From Acinetobacter sp. C32I (GTDB lineage Bacteria > Pseudomonadota > Gammaproteobacteria > Pseudomonadales > Moraxellaceae), in assembly GCF_023702715.1 (NCBI RefSeq), contig NZ_CP098480.1, positions 1,426,001 to 1,490,000 on the forward strand: DNA of 64,000 nucleotides. Reading direction: 5' to 3'. The notes beneath the pieces are model-generated. The model was not told the DNA's origin and did not search any database. It was given only the letters and a program-made list of their open reading frames with translations. Each line of letters starts with the position of its first letter. The stretch's first letter is position 1. A program made the translations under genes and the position numbers. Below are positions 1-64,000 of the stretch, piece by piece.

Positions 1-1053
1 AATTTCAAACCATTCAGTACCATCAATCTCCGCCAGCATCTCATCAAAACCAATGGTATTCATTTCAATGAAGCTACGATCAAAAACGCTTGCTTTTCCT
101 TTCGCAAGCGCCTTTTTATCCCATTCCAGTAAATGCTTCATCACCCCAAACATCAGCGCATAGTCCCCCCCAATTTTGGGCTGGAAATAATAACGACTGA
201 TTGGGGTACTGCCATTGGTCATCATTTCTAGCGGCGCTTGAGGGTCTTGAAAACGCTCTAAACCACGCTCTTTAATAGGATTAATCGCAACAATATTACC
301 ACCACGACGCGAAACCTCTCTTAAGGTTGCCAACATCCGTGGATGGTTGGTGCCTGGATTATGCCCAAAGCTAAAAATGGCATCTGCTTGATCGAAATCA
401 TCCAAAATAACCGTGCCCTTACCTAAACCAATCGCATCTTTTAAGCCAACACTGGTGGTTTCATGGCACATATTGGAACAGTCTGGGAAATTATTAGTCC
501 CGAAGCTGCGGACAAATAATTGGTACAAAAAAGCCGCTTCATTGCTGGCACGCCCAGAGGTATAAAATGCAGCTTGATCAGGATGATCGAGTGCTTGTAG
601 ATGTTTGGCAATCAACTGAAAAGCTTCATCCCAAGAAATCGGTACATATTTATCTGACACAGGGTCATAACGCATCGGGTCAGTTAAACGACCCAAATCT
701 TCCAGATAGAAATCATTCTGTTCAGCGAGCCAGCTTACGGTATGTTGTGCAAAAAATTCAGGTGTTACCGTTTTACTGGTTGCTTCGAAAGCCACTGCTT
801 TGGCACCGTTTTCACAGAAGTTAAAGGCATGTGCATCTTTCTTCTCAGGCCATGCACAGCCCGGACAGTCAAAACCAGTCGGCTGATTAATATTAAGTAA
901 GGTGATTGAACCTTTTTTTAAAATGTCTTGCCTTTTTAGATTTCGGGCAACACTCAGCAATGCGCCCCATCCGCCTGCGGGTTGGGTATAGGGTTCAATT
1001 CTGGCAAAACTGGTATTTTCTTGCTTATGAATGGGTTGTTCTGAGTTATCCAT
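1..1053 (-). CDS. FdhF/YdeP-family molybdopterin oxidoreductase (5' part, cut by window start)
   Basis: The frame is open for 351 codons from an ATG at 1053 to the window edge, so only the N-terminal half is present. Residues 61-70 contain the CPGCAWP motif and residues 192-196 the CSNMC motif that are typical of the YdeP-like branch of the formate dehydrogenase alpha-subunit family; later FSFGHNPGTNHPR fits the molybdopterin-binding domain. Members bind a bis-MGD cofactor and an Fe-S cluster in the cytoplasm and are linked to acid resistance or formate oxidation, but the substrate of this copy cannot be told. It is read away from all genes to its right and looks like a separate unit. Confidence 0.85.
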   Translation of the reverse strand, partial: MDNSEQPIHKQENTSFARIEPYTQPAGGWGALLSVARNLKRQDILKKGSITLLNINQPTGFDCPGCAWPEKKDAHAFNFCENGAKAVAFEATSKTVTPEFFAQHTVSWLAEQNDFYLEDLGRLTDPMRYDPVSDKYVPISWDEAFQLIAKHLQALDHPDQAAFYTSGRASNEAAFLYQLFVRSFGTNNFPDCSNMCHETTSVGLKDAIGLGKGTVILDDFDQADAIFSFGHNPGTNHPRMLATLREVSRRGGNIVAINPIKERGLERFQDPQAPLEMMTNGSTPISRYYFQPKIGGDYALMFGVMKHLLEWDKKALAKGKASVFDRSFIEMNTIGFDEMLAEIDGTEWFEI

Positions 1054-1165
1054 TATGTTGCCCTCATCTGAGCTATTTTTAACATTGGCTACAGATAGGA
1101 TTAACATGAATTGTGCTTCTTTTCTATTCTTGATTTGTCTTATGCCTGTATTTTTTGGCATCAAA

Positions 1166-1194
1166 AATAAAGCCTAGATCACCTAGGCTTTATT
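1166..1194 (-). terminator. Rho-independent terminator of the 1219-2226 gene
   Basis: A perfect 12-bp inverted repeat (AATAAAGCCTAG and its complement) with a 5-base loop lies 25 bases after the stop of the leftward gene at 1219. On the minus strand it is followed by a short T run. Confidence 0.8.
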
Positions 1195-1218
1195 GATCAT
1201 TTGATAAAAACTATTAAA

Positions 1219-2226
1219 TTACTCTCCTGCCAAAGCACACTCAAAGTTGGCTTTATCCACAGAGCAACGCGCTTTCTTTAATACAGACATCATACTAGCA
1301 TCGTAAATTCCGCGTTGAGTCAATTCAATACGTCCATCACGCATCATTTTTTGATATTTCAATTTATCTTCAGAGGTTAAATTCATCTTATATTTTGCAG
1401 GAATTTCAGCTTCTAAACGCTTAATGGTTGCAAAGATTTTCGGTAGTTGCTTAACCGACCAATCACGGGATTTTTGCCCAAAACCAGCAGGAAATTTTTC
1501 AGGACGAATGACCAGATTTGCAGTAACTTGTAATACAGGAAAATTATACATGACCCCATTGCTGCCTAAACCTTTGCTAAGTTCCAAAGGTTTATATGCA
1601 TAAGCTGGTGCGCCAATCATATCTACCTGACCATTGTTAAATTTAGCAGCAAAGTTGGAAATATCAGAAAGTACAGCTTGCGCACCAACACGTTGTACAA
1701 TCAATTTTTGTGCATCGTCATAACCCAATACCGCAAACTTTTTACCTGCGGCTTTTTCAATTGAATTAATACTTTTGTCACGAACAAAGATATAAGCTGA
1801 ACCTAAAGGGGAAATTCCAACTACTTCATATTTATTGCCACCAAGATTAGTGGTCATTTTCGCTGCATTGCGTGGATCAGATACAAAGGTAATAGCACGT
1901 TTTGCGATCTCGTCACTAGGTACACCACCTAAAGAATCAATTGAACCTACAAATTTATTGTATGGACGGGCACGCATTGAAGTCATTGCCACGCCCGCAC
2001 ACTTCCCTGCTTTAAAATTATTGTCAGCGACCTGTTCATCCGTGATCGCCAATAGATTAATATCTGCACCCCAGCCTTTGGCTGCCAATGCCCAGTCTTG
2101 CATCATTTTATAAGCCTCACCAGACTTACCTAAAATATCAAAAACACAAACATCAATCGCTGCTTGGGTTGAAGCAGAAACACTCATCATTGAAGTTGTT
2201 AAGATAGCTAATGCGATTCTTTTCAT
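1219..2226 (-). CDS. Putative periplasmic solute-binding protein, paralogue 1
   Basis: A 335-residue protein with a clear signal peptide (MKRIALAILTTSMMSVSASTQA). The mature part begins IDVCVFDILGKSGEAYKM and resembles the Acinetobacter 'putative solute-binding protein' family (DUF6091 as I recall), loosely like TRAP/DctP receptors. Conserved internal blocks are FVRDKSIN, GAPAYAYKPLEL and IRPEKFPAGFG; cysteines near both ends (CVFD, CSVDKANFEC) could form disulfides. An AAGGAA ribosome site supports the ATG at 2226. It is the third gene of a leftward group with 2354-3265 and its paralogue 3336-4337. Ligand unknown. Confidence 0.7.
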   Translation of the reverse strand: MKRIALAILTTSMMSVSASTQAAIDVCVFDILGKSGEAYKMMQDWALAAKGWGADINLLAITDEQVADNNFKAGKCAGVAMTSMRARPYNKFVGSIDSLGGVPSDEIAKRAITFVSDPRNAAKMTTNLGGNKYEVVGISPLGSAYIFVRDKSINSIEKAAGKKFAVLGYDDAQKLIVQRVGAQAVLSDISNFAAKFNNGQVDMIGAPAYAYKPLELSKGLGSNGVMYNFPVLQVTANLVIRPEKFPAGFGQKSRDWSVKQLPKIFATIKRLEAEIPAKYKMNLTSEDKLKYQKMMRDGRIELTQRGIYDASMMSVLKKARCSVDKANFECALAGE

Positions 2227-2353
2227 ATGTTCTTCCTTTTACAAACGTTATGTTTGTTTTCCTCATAAGACACTCGATGTGCCTTCTTATTTATAACGAT
2301 TCAAAATCATCGTTACTTAAATACTGAATCATAAAAAAATATAATTACAGTCC

Positions 2354-3265
2354 CTATTTCAATGCTTGAACGGCAGGTGATCGTGCCAAATAATCTAAAG
2401 CTTGTTGGGTATTTCCTTCCGTCTCTGGATGAAACTTAGGTGAAATCCAACGAATTGTTGCTTTCGTTATAAAAGTCAATGTAGGCCCATTATCTGTTGC
2501 CTTGGCTTGTTTGTTATAGGTAAATAAAATGCCAAATAAATGCTTATTTGCGATCTTCTTGACTGCAGGATCTGGGTCTTGTTTACCTAAATGTCGACCG
2601 ACATCTGCCAATACATAAATAAAAATAGGGAAAACCAATGCCATTAACAACTGACGATAAAGATAAAAGAGAATCGGATTTGGCAGTATTTCTTTAAATA
2701 AATCAAATGCAACACAACGATGTTCGACTTCCTCTGCCAAATGCCAACGAAACATGTCGGCAATGACTGGATCAGCTTTGTCCCATGATTTATTGTCCAT
2801 ACACCATTGCCCAAGCACGCCCGTGAAATGTTCAATGGCAGCAACCACACCTACTCGTGTAATTAACCAGAAGTGCTCTAATGGTTTGACTTCTAATAGT
2901 TTAATGCCTAATGGGCTTTCACCAAGCAAAATACTAAAAATCCAGTTGATTTTCTTGAAAGCAGGTTCCAGATCGTAATCGTGCTGTTTCAGAAACTCCT
3001 GGGCGCCTTGATGCGCGCGTGCATGAGTTGCTTCTTGTCGAATAAAACCTTTTACATCATCCATAAGAATAGGATCTTTTACATAAGGTAAGGCCTTGTT
3101 ATAAACACGACAGAACCAAAATTCTCCCGCAGGTAAAATCAAGTTAATCCCATTGATTAGATGCGAACACACTGGATCATTTGGAATCCATTGCACAGGA
3201 GAATTAGAAAAATCAAACTTTACAGGCCGAGCAACCAGTTTATGATGATGGGGAATGGCATTCAT
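2354..3265 (-). CDS. Predicted metal-dependent hydrolase, ferritin-like (PF10118 type)
   Basis: A 303-residue protein when started at the ATG at 3265, which has a GAGGT ribosome site five bases upstream; a GTG at 3298 would add 11 residues but lacks such a site. Two carboxylate/His clusters are visible, RQEATHARAHQ in the first third and HLAEEVEHRCVAFDLF near residue 185. This E...EXXH arrangement is that of a four-helix di-iron protein, and the whole matches the family annotated 'predicted metal-dependent hydrolase'. A hydrophobic stretch (PIFIYVLADVG) follows. It sits between two paralogous binding-protein genes on the same strand. Activity is not known. Confidence 0.7.
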   Translation of the reverse strand: MNAIPHHHKLVARPVKFDFSNSPVQWIPNDPVCSHLINGINLILPAGEFWFCRVYNKALPYVKDPILMDDVKGFIRQEATHARAHQGAQEFLKQHDYDLEPAFKKINWIFSILLGESPLGIKLLEVKPLEHFWLITRVGVVAAIEHFTGVLGQWCMDNKSWDKADPVIADMFRWHLAEEVEHRCVAFDLFKEILPNPILFYLYRQLLMALVFPIFIYVLADVGRHLGKQDPDPAVKKIANKHLFGILFTYNKQAKATDNGPTLTFITKATIRWISPKFHPETEGNTQQALDYLARSPAVQALK

Positions 3266-3335
3266 ATTGACCTCAACTTTACAACTTTCATTTATCACAT
3301 CGTTAATCTTTGAATCAGCTCAGTGAACGACTGCG

Positions 3336-4337
3336 CTATTCGCCACTCAATGAGCATTCAAAATTGGTTCGTTCCACTGTACATCGTGCACGCTTTAGCA
3401 CTCCCATCATGACGGGGTCATAAATACCCAGTTTGGTTAATTCAATTCGGCCATCGCGAAGCATCTGTTGGTAGCGACGCTTATCTTCAGCGGAAAGACT
3501 CTGTTTGTACTTTTCAGGAATTTCAGCTTCTAAACGTGCAATCGTGGCAAAGTTTTTAGGCAATTGCTTGGTGGCCCAAGCACGAGATTTCAGACCAAAA
3601 CCAACTGGGAATTTTTCGGGGCGGATAATGATGTCACCAGTTAAATTGATCACTGGAAAATTAAACATTGCGCCATTACTCCCCAAACCTTTGGCAATTT
3701 CTAAAGGTTTATAGGCATAGGCAGGAGCCGCAATCACATCAACTTGCTTGTTATTAAATTTTTTCGCAAAATCAGAAATTTCGGAAGGCACACCCACCAA
3801 TTCCAATCGATCTACAATCATTTTTTGCGCTTGGTCATAATGTAAATAGGCAAACTTTTTACCTTTTCCTTTCTCAATAGTGTTAATACTTTTGTCTCTG
3901 ACAAAAACATAAGCCAAACCAATTTGAGCAATGGCAGCCACCTCAAACTCATCACCATTAATGCTTGTGACCAATCGATGTTTATTCCGAGGATCTAATA
4001 CATAAGTAATGGCTTTTTGGGCAATCGAATTACTGGTGATCGCACCTAATGCATCAATCGATCCTGCAAATTTATTGTATTTACGTGCTCGCATTGACGT
4101 CATCGATACCCCATCGCATTTACCTGCTTCAAAATCATTTTGGGCTTTGGCTTCATCTTGGTATGCAATGAGATTCAAATCCGCTTGCCAAGCCTTTGCA
4201 GCTAACGCCCATTCCTCTACAATTTTGTAAGACTCACCTGCCTTGCCCAATAAATCGAATACACAGATATCAACTTTTGCTTGTGTTGTGGTTGAAAATG
4301 CAGTGAGAAAGGCTGTAATCAAAATTCCTTTTTTCAT
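3336..4337 (-). CDS. Putative periplasmic solute-binding protein, paralogue 2
   Basis: A 333-residue secreted protein (signal MKKGILITAFLTAFSTTTQA) clearly paralogous to the product of 1219-2226. Shared blocks include VDICVFDLLGKAGESYK, CDGVSMTSMRARKYNKF, YVFVRDKSIN, AAPAYAYKPLEIAKGLGSN and FECSLSGE at the C-terminus, and lengths differ by two residues. An AGGA ribosome site precedes the ATG at 4337. It is the first gene of the leftward group and faces the divergent AraC regulator at 4505, which is its likely controller. The duplicate flanking a ferritin-like hydrolase suggests one extracytoplasmic process; the ligand is unknown. Confidence 0.7.
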   Translation of the reverse strand: MKKGILITAFLTAFSTTTQAKVDICVFDLLGKAGESYKIVEEWALAAKAWQADLNLIAYQDEAKAQNDFEAGKCDGVSMTSMRARKYNKFAGSIDALGAITSNSIAQKAITYVLDPRNKHRLVTSINGDEFEVAAIAQIGLAYVFVRDKSINTIEKGKGKKFAYLHYDQAQKMIVDRLELVGVPSEISDFAKKFNNKQVDVIAAPAYAYKPLEIAKGLGSNGAMFNFPVINLTGDIIIRPEKFPVGFGLKSRAWATKQLPKNFATIARLEAEIPEKYKQSLSAEDKRRYQQMLRDGRIELTKLGIYDPVMMGVLKRARCTVERTNFECSLSGE

Positions 4338-4504
4338 TACGGGTCCTAGTATTATTTTTAAACGATTTAAACACGCTCACTAATAGTTAATGCTAAAACA
4401 TTAAAGCTTTGCCGCAGTGTTAATGCGCCTATTTTTAAATAAAAAAAAATGTTGTAATAGTTCCTACTAAGCCATTTTAGTATCATTTTCCGACGATCAC
4501 TGTT

Positions 4505-5509
4505 ATGCCCTTAAATAAACAATTCGAAAGAACAGTACCTGGCACTTATATTGCGCTCATGGTTGATGTGGTATCACGTTGGGATATATCAGCGGATGAA
4601 CTACTCAGCAACTCAGGCTTCACTCAAGAGCAATTGGTGCAGCCTTTATGGCGGGCTGATGCAAAAATTGTGATGTCGATCCTACGACGAGCACTTGAAC
4701 TGACTCGAGTTCCTGCACTCGAATTTGGTTTTTATCTGGGTATGCAAATGACCATTACCTGTCATGGTTTAATGGGGATGACAGCAATGCTTGCACAAGA
4801 TGTAAAACAAGCACTCAATATTGCACAGGAGTTTATTTCACTTCAATCCAGTATTCACACCATCAAACTTGATGTTGTTGATACGAATGCAGTTATCATC
4901 TTTGAACAGACCGAAGCCTATTATTTGGATGAGGTTATTCAGATTGCGTTATTGCTTGGCTTTGCGCAGATGGGGAAAAATATCTCAGGACAAGAATTGA
5001 CTGGTTTTGCCGATGTACAATTTAGTAAACCCGATTATTTTGATAAATTGCTGCCGTTAATTCCTGGTGAAGTGCGATTTAATCGCCCCTCTACCCGTTT
5101 AGAATTTAAAAAAGAAATATTAGATCTTCCATTACTGCATTCTGATGCTATTGCAGAGCGTCTGGCACGAGAGGAATGTAAATCACAGCTACGTAAGTTA
5201 TTAAAACAAAATAGTTTTAATAGTACTCTGCAAGATTTGATCTATGATGAGGCGATGGGAATAAGCCCTTTAACTGAAATCTTAAAGAAAGTTCAAATGT
5301 CTGAACGGGCCTTGCAACGAAAACTGGAAAATGAAGGCACAAATTTTAGAACATTAGTCGATAAAGTAAGATGTGAAAAAGCCATCCAACTACTCAAAAA
5401 TCCCAACTTATCACTTGAAAACATTGCAGCTCATCTTGGCTATACCAACACCAAAAATTTCTCTCGTGCTTTTAAACGCTGGACTGGAACGTCTCCACGT
5501 CGCTATTAG
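4505..5509 (+). CDS. AraC-family transcriptional regulator (arabinose-binding-like N-terminal domain)
   Basis: A 334-residue regulator. Residues about 20-200 match the N-terminal ligand domain common in Acinetobacter and Pseudomonas AraC proteins (GLMGMTAMLAQDVKQALNI is characteristic). The C-terminal 100 residues carry two helix-turn-helix units, the second being LENIAAHLGYTNTKNFSRAF followed by KRWTGTSPRRY. It is divergent from the binding-protein/hydrolase group at 4337, with a 167-base shared promoter region, so control of that group is the simplest reading. Inducer unknown. Confidence 0.9.
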   Translation: MPLNKQFERTVPGTYIALMVDVVSRWDISADELLSNSGFTQEQLVQPLWRADAKIVMSILRRALELTRVPALEFGFYLGMQMTITCHGLMGMTAMLAQDVKQALNIAQEFISLQSSIHTIKLDVVDTNAVIIFEQTEAYYLDEVIQIALLLGFAQMGKNISGQELTGFADVQFSKPDYFDKLLPLIPGEVRFNRPSTRLEFKKEILDLPLLHSDAIAERLAREECKSQLRKLLKQNSFNSTLQDLIYDEAMGISPLTEILKKVQMSERALQRKLENEGTNFRTLVDKVRCEKAIQLLKNPNLSLENIAAHLGYTNTKNFSRAFKRWTGTSPRRY

Positions 5510-5548
5510 CTTTTTCGTTAGCATCCCAATAAGCCAAGCTTTAGCATT

Positions 5549-5588
5549 AAAAAAAACTTACTGGCAAGTGCTCAAAATCACCAGTAAG
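5549..5588 (-). terminator. Rho-independent terminator after the small membrane gene
   Basis: CTTACTGG at 5557-5564 pairs with CCAGTAAG at 5581-5588. On the minus strand the stem is followed by a run of eight T, as expected for termination of the leftward genes 5623-6691. Confidence 0.6.
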
Positions 5589-5622
5589 AGAGAAAAACCA
5601 AGTTTCGGATTAAAAACATAAG

Positions 5623-5796
5623 CTATTGATTCGATTGAACTGATGATTGTACATAAGCAGCATTTTGCTTCTGTTGCGATGGCATATAATCGGGTTGATT
5701 ACTCACAGCCAGAAAGAAAAAGACTAAGAATAAACAACCCAATAAAATACTGATTCCAACCGCAAGGTATGGGAATTTTGATTGCTGTTGAGACAT
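5623..5796 (-). CDS. Small single-span membrane protein, unknown
   Basis: A 57-residue protein. The ATG at 5796 is chosen because TAGGAG lies eight bases upstream; the longer open frame to 5922 would overlap the next gene's coding end. One hydrophobic segment (YLAVGISILLGCLFLVFFFL, residues about 11-30) is followed by a short Gln/Ser-rich polar tail. It lies 43 bases after the end of the 5840 gene on the same strand and before a terminator, so it is probably co-transcribed. No family recognised. Confidence 0.6.
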   Translation of the reverse strand: MSQQQSKFPYLAVGISILLGCLFLVFFFLAVSNQPDYMPSQQKQNAAYVQSSVQSNQ

Positions 5797-5839
5797 GCGC
5801 TTTGCTCCTATTGAAAGACTAAAATTTAATTCATAACAA

Positions 5840-6691
5840 TTACATGGTGGATAAAGCCTTAAAACTAGCGCCATTTTGAATACGGGTTTGCATGTATTCG
5901 GCATAGACCGATAACTTTTCAAAAATATGTTCCGAATAGAACATATCCTCGATTAAATGAGCCGCTTGGGCTGGGCTAAACTGACCAATCTTCGCGACTA
6001 GATTTGCATTAAGACTGGAAAACAAAGTACACAGGTTTTTATGTGCTTCATCTTTGTTTTTAAATAGCAGTTTGCGCGTATTAATCAATTCATCATTGAG
6101 CATGCTTGGCCTACGATCAGCATCAATCACATCAATTTTTACATCAAAATACTCTTCTAGGATCTGAATCTGTTGCTGATCTAAGGATAAATGCGTGACC
6201 AAAAAAATATGAAAAACATCTGTACGACACAGTGCCTTGACTAAACAACGGAACAGAAAATCTTGCTCTGCTTTTGCATCATCGACCAGCTCGATATACA
6301 GCTTTAGGCTATGAATCACATCTTCGATTTTAAGATTGACGCTTTTATCGGCTTGATAGTATTGATTCAATATCTTAAGTACAGAGGACGAGACTGGCGT
6401 GGTATAAATCACCGGCTGATTTAAATTGGCAATCATAAATGGTGCAAATAAATAGGCGAGATTATTATCATTTTCCACTATTTCAGCTTGAGCAATATAA
6501 AAGACCTTCTCCTTAGAAAAATCTCTCAGTACCTTGCCTCTTAATAAAGTTGCTTCAAGATTCACATATTCTAGACTTAGCTGTTGTTGTACTGCTTGCG
6601 AAGGCACTTTGCTTTGAAAAAGCTGAGTCAACGCATTAAGTTCTTTCGTGATAAACATAGTCATACGCCATTCAGTCCGAATTAGTGTCAT
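5840..6691 (-). CDS. Hypothetical protein, unrecognised
   Basis: A protein of up to 283 residues without signal peptide or membrane segments. The exact start is uncertain: ATGs lie at 6691, 6664 and 6658, and none has a strong ribosome site. The sequence is a mix of helices and strands (for example VFHIFLVTHLSLDQQQIQIL) and leucine-rich stretches, so it is probably cytosolic. I recognise no motif. It is divergent from cioA and followed closely by the small membrane gene at 5623. Confidence 0.6.
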   Translation of the reverse strand: MTLIRTEWRMTMFITKELNALTQLFQSKVPSQAVQQQLSLEYVNLEATLLRGKVLRDFSKEKVFYIAQAEIVENDNNLAYLFAPFMIANLNQPVIYTTPVSSSVLKILNQYYQADKSVNLKIEDVIHSLKLYIELVDDAKAEQDFLFRCLVKALCRTDVFHIFLVTHLSLDQQQIQILEEYFDVKIDVIDADRRPSMLNDELINTRKLLFKNKDEAHKNLCTLFSSLNANLVAKIGQFSPAQAAHLIEDMFYSEHIFEKLSVYAEYMQTRIQNGASFKALSTM

Positions 6692-7021
6692 TCAAACGAC
6701 TTACAATGCTTGATCAATATTTAACACACTGCATCGTTGCTTGATGCTATTTTGAATCAGGTACAAACAACTGAATAGCTACAGAGTTTCGCTAAAAAAA
6801 TATAACAGATCATTTATGGACACCCCATCTGTTATAAAAAAACAAAAAGAAATTGTACCTACTCATATACAACAGAAGATTAGATGATGAATAAAACTTA
6901 AATCGCTTTTAAATATCCAAACCGCAGCTTTTTCAGGTTCTGCTTATTTTCAAACATTTAAGTCCATTCTTTCACATTTTCCTAGCGACTGCTTTTGCTG
7001 GTCTGTTATAGGAGAGGATAT
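6692..7021. other. Intergenic region before cioA
   Basis: An AT-rich 330-base divergent promoter region. It contains a 10-bp inverted repeat, TATAACAGAT at 6801-6810 and its complement at 6827-6836, separated by 16 bases and flanked on the left by seven A. This may be an operator or a minus-strand terminator. No coding potential was seen. Confidence 0.5.
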
Positions 7022-8467
7022 ATGGATCTCGGTCTCACTGCTTTAGAATTAGCCCGAATACAGTTTGCATTTACTGTTTCATTTCACATTATCTTTCCCG
7101 CCACCTCGATTGGTCTCGCCTGTTTTCTTGCCATGCTGGAATGGAAATGGCTACGTACTCAAAACCCCATTTATAAAGATTTATTCAAATTCTGGATCAA
7201 AATCTTTGCGGTGGCCTTTGGGATGGGTGTGGTATCTGGCGTGGTGATGAGCTACCAGTTTGGTACCAACTGGAGTGAATTTTCCCGTATTGCGGGAAGC
7301 GTGACTGGCCCTTTGCTCACTTATGAAGTATTGAGTGCTTTCTTCTTGGAAGCCGGCTTCTTGGGCATCATGCTGTTTGGTTGGGGCCGAGTCAGTCCCA
7401 AAGCCCATTTCTTTGCAACCTTGATGGTTGCCATTGGCACCTGTATTTCCATGTTCTGGATTCTCTCCTCCAACAGTTGGATGCAGACACCGCAAGGTTT
7501 TACGATCGAGAATGGCATCATTATTCCAACCGATTGGTGGGCGATCGTATTTAATCCTTCCTTCCCTTATCGCTTTGCCCATATGGCCGCTGCTGCATTT
7601 TTAGTGTCTTCCTTACTGGTGGTGGGTACTGCTGCATGGCATCTGATCAAAGGCCGTCGTGATGAACTGATCAAAAAATCATTTTCAATGGGTCTCTGGA
7701 TGGTGCTGGTCACTTCCTGCTTGCAAGTAGTGATTGGCGATAATCATGGCTTAAATACCTTGAAGCATCAGCCGGCAAAATTGGCCGCAATGGAAGGTCA
7801 TTGGGAGACCAATTATGATGAAGGTATGCCACTGTACTTATTTGGCATTCCAGACATGCAAGAGGAACGTACCAAATACGCGATTGCGATTCCAAATCTA
7901 GGCAGTCTGATTTTGACTCATTCTACGGATGGTACAGTCAAAGGTTTAAAAGACTTTGCCCCAGAAGACCGACCAAACTCAACCATTGTGTTTTGGAGTT
8001 TCCGGGTCATGGTCGGACTTGGCATGTTAATGGTGCTGCTCTCTTTCGTTGCCTTATGGTTGCGTAAAAAAGGCAAGCTTTATGGTTCATCTTGGTTTCA
8101 TAAATTCGCTTTTGTCATGGGACCTACAGGCTATATCGCCTTATTGGCGGGATGGGTGACGACTGAAGTTGGCCGTCAACCTTGGGTAATTTATGGAGTG
8201 ATGCGTACCAAAGATGGTTTGTCGCATACAGTGACTGCCGATCAAGTTGGTATCAGTTTGATCATTTTCGTGGTGGTCTATGCCATCGTGTTTGGTAGCG
8301 GTATTTACTACATGCTGAAACTATTGAAAAAAGGTCCTGAATTTATTGAAGCGATTGATCTTGAGCCAGCTGGCCATGGGCATTTCAAAACCCCAATGCG
8401 TCCTTTAAGTGCCGTTGATGAAAGCATTGATCAGCAAGACCCAAATAAGGAGAAGCACCATGATTGA
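7022..8467 (+). CDS. cioA: Cytochrome bd-type quinol oxidase subunit I (CioA type)
   Basis: A 481-residue integral membrane protein started at the ATG at 7022 behind GGAGAGGA; an upstream TTG at 6995 is less likely. Subunit I carries the haems and oxidises quinol, reducing O2 at the inner membrane. Landmarks are VSFHIIFPAT near the N-terminus (haem-ligand His), FAHMAAAAFL, and EVGRQPWVIYG. The stretch between helices VI and VII is short, which is typical of cyanide-insensitive oxidases rather than the long Q-loop CydA. It overlaps cioB by eight bases, so the two are translationally coupled. Confidence 0.93.
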   Translation: MDLGLTALELARIQFAFTVSFHIIFPATSIGLACFLAMLEWKWLRTQNPIYKDLFKFWIKIFAVAFGMGVVSGVVMSYQFGTNWSEFSRIAGSVTGPLLTYEVLSAFFLEAGFLGIMLFGWGRVSPKAHFFATLMVAIGTCISMFWILSSNSWMQTPQGFTIENGIIIPTDWWAIVFNPSFPYRFAHMAAAAFLVSSLLVVGTAAWHLIKGRRDELIKKSFSMGLWMVLVTSCLQVVIGDNHGLNTLKHQPAKLAAMEGHWETNYDEGMPLYLFGIPDMQEERTKYAIAIPNLGSLILTHSTDGTVKGLKDFAPEDRPNSTIVFWSFRVMVGLGMLMVLLSFVALWLRKKGKLYGSSWFHKFAFVMGPTGYIALLAGWVTTEVGRQPWVIYGVMRTKDGLSHTVTADQVGISLIIFVVVYAIVFGSGIYYMLKLLKKGPEFIEAIDLEPAGHGHFKTPMRPLSAVDESIDQQDPNKEKHHD

Positions 8468-9464
8468 TTTATCTCTGATTTGGGTCGGTATTATCGGTCT
8501 TGGTGTTCTGATCTATGTCATTCTGGATGGTTTTGATCTTGGGATCGGAATTCTGTTCCCTTTCATCAAAAGCCGCGAAGAACGTGATGTGATGATGAAT
8601 ACCGTCGCGCCTGTCTGGGATGGCAATGAAACATGGATGGTGCTTGGTGGTGCAGGTTTGTTTGCTGCCTTTCCTCTGGTCTATTCAACCGTTCTTTCAG
8701 CCTTATATATGCCGATTACCTTGATGGTGATTGCCCTAATTTTCCGTGGCGTTGCCTTTGAATTCCGTTTTAAGGCGAACCGCACCAAACATTTATGGGA
8801 TCAAGCCTTTATCTGGGGTTCAATTCTATCTAGCTTCCTGCAAGGCGTGATTTTAGGCGCTTATATTCAAGGTATCCAAACCACCAATGGTATTTTCTCA
8901 GGTTCAGGTTTAGATTGGTTCACTCCTTTCGCCTTATTTACGGGGTTGGGTGTGGTTGCCATGTATGCAGCGCTCGGTTGTGGCTGGTTGATTATGAAAA
9001 CCGACCATGAACTACGAGATCAGATGTATGCACTGATGCCTAAACTGATCATTCTGCTATTTGTGGTTTTTGCAGGTGTCAGTCTCTATACCCCACTGAC
9101 CCATCCTGAAATTGCTGCGCGTTGGTTTGCTTTGCCAAATCTACTGTATTTTAGCCCTGTACCAGTTTTGGTACTGCTATTTACATTCTTGATTTTAAAA
9201 GCATGTAAACAACGTCAGGACTTTAAACCTTTTATCTATACCTTGGCACTCGTGTTCTTGGCCTTTACTGGTTTTGTGATCAGCCTCTGGCCGAATATCA
9301 TTCCGCCATCGGTCACGATTTGGGAAGCCGCAGCACCGCATTCTAGTCAGAAATTTGCATTGGTTGGTGCGGTAATTCTCATCCCGATCATTATCGCCTA
9401 TACCATTCTGTCGTACTGGGTGTTTAGAGATAAAGTACGGGTTGGAGATACGGGTTATCACTAA
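8460..9464 (+). CDS. cioB: Cytochrome bd-type quinol oxidase subunit II (CioB type)
   Basis: A 334-residue multi-span membrane protein beginning MIDLSLIWVGIIGLGVLIY at 8460, behind AAGGAGAAG. The hallmark YVILDGFDLGIGILFPF and APVWDGNETWMVLGG motifs of CydB/CioB are present early. It pairs with CioA to form the oxidase. The start codon lies within the last codons of cioA. A 40-codon DUF2474-type gene follows after 13 bases, completing the operon. Confidence 0.93.
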   Translation: MIDLSLIWVGIIGLGVLIYVILDGFDLGIGILFPFIKSREERDVMMNTVAPVWDGNETWMVLGGAGLFAAFPLVYSTVLSALYMPITLMVIALIFRGVAFEFRFKANRTKHLWDQAFIWGSILSSFLQGVILGAYIQGIQTTNGIFSGSGLDWFTPFALFTGLGVVAMYAALGCGWLIMKTDHELRDQMYALMPKLIILLFVVFAGVSLYTPLTHPEIAARWFALPNLLYFSPVPVLVLLFTFLILKACKQRQDFKPFIYTLALVFLAFTGFVISLWPNIIPPSVTIWEAAAPHSSQKFALVGAVILIPIIIAYTILSYWVFRDKVRVGDTGYH

Positions 9465-9477
9465 GGAGCAGCTTTGC

Positions 9478-9600
9478 ATGAAAATTAAATCTCTGCATTT
9501 AAGCCAAACGCAATGGTTTATAATCTTATGGTTAGTTGGTTTTTTTGCACTCGCCATCATTGCAGGTCTCTTTAGACTGCTATTGATGTTTGCTTATTAA
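9478..9600 (+). CDS. DUF2474-type small membrane peptide of the bd oxidase
   Basis: A 40-residue protein starting at 9478, with AAGGAG nine bases before the ATG and the stop at 9600. It has one membrane helix (WFIILWLVGFFALAIIAGLF, residues about 13-32) followed by RLLLMFAY. Short one-span peptides of the DUF2474 family routinely follow cioAB in Proteobacteria and parallel CydX in the E. coli enzyme, where such a peptide stabilises the haems. The position directly after cioB and the coupled spacing support this. It is too short for most gene callers. Confidence 0.75.
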   Translation: MKIKSLHLSQTQWFIILWLVGFFALAIIAGLFRLLLMFAY

Positions 9601-9606
9601 AAAAGA

Positions 9607-9639
9607 GATGGAGCAGCTTGCATACCAAGCTGTTCCATC
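9607..9639. other. 14-bp hairpin just before the MocR gene
   Basis: GATGGAGCAGCTTG and its complement (one G-U pair) are separated by five bases and end four bases before the ATG at 9643. No T run follows, so a simple terminator for the cio operon is doubtful; an operator or translation-affecting leader hairpin is possible. Confidence 0.5.
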
Positions 9640-9642
9640 AAG

Positions 9643-11091
9643 ATGGATTCACTTTACTTTATGTATAAATCAGAACAATTAGCGCACAACCTGAAACTTC
9701 TCATTGAAAATGGATCATGGCAGCCGCACAGCAAACTTCCTTCTTTACGTGAGCAAGTGCAACGATCAGGATTTAGCTTAATTACCGTGATGAACGCTTA
9801 CCAAGAACTGGAAGCGCAAGGATTGATTTATTCAAAAGAAAAGTCAGGTTATTTTGTCGCTGAGCAAAATAATATCCAAATTCCACAAGCTTATTCGGTG
9901 GTCTCTTTAAACCCCAAAATTGAAATTAACTCCTTGGTGTTTAAATACCTGAAGTCGATTCAATCCAAACAGGTCAGCCCACTAGGTTCTGCATTTCCAG
10001 ATAGTCAGTTACTCTATCCACCCAAACTGATTCAGATCATGGGGCAACTTTCCCGCAATCGCCATAGTTATGATCAGACCACCAATCTACCGCCTGGGAA
10101 TTTAGCCCTCAGAAAACTCATTGCTCAACGCTATTGTATGCAAGGGATTCCAACCGATGCAGATGACATTGTCATTACATCTGGTGGTTTAGAAGCGTTG
10201 AATCTTTCCCTGCAAGCGATTACTCAGCCGGGCGATTATATTTTATTGCAGCAAACCATCTTCTATGGCGCATGGCAGGCAGCTGAACGTTTGGGACTCA
10301 AGGTGATTACCCTGCCAGAACATCCACAACATGGCTTTGATATTGAAGCTTTTGAACAAGTCATTAAAAACTATCCGATCAAAGTGTGCTGGTTTATGTT
10401 GAACGCACATAACCCGATTGGCTTTACCGTCAGCGATGAGATCAAATATAAAATTGCCAAGCTATTGCATGAACATCAAATTCATTTGATCGAAGATGAT
10501 GTCTATGAAGAACTATTTTATGGCAATCAAAAGCCGCTACCCATGAAGTATTTTGATCAACAGAATCTGGTGTTGCACTGCTCTTCTTTTTCCAAAACCT
10601 TGGGTTCAGGGTTTCGTATGGGATGGGTCTATGCTGGCAAATTTTCCGAACATATTCAGCATTTGCAATTAATGAGCACCATTTCAGCCAATGCGCTGAT
10701 CCAGAATGCACTGGTGGAGTTTCTCTCCCATCATCATTATGAAAAGCATTTAAGAACGCTTAGACGGGCTTTGGAAAAGAATAAAAAACAATTCTTTCAA
10801 TATCTCAAACAACATCTACCAAAAGACTGTAAGGTATATAACTATCCAAGTGGCTATTTTCTCTGGATTCAGTTGCCAGACAAAGTCAGCAGTATGCAAA
10901 TCTATGAACAGCTGATTCAACAACAGGTCGGCGTTGCGCCAAGCCCTTTATTTAATGTGTTGCCCTCACATCAACATTTTATTCGTATGAATTGTTCCTT
11001 TGAATGGACCGAACAGATTCAGCATTCGCTAGAACTTTTTATTGTAACGGTTCAGTTGGCGATGTCGGATGAATCGGCCTTGGACAAATAG
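9643..11091 (+). CDS. MocR/PdxR-type regulator (GntR helix-turn-helix fused to aminotransferase domain)
   Basis: A 482-residue fusion. Residues about 1-75 are a GntR winged helix (LPSLREQVQRSGFSLITVMNAY, then a wing YSKEKSGYFVA). The remainder is a fold-type I aminotransferase, with VITSGGLEALNLSLQA, NAHNPIGFT and the PLP-lysine motif SSFSKTLGSGFRMGW. Such proteins are transcriptional regulators that bind PLP. A second ATG at 9661 is an alternative start. It follows the bd oxidase operon and converges on the AraC gene with a 40-base overlap of the coding ends. Its target is unknown. Confidence 0.9.
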   Translation: MDSLYFMYKSEQLAHNLKLLIENGSWQPHSKLPSLREQVQRSGFSLITVMNAYQELEAQGLIYSKEKSGYFVAEQNNIQIPQAYSVVSLNPKIEINSLVFKYLKSIQSKQVSPLGSAFPDSQLLYPPKLIQIMGQLSRNRHSYDQTTNLPPGNLALRKLIAQRYCMQGIPTDADDIVITSGGLEALNLSLQAITQPGDYILLQQTIFYGAWQAAERLGLKVITLPEHPQHGFDIEAFEQVIKNYPIKVCWFMLNAHNPIGFTVSDEIKYKIAKLLHEHQIHLIEDDVYEELFYGNQKPLPMKYFDQQNLVLHCSSFSKTLGSGFRMGWVYAGKFSEHIQHLQLMSTISANALIQNALVEFLSHHHYEKHLRTLRRALEKNKKQFFQYLKQHLPKDCKVYNYPSGYFLWIQLPDKVSSMQIYEQLIQQQVGVAPSPLFNVLPSHQHFIRMNCSFEWTEQIQHSLELFIVTVQLAMSDESALDK

Positions 11092-12134
11092 CTTTTCCGA
11101 TACTGACTCGGTGTTTCCCCAAACATCTTTTTAAAAGCGCGAATAAAATTTGTGGCTTCTTCATACCCCACCAGAGCTGCAACATCCTGAATACTATATT
11201 GTGGTTGTTGCAGTAACTTTTTGGCCTGACTAAAACGTACCTCAGCCAAAATCTGCAAGAACGTCGTTCCTTGTGCCTGCAAATGTCGCTTGATGGTTCG
11301 TTCAGACATATTCAAACGCTGTGCAATCAACGCTAATGTCGGGTAAGTATTGCCAGCTTTGTATAACAACTCAGAACGAATGCTTTTCTGCAGATCGCGC
11401 GTCGACTCTTTGAGTAATTTCAATTTGTCATTTTCGCAATACAATAATGCCTGCTGGAATGCGACTTGATCAGCATTGGGATTTTTACAATGCAGATATT
11501 GCTTGGGAAAACGCAGGCCATTGCGTTGCTGATTAAAATGAATCTTGATTTGGGATAAATCGACACGTTTATAATTTTGTGCATCGGCCCAATCAACAAA
11601 GACCTCACAACGTTCAACAATGTTTTCAGAAAACAAAGCTAAAAAATGAATCGCCCCAAATAGCAAACTTTCAATCATAAACTGCCGTAATTGATCAGAT
11701 TGCTGCTCATTGCCAAATTTGACAGGATGTACACCATCCAAATAGACATAGACAAAGTCTTCATCAATATACGATTCAGGGGTGAAGTTCTGGATGCGTG
11801 TACAGAAATACTGCTGGCACAGCGTTAATGCAGTTTCAACATCCGTACAACTCAGAAATGCAAAACCTAAGGCTCCATGCGAAGTGGGACGTAATTTAAA
11901 ACCATATTCAATCCCAAGCCGTGGATTATCGGTCAGCCTTAAAGCATTCACCACCAGCTTTGACCATTGATGCGCACTCATTTTGGCATCGGCTTGTTTC
12001 ATTTCTGTCAGCACTAATCCTGTGCCAGATAAAACTATTTCAATATCAATCGCATAATCATGCACAATTTCTAATAATAGATGTGCATAAGAAACCGAGA
12101 TGGTTTCTTGAAACAGTCCAAAAGGATCTCGCAT
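11052..12134 (-). CDS. AraC-family transcriptional regulator
   Basis: A 360-residue regulator with the N-terminal ligand domain of this AraC class (TSHGALGFAFLSCTDVETAL) and a C-terminal double helix-turn-helix (LALIAQRLNMSERTIKRHL; IQDVAALVGYEEATNFIRAF; FKKMFGETPSQYR). It is divergent from the enoyl-CoA hydratase/SDR pair at 12254, with a 119-base promoter region between, and is the likely regulator of that pair. Its 3' end overlaps the convergent MocR gene by 40 bases, so neither gene has room for its own terminator there. Confidence 0.9.
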   Translation of the reverse strand: MRDPFGLFQETISVSYAHLLLEIVHDYAIDIEIVLSGTGLVLTEMKQADAKMSAHQWSKLVVNALRLTDNPRLGIEYGFKLRPTSHGALGFAFLSCTDVETALTLCQQYFCTRIQNFTPESYIDEDFVYVYLDGVHPVKFGNEQQSDQLRQFMIESLLFGAIHFLALFSENIVERCEVFVDWADAQNYKRVDLSQIKIHFNQQRNGLRFPKQYLHCKNPNADQVAFQQALLYCENDKLKLLKESTRDLQKSIRSELLYKAGNTYPTLALIAQRLNMSERTIKRHLQAQGTTFLQILAEVRFSQAKKLLQQPQYSIQDVAALVGYEEATNFIRAFKKMFGETPSQYRKSYLSKADSSDIAN

Positions 12135-12253
12135 CGCACATCCACTGTCCTAAAATGATCATCAATATGGCATAGTCACACCTATTGTGCGAGTGTTTTA
12201 TTCGAAATAATGACTGCAATCAATCAACCATCGCAGAATGAGGAAGCGCTTCA

Positions 12254-12970
12254 ATGACCACCATGACGCTTGATCAACAGCAGTCTATTTATGTTCTCAC
12301 CTTAACCAATGGCGATCAGGAAAATGTCTTAAATCAAGATGTGCTGAATGAATATATCGAGATCTTTGATGAAATCGAGCGTCATTCGCATAATGCTTGC
12401 CTAGTCATTCAAAGCGACCATCCTAAAACATTTTGCAATGGCTTAGACCTCGCTTGGTTAATGCAGCAATCCATGCAAGATAAAAAAGCTTTTACCTTAG
12501 AACTGGAAAATATGCTACTGCGCTTGGCCTTACTCAACTTACCAGTGATTGCTGAGATTAATGGCAATGCTTATGCAGGTGGTGCAATCTTGGCATCTGC
12601 ATGTGACTTCCGCTTGATGCGGGCAGACAAAGGACGTTTTTGCTTTCCTGAAGTCAAACTGACCATTCCTTTTACTGACTGTATTGCAGAAATTGTGCAA
12701 CTCCTTCCCAATCAACATGCCATTTGGGAAATGTCATTGACAGGCAAATCCATGACTGGGATTGAGTGCTTAGAGGCGCATGTGGTTCATCAGATTCATC
12801 CTGCTGAATCATTAAATGCTGAAGTCTTTAAGTTTGCTGAAGAGATATCACAAAAGCATCGTCTAACCTACGCCGTGATCAAACGTCAGTTACGCCATCG
12901 CATTGTTGAGATTGCCAAACAACGACAGTTATACAATCCAGAAAAATTTGCACATCCTTTTATGATTTAA
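12254..12970 (+). CDS. Enoyl-CoA hydratase/isomerase family protein
   Basis: A 238-residue crotonase-fold protein. The oxyanion-hole region reads CLVIQSDHPKTFCNGLDL and AEINGNAYAGGAILASACDF, the usual acyl-CoA-binding signatures. At the second catalytic position the sequence reads VKLTIPFTDCIAE, so the typical Glu pair is not obvious and hydratase activity is not assured. It is followed after 36 bases by an SDR gene and probably belongs to a short acyl-CoA or lipid pathway under the divergent AraC protein. Confidence 0.85.
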   Translation: MTTMTLDQQQSIYVLTLTNGDQENVLNQDVLNEYIEIFDEIERHSHNACLVIQSDHPKTFCNGLDLAWLMQQSMQDKKAFTLELENMLLRLALLNLPVIAEINGNAYAGGAILASACDFRLMRADKGRFCFPEVKLTIPFTDCIAEIVQLLPNQHAIWEMSLTGKSMTGIECLEAHVVHQIHPAESLNAEVFKFAEEISQKHRLTYAVIKRQLRHRIVEIAKQRQLYNPEKFAHPFMI

Positions 12971-13006
12971 CGACGTATTGATAAAAATTAAATATAGGAC
13001 ATCGAC

Positions 13007-13834
13007 ATGAGTAATATGCAGGGAAAAACCATTTTTATTACTGGTGGCAGCCGAGGAATTGGCAGAGCCATTGCGCTGAAAGCAGCACAAGCTAGGGCAA
13101 ATGTTGTCATTGCGGCAAAAACCGAAGTGGAAACAGCCAAATTAACAGGCACGATTTATAGCGTCGCTGAAGAGATTGAAGCTGCTGGTGGTAAAGCACT
13201 GCCCTTACTGTTAGATGTGCGAGATGAACATCAGATCCATGCTGCCATGCAACAAGCAGCCAAAAACTTTGGTGGTATTGATGTATTAATAAATAATGCA
13301 GGTGCGATTGCACTCACAGGTGTCGAAGCCACTTCATTAAAACAATATGACCTGATCCAAAGCATTAACCACCGTGCGACCTTTATTTGTGCGCAAGCCG
13401 CTTTACCCTATCTCAAACAAGCAAAAGATCCACATATTTTAAGCTTATCGCCACCTGTGAATATGTCACCAAAATGGTTAGGCATGCTCTCGCCTTATGC
13501 CTTGTCTAAATATGGTATGACCATTCTGACTTTGGGTATGGCAGAAGAATTTCGTCACTATGGTATTTCCTGTAATACGCTATGGCCTGAAACTTATATC
13601 GCCACAGCAGCAGTGTCGAAGAACCTAGGTAAGGAAAATACGCGTCAATTGAGTCGTAAACCTGAGATCATGGCGGACGCTGCTTTTGCAATTTACAGTA
13701 CGGTCAAAGGTGAACTAACGGGACAAAGCCTCACTGATGAACAAGCACTGGCACGGATCGGGATCACTGATTTCACTCACTATGCCTGTGTCAGTGGCAA
13801 CACCCAGCTACAAAAAGATTTCTTTCTTGATTAA
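13007..13834 (+). CDS. Short-chain dehydrogenase/reductase (HSDL2-like)
   Basis: A 275-residue NAD(P)-dependent oxidoreductase. The cofactor motif TGGSRGIG is at residues 12-19, NNAG near residue 104 and the catalytic YALSK (Tyr-X3-Lys) follows. The insertion VAEEIEAAGGKALPLLLDVRD and PPVNMSPKWLG are typical of the hydroxysteroid dehydrogenase-like 2 group rather than FabG. An AGGA ribosome site precedes the ATG. It is second in the small operon with the crotonase-family gene and ends at a strong terminator. Substrate unknown. Confidence 0.88.
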   Translation: MSNMQGKTIFITGGSRGIGRAIALKAAQARANVVIAAKTEVETAKLTGTIYSVAEEIEAAGGKALPLLLDVRDEHQIHAAMQQAAKNFGGIDVLINNAGAIALTGVEATSLKQYDLIQSINHRATFICAQAALPYLKQAKDPHILSLSPPVNMSPKWLGMLSPYALSKYGMTILTLGMAEEFRHYGISCNTLWPETYIATAAVSKNLGKENTRQLSRKPEIMADAAFAIYSTVKGELTGQSLTDEQALARIGITDFTHYACVSGNTQLQKDFFLD

Positions 13835-13847
13835 TTCAACAATAAAA

Positions 13848-13879
13848 AACGACCTTAAAGTTTACACCTTAAGGTCGTT
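13848..13879. terminator. Bidirectional terminator between SDR and gdhA
   Basis: An 11-bp perfect stem (AACGACCTTAA and its complement) with a 10-base loop, preceded by six A, sits between two convergent genes and can serve both. Confidence 0.85.
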
Positions 13880-13899
13880 CTGATGATATTCAGCCAGTA

Positions 13900-15171
13900 T
13901 TAGCCTGGGAAAATACCACGCTCTTTACGTGCTTTTAAGATACGCTCACAACCCAAAATGAAGGCTGCTGTACGTAAAGTACATTCTTTTTCGCTTGATT
14001 TGTGCCATACATCGTTAATGGCTTGAATCATCAACTTATCCAGTCTTTCATTAATTTCTTCTTCAGACCAGAAGTAGCTCGACATATCTTGAACCCATTC
14101 GAAGTAAGATACGGTTACACCACCTGCGTTACAGATCACATCAGGTACAACAGTGATACCACGTTGAACCAAAACATCATCCGCTTCAGGGAATGTTGGG
14201 CCGTTCGCGCCTTCAAGCACTAACTTCGCAGTTAATTTTTGAGCACGTTCAACTGTGATTTGGCTTTCCAATGCAGCAGGGATCAAAATATCCATCTCTA
14301 CATTCCAGAACTCTTCATCACTGATCACTTGCGCACCAGCAAAGCCACCCACACCTTGGTGAGTTTCCATGTGAGTTTTTAATGCAGCAAGATCGATCCC
14401 TTCAGGGTTGAAAATCGTACCTGTGTGATCTTGAATCGTCACAATGATCGATTTCGAGTCTGCAAACAAATATGCAGCTTCGCTACCGACGTTACCAAAA
14501 CCTTGAACCGCAATTTTCGCACCGTCTAAAGGTAATTTGATTTTTTCAGCAACTTGTTGACCTGTGATAAATACACCACGGCCTGTTGCTTTAATACGAC
14601 CAAGAGAACCACCGAGGTGTACCGGTTTACCCGTTACCACACCCGTCACTGTATGACCTTGACCAGATGAATAGGTATCCATGATCCAACCCATTACATT
14701 TGGATTAGTACCCACGTCTGGTGCAGGGATATCTTTTTGTGGGCCAATGATATGGCTGATTTCACTGGTATAACGGCGTGTTAAACGTTCTAATTCACGT
14801 GGTGAAAGTTGACGCGGATCAACACGGATGCCACCTTTTGCACCGCCAAATGGTAAATTTACCACCGCAGTTTTAATTGTCATCCATGCTGAAAGAGCCA
14901 TTACTTCATTTAAATCTACATCTGGGTGATAGCGAATACCGCCTTTACCCGGACCACGTGACAAGTTGTGTTGTACACGATAACCTTCAAAATGACGAAT
15001 TGTGCCATCGTCCATAACAATTGGCACGTCGACAATCAAAGCACGTTTTGGGCGCTTCAATGTGTCCACATAGTCTTCTAAACCATCTAGATATGGAGCA
15101 ACACGCTCGATCTGTTCAAGATAAGTTGCCCATGGACCGTCATTTTGAGAGACATAAGATAAATTAGACAT
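13900..15171 (-). CDS. gdhA: Glutamate dehydrogenase (Glu/Leu/Phe/Val dehydrogenase family)
   Basis: A 423-residue cytosolic enzyme converting glutamate to 2-oxoglutarate and ammonia with NAD(P). Motifs are [11 protein letters not shown], the catalytic-lysine region [30 protein letters not shown] and the Rossmann segment [12 protein letters not shown]. Length fits the NAD-type hexameric family. It is the last gene of the leftward hut cluster, 32 bases after hutG, so the glutamate released by HutG can enter the TCA cycle directly. A strong terminator follows at 13848. Confidence 0.93.
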
Positions 15172-15203
15172 GTTTTAACCTTTTGATGAATTCACATGAT
15201 CCA

Positions 15204-16124
15204 TCAATCAAATATGTAGTTAAAAATTATATAAGCGGCTAATTTGGCAGTTCTACTATCCAAATCAAACCGTGGATTACATTCCGCCACATCAAAAACT
15301 TTAATCTTTCCGGTTTCCTTAATGGCCTCTAGTAATGGGTCAAAGACGGATAAATCAATCCCTTTAACCGCAGGTGCGCTTACACCTGGCGCAATGCTAG
15401 CACTAAATACATCAAGATCAACTGTAATATACAAATAGTCAACTTTTCCGGTAAAAGCTGTCAACTTTTCGATTAAAGTTTCAACATTTTGTTGCTGCAA
15501 CTCATAATCGTAAATATAAGTACAATTCAGCCGATCTGCGGTTTCAAATAAAACCTTGGTGTTTGAATGTTTCGCTACGCCAATGCACAAATAATTAAAT
15601 TCTTGTTGATGCTGTTCAGACAGTTTTGCTGCATTTAAAAAAGGTGTGCCAGAAGTCACCTGTTCAGCTTCACGCAAGTCGAAATGTGCATCGAAATTGA
15701 TAATGCCGATCTTTTTATTCGGCTCATGATTTTGCAGATATTGAAACAGACCTGAGAAGCTACCAAAAGCCACTTCATGACCACCACCTAACACAATCGG
15801 CTTCATGCCCTGTTTGAGGCTTCTTTCAACTTGTTCAGCCAATTCAGCCTGTGCTTGTTCCAGTTTTGAGCCGTCACAGACCACTGTGCCAATATCGGCA
15901 ATCGTGACTGGTTGATGCACAGGTAAATTGGCCAATTGCGCACGAATACTGTCAGGTGCATCTGCTGCACCCAAGCGCCCTTTGTTACGCTTAACGCCCT
16001 CATCCGAGCTAAAGCCAATCAAGGCATAATCAGCTCGTGGCGTGGTATTGACGACTTGGTGAATCCTTAAGTGTTCAGCACCCTCACCATCTTTACGTCC
16101 TTGCCATGTAAATGAATGATTCAT
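15204..16124 (-). CDS. hutG: Formimidoylglutamase
   Basis: A 306-residue arginase/agmatinase-fold hydrolase cleaving N-formimidoyl-glutamate to glutamate and formamide. The binuclear Mn ligands are visible in LGGGHEVAFGS, INFDAHFDLR and ITVDLDVFSASIAPGVSAP. It follows hutI by 34 bases and precedes gdhA. An AAAGGAC ribosome site lies before the ATG at 16124. The presence of this one-step enzyme means the five-step deiminase route is not needed. Confidence 0.95.
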   Translation of the reverse strand: MNHSFTWQGRKDGEGAEHLRIHQVVNTTPRADYALIGFSSDEGVKRNKGRLGAADAPDSIRAQLANLPVHQPVTIADIGTVVCDGSKLEQAQAELAEQVERSLKQGMKPIVLGGGHEVAFGSFSGLFQYLQNHEPNKKIGIINFDAHFDLREAEQVTSGTPFLNAAKLSEQHQQEFNYLCIGVAKHSNTKVLFETADRLNCTYIYDYELQQQNVETLIEKLTAFTGKVDYLYITVDLDVFSASIAPGVSAPAVKGIDLSVFDPLLEAIKETGKIKVFDVAECNPRFDLDSRTAKLAAYIIFNYIFD

Positions 16125-16158
16125 TATGTCTAGCGTCCTTTAAAAATGAGCTTCGCTG

Positions 16159-17364
16159 TTAGATTGAGATTTCATTGCCATGCTGAATAATCCGCTTCGG
16201 TAAATCGCCACCCAACCAGTAAACAATCTCAGATGGATGCTCAATATCCCAAGCAATAAAGTCTGCAACTTTACCTGTCTCTAAAGTGCCGTGAGTCTCT
16301 TGTAAACCCAATGCATGTGCCGCGTGCGTTGTCACACCTGCCAAAGTCTGTTCAGGTGTTAGACGGAATAAGGTACTACCCATATTCATCATTAAGCGTA
16401 AAGATAGGGCTGGTGATGTGCCCGGATTTAAATCACTGGATAGCGCAATGCGTACGCCATGTTGACGCAAACTGTCTAAAGGAGGATATTTGGTTTCTCT
16501 CAAGAAATAAAATGCACCCGGTAATAACACCGCCACCGTTCCCGCAGCAGCCATCGCCTTGACATCATCCTCAGTCATAAATTCCAAATGATCTGCCGAT
16601 AAGGCTTGATAACGTGCCGCCAAACTCGATCCGCCCAATGCAGACAGTTGCTCGGCGTGTAACTTGATCGGAAGATTTAAAGACTGCGCTGTTTTAAATA
16701 GACGTTCGACTTGGGCTGGCGAAAATGCCAAATATTCACAAAAGGCATCGACTGCATCAACCAAACCTTCTTGATGCAGTTTTGGCAGCATCTCATTGCA
16801 GATATGCTCGATATAAGCATCACTTTGATCTTGATATTCAGGTGGTAAAGCATGCGCTGCTAAGCAAGTACTGCGAACTGTCATCGGCAAAGTTTCTGCA
16901 ATCTGACGAATCACACGCAGCATTTTCCGCTCATTGGCATAATCCAGACCGTAACCTGACTTAATCTCAATGGTAGTGACACCATCTTTAAGCAAGCAGC
17001 GAACTCGTTTCAATGCTGATGCAAGCAACTCTTGTTCACTGGCTTCACGCGTAGCACGAACCGTACTGGCGATCCCACCACCACTGGCTGCGATCTCAGC
17101 ATAGCTGACACCTTGCAGGCGTTTTTCAAACTCAACACTACGGTTGCCACCAAACACGCTATGGGTATGACAATCAATCAAACCCGGTGTGACCCATGCG
17201 CCATTCAAATCAATGGTTTCGGAATAAGCATCGGCAGGAAGATCTTCAAATGTTCCAATCCAGTGGATATGCTGCCCTGAAGTGACCATTGCAGCATGTT
17301 CAATACTGGAATATTGCCCATTTTGCATGGTGGCGATATGACAGTTTTTCCAAAGCTTTTTCAT
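16159..17364 (-). CDS. hutI: Imidazolonepropionase
   Basis: A 401-residue amidohydrolase opening the imidazolone ring to give formimidoylglutamate. The metal site begins [25 protein letters not shown] [28 protein letters not shown] and [10 protein letters not shown] are all characteristic. GAGGAAC precedes the ATG at 17364. It lies between hutT and hutG in the leftward operon, with an inverted repeat at 17380-17407 in the gap to hutT. Confidence 0.96.
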
Positions 17365-17379
17365 TCACAGTTCCTCTCA

Positions 17380-17407
17380 CTGCTCAGGTGGGATGACACC
17401 TGAGCAG
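17380..17407. other. Inverted repeat in the hutT-hutI gap
   Basis: CTGCTCAGGTG and its exact complement (11 bp, six-base loop) fill most of the 51-base gap. There is no T run, so it is more likely an mRNA-stability or partial-attenuation hairpin than a full terminator. Confidence 0.6.
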
Positions 17408-17415
17408 CTTGATAT

Positions 17416-18828
17416 TTAACTTTCCATTTCGATGTTTTGTTGCATGCTTTGATTTTCTTTTACCGTGTTTTGCTTGGGCTTCACCCAAATGGTATAAGCA
17501 ATCCAAAGTAAAACTAACCAGGTTGCGCCAACATAAATTGCAGGTCGTGAGTCTGGGAAATAGCCCATCATCGCCAAGATAAACAACATGAATGCAATTG
17601 CAAATGCAGGGGCATACGGCCAGCCAATCACGGGGAAATCGAGGGCTTTGATTTCTGCTTTAGACAACTTACGACGCATCGCAACTTGAGCAAGTAAAAT
17701 CATCAACCACACCCAAACCGTAGCAAAGGTCGCAATTGAAGCAATAATGATGAATACATTTTCAGGAATCAGATAGTTCAGCAATACGCCGATCAATAAC
17801 ACCCCTGCCATCACCACAACTGTCATCCAAGGCACACCATTTTTGGAGATTTTTTGGAATACTTGCGGTGCTTGGCCACGATTCGACATACCATACAACA
17901 TCCGTCCTGCACCAAATACATCACTATTAATAGCAGACACTGCGGCGGTAATTACGACGATATTGAGAACGGTTGCCGCAGATCCAATCCCAAGATTTTC
18001 AAAGATCTGTACAAATGGACTGCCTTGGCTACCAATTTGATTCCATGGGAAAATCGACATCAATACAAAAATCGTCATGACATAGAACAACAGAATACGT
18101 ACTGGCACCGCATTAATCGCTTTAGGAATCGAGGTTTTCGGGTCTTGCGACTCACCTGCGGTAATCCCGATAATTTCAATCCCACCAAAAGCGAATACCA
18201 CCACAGACAAACAGGCAACTAAACCAGCAATACCATTTGGCATAAAGCCATCGTGAATCCATAAGTTTTGAATGCCTGTGGTAAAACCACTATGATCCGC
18301 ATGGAAGCCATAGAACATTAAACCTAGACCACCGACAATCATCGCAACAATCGCCGTCACTTTGACAATTGAAAGCCAGAATTCCAGTTCACCAAAGACT
18401 TTGACGTGAATCAGGTTAATTGCCCCCAAGAACATGATCAGCGACAGAATCCAGATCCAGCGCGGCACATCGGGGTACCAGAACCCCATATAAATCCCGA
18501 AGGCGGTGACATCGGCCAAAGCCACAATGATCATTTCAAAAACGTAGGTCCAGCCTGTGGTAAAACCTGCAAGTGGACCAATATATTGTGAGGCATAGTG
18601 ACTGAATGAACCCGATACTGGGTTATGTACAGCCATCTCACCCAATGCGCGCATCACGATATAAATTGCAATCCCTGCAACGATATATGCGATTAATACA
18701 GACGGACCTGCCATTTTGATGGCTGTTGCCGAACCGTAAAAGAGTCCTGTCCCAATGGCTGAACCCAATGCCAAAAAACGAATATGGCGGGTGTTTAACC
18801 CCCGCTGTAATGTGGAGTGTTGTGACAT
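17416..18828 (-). CDS. hutT: Histidine-type amino acid permease
   Basis: A 470-residue inner-membrane transporter of the amino acid-polyamine-organocation superfamily with about twelve hydrophobic segments. N-terminal [20 protein letters not shown] is the canonical start of ProY/HutT-type permeases. The ATG at 18828 follows GGAG by six bases; the longer frame to 18876 is unlikely. Between hutH and hutI, it is the probable histidine or urocanate importer of the locus. ProY-type proline specificity cannot be excluded from sequence alone. Confidence 0.85.
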
Positions 18829-18892
18829 TATAATCTCCAATCCTTGAGGAAATTTAGTTAGATTCGGCCACTCCATGTGACCGATTTATTGA

Positions 18893-20431
18893 TCACACTT
18901 CAGACAAACTCGGTAATAGCTGTGGAATGAGTAATTCGTTCAAGCAGCCACTTGCAAGCAATTCACTCGCTTGCTCAATATCTGGCGCAAAGAAACGATC
19001 CTCACTGTAATAAGGCACTTGATCACGCAGCACTTTACGCGCACGCTCAAGTTTTGGAGAACTTTTCAAACCTTCACGGAAATCAAGACCCTGACATGCC
19101 CCTAACCACTCAACTGCAAGAATGCCGCGAACGTTGTCAGCCATATACCACAAACGTTTGCCCGCATTCGGCGCCATAGAAACATGGTCTTCCTGATTTG
19201 CAGAGGTCGGTAAACTATCAACACTGGCAGGATGTGCAAGTGCTTTATTGTCACTTGCTAACGCAGCGGCTGTTACTTGAGCAATCATGAAGCCTGAGTT
19301 GACCCCACCATTGGCAACCAAGAATGGCGGCAATTGTGACATATGACGGTCCATCATCATCGAAATTCGACGTTCTGACAGTGAACCAATTTCGGCAATT
19401 GCCAATGCAAGGTTGTCCGCAGCCATTGCTACAGGTTCAGCGTGGAAATTACCACCTGAAATTACATCACCTTCAGCAGCAAAGACCAATGGGTTATCAG
19501 ATACCGCATTTGATTCAATTGCTAACACTTCTGCGGCTTGACGAATTTGAGTCAAGCACGCCCCCATCACCTGAGGTTGACAACGAAGTGAGTATGGGTC
19601 TTGAACCTTGCTACAGTCTTCATGTGAATGTGAAATTTCACTCGATTCAGTCAGTAAGTCACGATATGCAGCAGCAACATCAATCTGACCACGTTGACCA
19701 CGGACTTCATGAATACGTGCATCGAATGGCGCGCGTGAACCCAACATGGCTTCAACACTTAAACCACCACATACGGTTGCAGCAGCAAATAAATCTTCTG
19801 CTTCGAACAAACCACGTAATGCATATGCTGTAGAAACTTGTGTCCCGTTTAAAAGTGCTAAACCCTCTTTCGCAGCTAAAGAAATTGGCTCTAAACCCGC
19901 AATTTTAAGTGCTTCAACCGCTGGTAACCATTCACCTTTATAACGCGCTTTGCTTTCGCCTAATAACACCAAAGACATGTGTGCCAGTGGTGCCAAGTCA
20001 CCTGAAGCACCAACAGAACCTTTTAATGGAATATGCGGATAAACTTCTGCATTGATCAACGCCAAAATTGCATCGATCACTTTACGGCGAATCCCCGAAA
20101 AGCCACGTGCCAAACTATTTGCTTTGAGCAACATAATCAGACGCACCATCGCATCATCGAGCGGCTCACCCACGCCAGCAGCGTGTGATAGTACCAAAGA
20201 ACGCTGTAATTGCTCTAAGTCTTCTGGTGCAATTTTAGTTGATGCAAGTAAACCAAAACCCGTATTGATCCCGTAAGCAGTACGGCCTTCATTGACGATT
20301 TGTTCGACACAAGCAACACTCGCATTGATCCCAGCAGAAGCGCTGTCATCGAGTTTCACTTTGATTGGATTTAAATAAGCGTGGCGCAGATCTGCTAAGC
20401 TAAGTTTGCCGGGTTGAATTAGAAGTTCCAT
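18893..20431 (-). CDS. hutH: Histidine ammonia-lyase
   Basis: A 512-residue enzyme deaminating L-histidine to urocanate in the cytosol. The Ala-Ser-Gly triad that forms the MIO prosthetic group is in [29 protein letters not shown] and [14 protein letters not shown] are further family signatures. The ATG at 20431 has AGGA eight bases upstream, preferred over 20452. It lies between hutU and hutT, in the leftward hut operon. Confidence 0.97.
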
Positions 20432-20515
20432 TATTGGCGTCCTGTTTTGCACTCTATTGTTCGCTTACGATGCTGCTTACACAATTGCAAAAAGCATCGT
20501 AATGTCCTTGTCTGT

Positions 20516-22192
20516 TTATTGTGTAATCATTGGCAAGTTCAAGCCTTGCTCTTTAGCACAATCAATTGCAATGTCATAACCGGCATCGGCATGACGCATC
20601 ACCCCTGTTGCAGGGTCATTGGTCAATACACGTGCAATACGTGCTGCTGCCTCATCTGTTCCATCACATACGATCACCACACCTGAGTGTTGAGAGAAGC
20701 CCATGCCTACACCACCACCGTGATGTAGTGACACCCAAGTCGCGCCACCGGCAGTGTTGAGCAAGGCATTTAATAACGGCCAGTCAGATACGGCATCTGA
20801 ACCATCTTTCATTGATTCTGTTTCACGGTTTGGACTAGACACTGAACCTGAATCTAGATGATCACGACCAATCACGATTGGTGCTGAAAGTTCACCGCTA
20901 CGCACCATTTCATTAAATGCCAAGCCAAGTTTTGCACGTAAGCCTAAGCCGACCCAGCAAATACGTGCTGGTAAACCTTGGAAGCTGATACGTTCACGCG
21001 CCATATCTAACCAACGATGTAAATGTTCATCATCAGGAATGAGTTCTTTTACTTTGGCATCTGTCTTATAGATATCTTCTGGATCGCCTGAAAGTGCAGC
21101 CCAACGGAATGGACCAATACCGCGACAGAACAATGGGCGGATATAAGCAGGAACGAAGCCTGGGAAATCAAAGGCATTTGCTACACCTTCATCTTGTGCC
21201 ATTTGACGAATGTTGTTGCCATAGTCAAAAGTTGGAACACCCATTTTTTGAAAATCCAACATCGCTTGAACGTGCTGCGCCATCGATTGTTTAGCGGCTT
21301 TAACCACAACTTCTGGTTCAGTTTTAGCGCGTTGACGATATTCTTCCCATGTCCAGCCAATTGGCAAATAACCATTCAATGGATCATGTGCGCTGGTTTG
21401 GTCAGTCACCATATCAGGATGTACACCACGACGAACCAACTCAGGTAAGATTTCTGCTGCATTGCCATGTAGTGCAATCGAAACCGCCTTACCTTCTTTG
21501 GTATATTTTTCAATACGCGCCAAAGCATCATCTAAATCAGTTGCTTGCTCATCGACATAACGGGTACGTAAACGGAAATCGATACTGCTTTGTTGGCATT
21601 CGATATTGAGTGAGCATGCGCCTGCAAGTGTTGCAGCTAAAGGTTGTGCACCGCCCATACCACCTAAACCAGCAGTCAACACCCAACGACCTGTCAAATC
21701 GCCGTTATAGTGTTGGCGACCTGCTTCTACAAACGTTTCATAAGTGCCTTGTACAATGCCTTGGCTACCAATATAAATCCAAGAACCCGCTGTCATCTGA
21801 CCATACATTGCCAAACCTTTGGCATCCAATTCATTGAAATGCTCCCAAGTTCCCCAATGTGGAACAAGATTCGAGTTTGCAATCAAAACACGCGGTGCAT
21901 CTTTATGGGTTTTAAACACACCCACAGGCTTACCAGATTGGACCAACAAGGTTTCATCAGTTTCTAAATTCTTTAGCGTTTCAACGATCTTATCAAAACA
22001 TTCCCAGTTACGTGCAGCACGACCGATACCACCGTAAACAACAAGCTCTTTTGGATTCTCTGCAACATCAGGGTCAAGGTTGTTCATCAGCATGCGTAAC
22101 GGCGCTTCTGTTAACCAGCTTTTTGCATTGAGCTTTGTACCACGTGGTGCGCGAATTTCTACATCACGAAATTTTGTTGTCGTTGTTGTCAC
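20516..22192 (-). CDS. hutU: Urocanate hydratase (urocanase)
   Basis: A 558-residue NAD-dependent enzyme converting urocanate to imidazolonepropionate. Characteristic stretches are [14 protein letters not shown] (dinucleotide site), [13 protein letters not shown] and ARICWVGLG, the last containing the active-site Cys. Length matches the family. It is first in the enzyme operon, starting 69 bases after a HutC-like operator at 22261-22271, and is separated from hutD by a terminator. Confidence 0.97.
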
Positions 22193-22260
22193 AATCGGAC
22201 TCCTTCCATTGAGTTTGAATCAGCAAATTAACCTGCTTTACTGTATAGCAATGTATTAAC

Positions 22261-22271
22261 TTGTATATACA
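22261..22271. promoter_or_regulatory. HutC-like operator before hutU
   Basis: TTGTATATACA matches eleven of the twelve bases of the perfect palindrome found before hutC at 23816. Both fit the TTGTA-N2-TACAA pattern I recall for HutC of pseudomonads. Its position upstream of the hutU start fits repression of the enzyme operon with release by urocanate. Confidence 0.7.
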
Positions 22272-22376
22272 TCCATATACTACACAAAACTTTTATATTG
22301 AAAAGATGCTTTTCAATTCTTTTATGAAAATAAATTACAAGTTAATGAAATAAATAGATTTATTTTTTGATCGGCA

Positions 22377-22413
22377 ATAAAAAACACATACAACCTGTAG
22401 TCATATGTGTTTT
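22377..22413 (-). terminator. Terminator after hutD
   Basis: AAAACACATA at 22381-22390 pairs with its complement at 22404-22413. On the minus strand the stem runs into TTTTTTATT, so hutCD is ended before the separate hutU promoter. Confidence 0.8.
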
Positions 22414-22430
22414 AAGAAAAAGTGAAAAAC

Positions 22431-23012
22431 TTAGATTTTTGTGAGTTCGATCAGACAAGTTTGTTTTAAATGCTCTGATTTTAAAACCAGTTTTTTCAAT
22501 ACTTTTTGCTGCTCTATTTTAAGGCTTTGCTGGTGTGCTAAACAAAAAACCTGCCGCTCCACTTCAATTTCTAATGGTTCTACACTCTGATTAAAAATAA
22601 AAATCAGATTGGCTGAACTGAAAATCTCAGTATTTGTTGGCTCAAAAATCCATTGATAGTGAGAACGCCATTTTTCAGGATGATAAATCAGATTAAAATC
22701 CCGAATCGGCCCATCGATTAGTTCACAACTGGTCGTGCTATCCCCACTGAATTGGGCAGATTCTAAAGTTTTCAAATGTTCTGAATCATCATCAATATTC
22801 AATACAATGCCAACACCCTCCAATACAGTGAGGATGCGCTGCATGCCATTAAACTTGGAAAAATCCCCCGAAGTTTTGACATCCGCCATGGAGATACGCC
22901 AATCAAACGCATCCAAACTGTCACCATCACTTCGGGCAAGCTCAATGGTATAACCTGCACCATTCTTCCACAGCATCTGTTTATAGTCAGCCGTGTCTAA
23001 GTGTTGAATCAT
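22431..23012 (-). CDS. hutD: HutD family protein
   Basis: A 193-residue cupin-like protein. The N-terminal YKQMLWKNGAGYTIELA, then WRISMADVKTSGDFSKF and GMQRILTVLEG, are hallmark HutD/Ves segments. HutD is known to influence hut expression in pseudomonads, possibly by limiting overinduction; its biochemical role is not firm. The start overlaps the end of hutC by four bases (ATGA), so the two are coupled. A terminator follows. Confidence 0.9.
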   Translation of the reverse strand: MIQHLDTADYKQMLWKNGAGYTIELARSDGDSLDAFDWRISMADVKTSGDFSKFNGMQRILTVLEGVGIVLNIDDDSEHLKTLESAQFSGDSTTSCELIDGPIRDFNLIYHPEKWRSHYQWIFEPTNTEIFSSANLIFIFNQSVEPLEIEVERQVFCLAHQQSLKIEQQKVLKKLVLKSEHLKQTCLIELTKI

Positions 23013-23761
23013 TGGGTAAATTTACCTTCCAGATAATAACGGCTACCCGGATAGATCAGACGTGCACTAGAAATCAGTTGTTTATTCGACCATGTACGAC
23101 GACGAATCAACAGACAAGGCTCAGTCTTATTCATTTTCAGCCATTTGCATTCTTGTGCTGAGGCTAGAATCGCGGTCACCACATGTTCACCTTCCGTCAC
23201 AGGTGCTTTAGACATTAAATAAGCATTCGGTGTAATGCTTTTAAAGTCTTGTGCCAAGTAATCTGGAATCAACATCGGATCGACCAGTCGATCTTCGATC
23301 TGTACAGGCACATCATTTTCATAATGCACAATGATCGAGTGAAAGAGCTTTTGCCCTTCACGAATCTGCATCAGCATACTTTGTTCAGCATTGGCCTGAA
23401 TCTGTTCCAGTACCAAGACTTCGGCATGATGCTTGTGGTTTCGGGCAATGATTTCTTCGGCAATATTATTGACATGAAACAAAGCGGTACGTCCTTGCCC
23501 CTCTGCAACAAAAGAACCAACACCTTGGATACGCACCAACAAACCTTCACTGGTGAGTTCACGCAAGGCACGATTCACAGTCATGCGACTACAGCCGAGT
23601 AAATTAACCAATTCACTTTCTGAAGGAATTTTTTTATTGACGGTCCATGTTCCTTCATAGATTTTTTGCGAAATCATTTGTTTCACACGCAAATACAACG
23701 GAACAGGACTATCTTCTTCTAAGGACAAATCTAAATCGTTTTGCTTTGTCGCTCTTGACAT
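23009..23761 (-). CDS. hutC: Histidine utilisation repressor (GntR/HutC family)
   Basis: A 250-residue repressor. Residues about 15-85 form a GntR winged helix (VPLYLRVKQMISQKIYEG, SESELVNLLGCSRMTVNRAL, LVRIQGVGSFVA); the rest is a UTRA ligand domain expected to bind urocanate (HHAEVLVLEQ, FHSIIVHYENDVPVQIEDR, CLLIRRRTWS). It is transcribed with hutD and has a perfect palindromic operator 55 bases upstream, consistent with autoregulation. Confidence 0.95.
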   Translation of the reverse strand: MSRATKQNDLDLSLEEDSPVPLYLRVKQMISQKIYEGTWTVNKKIPSESELVNLLGCSRMTVNRALRELTSEGLLVRIQGVGSFVAEGQGRTALFHVNNIAEEIIARNHKHHAEVLVLEQIQANAEQSMLMQIREGQKLFHSIIVHYENDVPVQIEDRLVDPMLIPDYLAQDFKSITPNAYLMSKAPVTEGEHVVTAILASAQECKWLKMNKTEPCLLIRRRTWSNKQLISSARLIYPGSRYYLEGKFTQ

Positions 23762-23793
23762 TGGCTAAAACTCATACTAAATACTATAAGTCA

Positions 23794-23837
23794 TTGTATA
23801 TTGAATTTAGTAAAATTGTATATACAAGCCTATACAA
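23794..23837. promoter_or_regulatory. HutC-like operator cluster before hutC
   Basis: The perfect palindrome TTGTATATACAA lies at 23816-23827, flanked by a left partial copy (TTGTATATTGA from 23794) and a right half-site (TATACAA at 23831-23837). The full site is shared with hutU. This suggests autoregulation with cooperative or graded binding. Confidence 0.7.
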
Positions 23838-23909
23838 ATAAACAATTTAGGTTTAATAGAAGATAAACAACTCCGATTTAATCTCTTAAATATCCCAAAT
23901 TTATTTAAG

Positions 23910-24965
23910 CTAAACCGTATATCTTTTGCTTAACCCCCATTCAGCCAAAATACGGCGATACATGGTCGAAGAACGATCTGCTTCAAAATGTGCTTCCATA
24001 CCAATATCTAAAGGTAACTCTTCTGGCTTTTGTGCCTCTACCATCTCTTGATCTTCGGCAAAAATCTGCGCATTAAAATCATAGACGGCCTGTAAATCCC
24101 CTGTGGTATCGAAATTACGGGTTAACGGTACAAACAAACGGGTCTTATTATGCGAGATAGGACAACAGGCATTTAAAATCTTGAGCACCCCGTCATTTGG
24201 GAAGTGAATGGTTAACACTGCTGAAAATGGCGGATAAACATCAAAGATCCGCTCCCACACAAAATCATCGGGTGCTAAATGTTGCATGCCATGCGGATAA
24301 TTGCTGACATTACTGGTGTAGTTTGTATGCAAGCCATATTCAGTACGTTCAGTTGAATATTTAGGTACCACAGGATTATCTCGATCGGCAAAGGCCTGAT
24401 GATGCACCCAAGCAAAGTGTGCCACATCAATAAAACCTTCCAATTGACGACCGCTTGAACCGGCAATATCCACAGAAGGCGGTAAAATGGCTTGATGCTC
24501 CTCCTGTGCCCATGTGTCTAATACAGGAAGATTCGCCAAACTTTCATCTCTGCCGAGAATACTGGTCCAGACCAAGCCATATTTTAAAACTACAGGAAAC
24601 TTGGTCAGCGAAAAACGCTCTGAGATTTTAGTTAAATCAGGTTGAGCTGGGATTTTGCTGCATTTGCCATCTTCGTTAAAATGTAGCCCATGATAAGGAC
24701 AAATCAAGGTATCTCCCTCAACCCAACCCTTACTCAAAGGCACACCACGATGCGGGCAAATATCCCGAGCCAAGTGAATCTGCCCTGTTTCGGTCTTATA
24801 CAAAGCCAGATTCATATCCAATAAGGTGACTTGCTGTGGTTTGCTGCTCACATCGTCAATACGTGCCACGGGATACCAATGTTGTGCAAGAATCTGCCAA
24901 TCCTGATCATCAAATTGGCTATGACATGGCTTATTTGGAAGATTGATGAATGGAATTGCGTTCAT
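23910..24965 (-). CDS. Rieske non-haem iron oxygenase alpha subunit (possibly HpxD-like)
   Basis: A 351-residue oxygenase. The Rieske cluster ligands are in CPHRGVPLSKGW and CPYHGLHF, about residues 69-92. The mononuclear iron region includes EGFIDVAHFAWVHHQAF. Layout is that of one-component-type alpha subunits such as vanillate demethylase and of Klebsiella HpxD, a protein required for hypoxanthine oxidation. No reductase gene is nearby, so an electron donor must come from elsewhere. It is divergent from a LysR gene and adjacent to purine genes; a purine substrate is an inference from context. Confidence 0.8.
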   Translation of the reverse strand: MNAIPFINLPNKPCHSQFDDQDWQILAQHWYPVARIDDVSSKPQQVTLLDMNLALYKTETGQIHLARDICPHRGVPLSKGWVEGDTLICPYHGLHFNEDGKCSKIPAQPDLTKISERFSLTKFPVVLKYGLVWTSILGRDESLANLPVLDTWAQEEHQAILPPSVDIAGSSGRQLEGFIDVAHFAWVHHQAFADRDNPVVPKYSTERTEYGLHTNYTSNVSNYPHGMQHLAPDDFVWERIFDVYPPFSAVLTIHFPNDGVLKILNACCPISHNKTRLFVPLTRNFDTTGDLQAVYDFNAQIFAEDQEMVEAQKPEELPLDIGMEAHFEADRSSTMYRRILAEWGLSKRYTV

Positions 24966-25031
24966 ATCCTGTGCTCATTTTAAGATTTTTCTCTTCATGA
25001 GCAGTGTGGAATAGATCAATATTCTCGTCTA

Positions 25032-25059
25032 TTAGAATGATTTATACGCATCATTCTAA
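25032..25059. promoter_or_regulatory. Palindromic LysR-type operator candidate
   Basis: TTAGAATGAT at 25032-25041 and its exact complement at 25050-25059 are separated by eight bases, midway between the divergent Rieske and LysR genes. The T...A dyad fits the site expected for a LysR regulator. Confidence 0.65.
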
Positions 25060-25128
25060 AAATTAGAACAGCACAGGCACTAAAATTGCTTTTGTATTAC
25101 AACCTGCTTTATCTCAAGTGAGTTTGCA

Positions 25129-26061
25129 ATGGCGCTGCCATTTTCACGTTTTGCCGATTATTTTATTGCCGTTGCCAAAACAGGCAGTTTAAGAAAAGCG
25201 GCTGATCAACTGTTTATTTCTGTCTCCGCGGTACATCGGCAGATCGTTTTGGCAGAAGAAGAACTCGGTGTGGCTTTATTTGAACGTTTGCCCAGTGGAC
25301 TCAAGCTGACTTTGGCTGGTGAATTACTCTATGCCGATCTACGCAGCTGGCAAAAAGAGTTTCAAATTACACAGAAACGTTTGAATGAAATCCAAGGCAT
25401 ACAACGCGGTTCAATTGATTTTGGGATGATTGCAGCACTCAGTGAAAGCTTTGTTAGTGCCGTAATACAGTCTATTGTTCAGCAATATCCGTGGATTAAT
25501 TTTAAGGTTCGTGTCTTGGACAGTGATCGTATCGCTGATCTGGTGATCAATGCTGAACTCGACTTTGGCTTGATTCTGAATCCCAAACATCAGCATCAAT
25601 TGCAGATCAGCGCCTTTATTGAAATGCCCTTGGGTTTCGTGATTCCTAAACAGCACCCTTTAGCCCATAAAGAAAAAATCTACTTCTCTGATACGCTGGA
25701 ATTCAATCATATTATTCCTGCCGAGCCTTTGGTTATTCATGACCATGTCACCGCCTTATATAAAAAACAGGACTTTCACCCACGCCATACCATCGAGTGC
25801 AATGATATCCATATGATGATTTCATTGCTCAGGCAAAACTTAGGCATCAGCATCATGAGCTATCTGGATGCAGCCCCTTATATTGAAAATACTGAATTTG
25901 AATTTAGAGCGATCAATGACCATGGCCTACATCCAATTACGGTCGCACTTTGTGTTGCACCAAAACGGCAACTTTCTCGGATTGCGCAAATCATGATGAA
26001 TCAAATCATTATCGAGATGGAAGCACTAAAATCGCGCATGCTAATGAATATTCATCAATAA
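25129..26061 (+). CDS. LysR-family transcriptional regulator
   Basis: A 310-residue regulator with the helix-turn-helix at residues about 16-40 (TGSLRKAADQLFISVSAVHR) and the effector domain beyond (GSIDFGMIAALSE, LDFGLILNPKH). It is divergent from the Rieske oxygenase with a 28-bp dyad between them, so it most likely controls that gene and perhaps the allantoinase gene, which starts about 90-130 bases downstream on the same strand. Ligand unknown; a purine metabolite is plausible from context. Confidence 0.9.
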   Translation: MALPFSRFADYFIAVAKTGSLRKAADQLFISVSAVHRQIVLAEEELGVALFERLPSGLKLTLAGELLYADLRSWQKEFQITQKRLNEIQGIQRGSIDFGMIAALSESFVSAVIQSIVQQYPWINFKVRVLDSDRIADLVINAELDFGLILNPKHQHQLQISAFIEMPLGFVIPKQHPLAHKEKIYFSDTLEFNHIIPAEPLVIHDHVTALYKKQDFHPRHTIECNDIHMMISLLRQNLGISIMSYLDAAPYIENTEFEFRAINDHGLHPITVALCVAPKRQLSRIAQIMMNQIIIEMEALKSRMLMNIHQ

Positions 26062-26153
26062 AATTGTATTTTTGCACCAAAATAAAACACACAAGCCATT
26101 GATTTAAATCAATATAGTGTTTGACACCCAAAGATTTAATCGGGTAAGTTGAT

Positions 26154-27140
26154 GTGAAGATTCACCTTTTTCACGATTTAGGCATTGCTATGGTTTGGCC
26201 CAATACAGACACTCATTTAACAGCAGATTATCCACGCGATATGGTCGGTTATGCCGAACAACCGCCCCATGCCCAATGGCCCAATCAAGCAAAAATCGCG
26301 GTGCAGTTTGTGCTGAATTATGAAGAAGGTGGTGAAAAACATATTCTGCATGGCGATGAAGGCTCGGAACAGTTCTTGTCTGAAATCAGTGGTGCAGAAA
26401 GTTATCCTGCACGACACCTTTCAATGGACTCGATTTATGAATATGGCTCACGGGTCGGTTTTTGGCGCATTCAGCAGGAATTTGCCAAACGCCAATTGCC
26501 TATGACCATTTTTGCCGTTGCGATGGCGTTGCAACGGAATCCATTGGTGGTCGAAGCGATCAAACAACACCATTACGATGTGGTATCACATGGCTTACGC
26601 TGGATTCATTATCAAAATATGGATATTGAAACTGAGAAACAACATATGGATGAAGCCATGCACATCCTTAAAAATTTGTTTGGTGAAATGCCAACAGGTT
26701 GGTACACAGGCCGTGATAGTCCCAATACCCGTCAATTGTTGGCGGAATATGATCAGGTACAATATGACAGTGATTATTACGGTGATGACTTACCCTTTTG
26801 GACAACACTCCGCAATGCAGCGGGTGCAACCCGTCCGCATTTAATTATTCCCTATACACTTGATACCAATGATATGAAATTTGCCTCACCAACTGGTTTT
26901 AATCGCAGTGAGGATTTTTTTGAATATTTAAAAGATGCTTTTGATGTCCTCTATGCAGAGGGAACAACCTCCCCCAAGATGCTTTCAATTGGTATGCATT
27001 GCCGCATTTTAGGACGACCTGCCCGCTTTAAGGCATTACAACGTTTCCTAGATTATGTGCAAAATCATGATCGGGTCTGGATTTGTACTCGTCAGCAGAT
27101 TGCAGAGCATTGGTATACACATCATCCTTTTCAAGGATAA
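26154..27140 (+). CDS. puuE: Allantoinase PuuE (polysaccharide-deacetylase fold)
   Basis: A 328-residue protein from a GTG at 26154, or 316 from the ATG at 26190 (MVWPNTDTHL); the start is not settled. YPRDMVGYAEQPPHA, VQFVLNYEEGGE, AVAMALQRNP and especially GWYTGRDSPNTRQLL are signatures of the cofactor-free allantoinase PuuE, which opens allantoin to allantoate. It is unrelated to the amidohydrolase-type AllB. Its product is the substrate of the allantoicase at 40744, although that gene lies beyond the accessory insert. Confidence 0.9.
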   Translation: MKIHLFHDLGIAMVWPNTDTHLTADYPRDMVGYAEQPPHAQWPNQAKIAVQFVLNYEEGGEKHILHGDEGSEQFLSEISGAESYPARHLSMDSIYEYGSRVGFWRIQQEFAKRQLPMTIFAVAMALQRNPLVVEAIKQHHYDVVSHGLRWIHYQNMDIETEKQHMDEAMHILKNLFGEMPTGWYTGRDSPNTRQLLAEYDQVQYDSDYYGDDLPFWTTLRNAAGATRPHLIIPYTLDTNDMKFASPTGFNRSEDFFEYLKDAFDVLYAEGTTSPKMLSIGMHCRILGRPARFKALQRFLDYVQNHDRVWICTRQQIAEHWYTHHPFQG

Positions 27141-27429
27141 GCAGTCTTACCAACAATCTATTGATATACAAATAATTATAATAATCTTAACGGGGTCTTG
27201 CCGAGTTCTCATCCAATTTCAAGATAAACCTGCGGTTCGCCCTACCTTACGAAACGTTGTTTCTCATTTCGGGAAAAGTAGGCAAAACCATTGTCATTTG
27301 CAAAACCTGTCCACTTCTTGCATCTACCATATACTAACTAGCTATATAAAACTTTATATATTATTGACACCATGCAGGTTGCAAATGACGTTTCCGAGTA
27401 TCTTATTTTCTGTATACAACTCTATCTGC
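27141..27429. other. Non-coding gap with an inverted repeat
   Basis: A gap between convergent puuE and the deaminase gene. GTCATTTGCAAAACCTG at 27293-27309 faces its complement (two bases shorter) at 27375-27389 across an AT-rich centre, and a small GAAAC/GTTTC hairpin lies at 27251-27263. There is no typical terminator T run and no convincing coding frame. Function unknown. Confidence 0.4.
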
Positions 27430-28884
27430 TTAGGCTATTTTCTCCAGATCCATACTCCGCTGTTGTAACAGCTTCACCGCTTGCTTAGCTTGCCAAGCCA
27501 ACTCCATCATATCCAGATCAGGAATCTGATCATTTTCCATCACCATTTTCCCTGCTATGAACATGGCCTTGATATGCGCTCGTCCGCCACTTGCCACAGG
27601 CCCAATCGCTATATCATGCAAGCCAAAATAACGAGGATCATCTAACTGATAAATGACCAAGTCAGCCTGTTGCCCGACTTCAATTGTACCGACTTGATCA
27701 AAGCCCAAGATTTTCGCACCACCCACCGTTCCCCAACGGATCACATCCTCAATACGGGCAGCATCTGCACCACCTTCAAATTGTCCTCCCTCATATTGAG
27801 GTGTCGCCAGCATCCCTTTTCTGGCCCGTTGTAACAACCAAGCAGCATGGGTTTCAGACAACATATCTGCGGCTTCATTGGAACCCGCGCCATCGACTCC
27901 AATCGAAATGGTCATGCCTGCCTGTTCCAGAGCAACAAGATCGGCAATGCCACTGCCCAAACGTGCATTACTCTGCGGACAGTGCGCGATTCCTGTTTGA
28001 GTTTGGCCCAACAACTGAATTTCTTCGGGTAATAATTTCACTAAATGCGCAAACCAGACATCACTGCCAATCCAGTCCTGCTCGGCACAGAACTGGACGG
28101 GGGTCATGCCAAACTTGGCTCTAGCTGCATCCAAATAATCCACTGTTTCGGATAAATGACTATGCATCCGAATCCCCAATTGTCTAGCGATTTTGGCACT
28201 TTCGCGTAATTGCTGCGCTGTGGTCGAATGCAAAGTTGAAGTCGGTGCCATCACGATTTTTCGGAAAGCATTTGAATCTGGCTGATGATATTGCTTCACC
28301 AAACGCTCAATATCCGCCATATAGTCTTCAAATTTTTCTGGACGCAAGGCTTGAGGTAACTCACTTTCCAAACCACGCGTTAAGGTTGCACCGCCACGAC
28401 ATAGCACAAAGCGCATGCCCAATTTTTCAGCTTCATCAAATAAAATTGCAGCACCATCAAACGGCATCTGCGGCCAATATAAATAATGATGATCTGCTAC
28501 CGTTGCACACCCCGAACGTAACAACTCGATCAAGCCAATACGCACTGCAATCCGAAAAGTCTTTTCATCAAATGCGCCACGGAACCGATACGGTGTACTG
28601 GCAAGCCATGAGGTCAGGTTTTGATTCAATCCTTGTGGCTCGCCCTTTAATAAAGACTGAAATAAATGATGATGGGTATTTATCCATGCTGGGTAAATCA
28701 CACAATCTTTGGCATTAATCACCTGTTCATTCGGCAGAGCGCTTAATCGCCCCATTTCCGTAATTTTTCCAGATTGAATGCGGATATCGGTGGATGAACA
28801 ACGTGCTGCGTCCCCAGTTAAACCCGTCAAAATGGCATGGGCATTTTGAATTAAATAGCTTTGATTTAATTGCTTTGAACTCAT
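27430..28884 (-). CDS. Amidohydrolase, 8-oxoguanine deaminase-like
   Basis: A 484-residue TIM-barrel amidohydrolase of the AtzC/guanine deaminase group. The metal site begins INTHHHLFQSLLKG; HSHLSETVDYL, HCPQSNARLGSG and GVDGAGSNEAADM complete it. The family includes 8-oxoguanine, isocytosine and guanine deaminases. Its paralogue at 45391 is closer to classical 8-oxoguanine deaminase, so this copy may act on another purine or pyrimidine. Its ATG overlaps the end of the permease gene by four bases, making it the fourth gene of the ABC importer operon. Confidence 0.8.
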   Translation of the reverse strand: MSSKQLNQSYLIQNAHAILTGLTGDAARCSSTDIRIQSGKITEMGRLSALPNEQVINAKDCVIYPAWINTHHHLFQSLLKGEPQGLNQNLTSWLASTPYRFRGAFDEKTFRIAVRIGLIELLRSGCATVADHHYLYWPQMPFDGAAILFDEAEKLGMRFVLCRGGATLTRGLESELPQALRPEKFEDYMADIERLVKQYHQPDSNAFRKIVMAPTSTLHSTTAQQLRESAKIARQLGIRMHSHLSETVDYLDAARAKFGMTPVQFCAEQDWIGSDVWFAHLVKLLPEEIQLLGQTQTGIAHCPQSNARLGSGIADLVALEQAGMTISIGVDGAGSNEAADMLSETHAAWLLQRARKGMLATPQYEGGQFEGGADAARIEDVIRWGTVGGAKILGFDQVGTIEVGQQADLVIYQLDDPRYFGLHDIAIGPVASGGRAHIKAMFIAGKMVMENDQIPDLDMMELAWQAKQAVKLLQQRSMDLEKIA

Positions 28885-29675
28885 ACTTGTTCACTCTCAT
28901 GCCATTTACTTAAAAAGAACTGGCTTAATAAAGACATCACGACAAATAAACCCAAACCCGTGCAAGTAATCAGGAATAGTGCAGCAAACATCAAGGGTAA
29001 ATCCAACTGAAAACCTGCTTGTAAGATTTGATAAGCCAAGCCTGCACTAGTGCCACCCGCACCTGCAACAAACTCGGAAACCACAGCACCAATCAGCGCC
29101 AAGCCACAGGAAATTCGTAAGCCACCAAAGAAATAAGGCAAAGCATTCGGCACACGTAAACGCATTAAAATCTGCCAGCGACTGGCTTTATTGATTTGAA
29201 AAAGGTTAAGCAAACCTTTATTGACGCTCCGCAGACCCAAGGTGGTATTGGTCAATATTGGAAAAACTGCGACTAACATGGCACACACCACCAACGCCAA
29301 AGTTGTATTTTGAATCCAGATGATGACCAGAGGTGCGATTGCAACAATCGGTGTGACCTGAAATAAAATGGCATAAGGCATAAAACAGGCTTCGAGCACA
29401 CGACTTTGTACAAATACAAAAGCGATCAATGTGCCAATCATCACAGCGCAAGCAAAAGCCAATAAGGTGATTTTTAAAGTTACCCATAAACTACCGAATA
29501 GCACACTGGACTGATTAATCAGTGCCATCACAATATCACTCGGTTTAGGCACGACATACACAGGCACTTCCAGTTGTTGAAAACTCAGTTGCCAAAACAA
29601 CAGAAAGATCAAACCAAGCCCAAGTGGAGCGGCAATACGTTGTACCGTTGGATGTTGTAGCAATGGTTTAATCAT
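28881..29675 (-). CDS. ABC transporter permease (NitT/TauT family)
   Basis: A 264-residue inner-membrane permease with about six spans. The ATG at 29675 has GGAGG eight bases upstream and overlaps the ATPase gene by eight bases. The segment LGLRSVNKGLLNLFQINKAS and the EAA-loop-like RLRVPNALPYFFGGLRI place it with SsuC/TauC/ThiX-type permeases. It works with the ATPase and the binding protein upstream. Substrate is probably a nucleobase-like compound given the coupled deaminase. Confidence 0.88.
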   Translation of the reverse strand: MIKPLLQHPTVQRIAAPLGLGLIFLLFWQLSFQQLEVPVYVVPKPSDIVMALINQSSVLFGSLWVTLKITLLAFACAVMIGTLIAFVFVQSRVLEACFMPYAILFQVTPIVAIAPLVIIWIQNTTLALVVCAMLVAVFPILTNTTLGLRSVNKGLLNLFQINKASRWQILMRLRVPNALPYFFGGLRISCGLALIGAVVSEFVAGAGGTSAGLAYQILQAGFQLDLPLMFAALFLITCTGLGLFVVMSLLSQFFLSKWHESEQV

Positions 29676-30489
29676 GAGCATGCCCTCCGCTTGCCTCAGC
29701 CAATAATTGCGATAGATGCGAACATTGTTGAATAAAAATGTCTGAGCTTCGGAAAGACTCATCACGTTGATAAGGCCCATTAATATTCAGGTCCGCCACT
29801 ACGCGTCCTGGTCGTGCACCCATCACAATAACCCGTGAAGACAGATACACCGCTTCATAAATACTATGCGTGACAAACACCACTGTGAGATCTCGTTCTG
29901 ACCATAATTGACGGATATCACTATCCAGTTTATGGCGGGTAAATTCATCCAATGCGCCAAAAGGTTCATCCATCAACAATAAATCTGGTTCTGTCACCAA
30001 GGCTCTGGCCAAAGAGGCACGCATTTGCATCCCCCCAGAAAGTTCACGCGGATAAGCGGTGCCGAATTTTTCTAAGCCAACGGCTTTTAAAGCAGCTTGG
30101 ACTTTGGGCATACTGGTTGATTTGGCAATATGCTGTAAATCCAGAGGTAAACGTACATTGTCTTCGATATTGGCCCACGGCATCAGTGTTGCCTCCTGAA
30201 ATACCATGGCCATTTTGCATTGAGATTGCATTTCAGCCTTGCCATTCCAGCGCACCAAACCTGCTGAAGGTTGTTCCAGATCGGCAAACATTTTTAGCAA
30301 GGTACTTTTACCGCAGCCTGACGGTCCCAGTAATGAAACAATTTCACCACGGGCAATATTTAAATCCAGTCGCTGTAAGGCATTGGTCCCATTGGGATAG
30401 GTTTTTTCAACCCCTCTAGCCATAATCATCGGCGTGATAAAGGTTGAAGATTCATGTATTGGCGTATCAATTGGTAAAGCAGAATTCAT
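29668..30489 (-). CDS. ABC transporter ATP-binding protein (NitT/TauT family)
   Basis: A 273-residue ATPase with Walker A GPSGCGKST, the signature LSGGMQMRASLARAL, Walker B LLLMDEPFGALDE and the switch His in FVTHSIYEAVYL. It lies between the binding protein and permease genes. The family imports nitrate, taurine, sulfonates, thiamine precursors and, in several purine clusters, nucleobases. Confidence 0.92.
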   Translation of the reverse strand: MNSALPIDTPIHESSTFITPMIMARGVEKTYPNGTNALQRLDLNIARGEIVSLLGPSGCGKSTLLKMFADLEQPSAGLVRWNGKAEMQSQCKMAMVFQEATLMPWANIEDNVRLPLDLQHIAKSTSMPKVQAALKAVGLEKFGTAYPRELSGGMQMRASLARALVTEPDLLLMDEPFGALDEFTRHKLDSDIRQLWSERDLTVVFVTHSIYEAVYLSSRVIVMGARPGRVVADLNINGPYQRDESFRSSDIFIQQCSHLSQLLAEASGGHAHD

Positions 30490-30566
30490 GTGGTTTCCCC
30501 TTCGTGCGAGTGCCCTATTTTGTTAACCCTTTCACCATGACTTCCTTCTAAGGAAAGTATCTCAGG

Positions 30567-31559
30567 CTATTTGGCAGCTTTAACAAACTGCGTGGTATAA
30601 GCGGTTTTCCAATTGGTTTGAGCTTTGAGTAAACCTGCGTTCACCATAAAATCTCGCGTTGCTTTCCAACGTGCATCTGTCATCACGCCAATGCCTTGGG
30701 TCTTAGCATCTCCACCATCAATCAATTTTAATTTGCGCATTTGCCCGACCGCAAAAGTCAGTAATTCATCATTCATATTCGGATTTTCTTTTTTAATGAT
30801 GCTATTGCCCAAACGTGGATCAGCTAAATAGTTTTTCCATCCCTCCATCGAAGCTTGGACAAAACGGCGCAGCACATCAGGTTTGTTTTGAATCACATCA
30901 TTGCGGGTCACTAAAATTCCGCCATAGGCTGGATAACCCGCATCAGCAAATAAAAAGAAATTGCTCGAAGGTTCTGCTTTTTTCGCCTGAAAAACTTCTG
31001 AAGTGGCATAGGCTTGCTGGACTACATTTTTGCCTGCCAAGAATGGCTGCATATTGAAGGTATAAGGGCGTGCCTGTGCAGCATCTAATTTATATTTGCC
31101 TTTTAACCAAGGCCACCAGCTTGCTTGTCCGCTGGTCGAAACAAGAATGGTTTTGCCTTTGAGATCGGCCAAAGACTTTACATCGCTGTGGGTTAACACA
31201 CCTTGGGGATCAAACTGGAATGGTGCTGCCACCGCTTTGATGGGAAAGTTACTTTCGATGCCTTTTAAGACCTGTAGGTCATAATTAATAATAATGTCGG
31301 CACGTTTTGACAATAATAAGGTCATGTTATTGACTTGTGGCCCACCGATTTTAATATCGACATCAAGCCCGTATTTTTTATAAATTCCTTGTGCCAGTGC
31401 TTGGTAATAGCCTCCTTGCTCGGCTTGTGCAAACCACGTGGTTTGTAAAACCAGTTTATCGGCTGCAAAACTGGTTGAACTGAGAACTGTGCCTAGCCCC
31501 AATAACGCGCCCGTGATAACAGTACGTCGCCCTTTGCCCACATAGTGCTGAATATTCAT
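30567..31559 (-). CDS. ABC transporter substrate-binding protein (NMT1/THI5-like)
   Basis: A 330-residue periplasmic binding protein. The ATG at 31559 is chosen because AGGGG lies seven bases upstream. The export signal contains a twin arginine (KGRRTVITGALLG) and ends near SFAADK, so Tat export is possible. The mature part begins LVLQTTWFAQAEQGGYYQAL, characteristic of SsuA/THI5-type receptors for pyrimidine-, sulfonate- or purine-like ligands. It heads an operon of receptor, ATPase, permease and deaminase, which points to uptake of an aminated nucleobase that is then deaminated. Confidence 0.85.
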   Translation of the reverse strand: MNIQHYVGKGRRTVITGALLGLGTVLSSTSFAADKLVLQTTWFAQAEQGGYYQALAQGIYKKYGLDVDIKIGGPQVNNMTLLLSKRADIIINYDLQVLKGIESNFPIKAVAAPFQFDPQGVLTHSDVKSLADLKGKTILVSTSGQASWWPWLKGKYKLDAAQARPYTFNMQPFLAGKNVVQQAYATSEVFQAKKAEPSSNFFLFADAGYPAYGGILVTRNDVIQNKPDVLRRFVQASMEGWKNYLADPRLGNSIIKKENPNMNDELLTFAVGQMRKLKLIDGGDAKTQGIGVMTDARWKATRDFMVNAGLLKAQTNWKTAYTTQFVKAAK

Positions 31560-31878
31560 ATTAAGACCCCTAAATCTGTATGGATTCATCTTGCTATTCT
31601 TTTTAGGGGGTCAATCAATGTATAAGCTACACATTTCTCTCAAAGCCAAATCAATTGGCTTTGTCCCCAAAAGAGGAACAGCAAACGCTGTAGAGCAATG
31701 TCCCGTATGTTTGCAACATACTGACCGCTTATACTCAATCATGATTTAGCAAGCTCTGTGCCAAGATTGATTTGATCTTGATTTTTATAGTAATTCTCTA
31801 GGTTGGATTTATTTTTAGTTGTTTTTAGATGAATCAACTGCATTGAATCTTTGGTTTTTTATGCAGTTTAATGGTGCG
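31560..31878 (-). other. Leader/promoter region of the ABC operon, with hairpins
   Basis: On the minus strand this long leader contains a perfect 7-bp hairpin GTATGTT-GCA-AACATAC near 31718 and an 8-bp hairpin AAAGCCAA/TTGGCTTT near 31660, then a C/G-rich pair of GGGGT-like and ACCCC-like stretches close to the ribosome site. A structured regulatory leader is possible; I could not match it to a known riboswitch. Confidence 0.35.
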
Positions 31879-32343
31879 TTAAGTAAGTGCAGATGCACTT
31901 TCGAAGTGCTGCTGTAAAAACAAAAACTCTAAAAAAATATTAAAATCTGCCCACTGCTTTATCATGTCTATATTGTTAGAGTTTTCCTTTATCTCAGAAA
32001 CTTTATATTCATAAACACACTCATCCTTACAATTATATAAATAGCCACCTCCGCCTTCAAAAGAGTCTAAAAATAAAAAATCCTTACTAATATTTAACGC
32101 AGCTCGAAGACTTTCTGAATTTTTCTTATAGTTTGTATTTAATAAAACCCAAGCCAACTGAATCAGCTCCCCTTTTATGGTAGGAAAATTAGGGAGACCT
32201 TCTGCATGCACGTAAAAGCTAAAAATATCTGAGCTAGGATTTATACCGTAAGAAATTAATTCGCTCCTGTATGAATCACTTTCTTCATCATGCCACCATC
32301 CTTTTCCTTTCAGATGATCAATCAACTTTACCGATATCGCCAT
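31879..32343 (-). CDS. SUKH-like (SMI1/KNR4) hypothetical protein
   Basis: A 154-residue acidic protein; the ATG at 32343 has GGGTAGAGAG upstream and is preferred over 32361. The pattern DSFEGGGGYLYNCKDECVYEY followed by WADFNIFLEFLF near the C-terminus is that of SUKH-superfamily proteins, which commonly act as immunity proteins of contact-dependent or polymorphic toxins. No toxin gene is adjacent, so it would be an orphan. Very AT-rich. The family assignment rests on the end motifs only. Confidence 0.55.
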   Translation of the reverse strand: MAISVKLIDHLKGKGWWHDEESDSYRSELISYGINPSSDIFSFYVHAEGLPNFPTIKGELIQLAWVLLNTNYKKNSESLRAALNISKDFLFLDSFEGGGGYLYNCKDECVYEYKVSEIKENSNNIDMIKQWADFNIFLEFLFLQQHFESASALT

Positions 32344-32452
32344 TTTCTCTCTACCCTTCATACAAACTTGAGTACAGATTGCATGTTAGTGAATACCGCA
32401 ATCCATACCAGTATGTAGTTTTTCCTAAAAATAATCATGATTTAACCTTCTC

Positions 32453-32993
32453 TCAACTTTCCCAACTCACCGTGACAAATTCACCAGTCTCCATGAATTT
32501 AACAGCAAGAATTTGATCGCTAACCTCAGGGCTAATCACATAGTCCATGACTATGGTGTACTCCTCCACACCATCACTTAACCATAAATCAGGTTGGCAT
32601 ACATATAATTATATGTTTTGCAGTCGCATCGCCAACACAAAATCAGCAATATTTACAGTCGTAACCTCACCAAATGGCATAAGTGTTTTGATAAATGACC
32701 AATCATGATGAGGTATTTGCTCAGGAATTTCTATTAAATGAAACTCAATAAAATCCCGATCCGCTTCGAGGTACCTGCCAATTTGTTGACGAGCAGTCAT
32801 GTCAAGTTTAGATAAATGCTTCAAACGACTGGCAAAGGCATCCAGTCGATGAGCGTCCATAGGTTTGTCGGATGTTGCCCAAAGTTTTGCTTGGACAGTA
32901 TGAAAACCCCTTGTGCCATAGAACATCAGCATCATCTTGACTGACTGCATCCGTATTCAATGCACCAAAATAAGAATGATCAATTTTGTTCAT
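32453..32993 (-). pseudogene. Decayed DUF2004-type gene (frameshift plus internal stop)
   Basis: Three reading-frame pieces join into one protein. From an ATG at 32993 (GAGGGAG ribosome site) the frame reads MNKIDHSYFGALNTDAV...DVLWHKGF, then shifts by one base in the GGGGTTTT run near 32915 into FHTVQAKLWATSDKPMDAHR...LAMRLQNI. A TAA at 32609-32611 interrupts, and the same frame continues LYVCQPDLWLSDGVEEYTIV...EFVTVSWES to 32453. The start, the middle DAHRLDAFASRLKHL and the ending in ES fit DUF2004 proteins. Two independent lesions argue for decay rather than a single sequencing error. Confidence 0.7.
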
Positions 32994-33008
32994 ATACTCC
33001 CTCTGCAA

Positions 33009-33390
33009 TAATTTTTAATAGCTTTGAAGGTACAACTTTAGAATCACCAAACCAACACGTTGTGTGTCTCTCTGTGAAGCGCTACATCAAATTAAATTCC
33101 AATACACTTAGCCATTAAATTTTGTCGGCATATTCAGCTCCCTTGGAGGTGCTCAAGCGTGCCTTTGTTATGGGATTAATTCTCTATTCGTAATTTATCG
33201 CCCACCAAAAAAGAATAATGAAACCGTAAATACAACGGTACATGGGACTGCAAAACCATCAATAAAGTTTTTACGAATTTGGGCGAATTTTCAAAGCCGC
33301 TATTGAGCGGATGTTTTCTGCTCTTCGTGATGTTTGAACAGGTTCTCACGCCTGTACGCAGATTTTGCTGCGTCCTTACGTGTTGCCGAT
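33009..33390. other. Gene-free stretch before the palindrome cluster
   Basis: About 380 bases with no convincing gene. A plus-strand open stretch around 33176-33302 (VIYRPPKKNNETVNTTVHG, ending NFQSRY) resembles leader-like fragments seen near phage-derived genes but has no start or ribosome site. It may be the edge of the inserted cluster. Confidence 0.3.
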
Positions 33391-33445
33391 AGTGAATCAC
33401 TATGTCAATATAATGATTCACTATTTTATAATAATTGTTTCAGAG
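33391..33445 (+). repeat. 32-bp palindrome and promoter-like sequence, copy 1
   Basis: Arms AGTGAATCACTAT and ATAATGATTCACT (one mismatch, six-base spacer) occupy 33391-33422, followed by TATTTTATAATAAT and a GAGGGG ribosome site. Copy 2 lies at 34944. The palindrome plus a TATAAT-like box just upstream of a gene start suggests a promoter with its operator. Confidence 0.75.
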
Positions 33446-33457
33446 GGGCTAAATTTA

Positions 33458-34027
33458 GTGAGTAATACAGTTAAAAACGGAAATCTACACCAGCTTTTAA
33501 ATGAAATTGATGAGCGAACTAAAATTTGTATATCGAAATATTTATCTATTTACACAAATTTCTCTAATTCCTTAAGCATTAGTCCTGTAAAAAAAGAAGT
33601 ATTATCTAAGGAAGGATACGACGAAGTAAAAAAAATTATTGTAGATAAACATATTTTGATTAGAGAGAGTATTAATACTTTAATTCCAGTTCTTCGCGAA
33701 TTCACCATTAACATCCCAGCCTACAACAGCCAATTAAAATCCTATATAGAACAGTTAATCAGCATTGAAGTTTCTTTAGTTAACCTCCAAAATAAAATAG
33801 TTATTTTTTCCGAAAGTCTATCCGAAACTGCACTTGGTAATGACAGCTTAAAAAACTCCATTACCACAAAAATAAATGAACTAACCCAATCTTTAAATAA
33901 GAAAAATTCTGAAATTTTAAATATTCTTGATGATTTAATTTACAATTTAAACTTAATAAATAATGAAATAACAATCAAATCAAACCAAAGAAATGGAGAA
34001 AGAAAGATTCAACATACGACTAAATGA
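33458..34027 (+). CDS. Coiled-coil hypothetical protein (gene A of the cluster)
   Basis: A 189-residue protein from a GTG at 33458, with GAGGGG nine bases upstream; an upstream TTG at 33365 would read through the palindrome and is rejected. It is almost entirely helical and rich in Lys, Ile, Asn and Ser, with heptad-like stretches (IEQLISIEVSLVNLQNKIVI; INELTQSLNKKNSEILNILD). No membrane span or catalytic motif is visible. Its end overlaps the next gene by 35 bases, implying coupled expression. AT content is much higher than the purine genes around it. No family recognised. Confidence 0.65.
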   Translation: MSNTVKNGNLHQLLNEIDERTKICISKYLSIYTNFSNSLSISPVKKEVLSKEGYDEVKKIIVDKHILIRESINTLIPVLREFTINIPAYNSQLKSYIEQLISIEVSLVNLQNKIVIFSESLSETALGNDSLKNSITTKINELTQSLNKKNSEILNILDDLIYNLNLINNEITIKSNQRNGERKIQHTTK

Positions 34028-34922
34028 GGAAGTAGCATTAATTACGAAGACATACGAACATGAATTTAGAAACCTAGCAGAAAGTTTTAGAAATCAAATT
34101 AAAAACTTAAAAATAGATTCTGAAGATATATCCAAAGCTAATGAGCTATTAAAAAACAACAATGAATCTGGTCTAAAAAGACTAGCTGAATTGAATAACA
34201 AAATACAAAATATTGAGCTAGAATATTCAAATACAGTTAGAAGCGAAAGCGACAATATAAAACTTGAAATACAACAAGCTAAATCAGACTTATCTAAGGA
34301 AATAGAAAAATTATATACTGAAGCTAATAATAAAATTGATTCAATAAAAAAAGGTCATGCAGATTTTATTAGTCTTGTTGAGAAAGCAGGAATTTATGAA
34401 CTAACCCAAAATTATGACAAAAAAGCTAAAGAGGAAAAAAAAGACTATTTATTTTACAGTCGGGCAACGATGATCTCTATTATTTTTGCAATTCTAACAA
34501 CTGTTGTTGTTATTGGAATACCAGTTATAGAGCATTGGAAAGCTAACCCACCGATAGATACTAACTATTATACAATAATGGCTCGATTAACAATTTCATT
34601 TATGTTTTTTATTTTAGCAGTATATACGTCTAGACAATCAGCCAAACATTATGAATGCTATCAAGAGAATCATAGAACCTTCCTGCAACTTGCAGCACTT
34701 GAACCATTTATGGCACGTATGACCCATGAAGAACAAATGGAAATTCGCAAAGGTCTTATACCAAGTTATTTCAATCAATCTAGTGAAGGGAAGTTTTCAA
34801 GCAAAGGGGATGATGTAGATTTATCTTCCAATATGACAGCAATCGTTTCTAAGCTTATTGATAGAATCCCATCGAGGAAAGAAGAATCAACCACTACAAG
34901 AACAGATAATGCAACTAGTTAA
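33993..34922 (+). CDS. Coiled-coil protein with two C-terminal membrane spans (gene B)
   Basis: A 309-residue protein. Residues about 10-150 are predicted coiled coil (FRNLAESFRNQIKNLKID, IQQAKSDLSKEIEKLYTEA). Two hydrophobic segments follow at about 159-178 (TMISIIFAILTTVVVIGIPV) and 197-212 (ARLTISFMFFILAVYTS), then a conserved-looking tail with ECYQENHRTFLQLAALEPF and MTHEEQMEIRKGLIP. The plan, a long cytosolic coil tied to a membrane hairpin, recalls membrane effectors of phage-defence systems. It overlaps gene A by 35 bases. No named family. Confidence 0.65.
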   Translation: MEKERFNIRLNEEVALITKTYEHEFRNLAESFRNQIKNLKIDSEDISKANELLKNNNESGLKRLAELNNKIQNIELEYSNTVRSESDNIKLEIQQAKSDLSKEIEKLYTEANNKIDSIKKGHADFISLVEKAGIYELTQNYDKKAKEEKKDYLFYSRATMISIIFAILTTVVVIGIPVIEHWKANPPIDTNYYTIMARLTISFMFFILAVYTSRQSAKHYECYQENHRTFLQLAALEPFMARMTHEEQMEIRKGLIPSYFNQSSEGKFSSKGDDVDLSSNMTAIVSKLIDRIPSRKEESTTTRTDNATS

Positions 34923-34943
34923 TCTAAAATGCTACTTTCTTAT

Positions 34944-35009
34944 AGTGAATCATTATGACAATATAATGATTCACTATTTTTATAATAATCTGTTTTAGTG
35001 AGGGATTTC
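34944..35009 (+). repeat. 32-bp palindrome and promoter-like sequence, copy 2
   Basis: The perfect arms AGTGAATCATTAT and ATAATGATTCACT with a six-base spacer occupy 34944-34975, followed by TTTTTATAATAAT and GTGAGGG before the TTG at 35011. Similarity to copy 1 runs through the palindrome, the TATAAT-like box and up to the ribosome site, about 55 bases. Confidence 0.75.
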
Positions 35010-35010
35010 T

Positions 35011-35835
35011 TTGGCACTTTTATTCTTTTTACTGTTTTTGGTTTCCATTACTGCAACCTTCGTTTTATTAATAAAACCATCATTGTCCGCTATACATGGG
35101 AAATCCCCATTAAGTCGAGGCAAGATTAGTCTTTATGGGATTGCCCTAAGTCTTTTTTCAGTTGCTATGATTGGTGTTTTTGCTCCCCCTGTTGAAGAAG
35201 GGACCAAAAAAAGTACTGAAAAATCACTAGAAAATACCAGTGCACCTAAGGTTGAAAAAGTACAACCAAAAGTAGAAAAAACACAGGCTGAAATTGACCA
35301 GGAAGCTGAAGATAATAAACCACCGTTTGAACTTACCGATGACGCTAAGCAAAATGCAGCCAATGCTCAAGCACATTATAAAAAATTAGCTGATGAAGAT
35401 CGTCCCCACTTTAACTGGCCAAAAGTAGATTATACAAAGGCTGTTGCCAAAGTTGATTTACGTAATGATAGAGCCATTTTAAAGGCAGTTGGCAAGACAG
35501 TCGCTGACCAAGAGGAAGTAACCAACCAGAATGGCGAGCCAATGCAAAGCTATTACTTCAGCAAGGATCTTGCTAATTATCTACAGGTTGATCTGAGCCG
35601 TGAATATGTTGATGTCTCTTGGGCATTTGATGCCAAAGATCCAGCTAAGGCGACTGGAGTGTTTGATGATGGCCAGCAGATCACCCGTGCATTGTTAGGT
35701 GGCCAAGCTGGTAGTGCACTTTATGAAAATATTGCCAAGGGTGGCAAGGTGGATGAATTGCATCTGGAGGATGGTACCGTGATTAAAAATGCACGTTGTG
35801 GCCAGTCGATGTGTCGTTATCAGGTGGCTAGATAA
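35011..35835 (+). CDS. Membrane-anchored hypothetical protein (gene C)
   Basis: A 274-residue protein from a TTG at 35011 with GAGGG six bases upstream. Two hydrophobic segments (about 3-21 and 40-57) are followed by a low-complexity Lys/Glu/Pro linker (about 64-100) and a globular C-terminal domain containing NWPKVDYTKAVAKVDLRNDR and ending RCGQSMCRYQVAR, with two cysteines. Base composition of the C-terminal half is closer to the chromosome than that of genes A, B and D. It is three bases before gene D. No family recognised. Confidence 0.65.
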   Translation: MALLFFLLFLVSITATFVLLIKPSLSAIHGKSPLSRGKISLYGIALSLFSVAMIGVFAPPVEEGTKKSTEKSLENTSAPKVEKVQPKVEKTQAEIDQEAEDNKPPFELTDDAKQNAANAQAHYKKLADEDRPHFNWPKVDYTKAVAKVDLRNDRAILKAVGKTVADQEEVTNQNGEPMQSYYFSKDLANYLQVDLSREYVDVSWAFDAKDPAKATGVFDDGQQITRALLGGQAGSALYENIAKGGKVDELHLEDGTVIKNARCGQSMCRYQVAR

Positions 35836-35838
35836 AAG

Positions 35839-36765
35839 ATGAATATGAACAACCAAATTCCACAAGATAAAAAAGAGAAATGGTTAATACCTTTATTTAT
35901 GATAGGTATTGTACTTATATGGTTTTTATTCCCTTGGACTTTATCACATTTAGCTAAATGGCTTGAGTGGAATATACAAAACAGTGATGATACCAACTTC
36001 GGTACTTTTGGCGATACATTTGGCGCACTGAATACACTTTTTAGTGGCCTAGCTTTTGCAACACTTATCATCACATTAATTCTTCAGAGAAGAGAATTAC
36101 AGTTGCAAAGAAAGGCTGTTGAGGCACAACAGTTAGAAATTCAGAAAAGTAATGATATAGCTGAACAGCAAGTAACTATTACAGAGCAGCAAGCTGAACT
36201 TTTAGAGAAACAGATTAGAGAGGCTCAGGTTCAGAATTTCTTTAATATACTTTTTCCTTTATTTAACAGGAGAAAAACTTACTACGAAGCAGCTGATAAA
36301 TTACCAGTATTTGGGCCATCTTCTCATGTAGCGAATATTCAGAGTGAAAGCACCTTTAAGACATTACACATGGGAGCATTAAAAACATATGATATTTTCC
36401 ATAAAACTTATAGAAATGATTTTCTTTACAAAGATGATGTTTTAAAAATATTAAAAAAAATGATTCATGAAACTTCACCATTCCTTCTCTCATATAGTTA
36501 TTTGAAAGGCTCAAAATATAAAGAATATTTCTTATATATCATTAATTTTATTGAGAACTTTGAAGGAATTAATGATAAAGACAGAGACGTAGCATTGTCT
36601 ATTTTTATATCCGATTTTAGTATGAGTGAACTTTACGTCATTTCTCTTTTAACTATTGAAGATGAAATACTCATGGAAAAAGTTATTAAATACAAAATTT
36701 TTAATTCATTTATTGAAAATGATCATGATGGGAAATCAGTATTCAGCCAATTATTTTCTGAATAA
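35839..36765 (+). CDS. Putative phage abortive infection protein (AbiC-like, gene D)
   Basis: A 308-residue protein with two N-terminal membrane spans (about 14-35 and 64-82), the second in GDTFGALNTLFSGLAFATLI, then LILQRRELQLQRKAVEAQQ leading into a coiled coil to about residue 130 and a soluble helical domain (NFFNILFPLFNRRK onward). This is the plan and signature of the putative abortive infection family related to lactococcal AbiC (PF16872). Members are scattered in defence regions; the mechanism is not established. A second ATG is at 35845. It is coupled to gene C and ends at a terminator. Confidence 0.75.
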   Translation: MNMNNQIPQDKKEKWLIPLFMIGIVLIWFLFPWTLSHLAKWLEWNIQNSDDTNFGTFGDTFGALNTLFSGLAFATLIITLILQRRELQLQRKAVEAQQLEIQKSNDIAEQQVTITEQQAELLEKQIREAQVQNFFNILFPLFNRRKTYYEAADKLPVFGPSSHVANIQSESTFKTLHMGALKTYDIFHKTYRNDFLYKDDVLKILKKMIHETSPFLLSYSYLKGSKYKEYFLYIINFIENFEGINDKDRDVALSIFISDFSMSELYVISLLTIEDEILMEKVIKYKIFNSFIENDHDGKSVFSQLFSE

Positions 36766-36790
36766 AAGAGCCGCTTAACGGCTTTTTTAT
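36764..36790 (+). terminator. Terminator after the AbiC-like gene
   Basis: AGCCG and CGGCT form a short stem extended by A/T pairs and followed by six T, directly after the stop at 36765. Confidence 0.75.
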
Positions 36791-36939
36791 TCAGTTTCTT
36801 TCTTATATCCAGCAAGCCACATTTGGGGTGCTTCAGCCCAACTTCTTAAACCGTGTGGTTCTTGAACCCCATGATATGCATTCATAAACCGTTCCCGCCA
36901 CTCAGCTTGAGACCTAACCTGATTAAAGTCTGCTGTGCT
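36787..36939 (-). pseudogene. Displaced C-terminal fragment following the SUKH gene
   Basis: Directly after the TGA of the 36940 gene the same frame stays open for 50 codons, reading STADFNQVRSQAEWRERF, then HGLRSWAEAPQMWLAGYKK to a TAA at 36787. The last residues of the intact gene (YTADFPELTCKPRWECE) align with the first of the fragment (TADFNQVRSQAEWRERF), as do the underlying bases. It looks like a second version of the gene's 3' end left behind by recombination, not a working gene. Confidence 0.55.
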
Positions 36940-37647
36940 TCATTCACACTCCCAACGAGGCTTGCAAGTTAACTCAGGAAAATCTGCTGTGTAAATCTTT
37001 TGTCTTTGCTCTGAAAGCGTACTTTCAAGTGCCAATGTCAAATCAAGACTAGCAGCAAACGCTGCTGCCTCTTGATCTTCGCTATCAGAATAATTTAAAT
37101 TTACCGCAGCCAAACATGTGATGACCTTTTGTAAACGATCTGCCAACTCACGCGGCAAGACCTTAGCTACATTCGACATATCTGCCAATAAACATTGATC
37201 AGCTTCAGCTTCTAAAAAACCATCTTCTAATAAATGCTCATTATCTGCACATGCTTCGAGCAGTAGCAGATACGCAAACTCGGCAAAAGATGCTGCATAC
37301 CAAGTTACTCTTCCTGAATCATGCGTAATCAATGCTACAGGCAATGTATCTTTAGCAAGCGGAATCAACGCATAGCAATCACCTGCTCCGGTACAAGCAA
37401 ACGGTAAAAAGCGAATACCCTGTTGATACTTTGGGTTCAGCCAATCAGTTTGAATACCTCTCGCATCCTCTGCACTTATCCATTCAAAATCATAAGTACT
37501 GATCAAAGGTGGAGGTGAGTTCAACATGCGTTCACGCCAAGTTTCTGCCCAATTGTCATAACGTGTTGATCCGTCTTCCAACCAATTGGCAAGCATCGCT
37601 GGCAAAATGATCCCTATATGATCTGCAAGCTGCTGAAAATTGCTCAT
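36940..37647 (-). CDS. SMI1/KNR4 (SUKH) family protein
   Basis: A 235-residue protein; the ATG at 37647 (MSNFQQLADHIGIILPAML) has AAGGAA upstream and is preferred over 37737. WLNPKYQQGIRFLPFACTGAGDCYALIP is a good match to the SUKH core, where a glycine-rich turn follows a Phe/Leu strand. The protein is acidic. Families of this kind are often immunity proteins for secreted toxins, and the duplicated C-terminal fragment downstream supports recombination typical of such loci. No toxin is adjacent. Confidence 0.7.
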   Translation of the reverse strand: MSNFQQLADHIGIILPAMLANWLEDGSTRYDNWAETWRERMLNSPPPLISTYDFEWISAEDARGIQTDWLNPKYQQGIRFLPFACTGAGDCYALIPLAKDTLPVALITHDSGRVTWYAASFAEFAYLLLLEACADNEHLLEDGFLEAEADQCLLADMSNVAKVLPRELADRLQKVITCLAAVNLNYSDSEDQEAAAFAASLDLTLALESTLSEQRQKIYTADFPELTCKPRWECE

Positions 37648-38001
37648 ATGACAACATTCCTTCTGAAGGTCATTTGATTCAGTGACATCCTTTAGACAGA
37701 TTAAAGTCCACTGTTGTTTGAATTTCAATATTTTCACAAGAAATTGCAGTGTTTCTCCTCATATTGACCTATTTCACTTTATAAACTGGCACAAAAAGTG
37801 CTTCATTCTTTCTGTCAGAGTAGAAGCGTTCAGCATAGTCAGTCACATCGACTGTTATGTGGGTCATTGCTCAGAAATCAGCTCACTTTTTTTTATAAGC
37901 TTTCTCCTATGGAAAAAGTGCAGCTCTTTTTTGAATGTGACCCCGTCTCTTTCAATCTATTTGATTGGGTCACGGTTTATCCAAAAGATGAGGTTGAAAA
38001 T

Positions 38002-39015
38002 ATGAATAGCGCCAATATGACGGCATTAGCTGAACAAGACTACAGCTTAGAAGAACTGCAAAAAGAAGCTCGTATGGGAGCTTTGGGTCAAGAAACATTT
38101 AAACGCGAAGTTCGGGTGATTGATTTATCAGACTTTGAACAACGTAAGTATGAAATCGCGGAGCAGCTTTGGGCCGCTGCTACTGATATCGGTTTTTTTC
38201 AGGTCTCGCATCATGGTATTCCACTTGAGCAAATCCAAACTGCATTTGACATGACACAACAGTTTTTTGCTCTACCTGAACCTGTCAAAGCACGCTACCC
38301 ACTTAATCGAAATGCAGGTTGGGAAAGTAAGGCTCAAGTTCGTCCATCAACCAGTACCCCAGACCAGAAAGAATCCTACCAAATCACTCGCCCACGTATG
38401 GATGGACTTTATCCAACCGAGCAAGAGCTGCCTGACTTTAAAAATACCATGCTTGAATTTGAACAAGCGTGTTGGCACGTGGGTATGAAAATACTCTCCT
38501 GTTTTGCTTATAAACTGGGTTTTGCAGATAACTTTTTTAGCCTTGCTCATGATCCTGAACAAGACAGCTATCAAAGCACTTTAAGAATGTTGCATTACTA
38601 TGCTATTGATCCTGCTCTGAAAGATCAATTAGGTCTATGGCGTGCAGGTGCACATACCGATTTTGATTGTTTAACCTTATTGTTTCAACGTAACGGTCAA
38701 GGTGGTCTGCAAGTGTGCCCAGGTAAAGATATGGAGCAACAACAATGGACCAGTATCGAACCGCGGGATGATGTGATCACTTGTAATATCGGCGATATGT
38801 TAATGCGTTGGAGTGATGATCAATTACCTTCTAATTTCCACCGAGTCAAAAATCCGGAAGCAGATGAATACCAAGGAGCACGTTATAGCCTCGCCTTCTT
38901 CTGCCAAGCCAATGAAGATGTGCTAATTGAAAGCCCACAAAAGAAATATCCAGCAATTACAGCCAAGGAATATTTAAAACAAAGAATTAGTGCGAATTTT
39001 AAAGGGAAATACTAA
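38002..39015 (+). CDS. Isopenicillin N synthase-family 2-oxoglutarate/Fe(II) oxygenase
   Basis: A 337-residue oxygenase from the ATG at 38002, with GAGG eight bases upstream. The iron ligands are His218 and Asp220 (AHTDFDCLTLL) and His280 (NFHRVKNP); Arg294-X-Ser296 (RYSLAFF) binds the co-substrate carboxylate. The N-terminal VRVIDLSDFE and GFFQVSHHGIP are standard for the family. It is flanked by accessory genes on the left and by urate genes on the right. A role in purine oxidation is possible but only suggested by location; other small-molecule substrates are equally compatible. Confidence 0.85.
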   Translation: MNSANMTALAEQDYSLEELQKEARMGALGQETFKREVRVIDLSDFEQRKYEIAEQLWAAATDIGFFQVSHHGIPLEQIQTAFDMTQQFFALPEPVKARYPLNRNAGWESKAQVRPSTSTPDQKESYQITRPRMDGLYPTEQELPDFKNTMLEFEQACWHVGMKILSCFAYKLGFADNFFSLAHDPEQDSYQSTLRMLHYYAIDPALKDQLGLWRAGAHTDFDCLTLLFQRNGQGGLQVCPGKDMEQQQWTSIEPRDDVITCNIGDMLMRWSDDQLPSNFHRVKNPEADEYQGARYSLAFFCQANEDVLIESPQKKYPAITAKEYLKQRISANFKGKY

Positions 39016-39030
39016 TCGTTGATTCAGTGT

Positions 39031-39055
39031 AGACAGAGGCAAATCGTCTCTGTCT
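39031..39055 (+). terminator. Possible terminator after the oxygenase
   Basis: AGACAGAG and CTCTGTCT form an 8-bp stem with a nine-base loop 16 bases after the stop. The following sequence is AT-rich but lacks a clean T run. Confidence 0.45.
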
Positions 39056-39087
39056 GCTATTAAAAAATTATCGATTTATTTTTCCGT

Positions 39088-39858
39088 TTATGATCTTTTC
39101 CGTGATCTCTTCTTGGTTCTTTTAGGTACCACTTTTTGGGGAATATTCATTTTTCCAGTGCCTAATCCTCGGAAAAAATAGTTAACAAGATAAATGAATA
39201 AAAATCCGAAATAGAAAAATGGGAATATGGTAAAGACACTAAAAGTACTTTCCCAAAAAAGTACACCAATCCGATAATTATAACCTAACTGAATAAGCGC
39301 ACCTTTACGGCTACCATCCTGAAAGGAGATATTATCCAAAAGAAAATGGATCAGACCCATTAAAAAACAAAAGAAAAACATCCCTGAAACAATCGTTTTT
39401 TTTATTAATGGTTTCTCCAGCCATGGGTGTTTCTTCGATGCATCAAACTCAGCTTGAAAGAATTTACTATAAATTTTTTCCTGAAACGCCTTGTTCACCC
39501 CCACTCTCTTAATAAATAAAAAACATAGGTAAAAACCGAAGATAAAAGCTACAACAGTACAATAAATACTTGAAAGAATAGTAAAAAATGGTAGAGGGCC
39601 TTTGATTCCCACCGTAATCAACATGTGCTCTGTGATATAACGATAAATCTCGTACTGCCACTGATTGCGTGGATATGCTGGAAATAAAAATAACGGTAAA
39701 ATGAATACAATAATCAAAAGGCTAATATGTATTTTCGCTTGTCTTTTTTCTTTAGCTCGTTGTTCAAGTGCCAAACGTCTTTGTTCTAATTTTTCTTGCT
39801 TCTTTTGCTTTGTGTGCTGCTCAAGCAATTCTCTTGCTACATAACGTTTTGTTGACAT
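39088..39858 (-). CDS. Hypothetical membrane protein
   Basis: A 256-residue protein with a strongly basic, Gln/Lys-rich N-terminal 42 residues (EQHTKQKKQEKLEQRRLALE) and four hydrophobic segments at about 43-60, 88-115, 150-170 and 213-238, ending in a basic tail PKRTKKRSRKRS. Both ends are therefore likely cytosolic. Very AT-rich, like the accessory cluster. No family recognised. No strong ribosome site precedes the ATG at 39858. Confidence 0.55.
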   Translation of the reverse strand: MSTKRYVARELLEQHTKQKKQEKLEQRRLALEQRAKEKRQAKIHISLLIIVFILPLFLFPAYPRNQWQYEIYRYITEHMLITVGIKGPLPFFTILSSIYCTVVAFIFGFYLCFLFIKRVGVNKAFQEKIYSKFFQAEFDASKKHPWLEKPLIKKTIVSGMFFFCFLMGLIHFLLDNISFQDGSRKGALIQLGYNYRIGVLFWESTFSVFTIFPFFYFGFLFIYLVNYFFRGLGTGKMNIPQKVVPKRTKKRSRKRS

Positions 39859-39989
39859 AGAAAATCAATATTTATGTTTTATATAAAAATCTTAATTAGA
39901 AAATAATAAAGATACGCGAATATTCATAGGATCGAGAATTCTAAATTAAAATGAGCAACCTTCCAATATTATAAAGTACATATCTTCTT

Positions 39990-40034
39990 TTTATAAAACT
40001 TGTACAGTCAGAGATTGACGATCTCTGACTGTAC
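39990..40034 (-). terminator. Terminator overlapping the end of allA
   Basis: GTACAGTCAGAGAT at 40002-40015 and its exact complement at 40021-40034 form a 14-bp stem with a five-base loop that includes the allA stop codon; a T-rich stretch follows on the minus strand. Confidence 0.8.
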
Positions 40035-40544
40035 TAAAGCTTCAGTGATCCAGCACGGTTGAGATAAATGATGGACATCACAATTACTGCCGCCACCAAT
40101 CCGATCTACGACCAGAAAATCACTACGTGCTTCCAAAGTAATTAAAGGATGATGCCATACCCCTTGATGGTAGGTAATTCCCTGCTGCCCATTGCTGATA
40201 AAAGCTTGAATCCGTTGCTCATCAGGTCGCGTTTGATCAAAAGGCAACGCCACAACAACAATAAACTTCTGTTGCTGCAATGGAATAAAAGACTGTGAAC
40301 CATAAGGATGTCGTTCCAACATCTCAATCTGAAATGGAATGGGAGTTGCAAACAGATTATGAAAAATACTCATCCCTACGGCGACCTGATCGCCTGACAC
40401 CTGTGCCAGAGATAAGGCGTGATAGCGTTCAGTGAGTCCCTGATTAATCGGAATAAAGTCTTTGTTGCTCTTTTCAATCACATCCCCAAAAGCAGCAAAA
40501 CTGTCTTGAGTTAAAAGTCGAATTTCAATATTTTTTTCATGCAT
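40008..40544 (-). CDS. allA: Ureidoglycolate lyase
   Basis: A 178-residue cupin-fold enzyme splitting ureidoglycolate into glyoxylate and urea. MLERHPYGSQSFIPL, IAFISNGQQGI-like IQAFISNGQQGITYHQGVWHH and the early DSFAAFGDVIE are the family signatures. It takes the product of allantoicase, whose gene lies 199 bases upstream on the same strand, and so ends the pathway. Two hairpins in the gap separate the two genes transcriptionally at least in part. Confidence 0.9.
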   Translation of the reverse strand: MHEKNIEIRLLTQDSFAAFGDVIEKSNKDFIPINQGLTERYHALSLAQVSGDQVAVGMSIFHNLFATPIPFQIEMLERHPYGSQSFIPLQQQKFIVVVALPFDQTRPDEQRIQAFISNGQQGITYHQGVWHHPLITLEARSDFLVVDRIGGGSNCDVHHLSQPCWITEALVQSEIVNL

Positions 40545-40669
40545 AGGTTGATTCTCTTTAAATCAGTTGCATCGCGTGAGCAACACTGTCGCGCAAGACA
40601 ACTTTTGTGCTGTTACTTTATTTTGCTTAAAAATTACTACAGGTTATGCAATCAAATTAAAATCAAAAG

Positions 40670-40730
40670 CTCAAAAACCAATGGCTGCGCCATTGGTTTT
40701 TGAGGGTGTGCTAAGGGGCTTCGCCCCTTA
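40670..40730. terminator. Tandem hairpins after the allantoicase gene
   Basis: A perfect 15-bp stem (CTCAAAAACCAATGG and complement, five-base loop) at 40670-40704 and a second TAAGGGG/CCCCTTA stem at 40712-40730 lie between alc and allA. On the minus strand the second comes first; the A/T-rich outer arm of the first gives a short T run in its stem. Confidence 0.65.
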
Positions 40731-40743
40731 AATCCCTGAAAAA

Positions 40744-41757
40744 TCATTTTGCAACCAGTGCCGCTTTCCCCCATAAACGAATCCGACTAATCCCACCATC
40801 AGGAATCATATTGACGCGGATATAATTCACTTTTTGATGTTGAAGCACTTCTGCAACATACTCATGAATATTGTCCATGGTCAAAGGCTGCTGTTCCAAC
40901 AAAAAAGGCCAGAACATACTCTGCGGAATAAGTTGCACATCGGTTGCATCTTCAACATAAGCAGCTTGAATCGAACAAAATGCAGGAAAATTCCCTTTAA
41001 AATAGGCGGTATCTACGTCAATTTTTTCAATCTGCCCTGTTTGTCCCAAAGCAATAATGCACCAATCAAAACCAGGGGCACGGCGACGTTTGGTCTCCCA
41101 ACCATCGCCCATATTTAAGCCGCGATCAGGGCTAAGCAGATTATTCGGATGGCCAAAATGCGCATCGCTAAAGGCCACAATACGCCCACCATTTTTTAAA
41201 CCAATTAAATCCATCTGCTGGGTTGTATCAACATTTTCGAGCAGCACACGGCCATAGGCTCTTAAACGTGCGATCCCACCATCAGGGAAAATATTAATGC
41301 GAATATGGGTAATTTTCTGAGCGGTGCAGTCGAAAAAATGATGCTGGTCTGGAGATAAAACTGAGTTTTCTAATAACGTCGTCCAAGTGATACCTTCCAA
41401 TTGATTATCTGGTGCATAACAGCCCTCAATGGAAGCAGAGGCTGGATAATTGCCTGTAAAGAATGAGGTATCAATATCAAATCCAGATATAGTCCCTGTC
41501 ACACCTAAACGAACGATACACCAATCATAACCAGACTCACGCTTACGTCGCGTTTCCCATCCATCCATCCATTTGCCATTGTCATCATATTTTCCTTCAA
41601 TGAATTGAGCGGGTGTGCTTTGCAACATTCTTGCCGCTTCTGCAAAAAACTCATCGGAACAACTTATGATAGTTGCACCAATTCTGGCATCAGCAAGATT
41701 GGTTAACGCCTGCAAATGGGTCGGTAAAGCTACGGTTTTAGCAACATGCACTGTCAT
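40744..41757 (-). CDS. alc: Allantoicase
   Basis: A 337-residue enzyme hydrolysing allantoate to ureidoglycolate and urea. It consists of two repeated domains, each with the block WETKRRRAPGFDWCIIALG / WETRRKRESGYDWCIVRLG, then YIRVNMIPDGGISRIRLWG / HIRINIFPDGGIARLRAYG. Length is normal. It is divergent from the GntR gene at 41922, with a GntR-type operator at 41810 in between, 53 bases before the alc start. Confidence 0.95.
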   Translation of the reverse strand: MTVHVAKTVALPTHLQALTNLADARIGATIISCSDEFFAEAARMLQSTPAQFIEGKYDDNGKWMDGWETRRKRESGYDWCIVRLGVTGTISGFDIDTSFFTGNYPASASIEGCYAPDNQLEGITWTTLLENSVLSPDQHHFFDCTAQKITHIRINIFPDGGIARLRAYGRVLLENVDTTQQMDLIGLKNGGRIVAFSDAHFGHPNNLLSPDRGLNMGDGWETKRRRAPGFDWCIIALGQTGQIEKIDVDTAYFKGNFPAFCSIQAAYVEDATDVQLIPQSMFWPFLLEQQPLTMDNIHEYVAEVLQHQKVNYIRVNMIPDGGISRIRLWGKAALVAK

Positions 41758-41809
41758 TGATCATTCCTGAAGGTTTCATTTCTATTCTATTATGCAAGAT
41801 CCAGTCCAA

Positions 41810-41822
41810 CTGGTCTGACCTG
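41810..41822. promoter_or_regulatory. GntR operator between alc and the GntR gene
   Basis: CTGGTCTGACCTG is a near-perfect palindrome matching the sites at 42730 and 50559 and the FadR-subfamily pattern TGGTNNGACCA. Its place suggests control of alc and autoregulation. Confidence 0.75.
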
Positions 41823-41921
41823 TTATTAAAAATATAGCTATTTTTAAGCAACAGCGCCAACAAAAAGATAAATTTTGTGTAGAATCAAACTGTTTATTTT
41901 TATATTTAAGGTGCGTTGCTG

Positions 41922-42638
41922 ATGAGTCCACAAGCTATGCTCAATGGAAAATCCTCTCAGGTGACTGAGCAAGCGGTGGAAGTAATTCATCAACGCATTC
42001 AACAAAATACTTATGCAGTCGGTTCTGCCTTACCCTCGCAACGTGATCTTGCCCTCCAGTTGGGAATCAGCCGTGCTTCTTTACGTGAGGCATTAACTCG
42101 TCTTGCCGCTTTAGGATTGTTGGAAATCAAGGCGGGGAAAGGGGTTTATGTGATTTCACAACATAGCCAAGCCGCAGAACAATGGGATGGCGAGCACCGT
42201 GTTTCGCTTAAAGATTTCTATCAATTACGCTATGTATTGGAAGGTTTCTGTGCCCTGCTTGCATGTGAATACTTAACCGAAGAGGATAAGTCGACCCTCC
42301 AGCAACACTACCAATCACTTGCCAGTGCAATCAAACAACAGAACTGGCAAGCAGCCTCTGAATTTGACTACGCTTTTCATCAGCACATTATTGAACTTAG
42401 TCATAATCAATCAATTATTCAAACACTTAAAATGCATACTGAATGGATTAAAAAAAGCCAGATCCTGCCTTTCGTTCAACCTAATCTGGCATTTAAAACC
42501 ATTCAAGAACATGAATTAATTCTGCAAGCCTTATTTAATCAGGATGCAGCGGCGGCTGAAAAAGCCATGCAAGCGCATATTATTGGTGCTGCACAACGGG
42601 CGGGTGTGTACTTTTCTCGACATAACAGCTCAATCTAA
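41922..42638 (+). CDS. GntR-family regulator, FadR subfamily (purine/urate regulator)
   Basis: A 238-residue regulator from the ATG at 41922 (AAGGTG eight bases upstream). The winged helix is at about residues 14-75 (ALPSQRDLALQLGISRASLR, then LGLLEIKAGKGVYVI); the C-terminal FCD ligand domain follows, with metal-ligand-like DYAFHQHIIELSHN and MQAHIIGA. It sits between alc and hpxO, and the same palindrome lies before alc, hpxO and uraD, so it probably represses the urate pathway and responds to an intermediate such as urate or allantoin. Confidence 0.88.
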   Translation: MSPQAMLNGKSSQVTEQAVEVIHQRIQQNTYAVGSALPSQRDLALQLGISRASLREALTRLAALGLLEIKAGKGVYVISQHSQAAEQWDGEHRVSLKDFYQLRYVLEGFCALLACEYLTEEDKSTLQQHYQSLASAIKQQNWQAASEFDYAFHQHIIELSHNQSIIQTLKMHTEWIKKSQILPFVQPNLAFKTIQEHELILQALFNQDAAAAEKAMQAHIIGAAQRAGVYFSRHNSSI

Positions 42639-42729
42639 GCACGAAAATTAAATCTGCACCACTTTGCCCCATGCTTTGAACCACATCAATGCAACCTTTC
42701 TATTTTTGCTTTTTAATAAAGCAAATTAT

Positions 42730-42742
42730 CTGGTATGACCAG
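42730..42742. promoter_or_regulatory. GntR operator before hpxO
   Basis: CTGGTATGACCAG has perfect CTGGT/ACCAG arms and lies 79 bases before the hpxO start. It matches the sites before alc and uraD. Confidence 0.75.
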
Positions 42743-42820
42743 TAAAACCAGTTGCTAAAATTGGCACACTTCTCGCTTAGAACTGTTTAGAAACTTATTT
42801 ATATATTTAGGGTCTGAACG

Positions 42821-43978
42821 ATGAATATTGCGATTGTAGGTGCAGGTATGGGCGGTTTGACTGCTGGTATCGCTTTAAAAAAATTTGGTCATCAGGTCAC
42901 GATCTATGAACAAGCTGCCGAAATCTTACCCGTCGGTGCCGCTATTTCACTGTGGTCAAATGGGGTTAAGTGCCTCAACTATTTGGGCTTAACCGATCAA
43001 ATTCAGGCGCTTGGTGGACAAATGGAATCTTTGGCTTATGTGGATGGACTGAGCCAACAAACCATGACCCAATTTAGCTTATCACCTTTATATAAAGAAG
43101 TCGGGCAACGAGCTTACCCCGTCGCCCGAGCAGATCTACAACAATTATTAATGCAGCAATTTGGTCTGGAAGATATCAAACTAGGCATGAAAATGACGGC
43201 GATTGAAAGCCATCAAGATGATGTCACCCTTCATTTTCAGGATGGTTCACAAATTAGAGCTGATTTGTTGATTGGTGCAGATGGCACACATTCGCTCACC
43301 CGACAATTTGTCCTCGGTTATCAAGTTGAACGTCGCTATGCAGGTTATGTAAATTGGAACGGTTTGGTTGATATTGATGAAGCGATTGCACCTGCCATGC
43401 AGTGGACAACGTATATTGGTGAAGGTAAACGTGTGTCACTGATGCCTGTTGCCCAAAATCGTTTTTATTTTTTCTTTGACGTCCCTTTAGTGGCTGGACT
43501 GGCCAATCAACGTGAACAGTATAAGCAAGACCTCAAATCCCATTTCAGCGGCTGGTGTGAACCTGTACAAAAACTGATTGAAGCTTTAGATGAGCAAAAA
43601 ACCAATCGTGTTGAAATTCATGACATTGAACCTTTTATGGATTTTTATAAAGGGCGTGTGGTGCTACTCGGTGATGCAGCGCATAGCACCACCCCAGATA
43701 TCGGACAAGGCGGCTGCCAAGCCATGGAAGATGCGATTTATCTCGCTCGTGCCTTACAAATCAATACCTTTGGTTTAGAGGATGCACTGGCACGCTATCA
43801 AAATAAGCGCAATGATCGTACCAAAGAAATGGTGCTCCGAGCACGTAAGCGTTGCGATATCACCCATATGAAAGATCCACAGGTGACTGAAGAATGGTAT
43901 CAATCGCTGTATCAGGAACAAGGCTCACATATCATGCAAGGCATCATCAGTAATATTATCGGCAATCCACTGGATTGA
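42821..43978 (+). CDS. hpxO: FAD-dependent urate hydroxylase
   Basis: A 385-residue flavoprotein monooxygenase. The FAD-binding start [19 protein letters not shown], the [11 protein letters not shown] motif and [20 protein letters not shown] are all present. HpxO converts urate to 5-hydroxyisourate with NADH and O2 in place of uricase. AGGGTC precedes the ATG. Its product is passed to UraH and UraD encoded at 49.7-50.5 kb. A GntR operator lies upstream. Confidence 0.95.
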
Positions 43979-44383
43979 GCTTTCTCTCCAAAGCACGCTT
44001 GTATTTTAGGCTTTTTATTTCTACAAACAGCTTAAGGAAGCTTTGAATAATATCCACCTAGTAAGTGCAATTTAGATAAGGGGTTCAAGGAGCGAAGCTC
44101 CTGAGACTGGGGCAGCGAAGCACTGCTGCGTAAGTATGGTTTTTTGCCCTTCCCAAAAAACAATCACTTAATAAATGAAACTCCATCAAAAGCCAAAACT
44201 CTTGTGCAGCAGTGCTGCTCATTCGCGAAAAAATTGGGCCCTTGAAACTACATGCCCAATTGCATACCATCTTAATGAGTTGAGATAGTAAAGGATGCTC
44301 GACCTCCATTGTACTTAATCTTAATTATGAAGTGCAATGTGTGAAGTTGTTGCTCGCTTCTGCACCGCGAAAAGGAGATAACC
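43979..44383. other. Gap with GAA-loop hairpins
   Basis: About 400 bases without a convincing gene. It contains AGGAGC-GAA-GCTCCT at 44088-44102 and a further hairpin-rich block at 44112-44151 that resembles one at 58388-58420. It marks the left edge of the GC-richer two-gene patch. Confidence 0.5.
44112..44151 (+). repeat. Degenerate intergenic repeat, copy 1
   Basis: The pattern GCAGCGA...GCTGCG(T/C)AAG...ATGGTT...GCCCTT is shared with 58388-58420 on the same strand. Each copy can fold on its own GCAGCG/(C)GCTGC arms. Confidence 0.4.
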
Positions 44384-44746
44384 ATGGCTCGATTTTTAGC
44401 AATCTACATTGGAACTGCAACCGCGAAGGAAAAGAGTGACTGGAATGCAATGGACTCAATTACGCGCCAAACTCGCGAACAAGAGGCAATGGCAGCTTGG
44501 GGCCAATGGATGCAAGACCACCAAACAGCCATAGTCGACCCCGGTACTCCTATCGGCGCGACGAAGCGCGTTTCGTCCAAAGGAATCGAGAATACAAGTA
44601 ATCACATTACTGGTTACGTGCTCATCGAGGCGGCATCTCATATGGATGCTGCTGAACTATTTATGAGCCATCCACACTTTTCCTTGTTTCCAGGTGATTC
44701 TGTTGAAATTATGGAATGCCTTCCAATGCCCAGCGGTGACACCTAA
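44384..44746 (+). CDS. YCII-related domain protein
   Basis: A 120-residue cytosolic protein with a ferredoxin-like YCII/DGPF fold: MARFLAIYIG at the start, WGQWMQDHQTAIVDPGTPIG in the middle and a C-terminal GYVLIEAASHMDAAELFMSH, PHFSLFPGDSVEIMECLPM. AAGGAG precedes the ATG. The stop codon begins TAACAATTCATTC, the usual left end of an integron attC site, and the gene is GC-richer than its neighbours. Such small genes are common in integron cassettes. Function unknown. Confidence 0.75.
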   Translation: MARFLAIYIGTATAKEKSDWNAMDSITRQTREQEAMAAWGQWMQDHQTAIVDPGTPIGATKRVSSKGIENTSNHITGYVLIEAASHMDAAELFMSHPHFSLFPGDSVEIMECLPMPSGDT

Positions 44747-44769
44747 CAATTCATTCGAGCATTAGCTGG
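44744..44769 (+). repeat. attC-like remnant 1
   Basis: The stop codon of the YCII gene opens TAACAATTCATTCGAGC, then ATTAGCTGG. The left part equals the start of many cassette attC sites; the central stem is missing, so this would be a collapsed site. Confidence 0.45.
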
Positions 44770-44780
44770 AGACTTACTAC

Positions 44781-45341
44781 ATGGGACTTTTGACCTTCTG
44801 TATCAACGTCACCTTGGATGGCTGCATCGACCATCAGGAGGGGATCGCTGACGACGAGACCCACGCCTTTTTTACCCGCCTTATGGACGATAACGGGGCC
44901 ATGTTATGGGGCCGCGTTACCTACGAGATGATGGAGAGCTACTGGCCAGCGGTCGCTCGCGGTAACGTGGAGGCACCCTCAGCAGTGCGTGAGTGGGCCA
45001 TCAAACTGGAGACCAAACCAAAGTACGTGGTGTCATCCGTGCGAAAGAACTTCCCGTGGACCAATAGCCACCACATCGCTGGCGACCTACGTACCAGTGT
45101 ACAGAAACTTAAAGATACGATCCCGAATGGTGTGCTTCTAGGTAGTGGTAAGCTTGCGACCGAGCTAGACCAGTTGGATCTAATTGACGAGTACAAGTTT
45201 CTTATCCATCCCAGAATCGCTGGACACGGCCCGACCCTTTATCAAAATGGATTGCCTAGCACGCGACGACTCGAGTTGGTGTCAGCAAAACCGCTTTGCA
45301 ATGGCGCAATCGCCGTCCACTATCGGCGAGAGCGCGACTAA
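44781..45341 (+). CDS. Dihydrofolate reductase family (RibD C-terminal type) protein
   Basis: A 186-residue protein of the RibD/DHFR fold: LLTFCINVTLDGCIDHQEG, MLWGRVTYEMMESYWPA, KYVVSSVRK, GVLLGSGKLATELDQLDLID and HPRIAGHGPTLY are conserved blocks. It has no aminohydrolase domain, so it is one of the stand-alone reductase-like proteins of unknown substrate. Base composition is clearly GC-richer than the genes on either side. Its stop is followed by TAACAATTCACTC, again attC-like. Confidence 0.85.
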   Translation: MGLLTFCINVTLDGCIDHQEGIADDETHAFFTRLMDDNGAMLWGRVTYEMMESYWPAVARGNVEAPSAVREWAIKLETKPKYVVSSVRKNFPWTNSHHIAGDLRTSVQKLKDTIPNGVLLGSGKLATELDQLDLIDEYKFLIHPRIAGHGPTLYQNGLPSTRRLELVSAKPLCNGAIAVHYRRERD

Positions 45342-45370
45342 CAATTCACTCAATCCATCAGAACACCGAT
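45339..45370 (+). repeat. attC-like remnant 2
   Basis: TAACAATTCACTCAATCC starts at the stop codon of the DHFR-like gene and differs by a few bases from remnant 1 at 44744. The right half of an attC site is not evident. Confidence 0.4.
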
Positions 45371-45390
45371 ATAAAATCAACAACGGCTTA

Positions 45391-46770
45391 TTAAGCCGCC
45401 AATAAGGCTTTTGCTGCGGCACGATGTTTTGCTTTCAGTTCATCTAAATCAAGCCCCTGAATCTCGCCATGTTTGACTTGCCACTGGCCTGCAACCATCA
45501 CATGTTCTGCTTTATCTGCACCACACAAGAGTAAGGCTGCAATCGGGTCATGACTGCCGGAGAATTTCAATTCATCGAGTTTATAACAGGCCAAATCGGC
45601 TTGAAAGTCAGGTGCAAATTGTCCTAAATGCTGTCCACGCCCTAATAGCTGCGCGGAACCATGGGTTCCCCAATGCAAGGCCAGTTCAGGAGTAATCCGT
45701 TCAGCACCGTATTTTAAACGCTGTAAATACATGGCCTGACGAACTTCCAGAATTAAATTTGAAGCATCTCCAGAGGCAGAACCATCAACCCCCAAACCCA
45801 CCTTGGCACCTGCCTGCATTAAATCGAGAGTCGGACAAATCCCTGAGGCGAGGCGCATATTGGAATGGGGACAATGACAAATCCCTACACCCGCCTGCCC
45901 TAAACGCTGAATTTCATCCGCATTAAAATGAATACCATGCGCCAACCAAGTCCGTTCATTCAGCCAACCCACGTGTTCTAAATAATCCACCGTACGCATG
46001 CCAAACTTTTCCAGACAGAAGCTTTCCTCATCCAAGGTTTCTGCAAGGTGTGTATGCAATCTGACATCCAGTGTCTGGGCAAGTTGCGCGCTTTCTCGCA
46101 TAATCTCCTGTGTGACCGAAAAGGGTGAGCATGGGGCCAAGGCAATATTGACCATGCCGTTATCCCCCCGTTGATGATATTTCTGCACCAAGCGTTCACT
46201 GTCCCTTAAAATGACCTCCATACTTTGCACAGTATGCTGTGGCGGTAAACCACCCTGTTCTTGTCCGAGACTCATCGAACCACGGGTTAACATCACCCGC
46301 ATTCCCAATTGCTGCGCGGCATTAACTTGAATATCAATCGCATCGGTCAATTGTTGCGGGAATAAATAATGATGATCCGCAGCAAAGGTACAGCCCGATA
46401 ACAACAACTCGGCCAAAGCCACTTGAGTCGCAACATGTAACTGTTCTGGATTTAGACGTGCCCATACTGGGTACAGATTAACTAACCATGGAAATAAAGG
46501 TAGATTAACCACAGGTGCCCAAGCCCGAGTCAAGGTTTGATAAAAATGATGATGGCTATTCACCAACCCAGGAATCACCACCAAATTTTTGGCATCGAAT
46601 ATGTCATCACATGGCAAACTCGGTTGCTGATCCTTTGCCAATACCTCGATGATTTTATTATTTTCAATCACCAAGCCATTACTCGCATCGAGTTGATTCG
46701 CGGTATAAATTGCAAGTGGTTGTTTAATCCAGATTCTTGAACGGCTATTTAAGCTGGCCATCATTGTCAT
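45391..46770 (-). CDS. 8-oxoguanine deaminase
   Basis: A 459-residue amidohydrolase very like the Pseudomonas 8-oxoguanine deaminases, which yield urate from 8-oxoguanine. VNSHHHFYQTLTRAW holds the first metal ligands; RLHTHLAETLDEESF, WLAHGIHFN, HCPHSNMRLASG and GLGVDGSASGDASN complete the site. GAGG precedes the ATG at 46770. It follows the porin gene by 11 bases and would feed urate to HpxO. It is a distant paralogue of the product of 27430-28884. Confidence 0.88.
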   Translation of the reverse strand: MTMMASLNSRSRIWIKQPLAIYTANQLDASNGLVIENNKIIEVLAKDQQPSLPCDDIFDAKNLVVIPGLVNSHHHFYQTLTRAWAPVVNLPLFPWLVNLYPVWARLNPEQLHVATQVALAELLLSGCTFAADHHYLFPQQLTDAIDIQVNAAQQLGMRVMLTRGSMSLGQEQGGLPPQHTVQSMEVILRDSERLVQKYHQRGDNGMVNIALAPCSPFSVTQEIMRESAQLAQTLDVRLHTHLAETLDEESFCLEKFGMRTVDYLEHVGWLNERTWLAHGIHFNADEIQRLGQAGVGICHCPHSNMRLASGICPTLDLMQAGAKVGLGVDGSASGDASNLILEVRQAMYLQRLKYGAERITPELALHWGTHGSAQLLGRGQHLGQFAPDFQADLACYKLDELKFSGSHDPIAALLLCGADKAEHVMVAGQWQVKHGEIQGLDLDELKAKHRAAAKALLAA

Positions 46771-46781
46771 TACCTCGTCCT

Positions 46782-48077
46782 TTAAAATTTGTAGCTCAGT
46801 GCAAAACGGTTTTGTAAAAAATTCTTGTCATAGCGCGGAGAAGTCTGAATCCCTGCAAAATTACTGACACTAAAACCTTTCAAAGCACCCGTGAAGTTAT
46901 AAATGCCGAACAGCATGTATTCAGATTGTTTTCGACTGGCGACATTTTCAGCCTCTTTTAAATCCATAAATGAATAACGTGCTCCTGCAATCACTTGATC
47001 TGTCAGTTTGCCCTCCAAAGACAGCATCAAGGCATTGCCCGCACCTAGATCTTGGGTACTGGTAAAAAAAGGTTGTGCAAAAATTTCACCAGACGATGTC
47101 TGACTGGCATAAGGCATGAGCAGCGCCCCATTTAAATAGCTGTTCTGATCGGGCTTAATATAGTTATAGGCCAGCTTCAAAGTGGCAGCGGGTAAAACCT
47201 TAAACGCAGCTTGGACACCCCAAACCTGACTATTGACCTCGCCTGCAAGTGCCTTGCCCTGATCCTTGCCAGACATATATTGCAGTGAAAACTCAGGAGC
47301 ATAATTCAATTTTGGAAATGCCAGATCCGCTTGGGTATAGATCAAACGCAGATAATCATCATAATCCTGATACCACAGTTGTGTTTTCAGGGTCTTATCA
47401 TCCGCTAGTGCAAAGCGTTTCCCGACACCAATCGACCAAACGCCATCGGTTTGCAATTTTGAATTTTGACGCGAGCTTTTGGTGAACTCATCTTCTGCAT
47501 AACTTTTATATTTATTCACTTTGGTTAGACGCAGGAAATCATTGTTATTCCCGATCTGTATATCCGCAGCTTGATATAAGAACATCAAGACACGGCGGTC
47601 CGCATAATCACCCATAAAAGGCAAATTGAGACGCTGATTCCCGACGGTCACACGAGCCAAATCATTTTTCCACGTCAAATAGGCTTCTGCTAAACCATCA
47701 CGATCTTCTTTTAATTCAGAGACTTCATCATTTTTGTTTTTTTCATCTAAACGACGCTGAATATCATAGCCAATTCCTGCCTGTACCCCATAAAAAGGCG
47801 CTGTTTCATATTTGATATAGCCGCCAATCACTGCGGTATCTTGATTTAAATTATTCACAAAATAACCATTATTGAGTGAATAATAGGTAGACTTGACCAC
47901 GCCATGCACATTGCCACAAGCAAATACAGCGGAAATCGATTCAATTGAATTGTCCTGAAGCTGACAATCTTGTTGCAGATTAAATAAAGCATTTAAGCTG
48001 GTATCGGCAGCCCATGCAGGTAGCGTTGTCCCCATAGCGACTGCGAAAGCAACCGATGTTAAGCGAATTTTTTGCAT
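46782..48077 (-). CDS. Outer membrane porin-like protein
   Basis: A 431-residue secreted protein with signal MQKIRLTSVAFAVAMGTTLPAWA, an acidic loop-rich beta-strand sequence and a terminal phenylalanine (NRFALSYKF), as in outer membrane barrels. FNLQQDCQLQD and VFACGNVHGVV give a possible disulfide. The organisation is OprD-like. It is co-transcribed with the 8-oxoguanine deaminase, so uptake of purines across the outer membrane is likely. AGGGG precedes the ATG. Confidence 0.75.
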   Translation of the reverse strand: MQKIRLTSVAFAVAMGTTLPAWAADTSLNALFNLQQDCQLQDNSIESISAVFACGNVHGVVKSTYYSLNNGYFVNNLNQDTAVIGGYIKYETAPFYGVQAGIGYDIQRRLDEKNKNDEVSELKEDRDGLAEAYLTWKNDLARVTVGNQRLNLPFMGDYADRRVLMFLYQAADIQIGNNNDFLRLTKVNKYKSYAEDEFTKSSRQNSKLQTDGVWSIGVGKRFALADDKTLKTQLWYQDYDDYLRLIYTQADLAFPKLNYAPEFSLQYMSGKDQGKALAGEVNSQVWGVQAAFKVLPAATLKLAYNYIKPDQNSYLNGALLMPYASQTSSGEIFAQPFFTSTQDLGAGNALMLSLEGKLTDQVIAGARYSFMDLKEAENVASRKQSEYMLFGIYNFTGALKGFSVSNFAGIQTSPRYDKNFLQNRFALSYKF

Positions 48078-48276
48078 CGTTATCCCCTAGATCTTTGATC
48101 TAAAAATTGATTTAAAACGTTTAAAACCGACCTGCTGATACTTTAAAAATCGTGCTTTGCACTTTTTTAAAGCCAAAACTCCCCCAGACCTATTCAAAAT
48201 TGAATAAGTGACGTCTAACGATGTGCAGGTAAAAAGCAGGATTCAGTTTGAATATTCAATTCTGAATCCGTGATGA

Positions 48277-49644
48277 TTAATGCCCTGAATTTAAGGGCAA
48301 GCTTGCCACTTCCACAGATTTCTTAGTGAATGGAAGATGATTGAAAATGATATTGAGTAGAATTGCAGTAATACAGGTCGAACTGATCCCAGAATGTAAT
48401 AACATCTGCACAGAAACAGGGAATTGTGCATAAAACTCATGGTTTACAATCGGAATCATGCCAATCGCCAATGAGGTCGCGACAATAATCAAGTTCTTAT
48501 GCTCGTTATAATCCACTTTCGCTAAAGTTCGAATTCCACTGGCAGCGACCGTTCCAAACAGGACAATCCCCGCTCCACCTAATACCGGCATCGGAATGGA
48601 TGCGACTAAACGCCCCACAATCGGCAGTAAACCTAAAATAATCAGAATTCCGCCTGCAGTTGCCACCACAAATCGGCTTTTAATGCCAGTTATCGCCACC
48701 AGTCCCACATTCTGTGCAAATGCCGTTTGCATAAATGAACCAAAGATCGGTGAGATTGCACTCGATAACATATCTGCACGTAAGCCATCCCCAATCCGTT
48801 TCGAATCGACTTTGCTGCCCACGATTTCACCAATCGCAATAATATCTGCGGTGGTTTCCGTCATCACCACCAATGTCACAATCACCATGGAAAGAATGGC
48901 AGAAAACTCAAAGACAGGAGAACCAAAGTGAAAAAAGCTCGGCAAAGCAAAGATAGAGCCTGAACCAACATTGGAAAAATCAGTGAATCCTACAATATAA
49001 GCCAGTATTGTTCCCAACACAATCGCAATCAAAATCGCAAGCCGACGCAAGATTTGACTGCGTAACATACTAAAAATAATCACAATCGCTAAGGTCATTA
49101 ATGCCAAACCGACATTGGCTGGATCCCCCCAGTTTTCAGCTTTAGGATTGCCACCCATAATCCAGCGGATTGCCACAGGCGTCAGCGAAATACCGATCAT
49201 GGTAATCACACAACCCGCCACCACGGGTGGGAAAAAACGGATAATTTTTGCGAAAAATGGTGTAAGTAGCAGGCCAATAATCGACGCCACAATCACAGCG
49301 CCAAACGCCGAAGCTAAGCCACCACCTGTAGTCACAATGGCAAGAATGGTGGCAACCCCAGCGAAAGATACACCCTGAACAATCGGCAATTTCGCCCCAA
49401 AATGCTTGAAACCAACGGTTTGCAAAACGGTGGCAATTCCCCCAACAAATAATGCAGCCGCCACCAATAATCCAATTTCAGAGGCTTGCAAGCCCGCCGC
49501 AGCGCCAATAATTAACGGCGGTGCAATGATGCCGCCATACATGGTCAAGACATGCTGCAAACCATAAATGAGGTTTTTGTTCATGCCTAAATACTGATGT
49601 TCTGCTGATCCGTGAGCCTCACGGTCTAGGTTGTCTTGCTGCAT
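48277..49644 (-). CDS. Uracil-xanthine permease (NCS2), probable urate/xanthine importer
   Basis: A 455-residue membrane protein with about twelve to fourteen spans. GLQHVLTMYGGIIAPPLIIG at the first span and VVMTETTADIIAIGEIVG, holding the substrate-binding Glu region, are characteristic of the UacT/XanQ branch. It follows uraH by 50 bases on the same strand, so urate or xanthine is the likely substrate. GAGG precedes the ATG. Confidence 0.9.
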   Translation of the reverse strand: MQQDNLDREAHGSAEHQYLGMNKNLIYGLQHVLTMYGGIIAPPLIIGAAAGLQASEIGLLVAAALFVGGIATVLQTVGFKHFGAKLPIVQGVSFAGVATILAIVTTGGGLASAFGAVIVASIIGLLLTPFFAKIIRFFPPVVAGCVITMIGISLTPVAIRWIMGGNPKAENWGDPANVGLALMTLAIVIIFSMLRSQILRRLAILIAIVLGTILAYIVGFTDFSNVGSGSIFALPSFFHFGSPVFEFSAILSMVIVTLVVMTETTADIIAIGEIVGSKVDSKRIGDGLRADMLSSAISPIFGSFMQTAFAQNVGLVAITGIKSRFVVATAGGILIILGLLPIVGRLVASIPMPVLGGAGIVLFGTVAASGIRTLAKVDYNEHKNLIIVATSLAIGMIPIVNHEFYAQFPVSVQMLLHSGISSTCITAILLNIIFNHLPFTKKSVEVASLPLNSGH

Positions 49645-49694
49645 GGGTTAATTCCTCACATTAAATTCATGATGTCCACATTGCTTGAGTTGGT

Positions 49695-50030
49695 TTAGCT
49701 GCCACGATAGGTTGAATATGAAAACGGACTGATTAATAACGGCACGTGATAATGCTGTTGAATATCAACGACCTTAAAATCAATACATACACGTGGATAA
49801 AAACTTTCAGTATTTAAAGCTTGAAAATAATCGGCAACTTCAAAAATTAATTGGTAATTGCTTTGCACAAATACATCGATGTTGAATGTTTTAATACGAC
49901 CATCAGCATCGGTAACTTGTTGATCCAATAACTCGTAGCCTTGATCCATTTGTTGCAGTAATTTCACCAGAACCTTTGACGCAGGCTGACCCAGTGATGC
50001 ATTTAAAATATGTGTGCTGATACCTGCCAT
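49695..50030 (-). CDS. uraH: Hydroxyisourate hydrolase
   Basis: A 111-residue transthyretin-like protein with the start ISTHILNASLGQPA and the diagnostic C-terminal YRGS. It hydrolyses 5-hydroxyisourate to OHCU. The ATG overlaps the uraD stop by one base (TAATG) with AGGAG upstream, so the two are translationally coupled. Confidence 0.95.
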   Translation of the reverse strand: MAGISTHILNASLGQPASKVLVKLLQQMDQGYELLDQQVTDADGRIKTFNIDVFVQSNYQLIFEVADYFQALNTESFYPRVCIDFKVVDIQQHYHVPLLISPFSYSTYRGS

Positions 50031-50530
50031 TATTGAATCTCCTGATTTAAACGAAGCAATGCGATTTCACCCAATTGCTGCTTCACTTCGGCCTGCTCTT
50101 GCTCTGCTGTGTTTTTGAGTCTGCGTTGCAACTCAGACAATATCTGTTGCCCTGAACGACCTGCCGCACGAATCAGATAGATATGCCCAAATTTGTGCTC
50201 ATAATCTAAATTGCCCTGATAAAGTGCCAGTTGCAGCACTGCATCAGTTTGGATCTGCCCTTGTTCTTGCTGAGAAAACTGCTGTTCTTTTTCAGACAAC
50301 ACCGCTGCCGCTTTTTTCTCGCCTATGCGTGGATGTTGCGCCAAGGCCGCAGAAATTTCAGGCCATTGCCAGGTTTGAGCTTGTGCAAGCGCAGTTTGAT
50401 AAAGCTGTTCTTTAGAGCTGTAAGGACGTTGCTGCAGCAGTTCAGAAATCCAAGTGGGAATGTGCACACAGCCTTGCAAAACCCGTTGGGCCTCACCTGA
50501 ATCGAGCTGATTGAATGTTTCGAGTTGCAT
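50030..50530 (-). CDS. uraD: OHCU decarboxylase
   Basis: A 166-residue helical enzyme forming S-allantoin from 2-oxo-4-hydroxy-4-carboxy-5-ureidoimidazoline. The active-site HPRIGEKK, then FGHIYLIRAAGRS and FNQLDSGEAQRVLQGCVH, are family signatures. It is the first gene of the uraD-uraH-permease operon and has a GntR operator 29 bases before the start. Confidence 0.94.
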   Translation of the reverse strand: MQLETFNQLDSGEAQRVLQGCVHIPTWISELLQQRPYSSKEQLYQTALAQAQTWQWPEISAALAQHPRIGEKKAAAVLSEKEQQFSQQEQGQIQTDAVLQLALYQGNLDYEHKFGHIYLIRAAGRSGQQILSELQRRLKNTAEQEQAEVKQQLGEIALLRLNQEIQ

Positions 50531-50878
50531 CGCTGCTCCAAATTAACGCATTGTCTGACTGGTCAGACCAGATATCATAAATTAAGCAATGAATATGCCA
50601 ACTATGTTCTCTGACTAGAGCTAGCTATTTTTTCTTTTTAATTTATTTAACCAATACAAATTTAATTATTAAAAATGAATAATCCATATTTTATTTACAA
50701 GCTATGTTAAAAAATAAAAATCACTCTTAGATATATAATAATTGACTATAAAAAATTCATCTGCTAGCTTTCCATATGCTCAAACGATCTTATATATTTA
50801 GAGCACTTACATAATAATTTAAGATCAAATAAAAACCAAAAACCATGATTTATTTTAATAATCAAAAGAGAAAATAAT
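50531..50878. other. AT-rich divergent promoter region
   Basis: About 350 bases between divergent uraD and the hydrolase gene. Apart from the GntR operator at 50559 it is a long, very AT-rich stretch with no open frame and no clear hairpin. Confidence 0.5.
50559..50571. promoter_or_regulatory. GntR operator before uraD
   Basis: CTGGTCAGACCAG is a perfect palindrome around a central A and lies 29 bases before the uraD start. It is the best-conserved of the three sites. Confidence 0.8.
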
Positions 50879-52003
50879 ATGTGTACCGAATTTATTTTAC
50901 CTCAAGCAACAGGCTATCGTATTTCTGGGCGTACTATGGATTTTGCCGCCACATTTACTTGGCAACTGGCTGCAATCCCATTGGCAACGTCCTTAAAGGC
51001 AATTGATAGCTTAAGTCCGAATACACCTGCTTATCACTGGACTGCAAAATATGGTTTTATGGGGATTGGGATTAAGCTCCCTTTAAATCTGCTTGATACC
51101 AAACTCTGCGATGCCATGAATACAGAAGGATTTTCGGCAGCCTCACTTTGGTTACCCCCTTCGCGTTATCCGAAAAAAGCCGACGCGCCACCAAATGCCA
51201 AACTCATTTCAGCTTTGGATATTTGTGGCTGGGCTGCGTCTAACTACAACTCAGTTGAAACCTTAAAAAAGGATTTATCTGCCATTCAACAAGGACAGCC
51301 GACTTCTCTGGGGGAGGTTTTATATTTTTGGGATCCGCTACAATTTTCTGAGCACAGCGAGTTTAATCACACGGATGAACTCAAAAACTTAATCCCGATT
51401 CATTTCCAGTTTCACGATAAAACGGGCGCAAGTCTGGTACTTGAGTTTCGTGATGGGCAATTGTCGATTACCGATAATAGCGATATTGGCGTCATGACCA
51501 ATACCCCATTTATTGAATGGCACCGTACCAATTTAGAAAATTATCTGGGTGTCACCAATGTAGAAACAGACAGCCAAACCATCATTGGTCTCAATGTCAA
51601 TAAAGCAGGTAATGGTGGTGGTTCGATTGGGCTTTCCTCTTCCGCATTGCCTTCAGATCGATTCCTGCGCACAGCATTTACACTGAATTATTCAATTCCT
51701 TGGCTCAACCAAGCGCAACGCCCAAGTAATACTGCTGCAATCGCCCATGCAATGAATGTCATTAAAGGCATTTATGTCACACGCGAACAATGCATTGACC
51801 AAAGTGGCAATATCAAAGGTGACTATACTCAATGGGAAATCGTTCGTGATCACAGCAATCAGGTTTTCTATATCGCAACAACCGCAAGCTTAGGGTTTTG
51901 GCAAGTTAACTTCTCAGATTATCAACTGGAACAAAATGCTCAACCACAATTTGCTGTAATTTCTGATGCTGTACAGATGCCTGTTTTAACTGCAGCAACT
52001 TAA
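50879..52003 (+). CDS. Linear amide C-N hydrolase (choloylglycine hydrolase family)
   Basis: A 374-residue Ntn-hydrolase. The second residue is the nucleophile Cys (MCTEFILP), followed by RISGRTMDFAATF with the conserved Arg; TEGFSAASLWLPPSRYP and LVLEFRDGQLSITDNS, VMTNTPFIEWH are typical. No signal peptide precedes the Cys, so after Met removal it would act in the cytosol. Known members cleave bile salts, penicillin V or acyl-homoserine lactones; the substrate here is not predictable. A bidirectional terminator follows. Confidence 0.85.
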   Translation: MCTEFILPQATGYRISGRTMDFAATFTWQLAAIPLATSLKAIDSLSPNTPAYHWTAKYGFMGIGIKLPLNLLDTKLCDAMNTEGFSAASLWLPPSRYPKKADAPPNAKLISALDICGWAASNYNSVETLKKDLSAIQQGQPTSLGEVLYFWDPLQFSEHSEFNHTDELKNLIPIHFQFHDKTGASLVLEFRDGQLSITDNSDIGVMTNTPFIEWHRTNLENYLGVTNVETDSQTIIGLNVNKAGNGGGSIGLSSSALPSDRFLRTAFTLNYSIPWLNQAQRPSNTAAIAHAMNVIKGIYVTREQCIDQSGNIKGDYTQWEIVRDHSNQVFYIATTASLGFWQVNFSDYQLEQNAQPQFAVISDAVQMPVLTAAT

Positions 52004-52017
52004 AACTAAATCAATGA

Positions 52018-52046
52018 AAAACGGCAATCTCAATGATTGCCGTTTT
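52018..52046. terminator. Bidirectional terminator between the hydrolase gene and quiA
   Basis: AAAACGGCAATC and its exact complement form a 12-bp stem with a five-base loop, with A and T runs outside, between two convergent genes. Confidence 0.9.
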
Positions 52047-52064
52047 GTTTATTTCAATTTCAGC

Positions 52065-54488
52065 TTAATTCAAACGATATGCAATCACATAATCACCATG
52101 ATCAGGCGACTGACGTGCACCGCCCGCAGTAATCAGCACGTACTGTTTACCGTTTTTCGGAGATACATAGCTGATTGGTGTGCCTTGGCTACCTACAGGT
52201 AAACGCGCTTTCCACAACTCCTTACCCGAGGATGAATCCAATGCACGCAAGTAATAATCCTGAGTTGCAGCAAAGAATACTACCCCACCTTGAGTTGCCA
52301 TTGGTCCACCAATGGTTGGCATTCCAATCGGTGCTTTAAGCCCCATTTTAATGCCCATCGGGCCCGTATCTTGCACGGTTCCCATTGGAACCTGCCATGC
52401 AATTTGACGGGTTTTCATATCAATTGCGGTCATGGTGCCATACGGTGGTTTTTGGCATGGAATATTCAACTTCGACCAGAAACGATCTTTGTTGACTTTA
52501 TAAGGTGTACCTTTCATCGGTACTGCACCCATACCTGTATTGACTTTCTCTCCGCCATTGGCTTGAACAGCCAAGTCTTCTGGCGTTTGCTCAATCAACT
52601 GAATCCAAAGTCCTAAACGCATATCATTGACGAACATATACTGATGACTTGGATCAAAGGCAATGCTGCCCCAGTTCATGCCGCCCAACGAACCTGGGAA
52701 GCTCAAAGATTTATCGGTGCCTGGTGCAGTAAATAAGCCTTCATAACGCATCGATTTAAAGTTAATTCGGCACATCAACTGGTCAAATGGCGTTGCGCCC
52801 CACATATCCGATTCGGTTAAGGTTTGATTGCCAATCTGAGGCATTTCCACCGAACGAGGTTGAGTTGGGCTGTATTGCTCACCGTTGATATCAGCAGGTT
52901 TCACTGGCTGTTCAATCACTTTAGTGAGTGGTTGACCCGTTACACGATCCAGTACAAAGAACTGGCCTGATTTGGTGCCAATCACCACAGCAGGTTTATT
53001 GCTGCCATCTTGCATTGGGAAATCCACCAAGCTTGGTTGCATTGGCAAATCAAAATCCCAAAGGTCATTATGAACGGTCTGATAGACCCACTTTTCCTTA
53101 CCTGTGGTTGCATCTAAAGCCAGAATAGAAGAATTATATTTATGGTCTAAAGGTTGACGATTACCGCCCCAGACATCAACAGATGAGCTACCCATTGGCA
53201 AGAATACTGTGTTCATTTGCGGATCATAAGACATGGCTGCCCAAGAGTTGGCAGAACTGCGCTTATAGGTTTCGCCTTCTTGTAACACATGGTTTGGATC
53301 TGGATTACGTGGATCAAAGGCCCAACGCAATTCACCTGTAATGACATCGTATGCACGAATCACTCCACCCGGCATATCGGCAGCAAAGTTATCCGCGATA
53401 CGACTACCCACCACAATTACAGTTCCCGCAATAGTTGGCGCAGATGTCACCTCAAAACGTGGCGCAGTGGTGCCCTCACCTAGACCTTTCAGAAGATCTA
53501 CTGTTCCTTCTACACCAAAATCTTTACAACGTTCGCCCGTATCTGCATTGACTGCGATTAAGCGACCATCTGGTGTATTGGTATAAACACGACGCAGACA
53601 TGAGCTATTGTTTGCCACCACTTTTACAGGTGTCGCTCCCGCTAGAGTCGGCTGAACCAAGGCTTGGGTAGAATCAAAATAAGCAACCCCTCGACAACGC
53701 TCCCATGCATCCGACTTCGAGTTGACTTCGGCTTTCCAGAGTTGTTTACCTGAGTCTGCTTCCAAAGCAAAAATGTTGTTATGCGGGGTACATAGGTAAA
53801 TCTTATTGCCTACCTGTAGCGGCGTCATTTGATCTTCTGCACCATTTCCCGAACCTGTGGTGAAATCACCCGTACGGAAACGCCAAACCTCTTTTAATTG
53901 GTGCACATTGTCCCGTGTGATCTGATCCAATGCAGCAAAACGGCTTCCACCTGCGTCCTGACCATAATGCTGCCAGTTGCTCTGCTTCATATCGGTTTTT
54001 ACTGGAACCAAAGGCAAAGCCTGTCCAGAGGCTGCAACCGTTGGATGTGGCTGGAACATCTGATAAAAACCGATCACCATGCCGATAACCGTCAATATTC
54101 CCAAACCATAAGCAGGTAGATCAGCACTCGGTTGAAATTGATAACGACGGATGGCAGGTAAAGTAAACATCAGCGCGGCAAATAAACCTGCTGGGAACAT
54201 CAGTCTTGAAAATAAAGGCCAGAACTCCCAACCTGCATCAATCAATGACCAGATGATCGTTCCTGCAAAAACCAGACTGAATAACCAGACACCCAATGCT
54301 TTTTTCTTAAAAATAAAAACAGCAGAGATGAGTGTGAATACACCTGAGATCAGGAAATACCATGATCCACCCAGCGTCGCGAGTTGAAACCCACCAACTG
54401 TAAAAAACAGTCCTGTCAGCAATAAAACCAACGCTAAAATAAAGCACCATATTTTGAGTATGGTATGTGAGCTTGAAGATTCAGACAT
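52065..54488 (-). CDS. quiA: Quinate/shikimate dehydrogenase (PQQ-dependent)
   Basis: An 807-residue membrane-bound quinoprotein oxidising quinate and shikimate at the periplasmic face. About four N-terminal hydrophobic segments (residues 10-125) anchor an eight-bladed propeller with repeated tryptophan-docking-like stretches (ALEADSGKQLWKAEVNS, LDATTGKEKWVYQTVHND, LDSSSGKELWKARLPVG). This is the glucose-dehydrogenase plan. It is the last gene of the pca-qui run and needs PQQ made elsewhere. AGGAG precedes the ATG. Confidence 0.95.
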   Translation of the reverse strand: MSESSSSHTILKIWCFILALVLLLTGLFFTVGGFQLATLGGSWYFLISGVFTLISAVFIFKKKALGVWLFSLVFAGTIIWSLIDAGWEFWPLFSRLMFPAGLFAALMFTLPAIRRYQFQPSADLPAYGLGILTVIGMVIGFYQMFQPHPTVAASGQALPLVPVKTDMKQSNWQHYGQDAGGSRFAALDQITRDNVHQLKEVWRFRTGDFTTGSGNGAEDQMTPLQVGNKIYLCTPHNNIFALEADSGKQLWKAEVNSKSDAWERCRGVAYFDSTQALVQPTLAGATPVKVVANNSSCLRRVYTNTPDGRLIAVNADTGERCKDFGVEGTVDLLKGLGEGTTAPRFEVTSAPTIAGTVIVVGSRIADNFAADMPGGVIRAYDVITGELRWAFDPRNPDPNHVLQEGETYKRSSANSWAAMSYDPQMNTVFLPMGSSSVDVWGGNRQPLDHKYNSSILALDATTGKEKWVYQTVHNDLWDFDLPMQPSLVDFPMQDGSNKPAVVIGTKSGQFFVLDRVTGQPLTKVIEQPVKPADINGEQYSPTQPRSVEMPQIGNQTLTESDMWGATPFDQLMCRINFKSMRYEGLFTAPGTDKSLSFPGSLGGMNWGSIAFDPSHQYMFVNDMRLGLWIQLIEQTPEDLAVQANGGEKVNTGMGAVPMKGTPYKVNKDRFWSKLNIPCQKPPYGTMTAIDMKTRQIAWQVPMGTVQDTGPMGIKMGLKAPIGMPTIGGPMATQGGVVFFAATQDYYLRALDSSSGKELWKARLPVGSQGTPISYVSPKNGKQYVLITAGGARQSPDHGDYVIAYRLN

Positions 54489-54504
54489 CTGTCATACTCC
54501 TGTA

Positions 54505-55833
54505 TTAGAAATTCACGCGCATGCTCAGGCCTGCAACCCATGCATCATCCACTTCTTTAACACCCGCAGGTTGATGGATATATTGCAGGTTCGGTCTTAA
54601 CATCACCGCAGGTGACCACTGATAGCTATAGTTCAATTCGACATTGAGCTCATCACGCTGGACAGGAACATAATCGACTGCAAACGCATCGTATTGCTGA
54701 TAACCGCGAGTTTCATTGAGCGCAATTTGACGATCTTTATAACGATCATTGACCAGGTAATTGGCAATACCAAAACCAATTGAGTCATTTGGACGACTAT
54801 CAAAAGGTCCTTTGTACCAAAGTGCCAGTTGCTGCGTACTGTTGACTGCTGTAGTGGCTTTATCATTCACCACCGCATTGAAACTGACATACAAACCACG
54901 TTTTGGATCGTCACCTTTCTGGCTGAGTTGTTGTTGTGCATTGAGCCAGAAACTATGTTTACCATCATGTACTTTACCGACGGTCGCAATATCATTGGCT
55001 TCGGCTGTTGAATAGAGTGCCCCGATTTTATATTCGCCTGATAAGCCATTAAAGGCAGCAAGTTTTGGTCGCCATGCCAGTTCGACAGGAATTGTTGCCC
55101 CTTTGACATGGTCCATATCCAAATTAAAACCATCACGATTACGATCAGTTTTAACATTGTCTGGATTGACCTCATAGACACCTACACCCAGTGTCCATTC
55201 AGGTGCGAATTGATATTTAACATTGGCGCCCCACAATCCAACCGGTAAGTTGTACCAGATTGAACCAATCGATTTTCCAAGCTGACCGCCACACAGTAAC
55301 AGGTTCTGGAATTCACATTGTGAGCCATTAAAATCTTCAGACATGCCCATACGGCCAATCTTGAACTGCACCGTGTTATCAACAAAGCCTTTTTTTACCC
55401 ATGCCTGACTCAGGCGCCAGATTTTGCCGCGACCATAGATTTCCTGTGAATTGCCGAGTGCACTAGAACGAGGATCTTTAATTCGATCCAAGGTTAAGGC
55501 ATTACCATCACGTTTGGAGATTAAAAGGCTGGCGCTGGTATCTTTCCAGCCTGCAATTTTCTCTAAATCGAAATTGGCGCCTAGCGACAGTTGTGCAGCA
55601 TTTTTAAAAGCATTGTCATCGTTATAGCCGCCATCCAAGTTGGTGGCACTTTGACTCATGATCGAGGCCGTAAATTTATAGCCTTCTTTTTCCAATTGCT
55701 GACGCTGGCCATTCCAGTCACCGAGTAACCATTGGCGATCCTGTGACCATGGCTGATCGGCAAAACTAAATTGAGCAGCACATACCGCAACTGCCAGACA
55801 GCTCATTTTGAGCAATAATGCATTCGACTTCAT
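54505..55833 (-). CDS. quiX: OprB-like porin of the quinate operon
   Basis: A 442-residue protein with an N-terminal signal (MKSNALLLKMSCLAVAVCAA then QFSFA) and a C-terminal strand ending RVNF. WLLGDWNGQRQQLEKEGYKF is the usual start of carbohydrate-selective OprB porins. In the A. baylyi order the gene between quiC and quiA is quiX. It most likely lets quinate and shikimate cross the outer membrane. Confidence 0.85.
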   Translation of the reverse strand: MKSNALLLKMSCLAVAVCAAQFSFADQPWSQDRQWLLGDWNGQRQQLEKEGYKFTASIMSQSATNLDGGYNDDNAFKNAAQLSLGANFDLEKIAGWKDTSASLLISKRDGNALTLDRIKDPRSSALGNSQEIYGRGKIWRLSQAWVKKGFVDNTVQFKIGRMGMSEDFNGSQCEFQNLLLCGGQLGKSIGSIWYNLPVGLWGANVKYQFAPEWTLGVGVYEVNPDNVKTDRNRDGFNLDMDHVKGATIPVELAWRPKLAAFNGLSGEYKIGALYSTAEANDIATVGKVHDGKHSFWLNAQQQLSQKGDDPKRGLYVSFNAVVNDKATTAVNSTQQLALWYKGPFDSRPNDSIGFGIANYLVNDRYKDRQIALNETRGYQQYDAFAVDYVPVQRDELNVELNYSYQWSPAVMLRPNLQYIHQPAGVKEVDDAWVAGLSMRVNF

Positions 55834-55851
55834 ATTCGGCCTCCTTGCCGT

Positions 55852-57312
55852 TTATTTCAGTTTTACCGCTGAACTAAGTTCAGATGTTGCACCTACACGG
55901 TCAGTAATCGTTGCTGTCACTGAAGCAACTTGCGCTGTTGGTTTCCAAGTCAGCGTTGCAGTTCCCTGTGCATTGGTTGCAGCAAGCGCTGAACCTAAAT
56001 AAAGCTCTGCCTCATTTGAATTGGCCGATGTGTTGCCAAAAAACTCGACCTGATAACGCTGGTTCGGCTGCCCTTTGACTTCGACTGTAATTTGTCCTTT
56101 AGACAAGGTTAATTTGGGCGCCTGAATATTCTGGTTCGGTTGTGCATTACAGCCTTGCTCATCGGGTGTGTTGCAGGTTTTTTGCAAGTTGGCAGGATCA
56201 ATCTTGACCCCATGACCGCGTGAACCAATGAAATGTGCATGCTCTAAACCCGGAATATCAAAAATAATCGCGCCGACACGTTGATTCTGTACGCAACTTC
56301 CACCCGCCTCACAACGTTTAATGTCTTTGCCGTTATTCCAGATTAAGTTTTTGGTCAGGGTAATGTGTGCATTGGCATCTTTCTCAGAGCGGATCGCAAT
56401 CCCCACCCGATTACCATGCACTTTATTGCTGTCAAAAATGTTGCCATCACCGGTCAGGTTAAAACCGTTGGAGTTATTGGTCAGTTCGTTATAGGCAATA
56501 TAATTGCGCTTACCCCAGTTGATCTGTAAGCCATCTGAATAGTTTTCAAATTTATTGCCGACGACCGCATTGTCATTGCCCCACAATATTTCAATCCCTT
56601 GTGAAGGTTCAGGATTTGCTGCTGTAGAAATAAAATGGTTATTGGCAACTAAGTTAAATGCTGCGCCACGAGTCAATTCAAGCCCGTCACCATTGTCCTG
56701 AAAGTAGTTATTCAATACTTTGTTGTTATTGGTGGTGGTCGCTGTTGGATTGCCCTTGCCATCATCGCCAGTCAGCATGACCCCTGCACCACCATAGTTG
56801 TGCATAATGCGGTTGTTTTGAATCAGGTTATTGCTGGCACGGTTCATTAAAATTCCGATACAGAAATGACGGATTTCCAAACCTTGAATCGTTACTCCAT
56901 TGATGTCACGTAATACGATACCCGGTAAAGTCGTAGTCCGAACATTGGTCCCGAATTGCCCTTCGACTGCACCTGGGCAGGCCTCCACCCCTGTTCCTTT
57001 AATATAATTTGACCCATCGACCGCGATAAATTCACCTGTCTTCGCCCATTGCGTCCCAATGATTTTTACAGGCGCTTTGATCTCAGGTAACGGACTATTC
57101 ACCTGAATTGCATAAGGTGCTTTCCCTACCGCCTGAATCAGAATCTCACTGGCTTCTGTCGGTTTGCTATTGGCTTGCTCAATTGCCCAGCGCAAAGAAC
57201 CTTTATCAGCATCATCTTGATAACGATCAACAATATAAGTTTCTGCTGCTGCCCAACCCGAAACTGCCATAGCGATGGCTAAAGTACTTAAACGTACATA
57301 AGTAGTTTTCAT
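55852..57312 (-). CDS. quiC: 3-Dehydroshikimate dehydratase (periplasmic, beta-helix type)
   Basis: A 486-residue secreted protein (signal MKTTYVRLSTLAIAMAVSGW ending AAA). The body is a right-handed parallel beta-helix with repeated N-rich turns (RASNNLIQNNRIMHNYGG, GKRNYIAYNELTNNSNGF). Acinetobacter QuiC of this type dehydrates 3-dehydroshikimate to protocatechuate, unlike the fungal TIM-barrel enzymes. Position between quiB and quiX agrees. Confidence 0.9.
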   Translation of the reverse strand: MKTTYVRLSTLAIAMAVSGWAAAETYIVDRYQDDADKGSLRWAIEQANSKPTEASEILIQAVGKAPYAIQVNSPLPEIKAPVKIIGTQWAKTGEFIAVDGSNYIKGTGVEACPGAVEGQFGTNVRTTTLPGIVLRDINGVTIQGLEIRHFCIGILMNRASNNLIQNNRIMHNYGGAGVMLTGDDGKGNPTATTTNNNKVLNNYFQDNGDGLELTRGAAFNLVANNHFISTAANPEPSQGIEILWGNDNAVVGNKFENYSDGLQINWGKRNYIAYNELTNNSNGFNLTGDGNIFDSNKVHGNRVGIAIRSEKDANAHITLTKNLIWNNGKDIKRCEAGGSCVQNQRVGAIIFDIPGLEHAHFIGSRGHGVKIDPANLQKTCNTPDEQGCNAQPNQNIQAPKLTLSKGQITVEVKGQPNQRYQVEFFGNTSANSNEAELYLGSALAATNAQGTATLTWKPTAQVASVTATITDRVGATSELSSAVKLK

Positions 57313-57333
57313 GTCTAAAAAATCCTTTTTAAA

Positions 57334-58173
57334 TTATTGTGTTGGTTGCACTGTTTTTAAAAACTGTTTCAGTTGAGTCACGTCGATCTGACCGGGTGCA
57401 GATGCTTCACCGATCATGCCAAAGCTAAAGCTCCCTCCCATGTTGGCAGTAGCAATGCGAGAAATCGTCCCGAGTTTGCCCATCGACATGGTGAGTAATG
57501 GCTTTTTAGATTGCTGACTCACTTTTAAAGTCGCATTCATTAAGGTGAATACATCCTGTTTGCTTTGCGGCATGACTGCAATTTTAAGAATATCGGCGCC
57601 TAACTCATCCTGTTTAAGTAAACGTTTGATGATTTCGGTCTCAGGTGGTGTTTTTTGAAAATCATGATTCGACATCACAATCAGCACTTTTTTCGCATGC
57701 GCCAATTTGACGGTATTCTTCACAATGTGCTGATCACGGAACATTTCCACATCCAGCATGTCCATAAATGGCTGCTGTAAATACGCTTGATAGGTCTTGC
57801 CATAATCTGCATCGCTAATTGTTAGCTGTCCACCTTCGTTATGGGTACGAATGGTGGCAATCATTGGTTTAGCACCCAGAATCTGTTTTAACTCTTGGCC
57901 TAAGGCAATCACTTGCTTTGTATCATTAGCAAAGTTCAGTAAATCAATCCGAAACTCCGCGAGATCTGCATCGGCATTCGCTGCAATCACTTTTGCCTGA
58001 GCAATTGCCTGCTCTTTGGTTTTGGCAGTAATGGGTACAATGGTTTTCACAGGCAATTTTGCCAGTTCAGCTAACTCAAGCTGCTTTTGCTGATGATCTT
58101 GAGCTTGTACGCTTTGAACCATCAATAAGGGGCTCAATGCAAAGATGAATGCTACAATTTTTTTCCTATCCAT
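57334..58173 (-). CDS. quiB: 3-Dehydroquinate dehydratase, type I, periplasmic
   Basis: A 279-residue protein with a signal peptide (ending SVQAQD), unusual for this otherwise cytosolic family but matching the catabolic Acinetobacter enzyme. The Schiff-base Lys is in DILKIAVMPQSK and the catalytic His in MSNHDFQKTP; the substrate Arg is in LAEFRIDLL. It converts 3-dehydroquinate made by QuiA into 3-dehydroshikimate for QuiC. AAGGAAG precedes the ATG. Confidence 0.93.
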   Translation of the reverse strand: MDRKKIVAFIFALSPLLMVQSVQAQDHQQKQLELAELAKLPVKTIVPITAKTKEQAIAQAKVIAANADADLAEFRIDLLNFANDTKQVIALGQELKQILGAKPMIATIRTHNEGGQLTISDADYGKTYQAYLQQPFMDMLDVEMFRDQHIVKNTVKLAHAKKVLIVMSNHDFQKTPPETEIIKRLLKQDELGADILKIAVMPQSKQDVFTLMNATLKVSQQSKKPLLTMSMGKLGTISRIATANMGGSFSFGMIGEASAPGQIDVTQLKQFLKTVQPTQ

Positions 58174-58541
58174 GAAGATCTTCCTTTTTTAATATGTCCC
58201 TTTATAGATATGGAAACCAAAGAGTATGGTGTTTCAAACTCTTTAATAGGTTTTCCACATAAACACTTGTGTGATATCAGATACTCGGAGACATCATCCG
58301 CAACTGTCTGAGTCAGGACCAAACCAATAAAATGCATTTTCTGCGATAGCATCGAGACTTGCTGGTCTTGAACGAGTTTTGCGGTGAGCAGCGATTTAGC
58401 TGCGCAAGATGGTTGCCCTTGCGTAGCTTCGCTCCTCATCTCGAAATACTTACGAAGCTTTAAACGCTTCTCAGGTCGAGCCGACGGCTTATCCAAAAAT
58501 AAGATGAGAACTCAATAAGACTCCGCTATTAGCAATAACCC
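58174..58541. other. Gap between pcaG and quiB
   Basis: A 368-base gap inside the supraoperon, holding a degenerate repeat at 58388-58420 and several GAAGC/GCTTC-type small hairpins. No convincing gene. It could reduce expression of the qui part or mark an insertion. Confidence 0.5.
58388..58420 (+). repeat. Degenerate intergenic repeat, copy 2
   Basis: GCAGCGATTTAGCTGCGCAAG followed by ATGGTTGCCCTT matches the 44112-44151 block apart from short insertions. Near it on the minus strand is GAGGAGCGAAGCT, also present near copy 1. Confidence 0.4.
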
Positions 58542-59171
58542 TCAAATATCAAAGAACACGGTTTCATCATCGCCCTGAATACGGATATCAAAGCGATAAA
58601 CCACTTCACCATCCACTTCACTGCGTTTGGCGATTAAAGTCTGGCGACGGACTGCCCATTCAATACTGTTTAAAACAGGATCATTGGCATTGGCGTCCAC
58701 TTCATCTTCAAAATAAATACGGGTATGCAAACCAATATTGATGCCACGGGCAAAAACTGCGACAGCAATATGCGGTGCTTGAATTGAACCTTTACGCCCA
58801 GCAACAGCGCCCGGTTTTACCGTATTAAAGCTCCAGAAGCCTGTTTCAAAATTGGCTCCCGTACGGCCCCATCCAAGAAAATGTGGATCGGCAGTTTTAC
58901 CTTGGGTGTCTTCCTGACTTGGATAAACCCCATTGGCATCCGCCTGCCAGATTTCCAGCAATACATCTCGTAATGGCAAACCGAGCCCATCAAACACTTG
59001 ACCTTCCAAACGAATCCGTTGCCCTTGAGTTTGCTCATTGACTAACTGGTGATTGAAATTATGCTCAAACACTTCGATATTGGCTTGTTGCGGTAATAAG
59101 CCGATATGAACATAAGGGCCACCAGTTTGTGATGGGGTTTCCTTTAATTCTTGAAAATTCCATGCATTCAT
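58542..59171 (-). CDS. pcaG: Protocatechuate 3,4-dioxygenase alpha subunit
   Basis: A 209-residue subunit of the intradiol ring-cleaving enzyme. TPSQTGGPYVHIGLLP near the start and GRTGANFETGFWSFNTVKPG in the core are typical; the iron-binding Tyr/His set is carried by the beta subunit. It follows pcaH by 12 bases and with it opens protocatechuate to 3-carboxy-cis,cis-muconate. Confidence 0.96.
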   Translation of the reverse strand: MNAWNFQELKETPSQTGGPYVHIGLLPQQANIEVFEHNFNHQLVNEQTQGQRIRLEGQVFDGLGLPLRDVLLEIWQADANGVYPSQEDTQGKTADPHFLGWGRTGANFETGFWSFNTVKPGAVAGRKGSIQAPHIAVAVFARGINIGLHTRIYFEDEVDANANDPVLNSIEWAVRRQTLIAKRSEVDGEVVYRFDIRIQGDDETVFFDI

Positions 59172-59183
59172 CTTATGTCTCCC

Positions 59184-60333
<1,150 letters not shown>

Positions 60334-60365
60334 GAACGTTGCTCCTCATCTTGAAAATATGAGCC

Positions 60366-61718
60366 TTAGGTTGCATCGGTATGAGCAACTAGCGATTTAA
60401 CAAAAATTGCGATGGCCGCTGCCGTAGCAGGAATCATCAATAAACTGAGAATGGCGGTAAACGACCAGTCATTACCCAATAACACGGCACCAATCCATGC
60501 ACCGAACACGGCACCAAAACGGCCGATCCCTGTCATCCACGCGATACCAGTTGCACGACATTGGGTTGGATAGAAACGCGCACTTAAGGCTGGCATAGAC
60601 GATTGCGCACCATTAATGGCAATCCCTGCACAGAGCACCAACACAGCCAATAAAGTTGGATTGCTCAGGCTTTGCCCAACAGCAACAGCAAATAAACCTG
60701 CAATAAAATAGAATCCCGAAATAATGCGATTTGGATTAAAGCGATCCATTGCCCAACCAATGAACAAGGCACTGAGTACGCCACCGAATTGGAACAATCC
60801 ACCGATAAATGCGGCACGCTCCATGGTTGCGCCCGTTTCACGCATCAAGGTTGGTAACCAACTGGTCAGCAAATAAATCACCACCAAACCCATAAAATAG
60901 GTCGACCACAATAAAACTGTGCCTTTGGCATATTGTTTGGAGAACAGCATGCCGAACACATTTTTCTTTTCTGCAACAGCAGACTGTTCTTCTGGAATAT
61001 GGAAATGCTCAGCTGTTTGAACTTTTTCAGGTGCAATATGGCTTAAAATTTTGCGGACTTTTGCAGGATCTTGACCTTTCACGATAAGGAACCGATAAGA
61101 CTCAGGTAATAAGAAAATCACCAACACCATCAGAATTAATGGTGTCCATCCACCCAATAAAAACAGACTATGCCAACCATAAGTCGGAATCAGCCAGCTG
61201 CTGATAAAACCACCTGTAGCCATACCTAAGTTGTAGCCACAGAACATACAAGTCACCAATAAAGAACGACTCCGTTGCGGGCAATATTCAGAAAACAAGG
61301 TGGTCGCATTTGGCATCGCCGCGCCTAAACCAATACCCGTTAAAAAGCGCAATACCACCAAACTGTTTAGGTCTGGCGCATACGCCGAAGCCAAGGTAAA
61401 ACCACCAAAGATCAACATGGAGATGGTTAAAACAATTTTTCGTCCAAACCGATCCGCTGTTGGTCCTGAAACCAATGCTCCAATGATCATGCCACCGAGT
61501 GCAGCACTCATTACTGGCCCGAGTTGAGAGCGATCAATACCCCAATCCTGTGCCAAAGCAGGTGCAATAAAACCCATTGCGGCAGTATCGATTCCATCGA
61601 CAAATACAATGAGAAAACAAATAATTGCAATCATCCATTGATACTTGCTCACAGGTGCCTCATTAATCAGTGCCTGTGCATCCATACTGTTTTTTTGGGC
61701 AGCAAATTCCTGTGCCAT
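60366..61718 (-). CDS. pcaK: Aromatic acid:H+ symporter for protocatechuate/4-hydroxybenzoate
   Basis: A 450-residue major facilitator protein of the AAHS family with about twelve spans. FVDGIDTAAMGFIAPALA in the first span and GPTADRFGRKIVL between spans 2 and 3 are diagnostic. It imports protocatechuate or related acids. Position between pcaD and pcaC is as in A. baylyi. Confidence 0.94.
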   Translation of the reverse strand: MAQEFAAQKNSMDAQALINEAPVSKYQWMIAIICFLIVFVDGIDTAAMGFIAPALAQDWGIDRSQLGPVMSAALGGMIIGALVSGPTADRFGRKIVLTISMLIFGGFTLASAYAPDLNSLVVLRFLTGIGLGAAMPNATTLFSEYCPQRSRSLLVTCMFCGYNLGMATGGFISSWLIPTYGWHSLFLLGGWTPLILMVLVIFLLPESYRFLIVKGQDPAKVRKILSHIAPEKVQTAEHFHIPEEQSAVAEKKNVFGMLFSKQYAKGTVLLWSTYFMGLVVIYLLTSWLPTLMRETGATMERAAFIGGLFQFGGVLSALFIGWAMDRFNPNRIISGFYFIAGLFAVAVGQSLSNPTLLAVLVLCAGIAINGAQSSMPALSARFYPTQCRATGIAWMTGIGRFGAVFGAWIGAVLLGNDWSFTAILSLLMIPATAAAIAIFVKSLVAHTDAT

Positions 61719-61759
61719 AGTTGCCTCCTTGTAGGCGAATTCCTTTCTAACCCTTATGG

Positions 61760-62545
61760 TTATATGTTTTGAATAAACTTGGACAATGTCTGATTGAACA
61801 CTTGGGGTTGTTCAATATTGGATAGATGCGACGCTGCCAAGATTTCAAGCTGACTGGTTGCAATGAGTTGATGCATAAACTCTGCATCTTGAACCGTTGT
61901 GACAGGATCGTATTGCCCTGCAATAATTAACGTTGGAATCTGAATTTGATGCAGTTGATCTCGAACATCTGCATCCGCTAAAGCACGACATGCATTGGCA
62001 TAGCCTTGTGCAGGTGTCACCGCAAGACTCTGAATGGTTTTTTGTGCCAGAACATCATGCGCATAATCAAAATATTCACTAAACCAACGCGTATGTGTGG
62101 TCTTTACAATTTCAGCCAAACCGTTTTGTTCAACACTCTTCGCACGAGTATTCCATGCTTCGGCAGTACCAATTTTTGCTGCGGAATTTGCAACAGTAAT
62201 GCTGTGAAAACGTTCAGCATGATAGATGGCTAAAGCCAATGCAGTAATTCCACCCATTGAAATGCCACAGAAATGAACTTTTTCAATGGTTAAGGCATCC
62301 AGAATATCGACCACATCTTCAACTAGATTTTGCAATGTACTATTGGCAATGACTGCGCTTGCACCATGCCCACGTGTGTCATAGCTAATAACTTGATAAT
62401 GATCAGCCAAAGCTGCAACTTGTGCCTGCCACATACTGTGGTCCGTTCCCAAAGAGTTAGAGAACATGATCACAGGTGCATCTTTGCGCCCTTGAACCTG
62501 AACAGCCAGCGGATGTCCTTGACGATTATTGATATGCGTGATCAT
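61760..62545 (-). CDS. pcaD: 3-Oxoadipate enol-lactonase
   Basis: A 261-residue alpha/beta hydrolase from the ATG at 62545 (GGAG nine bases upstream); the frame extending to 62647 lies inside pcaB. The nucleophile elbow is CGISMGG, with VISYDTRGHG before it and a C-terminal His in ASHLSNIEQP. It hydrolyses the enol-lactone to beta-ketoadipate. Five bases overlap or abut the pcaB end, so the genes are tightly packed. Confidence 0.95.
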   Translation of the reverse strand: MITHINNRQGHPLAVQVQGRKDAPVIMFSNSLGTDHSMWQAQVAALADHYQVISYDTRGHGASAVIANSTLQNLVEDVVDILDALTIEKVHFCGISMGGITALALAIYHAERFHSITVANSAAKIGTAEAWNTRAKSVEQNGLAEIVKTTHTRWFSEYFDYAHDVLAQKTIQSLAVTPAQGYANACRALADADVRDQLHQIQIPTLIIAGQYDPVTTVQDAEFMHQLIATSQLEILAASHLSNIEQPQVFNQTLSKFIQNI

Positions 62546-62549
62546 GTGC

Positions 62550-63899
62550 TTACTCTCCTTTTGCTGCGTGTAGCACGGCATCAATTTGCGCCTGAATATT
62601 GCCGAGGTAAGTTGCTGGCTGAAACAGCTCATCCAAAGCCTGATCATTAAAATGAGTGCTCACTTCATCCATCGCTGACAAAATGATTTTTAGATGCTGC
62701 TGTTGAGCAACCGCCTGCTGACAGGCCTGCTCAACCAGATGGTGTGCATCTAAACGACCAAGCTTGGGCGCAAGTGCCATCATCACTGCTTCGGCCATGA
62801 TTAAACCTTGTGTACATTCAAGATTGCGTTGCATCGCCTCTGCATTGACTTGCATATGCTCAAGCACATCACAACTACGTTCCAAAGCACCCGCACATAA
62901 CTGGAAAATTTCTGGAATTGCCAACCATTCTGCATGCCAAGCCCCTAGAGCACGTTCATGTTCTTGCACCATGCTTTGATAGACGCTTGCCATTAAGGCA
63001 GGTACACGATTGGTTGCGGCAAGAATTGAGGCCGCTGCAACAGGATTACGCTTATGTGGCATGGTCGATGAACCACCTCGCCCAACTGCTGTTGGTTCGA
63101 ATACTTCTGCGATTTCAGTTTGCATCAGCAATGACCAGTCTTTCGCCATCTTGCCGACATTCCCAACAATCAAAGCAAGGGTACTGGCAAGCTCAACCAT
63201 ACGGTCGCGTTCACCATGCCATGTACACTCAGGCGCTGTTAACTTGAGTTGTGCTGCAAAAGCTTCGACCACCACTGAACCTTGATCTTGTAAGGATGCC
63301 AGTGAACCTACTGCTCCACCGAGTTGTGCAGTCAATACGCGAGTTTTCATTGCCTGTAAGCGATCAAGATCACGTTTCAAGGCTGCTGCCCAACGGGCAA
63401 ATTTATGTCCCAAAGTAATCGGCAAAGCTTGCTGTAACCAAGTCCGTCCAATCATGACCTGATCACGATATTGCTGGGCTTGCTTTAAGCAAATTTGATA
63501 TGCCTGTTTCAATTGCTGTTCGATCAAAGCCAAGGCATCTCGACACTGCAAAATCGTTGCCGTATCAATAATATCCTGACTGGTCGCGCCCCAATGCACA
63601 TAGCGTGAAGCGTCTTCATCATGCTGTTTCATCAAAGCAGTGAATTGTTTTACCAATGGAATCGCAACATTACCTGCCAGCCCTGCTGCTGCTGCCAGTG
63701 TATGCAAATCAATTTGTGTTACAGCGTTTTGACCCACCTGTTCAATGATATTTGCGGCAGAATCAGGAATCACTTTGACCTGTGCCTGAGCTTTGGCTAA
63801 AGCCACTTCGGCTTGAATCATATAACTCAATAAAGCTTGGTCACTAAAAATGGCCGTGACTTCAGGCTGATAAAATAAGCTGGCGTATAACTGGCTCAT
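62550..63899 (-). CDS. pcaB: 3-Carboxy-cis,cis-muconate cycloisomerase
   Basis: A 449-residue fumarase/aspartase-superfamily enzyme from the ATG at 63899 with GAGG upstream. The superfamily signature is GGSSTMPHKRNPVAAASIL; HWGATSQDIIDTATIL is another family block. It lactonises carboxymuconate. It follows pcaF by eight bases. Confidence 0.96.
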   Translation of the reverse strand: MSQLYASLFYQPEVTAIFSDQALLSYMIQAEVALAKAQAQVKVIPDSAANIIEQVGQNAVTQIDLHTLAAAAGLAGNVAIPLVKQFTALMKQHDEDASRYVHWGATSQDIIDTATILQCRDALALIEQQLKQAYQICLKQAQQYRDQVMIGRTWLQQALPITLGHKFARWAAALKRDLDRLQAMKTRVLTAQLGGAVGSLASLQDQGSVVVEAFAAQLKLTAPECTWHGERDRMVELASTLALIVGNVGKMAKDWSLLMQTEIAEVFEPTAVGRGGSSTMPHKRNPVAAASILAATNRVPALMASVYQSMVQEHERALGAWHAEWLAIPEIFQLCAGALERSCDVLEHMQVNAEAMQRNLECTQGLIMAEAVMMALAPKLGRLDAHHLVEQACQQAVAQQQHLKIILSAMDEVSTHFNDQALDELFQPATYLGNIQAQIDAVLHAAKGE

Positions 63900-63907
63900 A
63901 GCAGACC

Positions 63908-64000
63908 TCACTCAACACGTTGAATAATCAAGGCAATCCCTTGACCAACACCAATGCACATCGAACACAAAGCATACTGACCTTTGATTTGTTCAAGCTG
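63908..64000 (-). CDS. pcaF: Beta-ketoadipyl-CoA thiolase, C-terminal end (cut by window end)
   Basis: Only the last 30 codons are in the window. They read QYALCSMCIGVGQGIALIIQ near the end, with the C-terminal thiolase active-site Cys motif CIGVGQGIA. Position upstream of pcaB identifies it as pcaF, the last step releasing succinyl-CoA and acetyl-CoA. Confidence 0.93.
   Translation of the reverse strand, partial: QLEQIKGQYALCSMCIGVGQGIALIIQRVE

Follow-up and report, generated by a model that had tools for sequence, protein, structure and literature searches.

A block of four reading frames interrupts a purine-catabolic region of Acinetobacter sp. C32I, which raises the question of where these genes come from and what they do for the cell. 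The first-pass annotation of the window (the whole stretch of 64,000 nucleotides that was analysed) had described an AT-rich, four-gene membrane and coiled-coil cluster at 33391..36790, closed by one terminator and regarded as a candidate defence system. The features recognized in this part of the window are as follows.

33121..36902, no strand assigned: phage-derived insert with host DNA on both flanks
33121..33292, minus strand: remnants of a phage regulatory region
33378..33437, plus strand: promoter-like hotspot leader with palindrome (core 33389-33424), from an alignment of 26 leaders
33458..34027, plus strand: A, hypervariable N-terminal coiled-coil fragment of AB, a broken gene; GTG start
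33993..34922, plus strand: B, remaining C-terminal part of AB, with a coiled coil, two membrane spans and a strongly conserved end
34942..34977, plus strand: second copy of the palindrome, 5' of C
35011..35835, plus strand: C, N-terminal anchor (two spans) and a conserved domain of about 130-150 aa with two invariant cysteines
35839..36765, plus strand: D, two membrane spans, coiled coil and C-terminal part; the family includes putAbiC members
36758..36794, plus strand: strong terminator-like hairpin closing C-D
36777..36901, minus strand: remnant of a phage 81-aa gene

Origin of the insert

Foreign DNA is present at this site, but it is wider than first proposed and covers 33121-36902 instead of 33391..36790. 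An empty site was found in the relative G142 (L131), where host positions 33120 and 36903 lie one base apart, and AB, C and D were absent from the site in the five relatives read. By blastn, the insert was related to L071, a P2-like prophage of G125 (A. gyllenbergii). Positions 35392-36901 correspond to L071 9295-10801 with 94.7% identity, while the regulatory remnants 33121-33169 and 33169-33292 correspond to L071 5583-5631 and 7025-7148, respectively. About 1.4 kb of L071 between these two remnants, including the repressor gene, is absent from the insert. At the opposite end, blastn and junction reading revealed the remnant of the 81-aa gene, which adjoins Ogr in G125. The order palindrome-AB-palindrome-C-D is common to the insert and the G125 prophage.

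This 3.8-kb segment derives from the interior of a P2-like Acinetobacter prophage and is devoid of repressor, Ogr or structural genes. No P2-like prophage surrounds the cluster in this genome, the phage-like DNA being limited to 33121-36902, and no Ogr or 183-aa flank gene was matched in the genome at the thresholds used. Two other modes of arrival were rejected. Neither terminal repeats nor a site duplication were seen by eye at either junction, as a transposon insertion would require, and in G125 the integrase-like gene (read by eye) is far from the hotspot, which does not fit an att-bounded prophage.

Genes and leader of the insert

The ORF calls gave four same-strand (plus) reading frames within 33391..36790, as first described, but these represent only three genes (AB, C and D). 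A and B, which overlap by 35 nt, were assigned to one gene because most B homologues are long (at least 440 aa in 110 of the 119 listed, from the best 120 of 147, the window's own copy excluded), A residues 1-173 align with residues 1-179 of the homologue P0005 (BLASTP, 34%, E 5e-20) and B aligns with positions 185-490 of the AB family profile. Programmed frameshifting at the A/B junction was rejected on the same length count. The gene is intact elsewhere, with a size of about 500 aa, and is broken in this genome, where it is probably inactive. When A was used as the sole query only A itself was retrieved; the length filter of the search hides full-length relatives. A second AB copy located beside metabolic genes, in G033, contains in-frame stops.

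The two membrane spans ascribed to B were upheld by simple hydropathy. Conservation along AB is very uneven, with a mean majority fraction of 0.25 for residues 1-190 vs 0.72 for residues 306-470. In the PLSDB plasmids neither the AB protein nor the cluster DNA was matched. B shares a two-span design with SLATT-type effectors and weakly matches NF033634 (E 0.076), but it is far under the curated cut-off of that model (13 vs 41 bits). In a Pfam comparison of 56 AB members (E up to 0.01), 20 families were matched, none of them a SLATT model.

The membrane anchor proposed for C appears as two N-terminal spans by simple hydropathy. Among 114 homologues, simple rules detected a lipobox in 49 and a membrane anchor in 62, so that C is predicted to be a lipoprotein or a membrane-anchored protein. 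The N-termini are swapped among relatives. The structure model of the C domain is confident, and its comparison with the PDB (VIA-align) gave no clear relative or fold match. Llp of T5 and Cor of phi80 are phage superinfection-exclusion lipoproteins. By description only, C is like them in being a small exported prophage-borne protein, but it is larger and often membrane-anchored.

D also shows two spans by simple hydropathy. Its description as AbiC-like appears valid through its relatives only: PF16872 (putAbiC) was matched by five of 12 relatives at an E threshold of 0.1 (lowest E 1.5e-8), and the relative at L159:6069-7196 reached 29.3 bits, above the curated cut-off of 22, whereas the window D itself gave no match at E up to 1.

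The AT-richness noted at first is true of AB and D (GC 0.29 and 0.30) but not of C (0.41), as the host flanks have values of 0.44 and 0.41. The single closing terminator was recovered as the terminator-like hairpin at 36758-36794. C and D are separated by 3 nt, and the 88 nt gap between B and C holds the second palindrome, which is 95% identical to the first over 39 nt and similarly placed in G125.

For the leader alignment, 28 matches were collected and two were removed as off-site. The leader expression was recognized in 21 of the 28 distinct hotspot loci, those without a match being L158, L159, L176, L181, L183, L191 and L203; the leaders of L158 and L164 are less similar. An RNA hairpin was considered for the palindrome but gained no support. 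Although 87.9% of cells pair, this was equalled by 202 of 500 shuffles, and the covariation score was reached by 117 of 500. Since shuffles often attain both scores, the claim was limited to the primary sequence of the leader.

The variable slot in P2-like prophages

In P2-like prophages, the AB, C and D families occupy a slot of variable content, bounded on one side by a 183-aa gene next to the repressor and on the other by Ogr. These two genes flank the cargo in 35 of the 40 loci scanned, 28 of which are distinct. The count omits five loci in which one boundary was missed (L157, L163, L164, L171 and L143, the Ogr of the last being nevertheless listed elsewhere). Also not entered were L182, L216, L155 (which resembles L164), a second phage type (L196-L202, L204-L213) and genus loci lacking the slot or split between contigs (L074, L076-L079, L083-L086, L088-L090, L093-L095, L097-L100, G073).

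None of the 28 distinct hotspots that have both boundary genes departs from the order AB, C, D. The 11 AB loci in viral contigs were all P2-like, and the next slot protein carried the C domain in seven of them and the anchor of C alone in two more. Most loci were found via searches for the AB, C and D families, and the presence counts are accordingly biased. C was counted by its domain (16 hotspots), which replaced a count of 20 that included anchor-only proteins. The nine distinct hotspots bearing AB contain the C domain in seven cases and an anchor-only relative in two, while the 16 with the C domain contain AB in seven cases and lack it in nine. Among the 13 bearing D, the C domain is present in four and absent from nine, three of these having an anchor-only relative. 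Wherever D shares a hotspot with C, whether as domain or as anchor alone, D comes directly next (7/7). The first position of the slot is often taken by unrelated genes.

Because AB is often missing where the C domain or D is present, and because C N-termini are swapped and unrelated genes fill the first position, AB, C and D are best read from gene content as interchangeable modules rather than as one system. For the suggestion that A-C act with D, the conserved relative order holds, but the recurrence of the C domain and D without AB, together with A and B being halves of one broken gene, speaks against a single system.

Among 50,697 annotated phage records (INPHARED), no match was obtained to the cluster DNA or to the AB, C and D proteins. 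Sequence searches of the PDB returned only coiled-coil or weak, chance-like matches. According to Rousset 2022 (PMC9122126) and Vassallo 2022 (PMC9519451), P2-like phages and P4 satellites of E. coli carry variable anti-phage cargo, including transmembrane proteins, between conserved phage genes, and PARIS is known from hotspots in P4 and in the prophages of Vibrionaceae and Bacillus. The Acinetobacter slot is alike in its variable cargo between conserved genes and differs in the phage group, in its position from the 183-aa gene to Ogr and in the frequent presence of the membrane families AB, C and D. No description of this slot was found in the literature searched; a study from 2025 of the hotspots of defence systems in Acinetobacter (PMC11723918), cited in PMC12421847, may hold one.

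Probable function and alternative explanations

The cluster is stranded hotspot cargo of a P2-like phage, and we consider it fairly probable that such cargo guards lysogens against infection by further phages. This anti-phage reading is preferred because the same slot in other phages carries a PARIS-like AriA/AriB model pair, a weaker second pair, and DarT with NADAR-DarT1. PDC-M53A was found in one C-bearing slot. The defence-linked role proposed at first is supported by slot context and gene order, but not as a four-gene system.

The hotspot would be transcribed in lysogens from its own leader promoter, separately from the lytic genes, and the three proteins would most likely guard the lysogen at the cell envelope. 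AB may sense infection via its hypervariable N-terminal coiled coil and use the conserved two-span end as an effector, probably damaging the inner membrane. C would be an envelope protein with its domain facing the periplasm, where it could block DNA entry or adsorption, and D would act as a two-span protein from a family with putative abortive-infection members. Of the three genes, only C and D are intact in this genome, AB being broken and probably inactive. It is proposed only tentatively that the three families are new phage-exclusion proteins acting jointly across the envelope of Acinetobacter lysogens: AB as a hypervariable cytoplasmic sensor joined to a two-span effector, C as a periplasmic blocker and D as an AbiC-like membrane protein, all borne in one anti-phage hotspot of P2-like phages.

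A possible but doubtful alternative is that these are ordinary lysogenic-conversion genes of other purpose (envelope modification, stress tolerance, lysogen fitness) sharing the slot with defence genes. Many slot genes have no defence label, and the domain of C, exported or anchored, lacks a clear fold match. PADLOC models at E up to 1e-5 matched at least four of 34 cargo proteins (five if the L175 339-aa protein is scored by its near-identical G097 copy) vs at most six of 52 non-hotspot proteins, the latter matching other kinds of model (52 of 57 control proteins were scanned, five from the reversed L082 being omitted). With no clear enrichment over other phage genes, a defence label from these counts alone was dropped. 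The window A, C and D had no match to PADLOC models, and B matched weakly (E 0.002 or worse). Against conversion genes stand the PARIS-like and DarT1-NADAR slot-mates, the putAbiC members in the family of D and the variable front and conserved membrane end of AB.

Degradation of a functionless prophage scar is unlikely. The broken AB, the lost phage core, the lack of Ogr and 183-aa matches and the in-frame stops of the G033 copy would fit it, but C and D are intact and the leader and terminator are retained. Compared with G125, D has a dN/dS of 0.26 and C, over the part compared, one of 0.21; these values rest on few differences (8 synonymous and 9 other in D) and reflect mainly the period of residence in phages. 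C and D look selectively kept, on few changes.

One obligate defence system of AB, C and D is rated as quite improbable. The fixed order, the direct succession of D after C and the identical arrangement in G125 would agree with it, but AB accompanies the C domain, and the C domain accompanies D, in fewer than half of the respective hotspots, and the swapped N-termini and unrelated first-position genes point to modules. Finally, a housekeeping or transport role within the purine region is very hard to defend: the insert lies between two xanthine riboswitches, but the empty sites and the P2-like nature of the AB loci in viral contigs contradict it.

The locus points to a phage-borne Acinetobacter hotspot, constant in gene order and headed by a common leader, which could allow undescribed anti-phage genes to be picked by position. 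The hypervariable front and near-invariant membrane end of AB make it directly testable as a sensor-effector. Here the cargo has persisted in the chromosome, at a site new to it, after loss of the phage, which is one possible route to chromosomal defence genes.

The insert and its host site

The cluster comprises four forward-strand ORFs, a repeat and a hairpin:

33458-34027, + strand, ORF A
33993-34922, + strand, ORF B
35011-35835, + strand, ORF C
35839-36765, + strand, ORF D
36758-36794, + strand, terminator-like hairpin at the end of the cluster
33389 (before A) and 34942 (before C), 39-nt repeat with a palindrome, copies 95% identical

The first-pass annotation had described an AT-rich cluster of four same-strand genes closed by one terminator. 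All four ORFs and the hairpin were found, but A and B are pieces of a single gene, here called AB. The low GC content was seen in AB (0.29) and D (0.30) but not in C (0.41).

The stretch 33121-36901 contains pieces of the P2-like prophage of Acinetobacter gyllenbergii CIP 110306 (genome G125). The identity to this prophage was 94.7% over 35392-36901, a segment comprising D, the 3' end of C and a portion of the phage gene that follows D, and ~1.4 kb of the prophage, including the repressor gene, is missing between the two left-most pieces. In the relative G142 the host flank positions 33120 and 36903 adjoin with one base between them, and the insert is also absent from G024, G120, G071 and another contig of G125. 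The own genome gave no match to the 183-aa gene or to the Ogr gene that bound the variable cargo region (the slot) of such prophages, which were matched in 12 (E up to 1e-10) and 27 (E up to 1e-6) of 149 genus genomes, respectively. Based on the partial prophage match, the empty sites and these missing genes, the insert is an orphan fragment whose ends are not at prophage ends. Sequence comparison thus shows a phage origin of the cluster.

Two riboswitches flank the host site, pointing outwards:

31688-31741, - strand, xanthine riboswitch (RF03054)
37813-37877, + strand, xanthine riboswitch (RF03054)

The site between them (31590-33120 and 36903-37737) carries different small genes in the window and the five relatives read, so it is variable irrespective of the phage insert. 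The host gene at 32609-33008 (- strand) is split into two ORFs (66 and 113 aa) in the window and is a single ORF in G120 (188 aa) and G142 (183 aa); the gene at 36943-37737 is weakly SUKH-like (E 0.003). The 405-aa ORF at 37798-39015 begins upstream of the second riboswitch, so its true start is probably later, as in locus L134.

Proteins of the cluster

That A and B are pieces of one gene is shown by three comparisons. A length of at least 440 aa was found in 110 of 119 B homologues among the matches listed (best 120 of 147), residues 1-179 of the homologue P0005 align with residues 1-173 of A (34% identity, E 5e-20), and B covers positions 185-490 of the AB family profile. Undivided copies of AB occur in G125, G079 and, at 487-553 aa, in all but one of 11 viral loci; the exception (L157, 412 aa) lies near a contig end. 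AB is also broken in G048 (two ORFs) and in G033 (L074:10989-12446, two in-frame stops), where the copy lies near a contig end and metabolic genes adjoin. In the window the activity of AB has presumably been lost. The N-terminal ~190 residues are hypervariable (mean majority fraction 0.25) and the two-span end is strongly conserved (0.72). No good fit was obtained for AB in Pfam, or for the window pieces A and B in NCBIfam and PADLOC.

The conserved domain on the C-terminal side of C displayed two invariant cysteines. The predicted model reached block means of pLDDT of at least 92 over residues 131-274, and structure comparison gave no clear fold relative. By simple rules, the N-terminus of 114 homologues carried a lipobox (49), a membrane anchor (62) or neither (3); since lipoprotein forms occur, the domain would be placed outside the cytoplasm. 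Although C of the window and its G125 counterpart are otherwise close, their N-termini differ, the window anchor lying at 35011-35391. G135, L160 and L161 carry a related anchor joined to different domains, which suggests an exchange of anchors among cargo proteins.

D is composed of two spans, a coiled coil and a C-terminal part. Its earlier description as AbiC-like applies to the family, in which 5 of 12 members matched putAbiC (PF16872, E up to 0.1), but not to the D of the window, which gave no match to this model. The dN/dS against G125 was 0.26 for D, based on 17 differences of which 8 are synonymous, and 0.21 for the compared part of C.

Gene order in the prophage slot

In P2-like Acinetobacter prophages, the region from the 183-aa gene, beside the repressor, to the Ogr gene is variable. 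Both boundary genes were present in 35 of 40 scripted loci, yielding 28 distinct hotspots. Because most loci were retrieved through AB, C or D searches, the presence counts are biased (the order less so): AB occurred in 9 hotspots, D in 13, and C in 20 with the whole-C profile or 16 with the domain-only profile, the other four (L160, L161, L186, L188) having the N-terminal anchor alone.

The gene order in the slot is fixed, AB > C > D being violated in none of the 28. Among the nine AB hotspots, seven have the C domain and two an anchor-only protein, and in eight such a protein directly follows AB; in all 7 hotspots that combine D with C or an anchor-only relative, D is the very next gene. The C domain was present, however, in just 4 of 13 D hotspots. 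Of the 11 readable intervals defined by boundary genes in genus genomes, three carry AB (G125, G079, G048), four carry D, and six carry C or the C anchor. All 11 AB-bearing viral contigs found were of the P2-like kind. In a second P2-like phage type (L204, L205, L213), a D homologue follows the repressor, and a different slot, adjoining a 213-aa gene, holds an AB-like gene.

The cargo is preceded by a leader with invariant blocks (26 copies aligned, two from the window), and the leader search expression matched 21 of the 28 hotspots. Judged by eye, it looks like a sigma-70 promoter; it was not among the promoters listed by a consensus scanner, and its dyad showed no covariation beyond shuffles.

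Defence genes in the slot and possible function

The slot is shared with defence families. In L183 it holds an AriA-like AAA ATPase and an AriB-like DUF4435 protein, with scores exceeding the PARIS Pfam scores stated by Rousset et al. (PMC9122126); L181 has a similar pair, the second gene being a weak match (22 bits, no Pfam match). A DarT protein with a DarT1-associated NADAR antitoxin, and the palindrome of the repeat upstream, was found in G028 (L081). In G097 the second gene downstream of C encodes a PDC-M53A protein, the G098 interval has a PDC-S21 protein on the opposite strand, and HNH_5 proteins are recurrent. At least 4 of 34 cargo proteins matched defence models (E up to 1e-5). At the same threshold, the control (52 of 57 non-hotspot phage proteins) matched DEDDh (2), PDC-S48 (2) and homing endonuclease (1) models, with one further match to a second PDC-S48 model; the counts alone gave no enrichment of cargo (34) over control (52). 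The defence argument therefore rests on the PARIS-like and DarT1 pairs, not on match counts.

Hotspots of this type are known from E. coli P2-like phages (PMC9122126, PMC9519451). Acinetobacter is not mentioned in the main text of PMC9122126, and a literature search by titles and abstract openings found no description of the Acinetobacter slot.

A joint action of AB, C and D as phage-exclusion proteins is conceivable, though doubtful. That the three form one obligate system is improbable: the unbroken order would suit it, but the domain-only recount (16 hotspots) shows looser ties than the whole-C count (20), which makes both readings somewhat less likely.

The favoured reading is that the cargo would be expressed in the lysogen and probably counters phages at the envelope, by exclusion or abortive infection.
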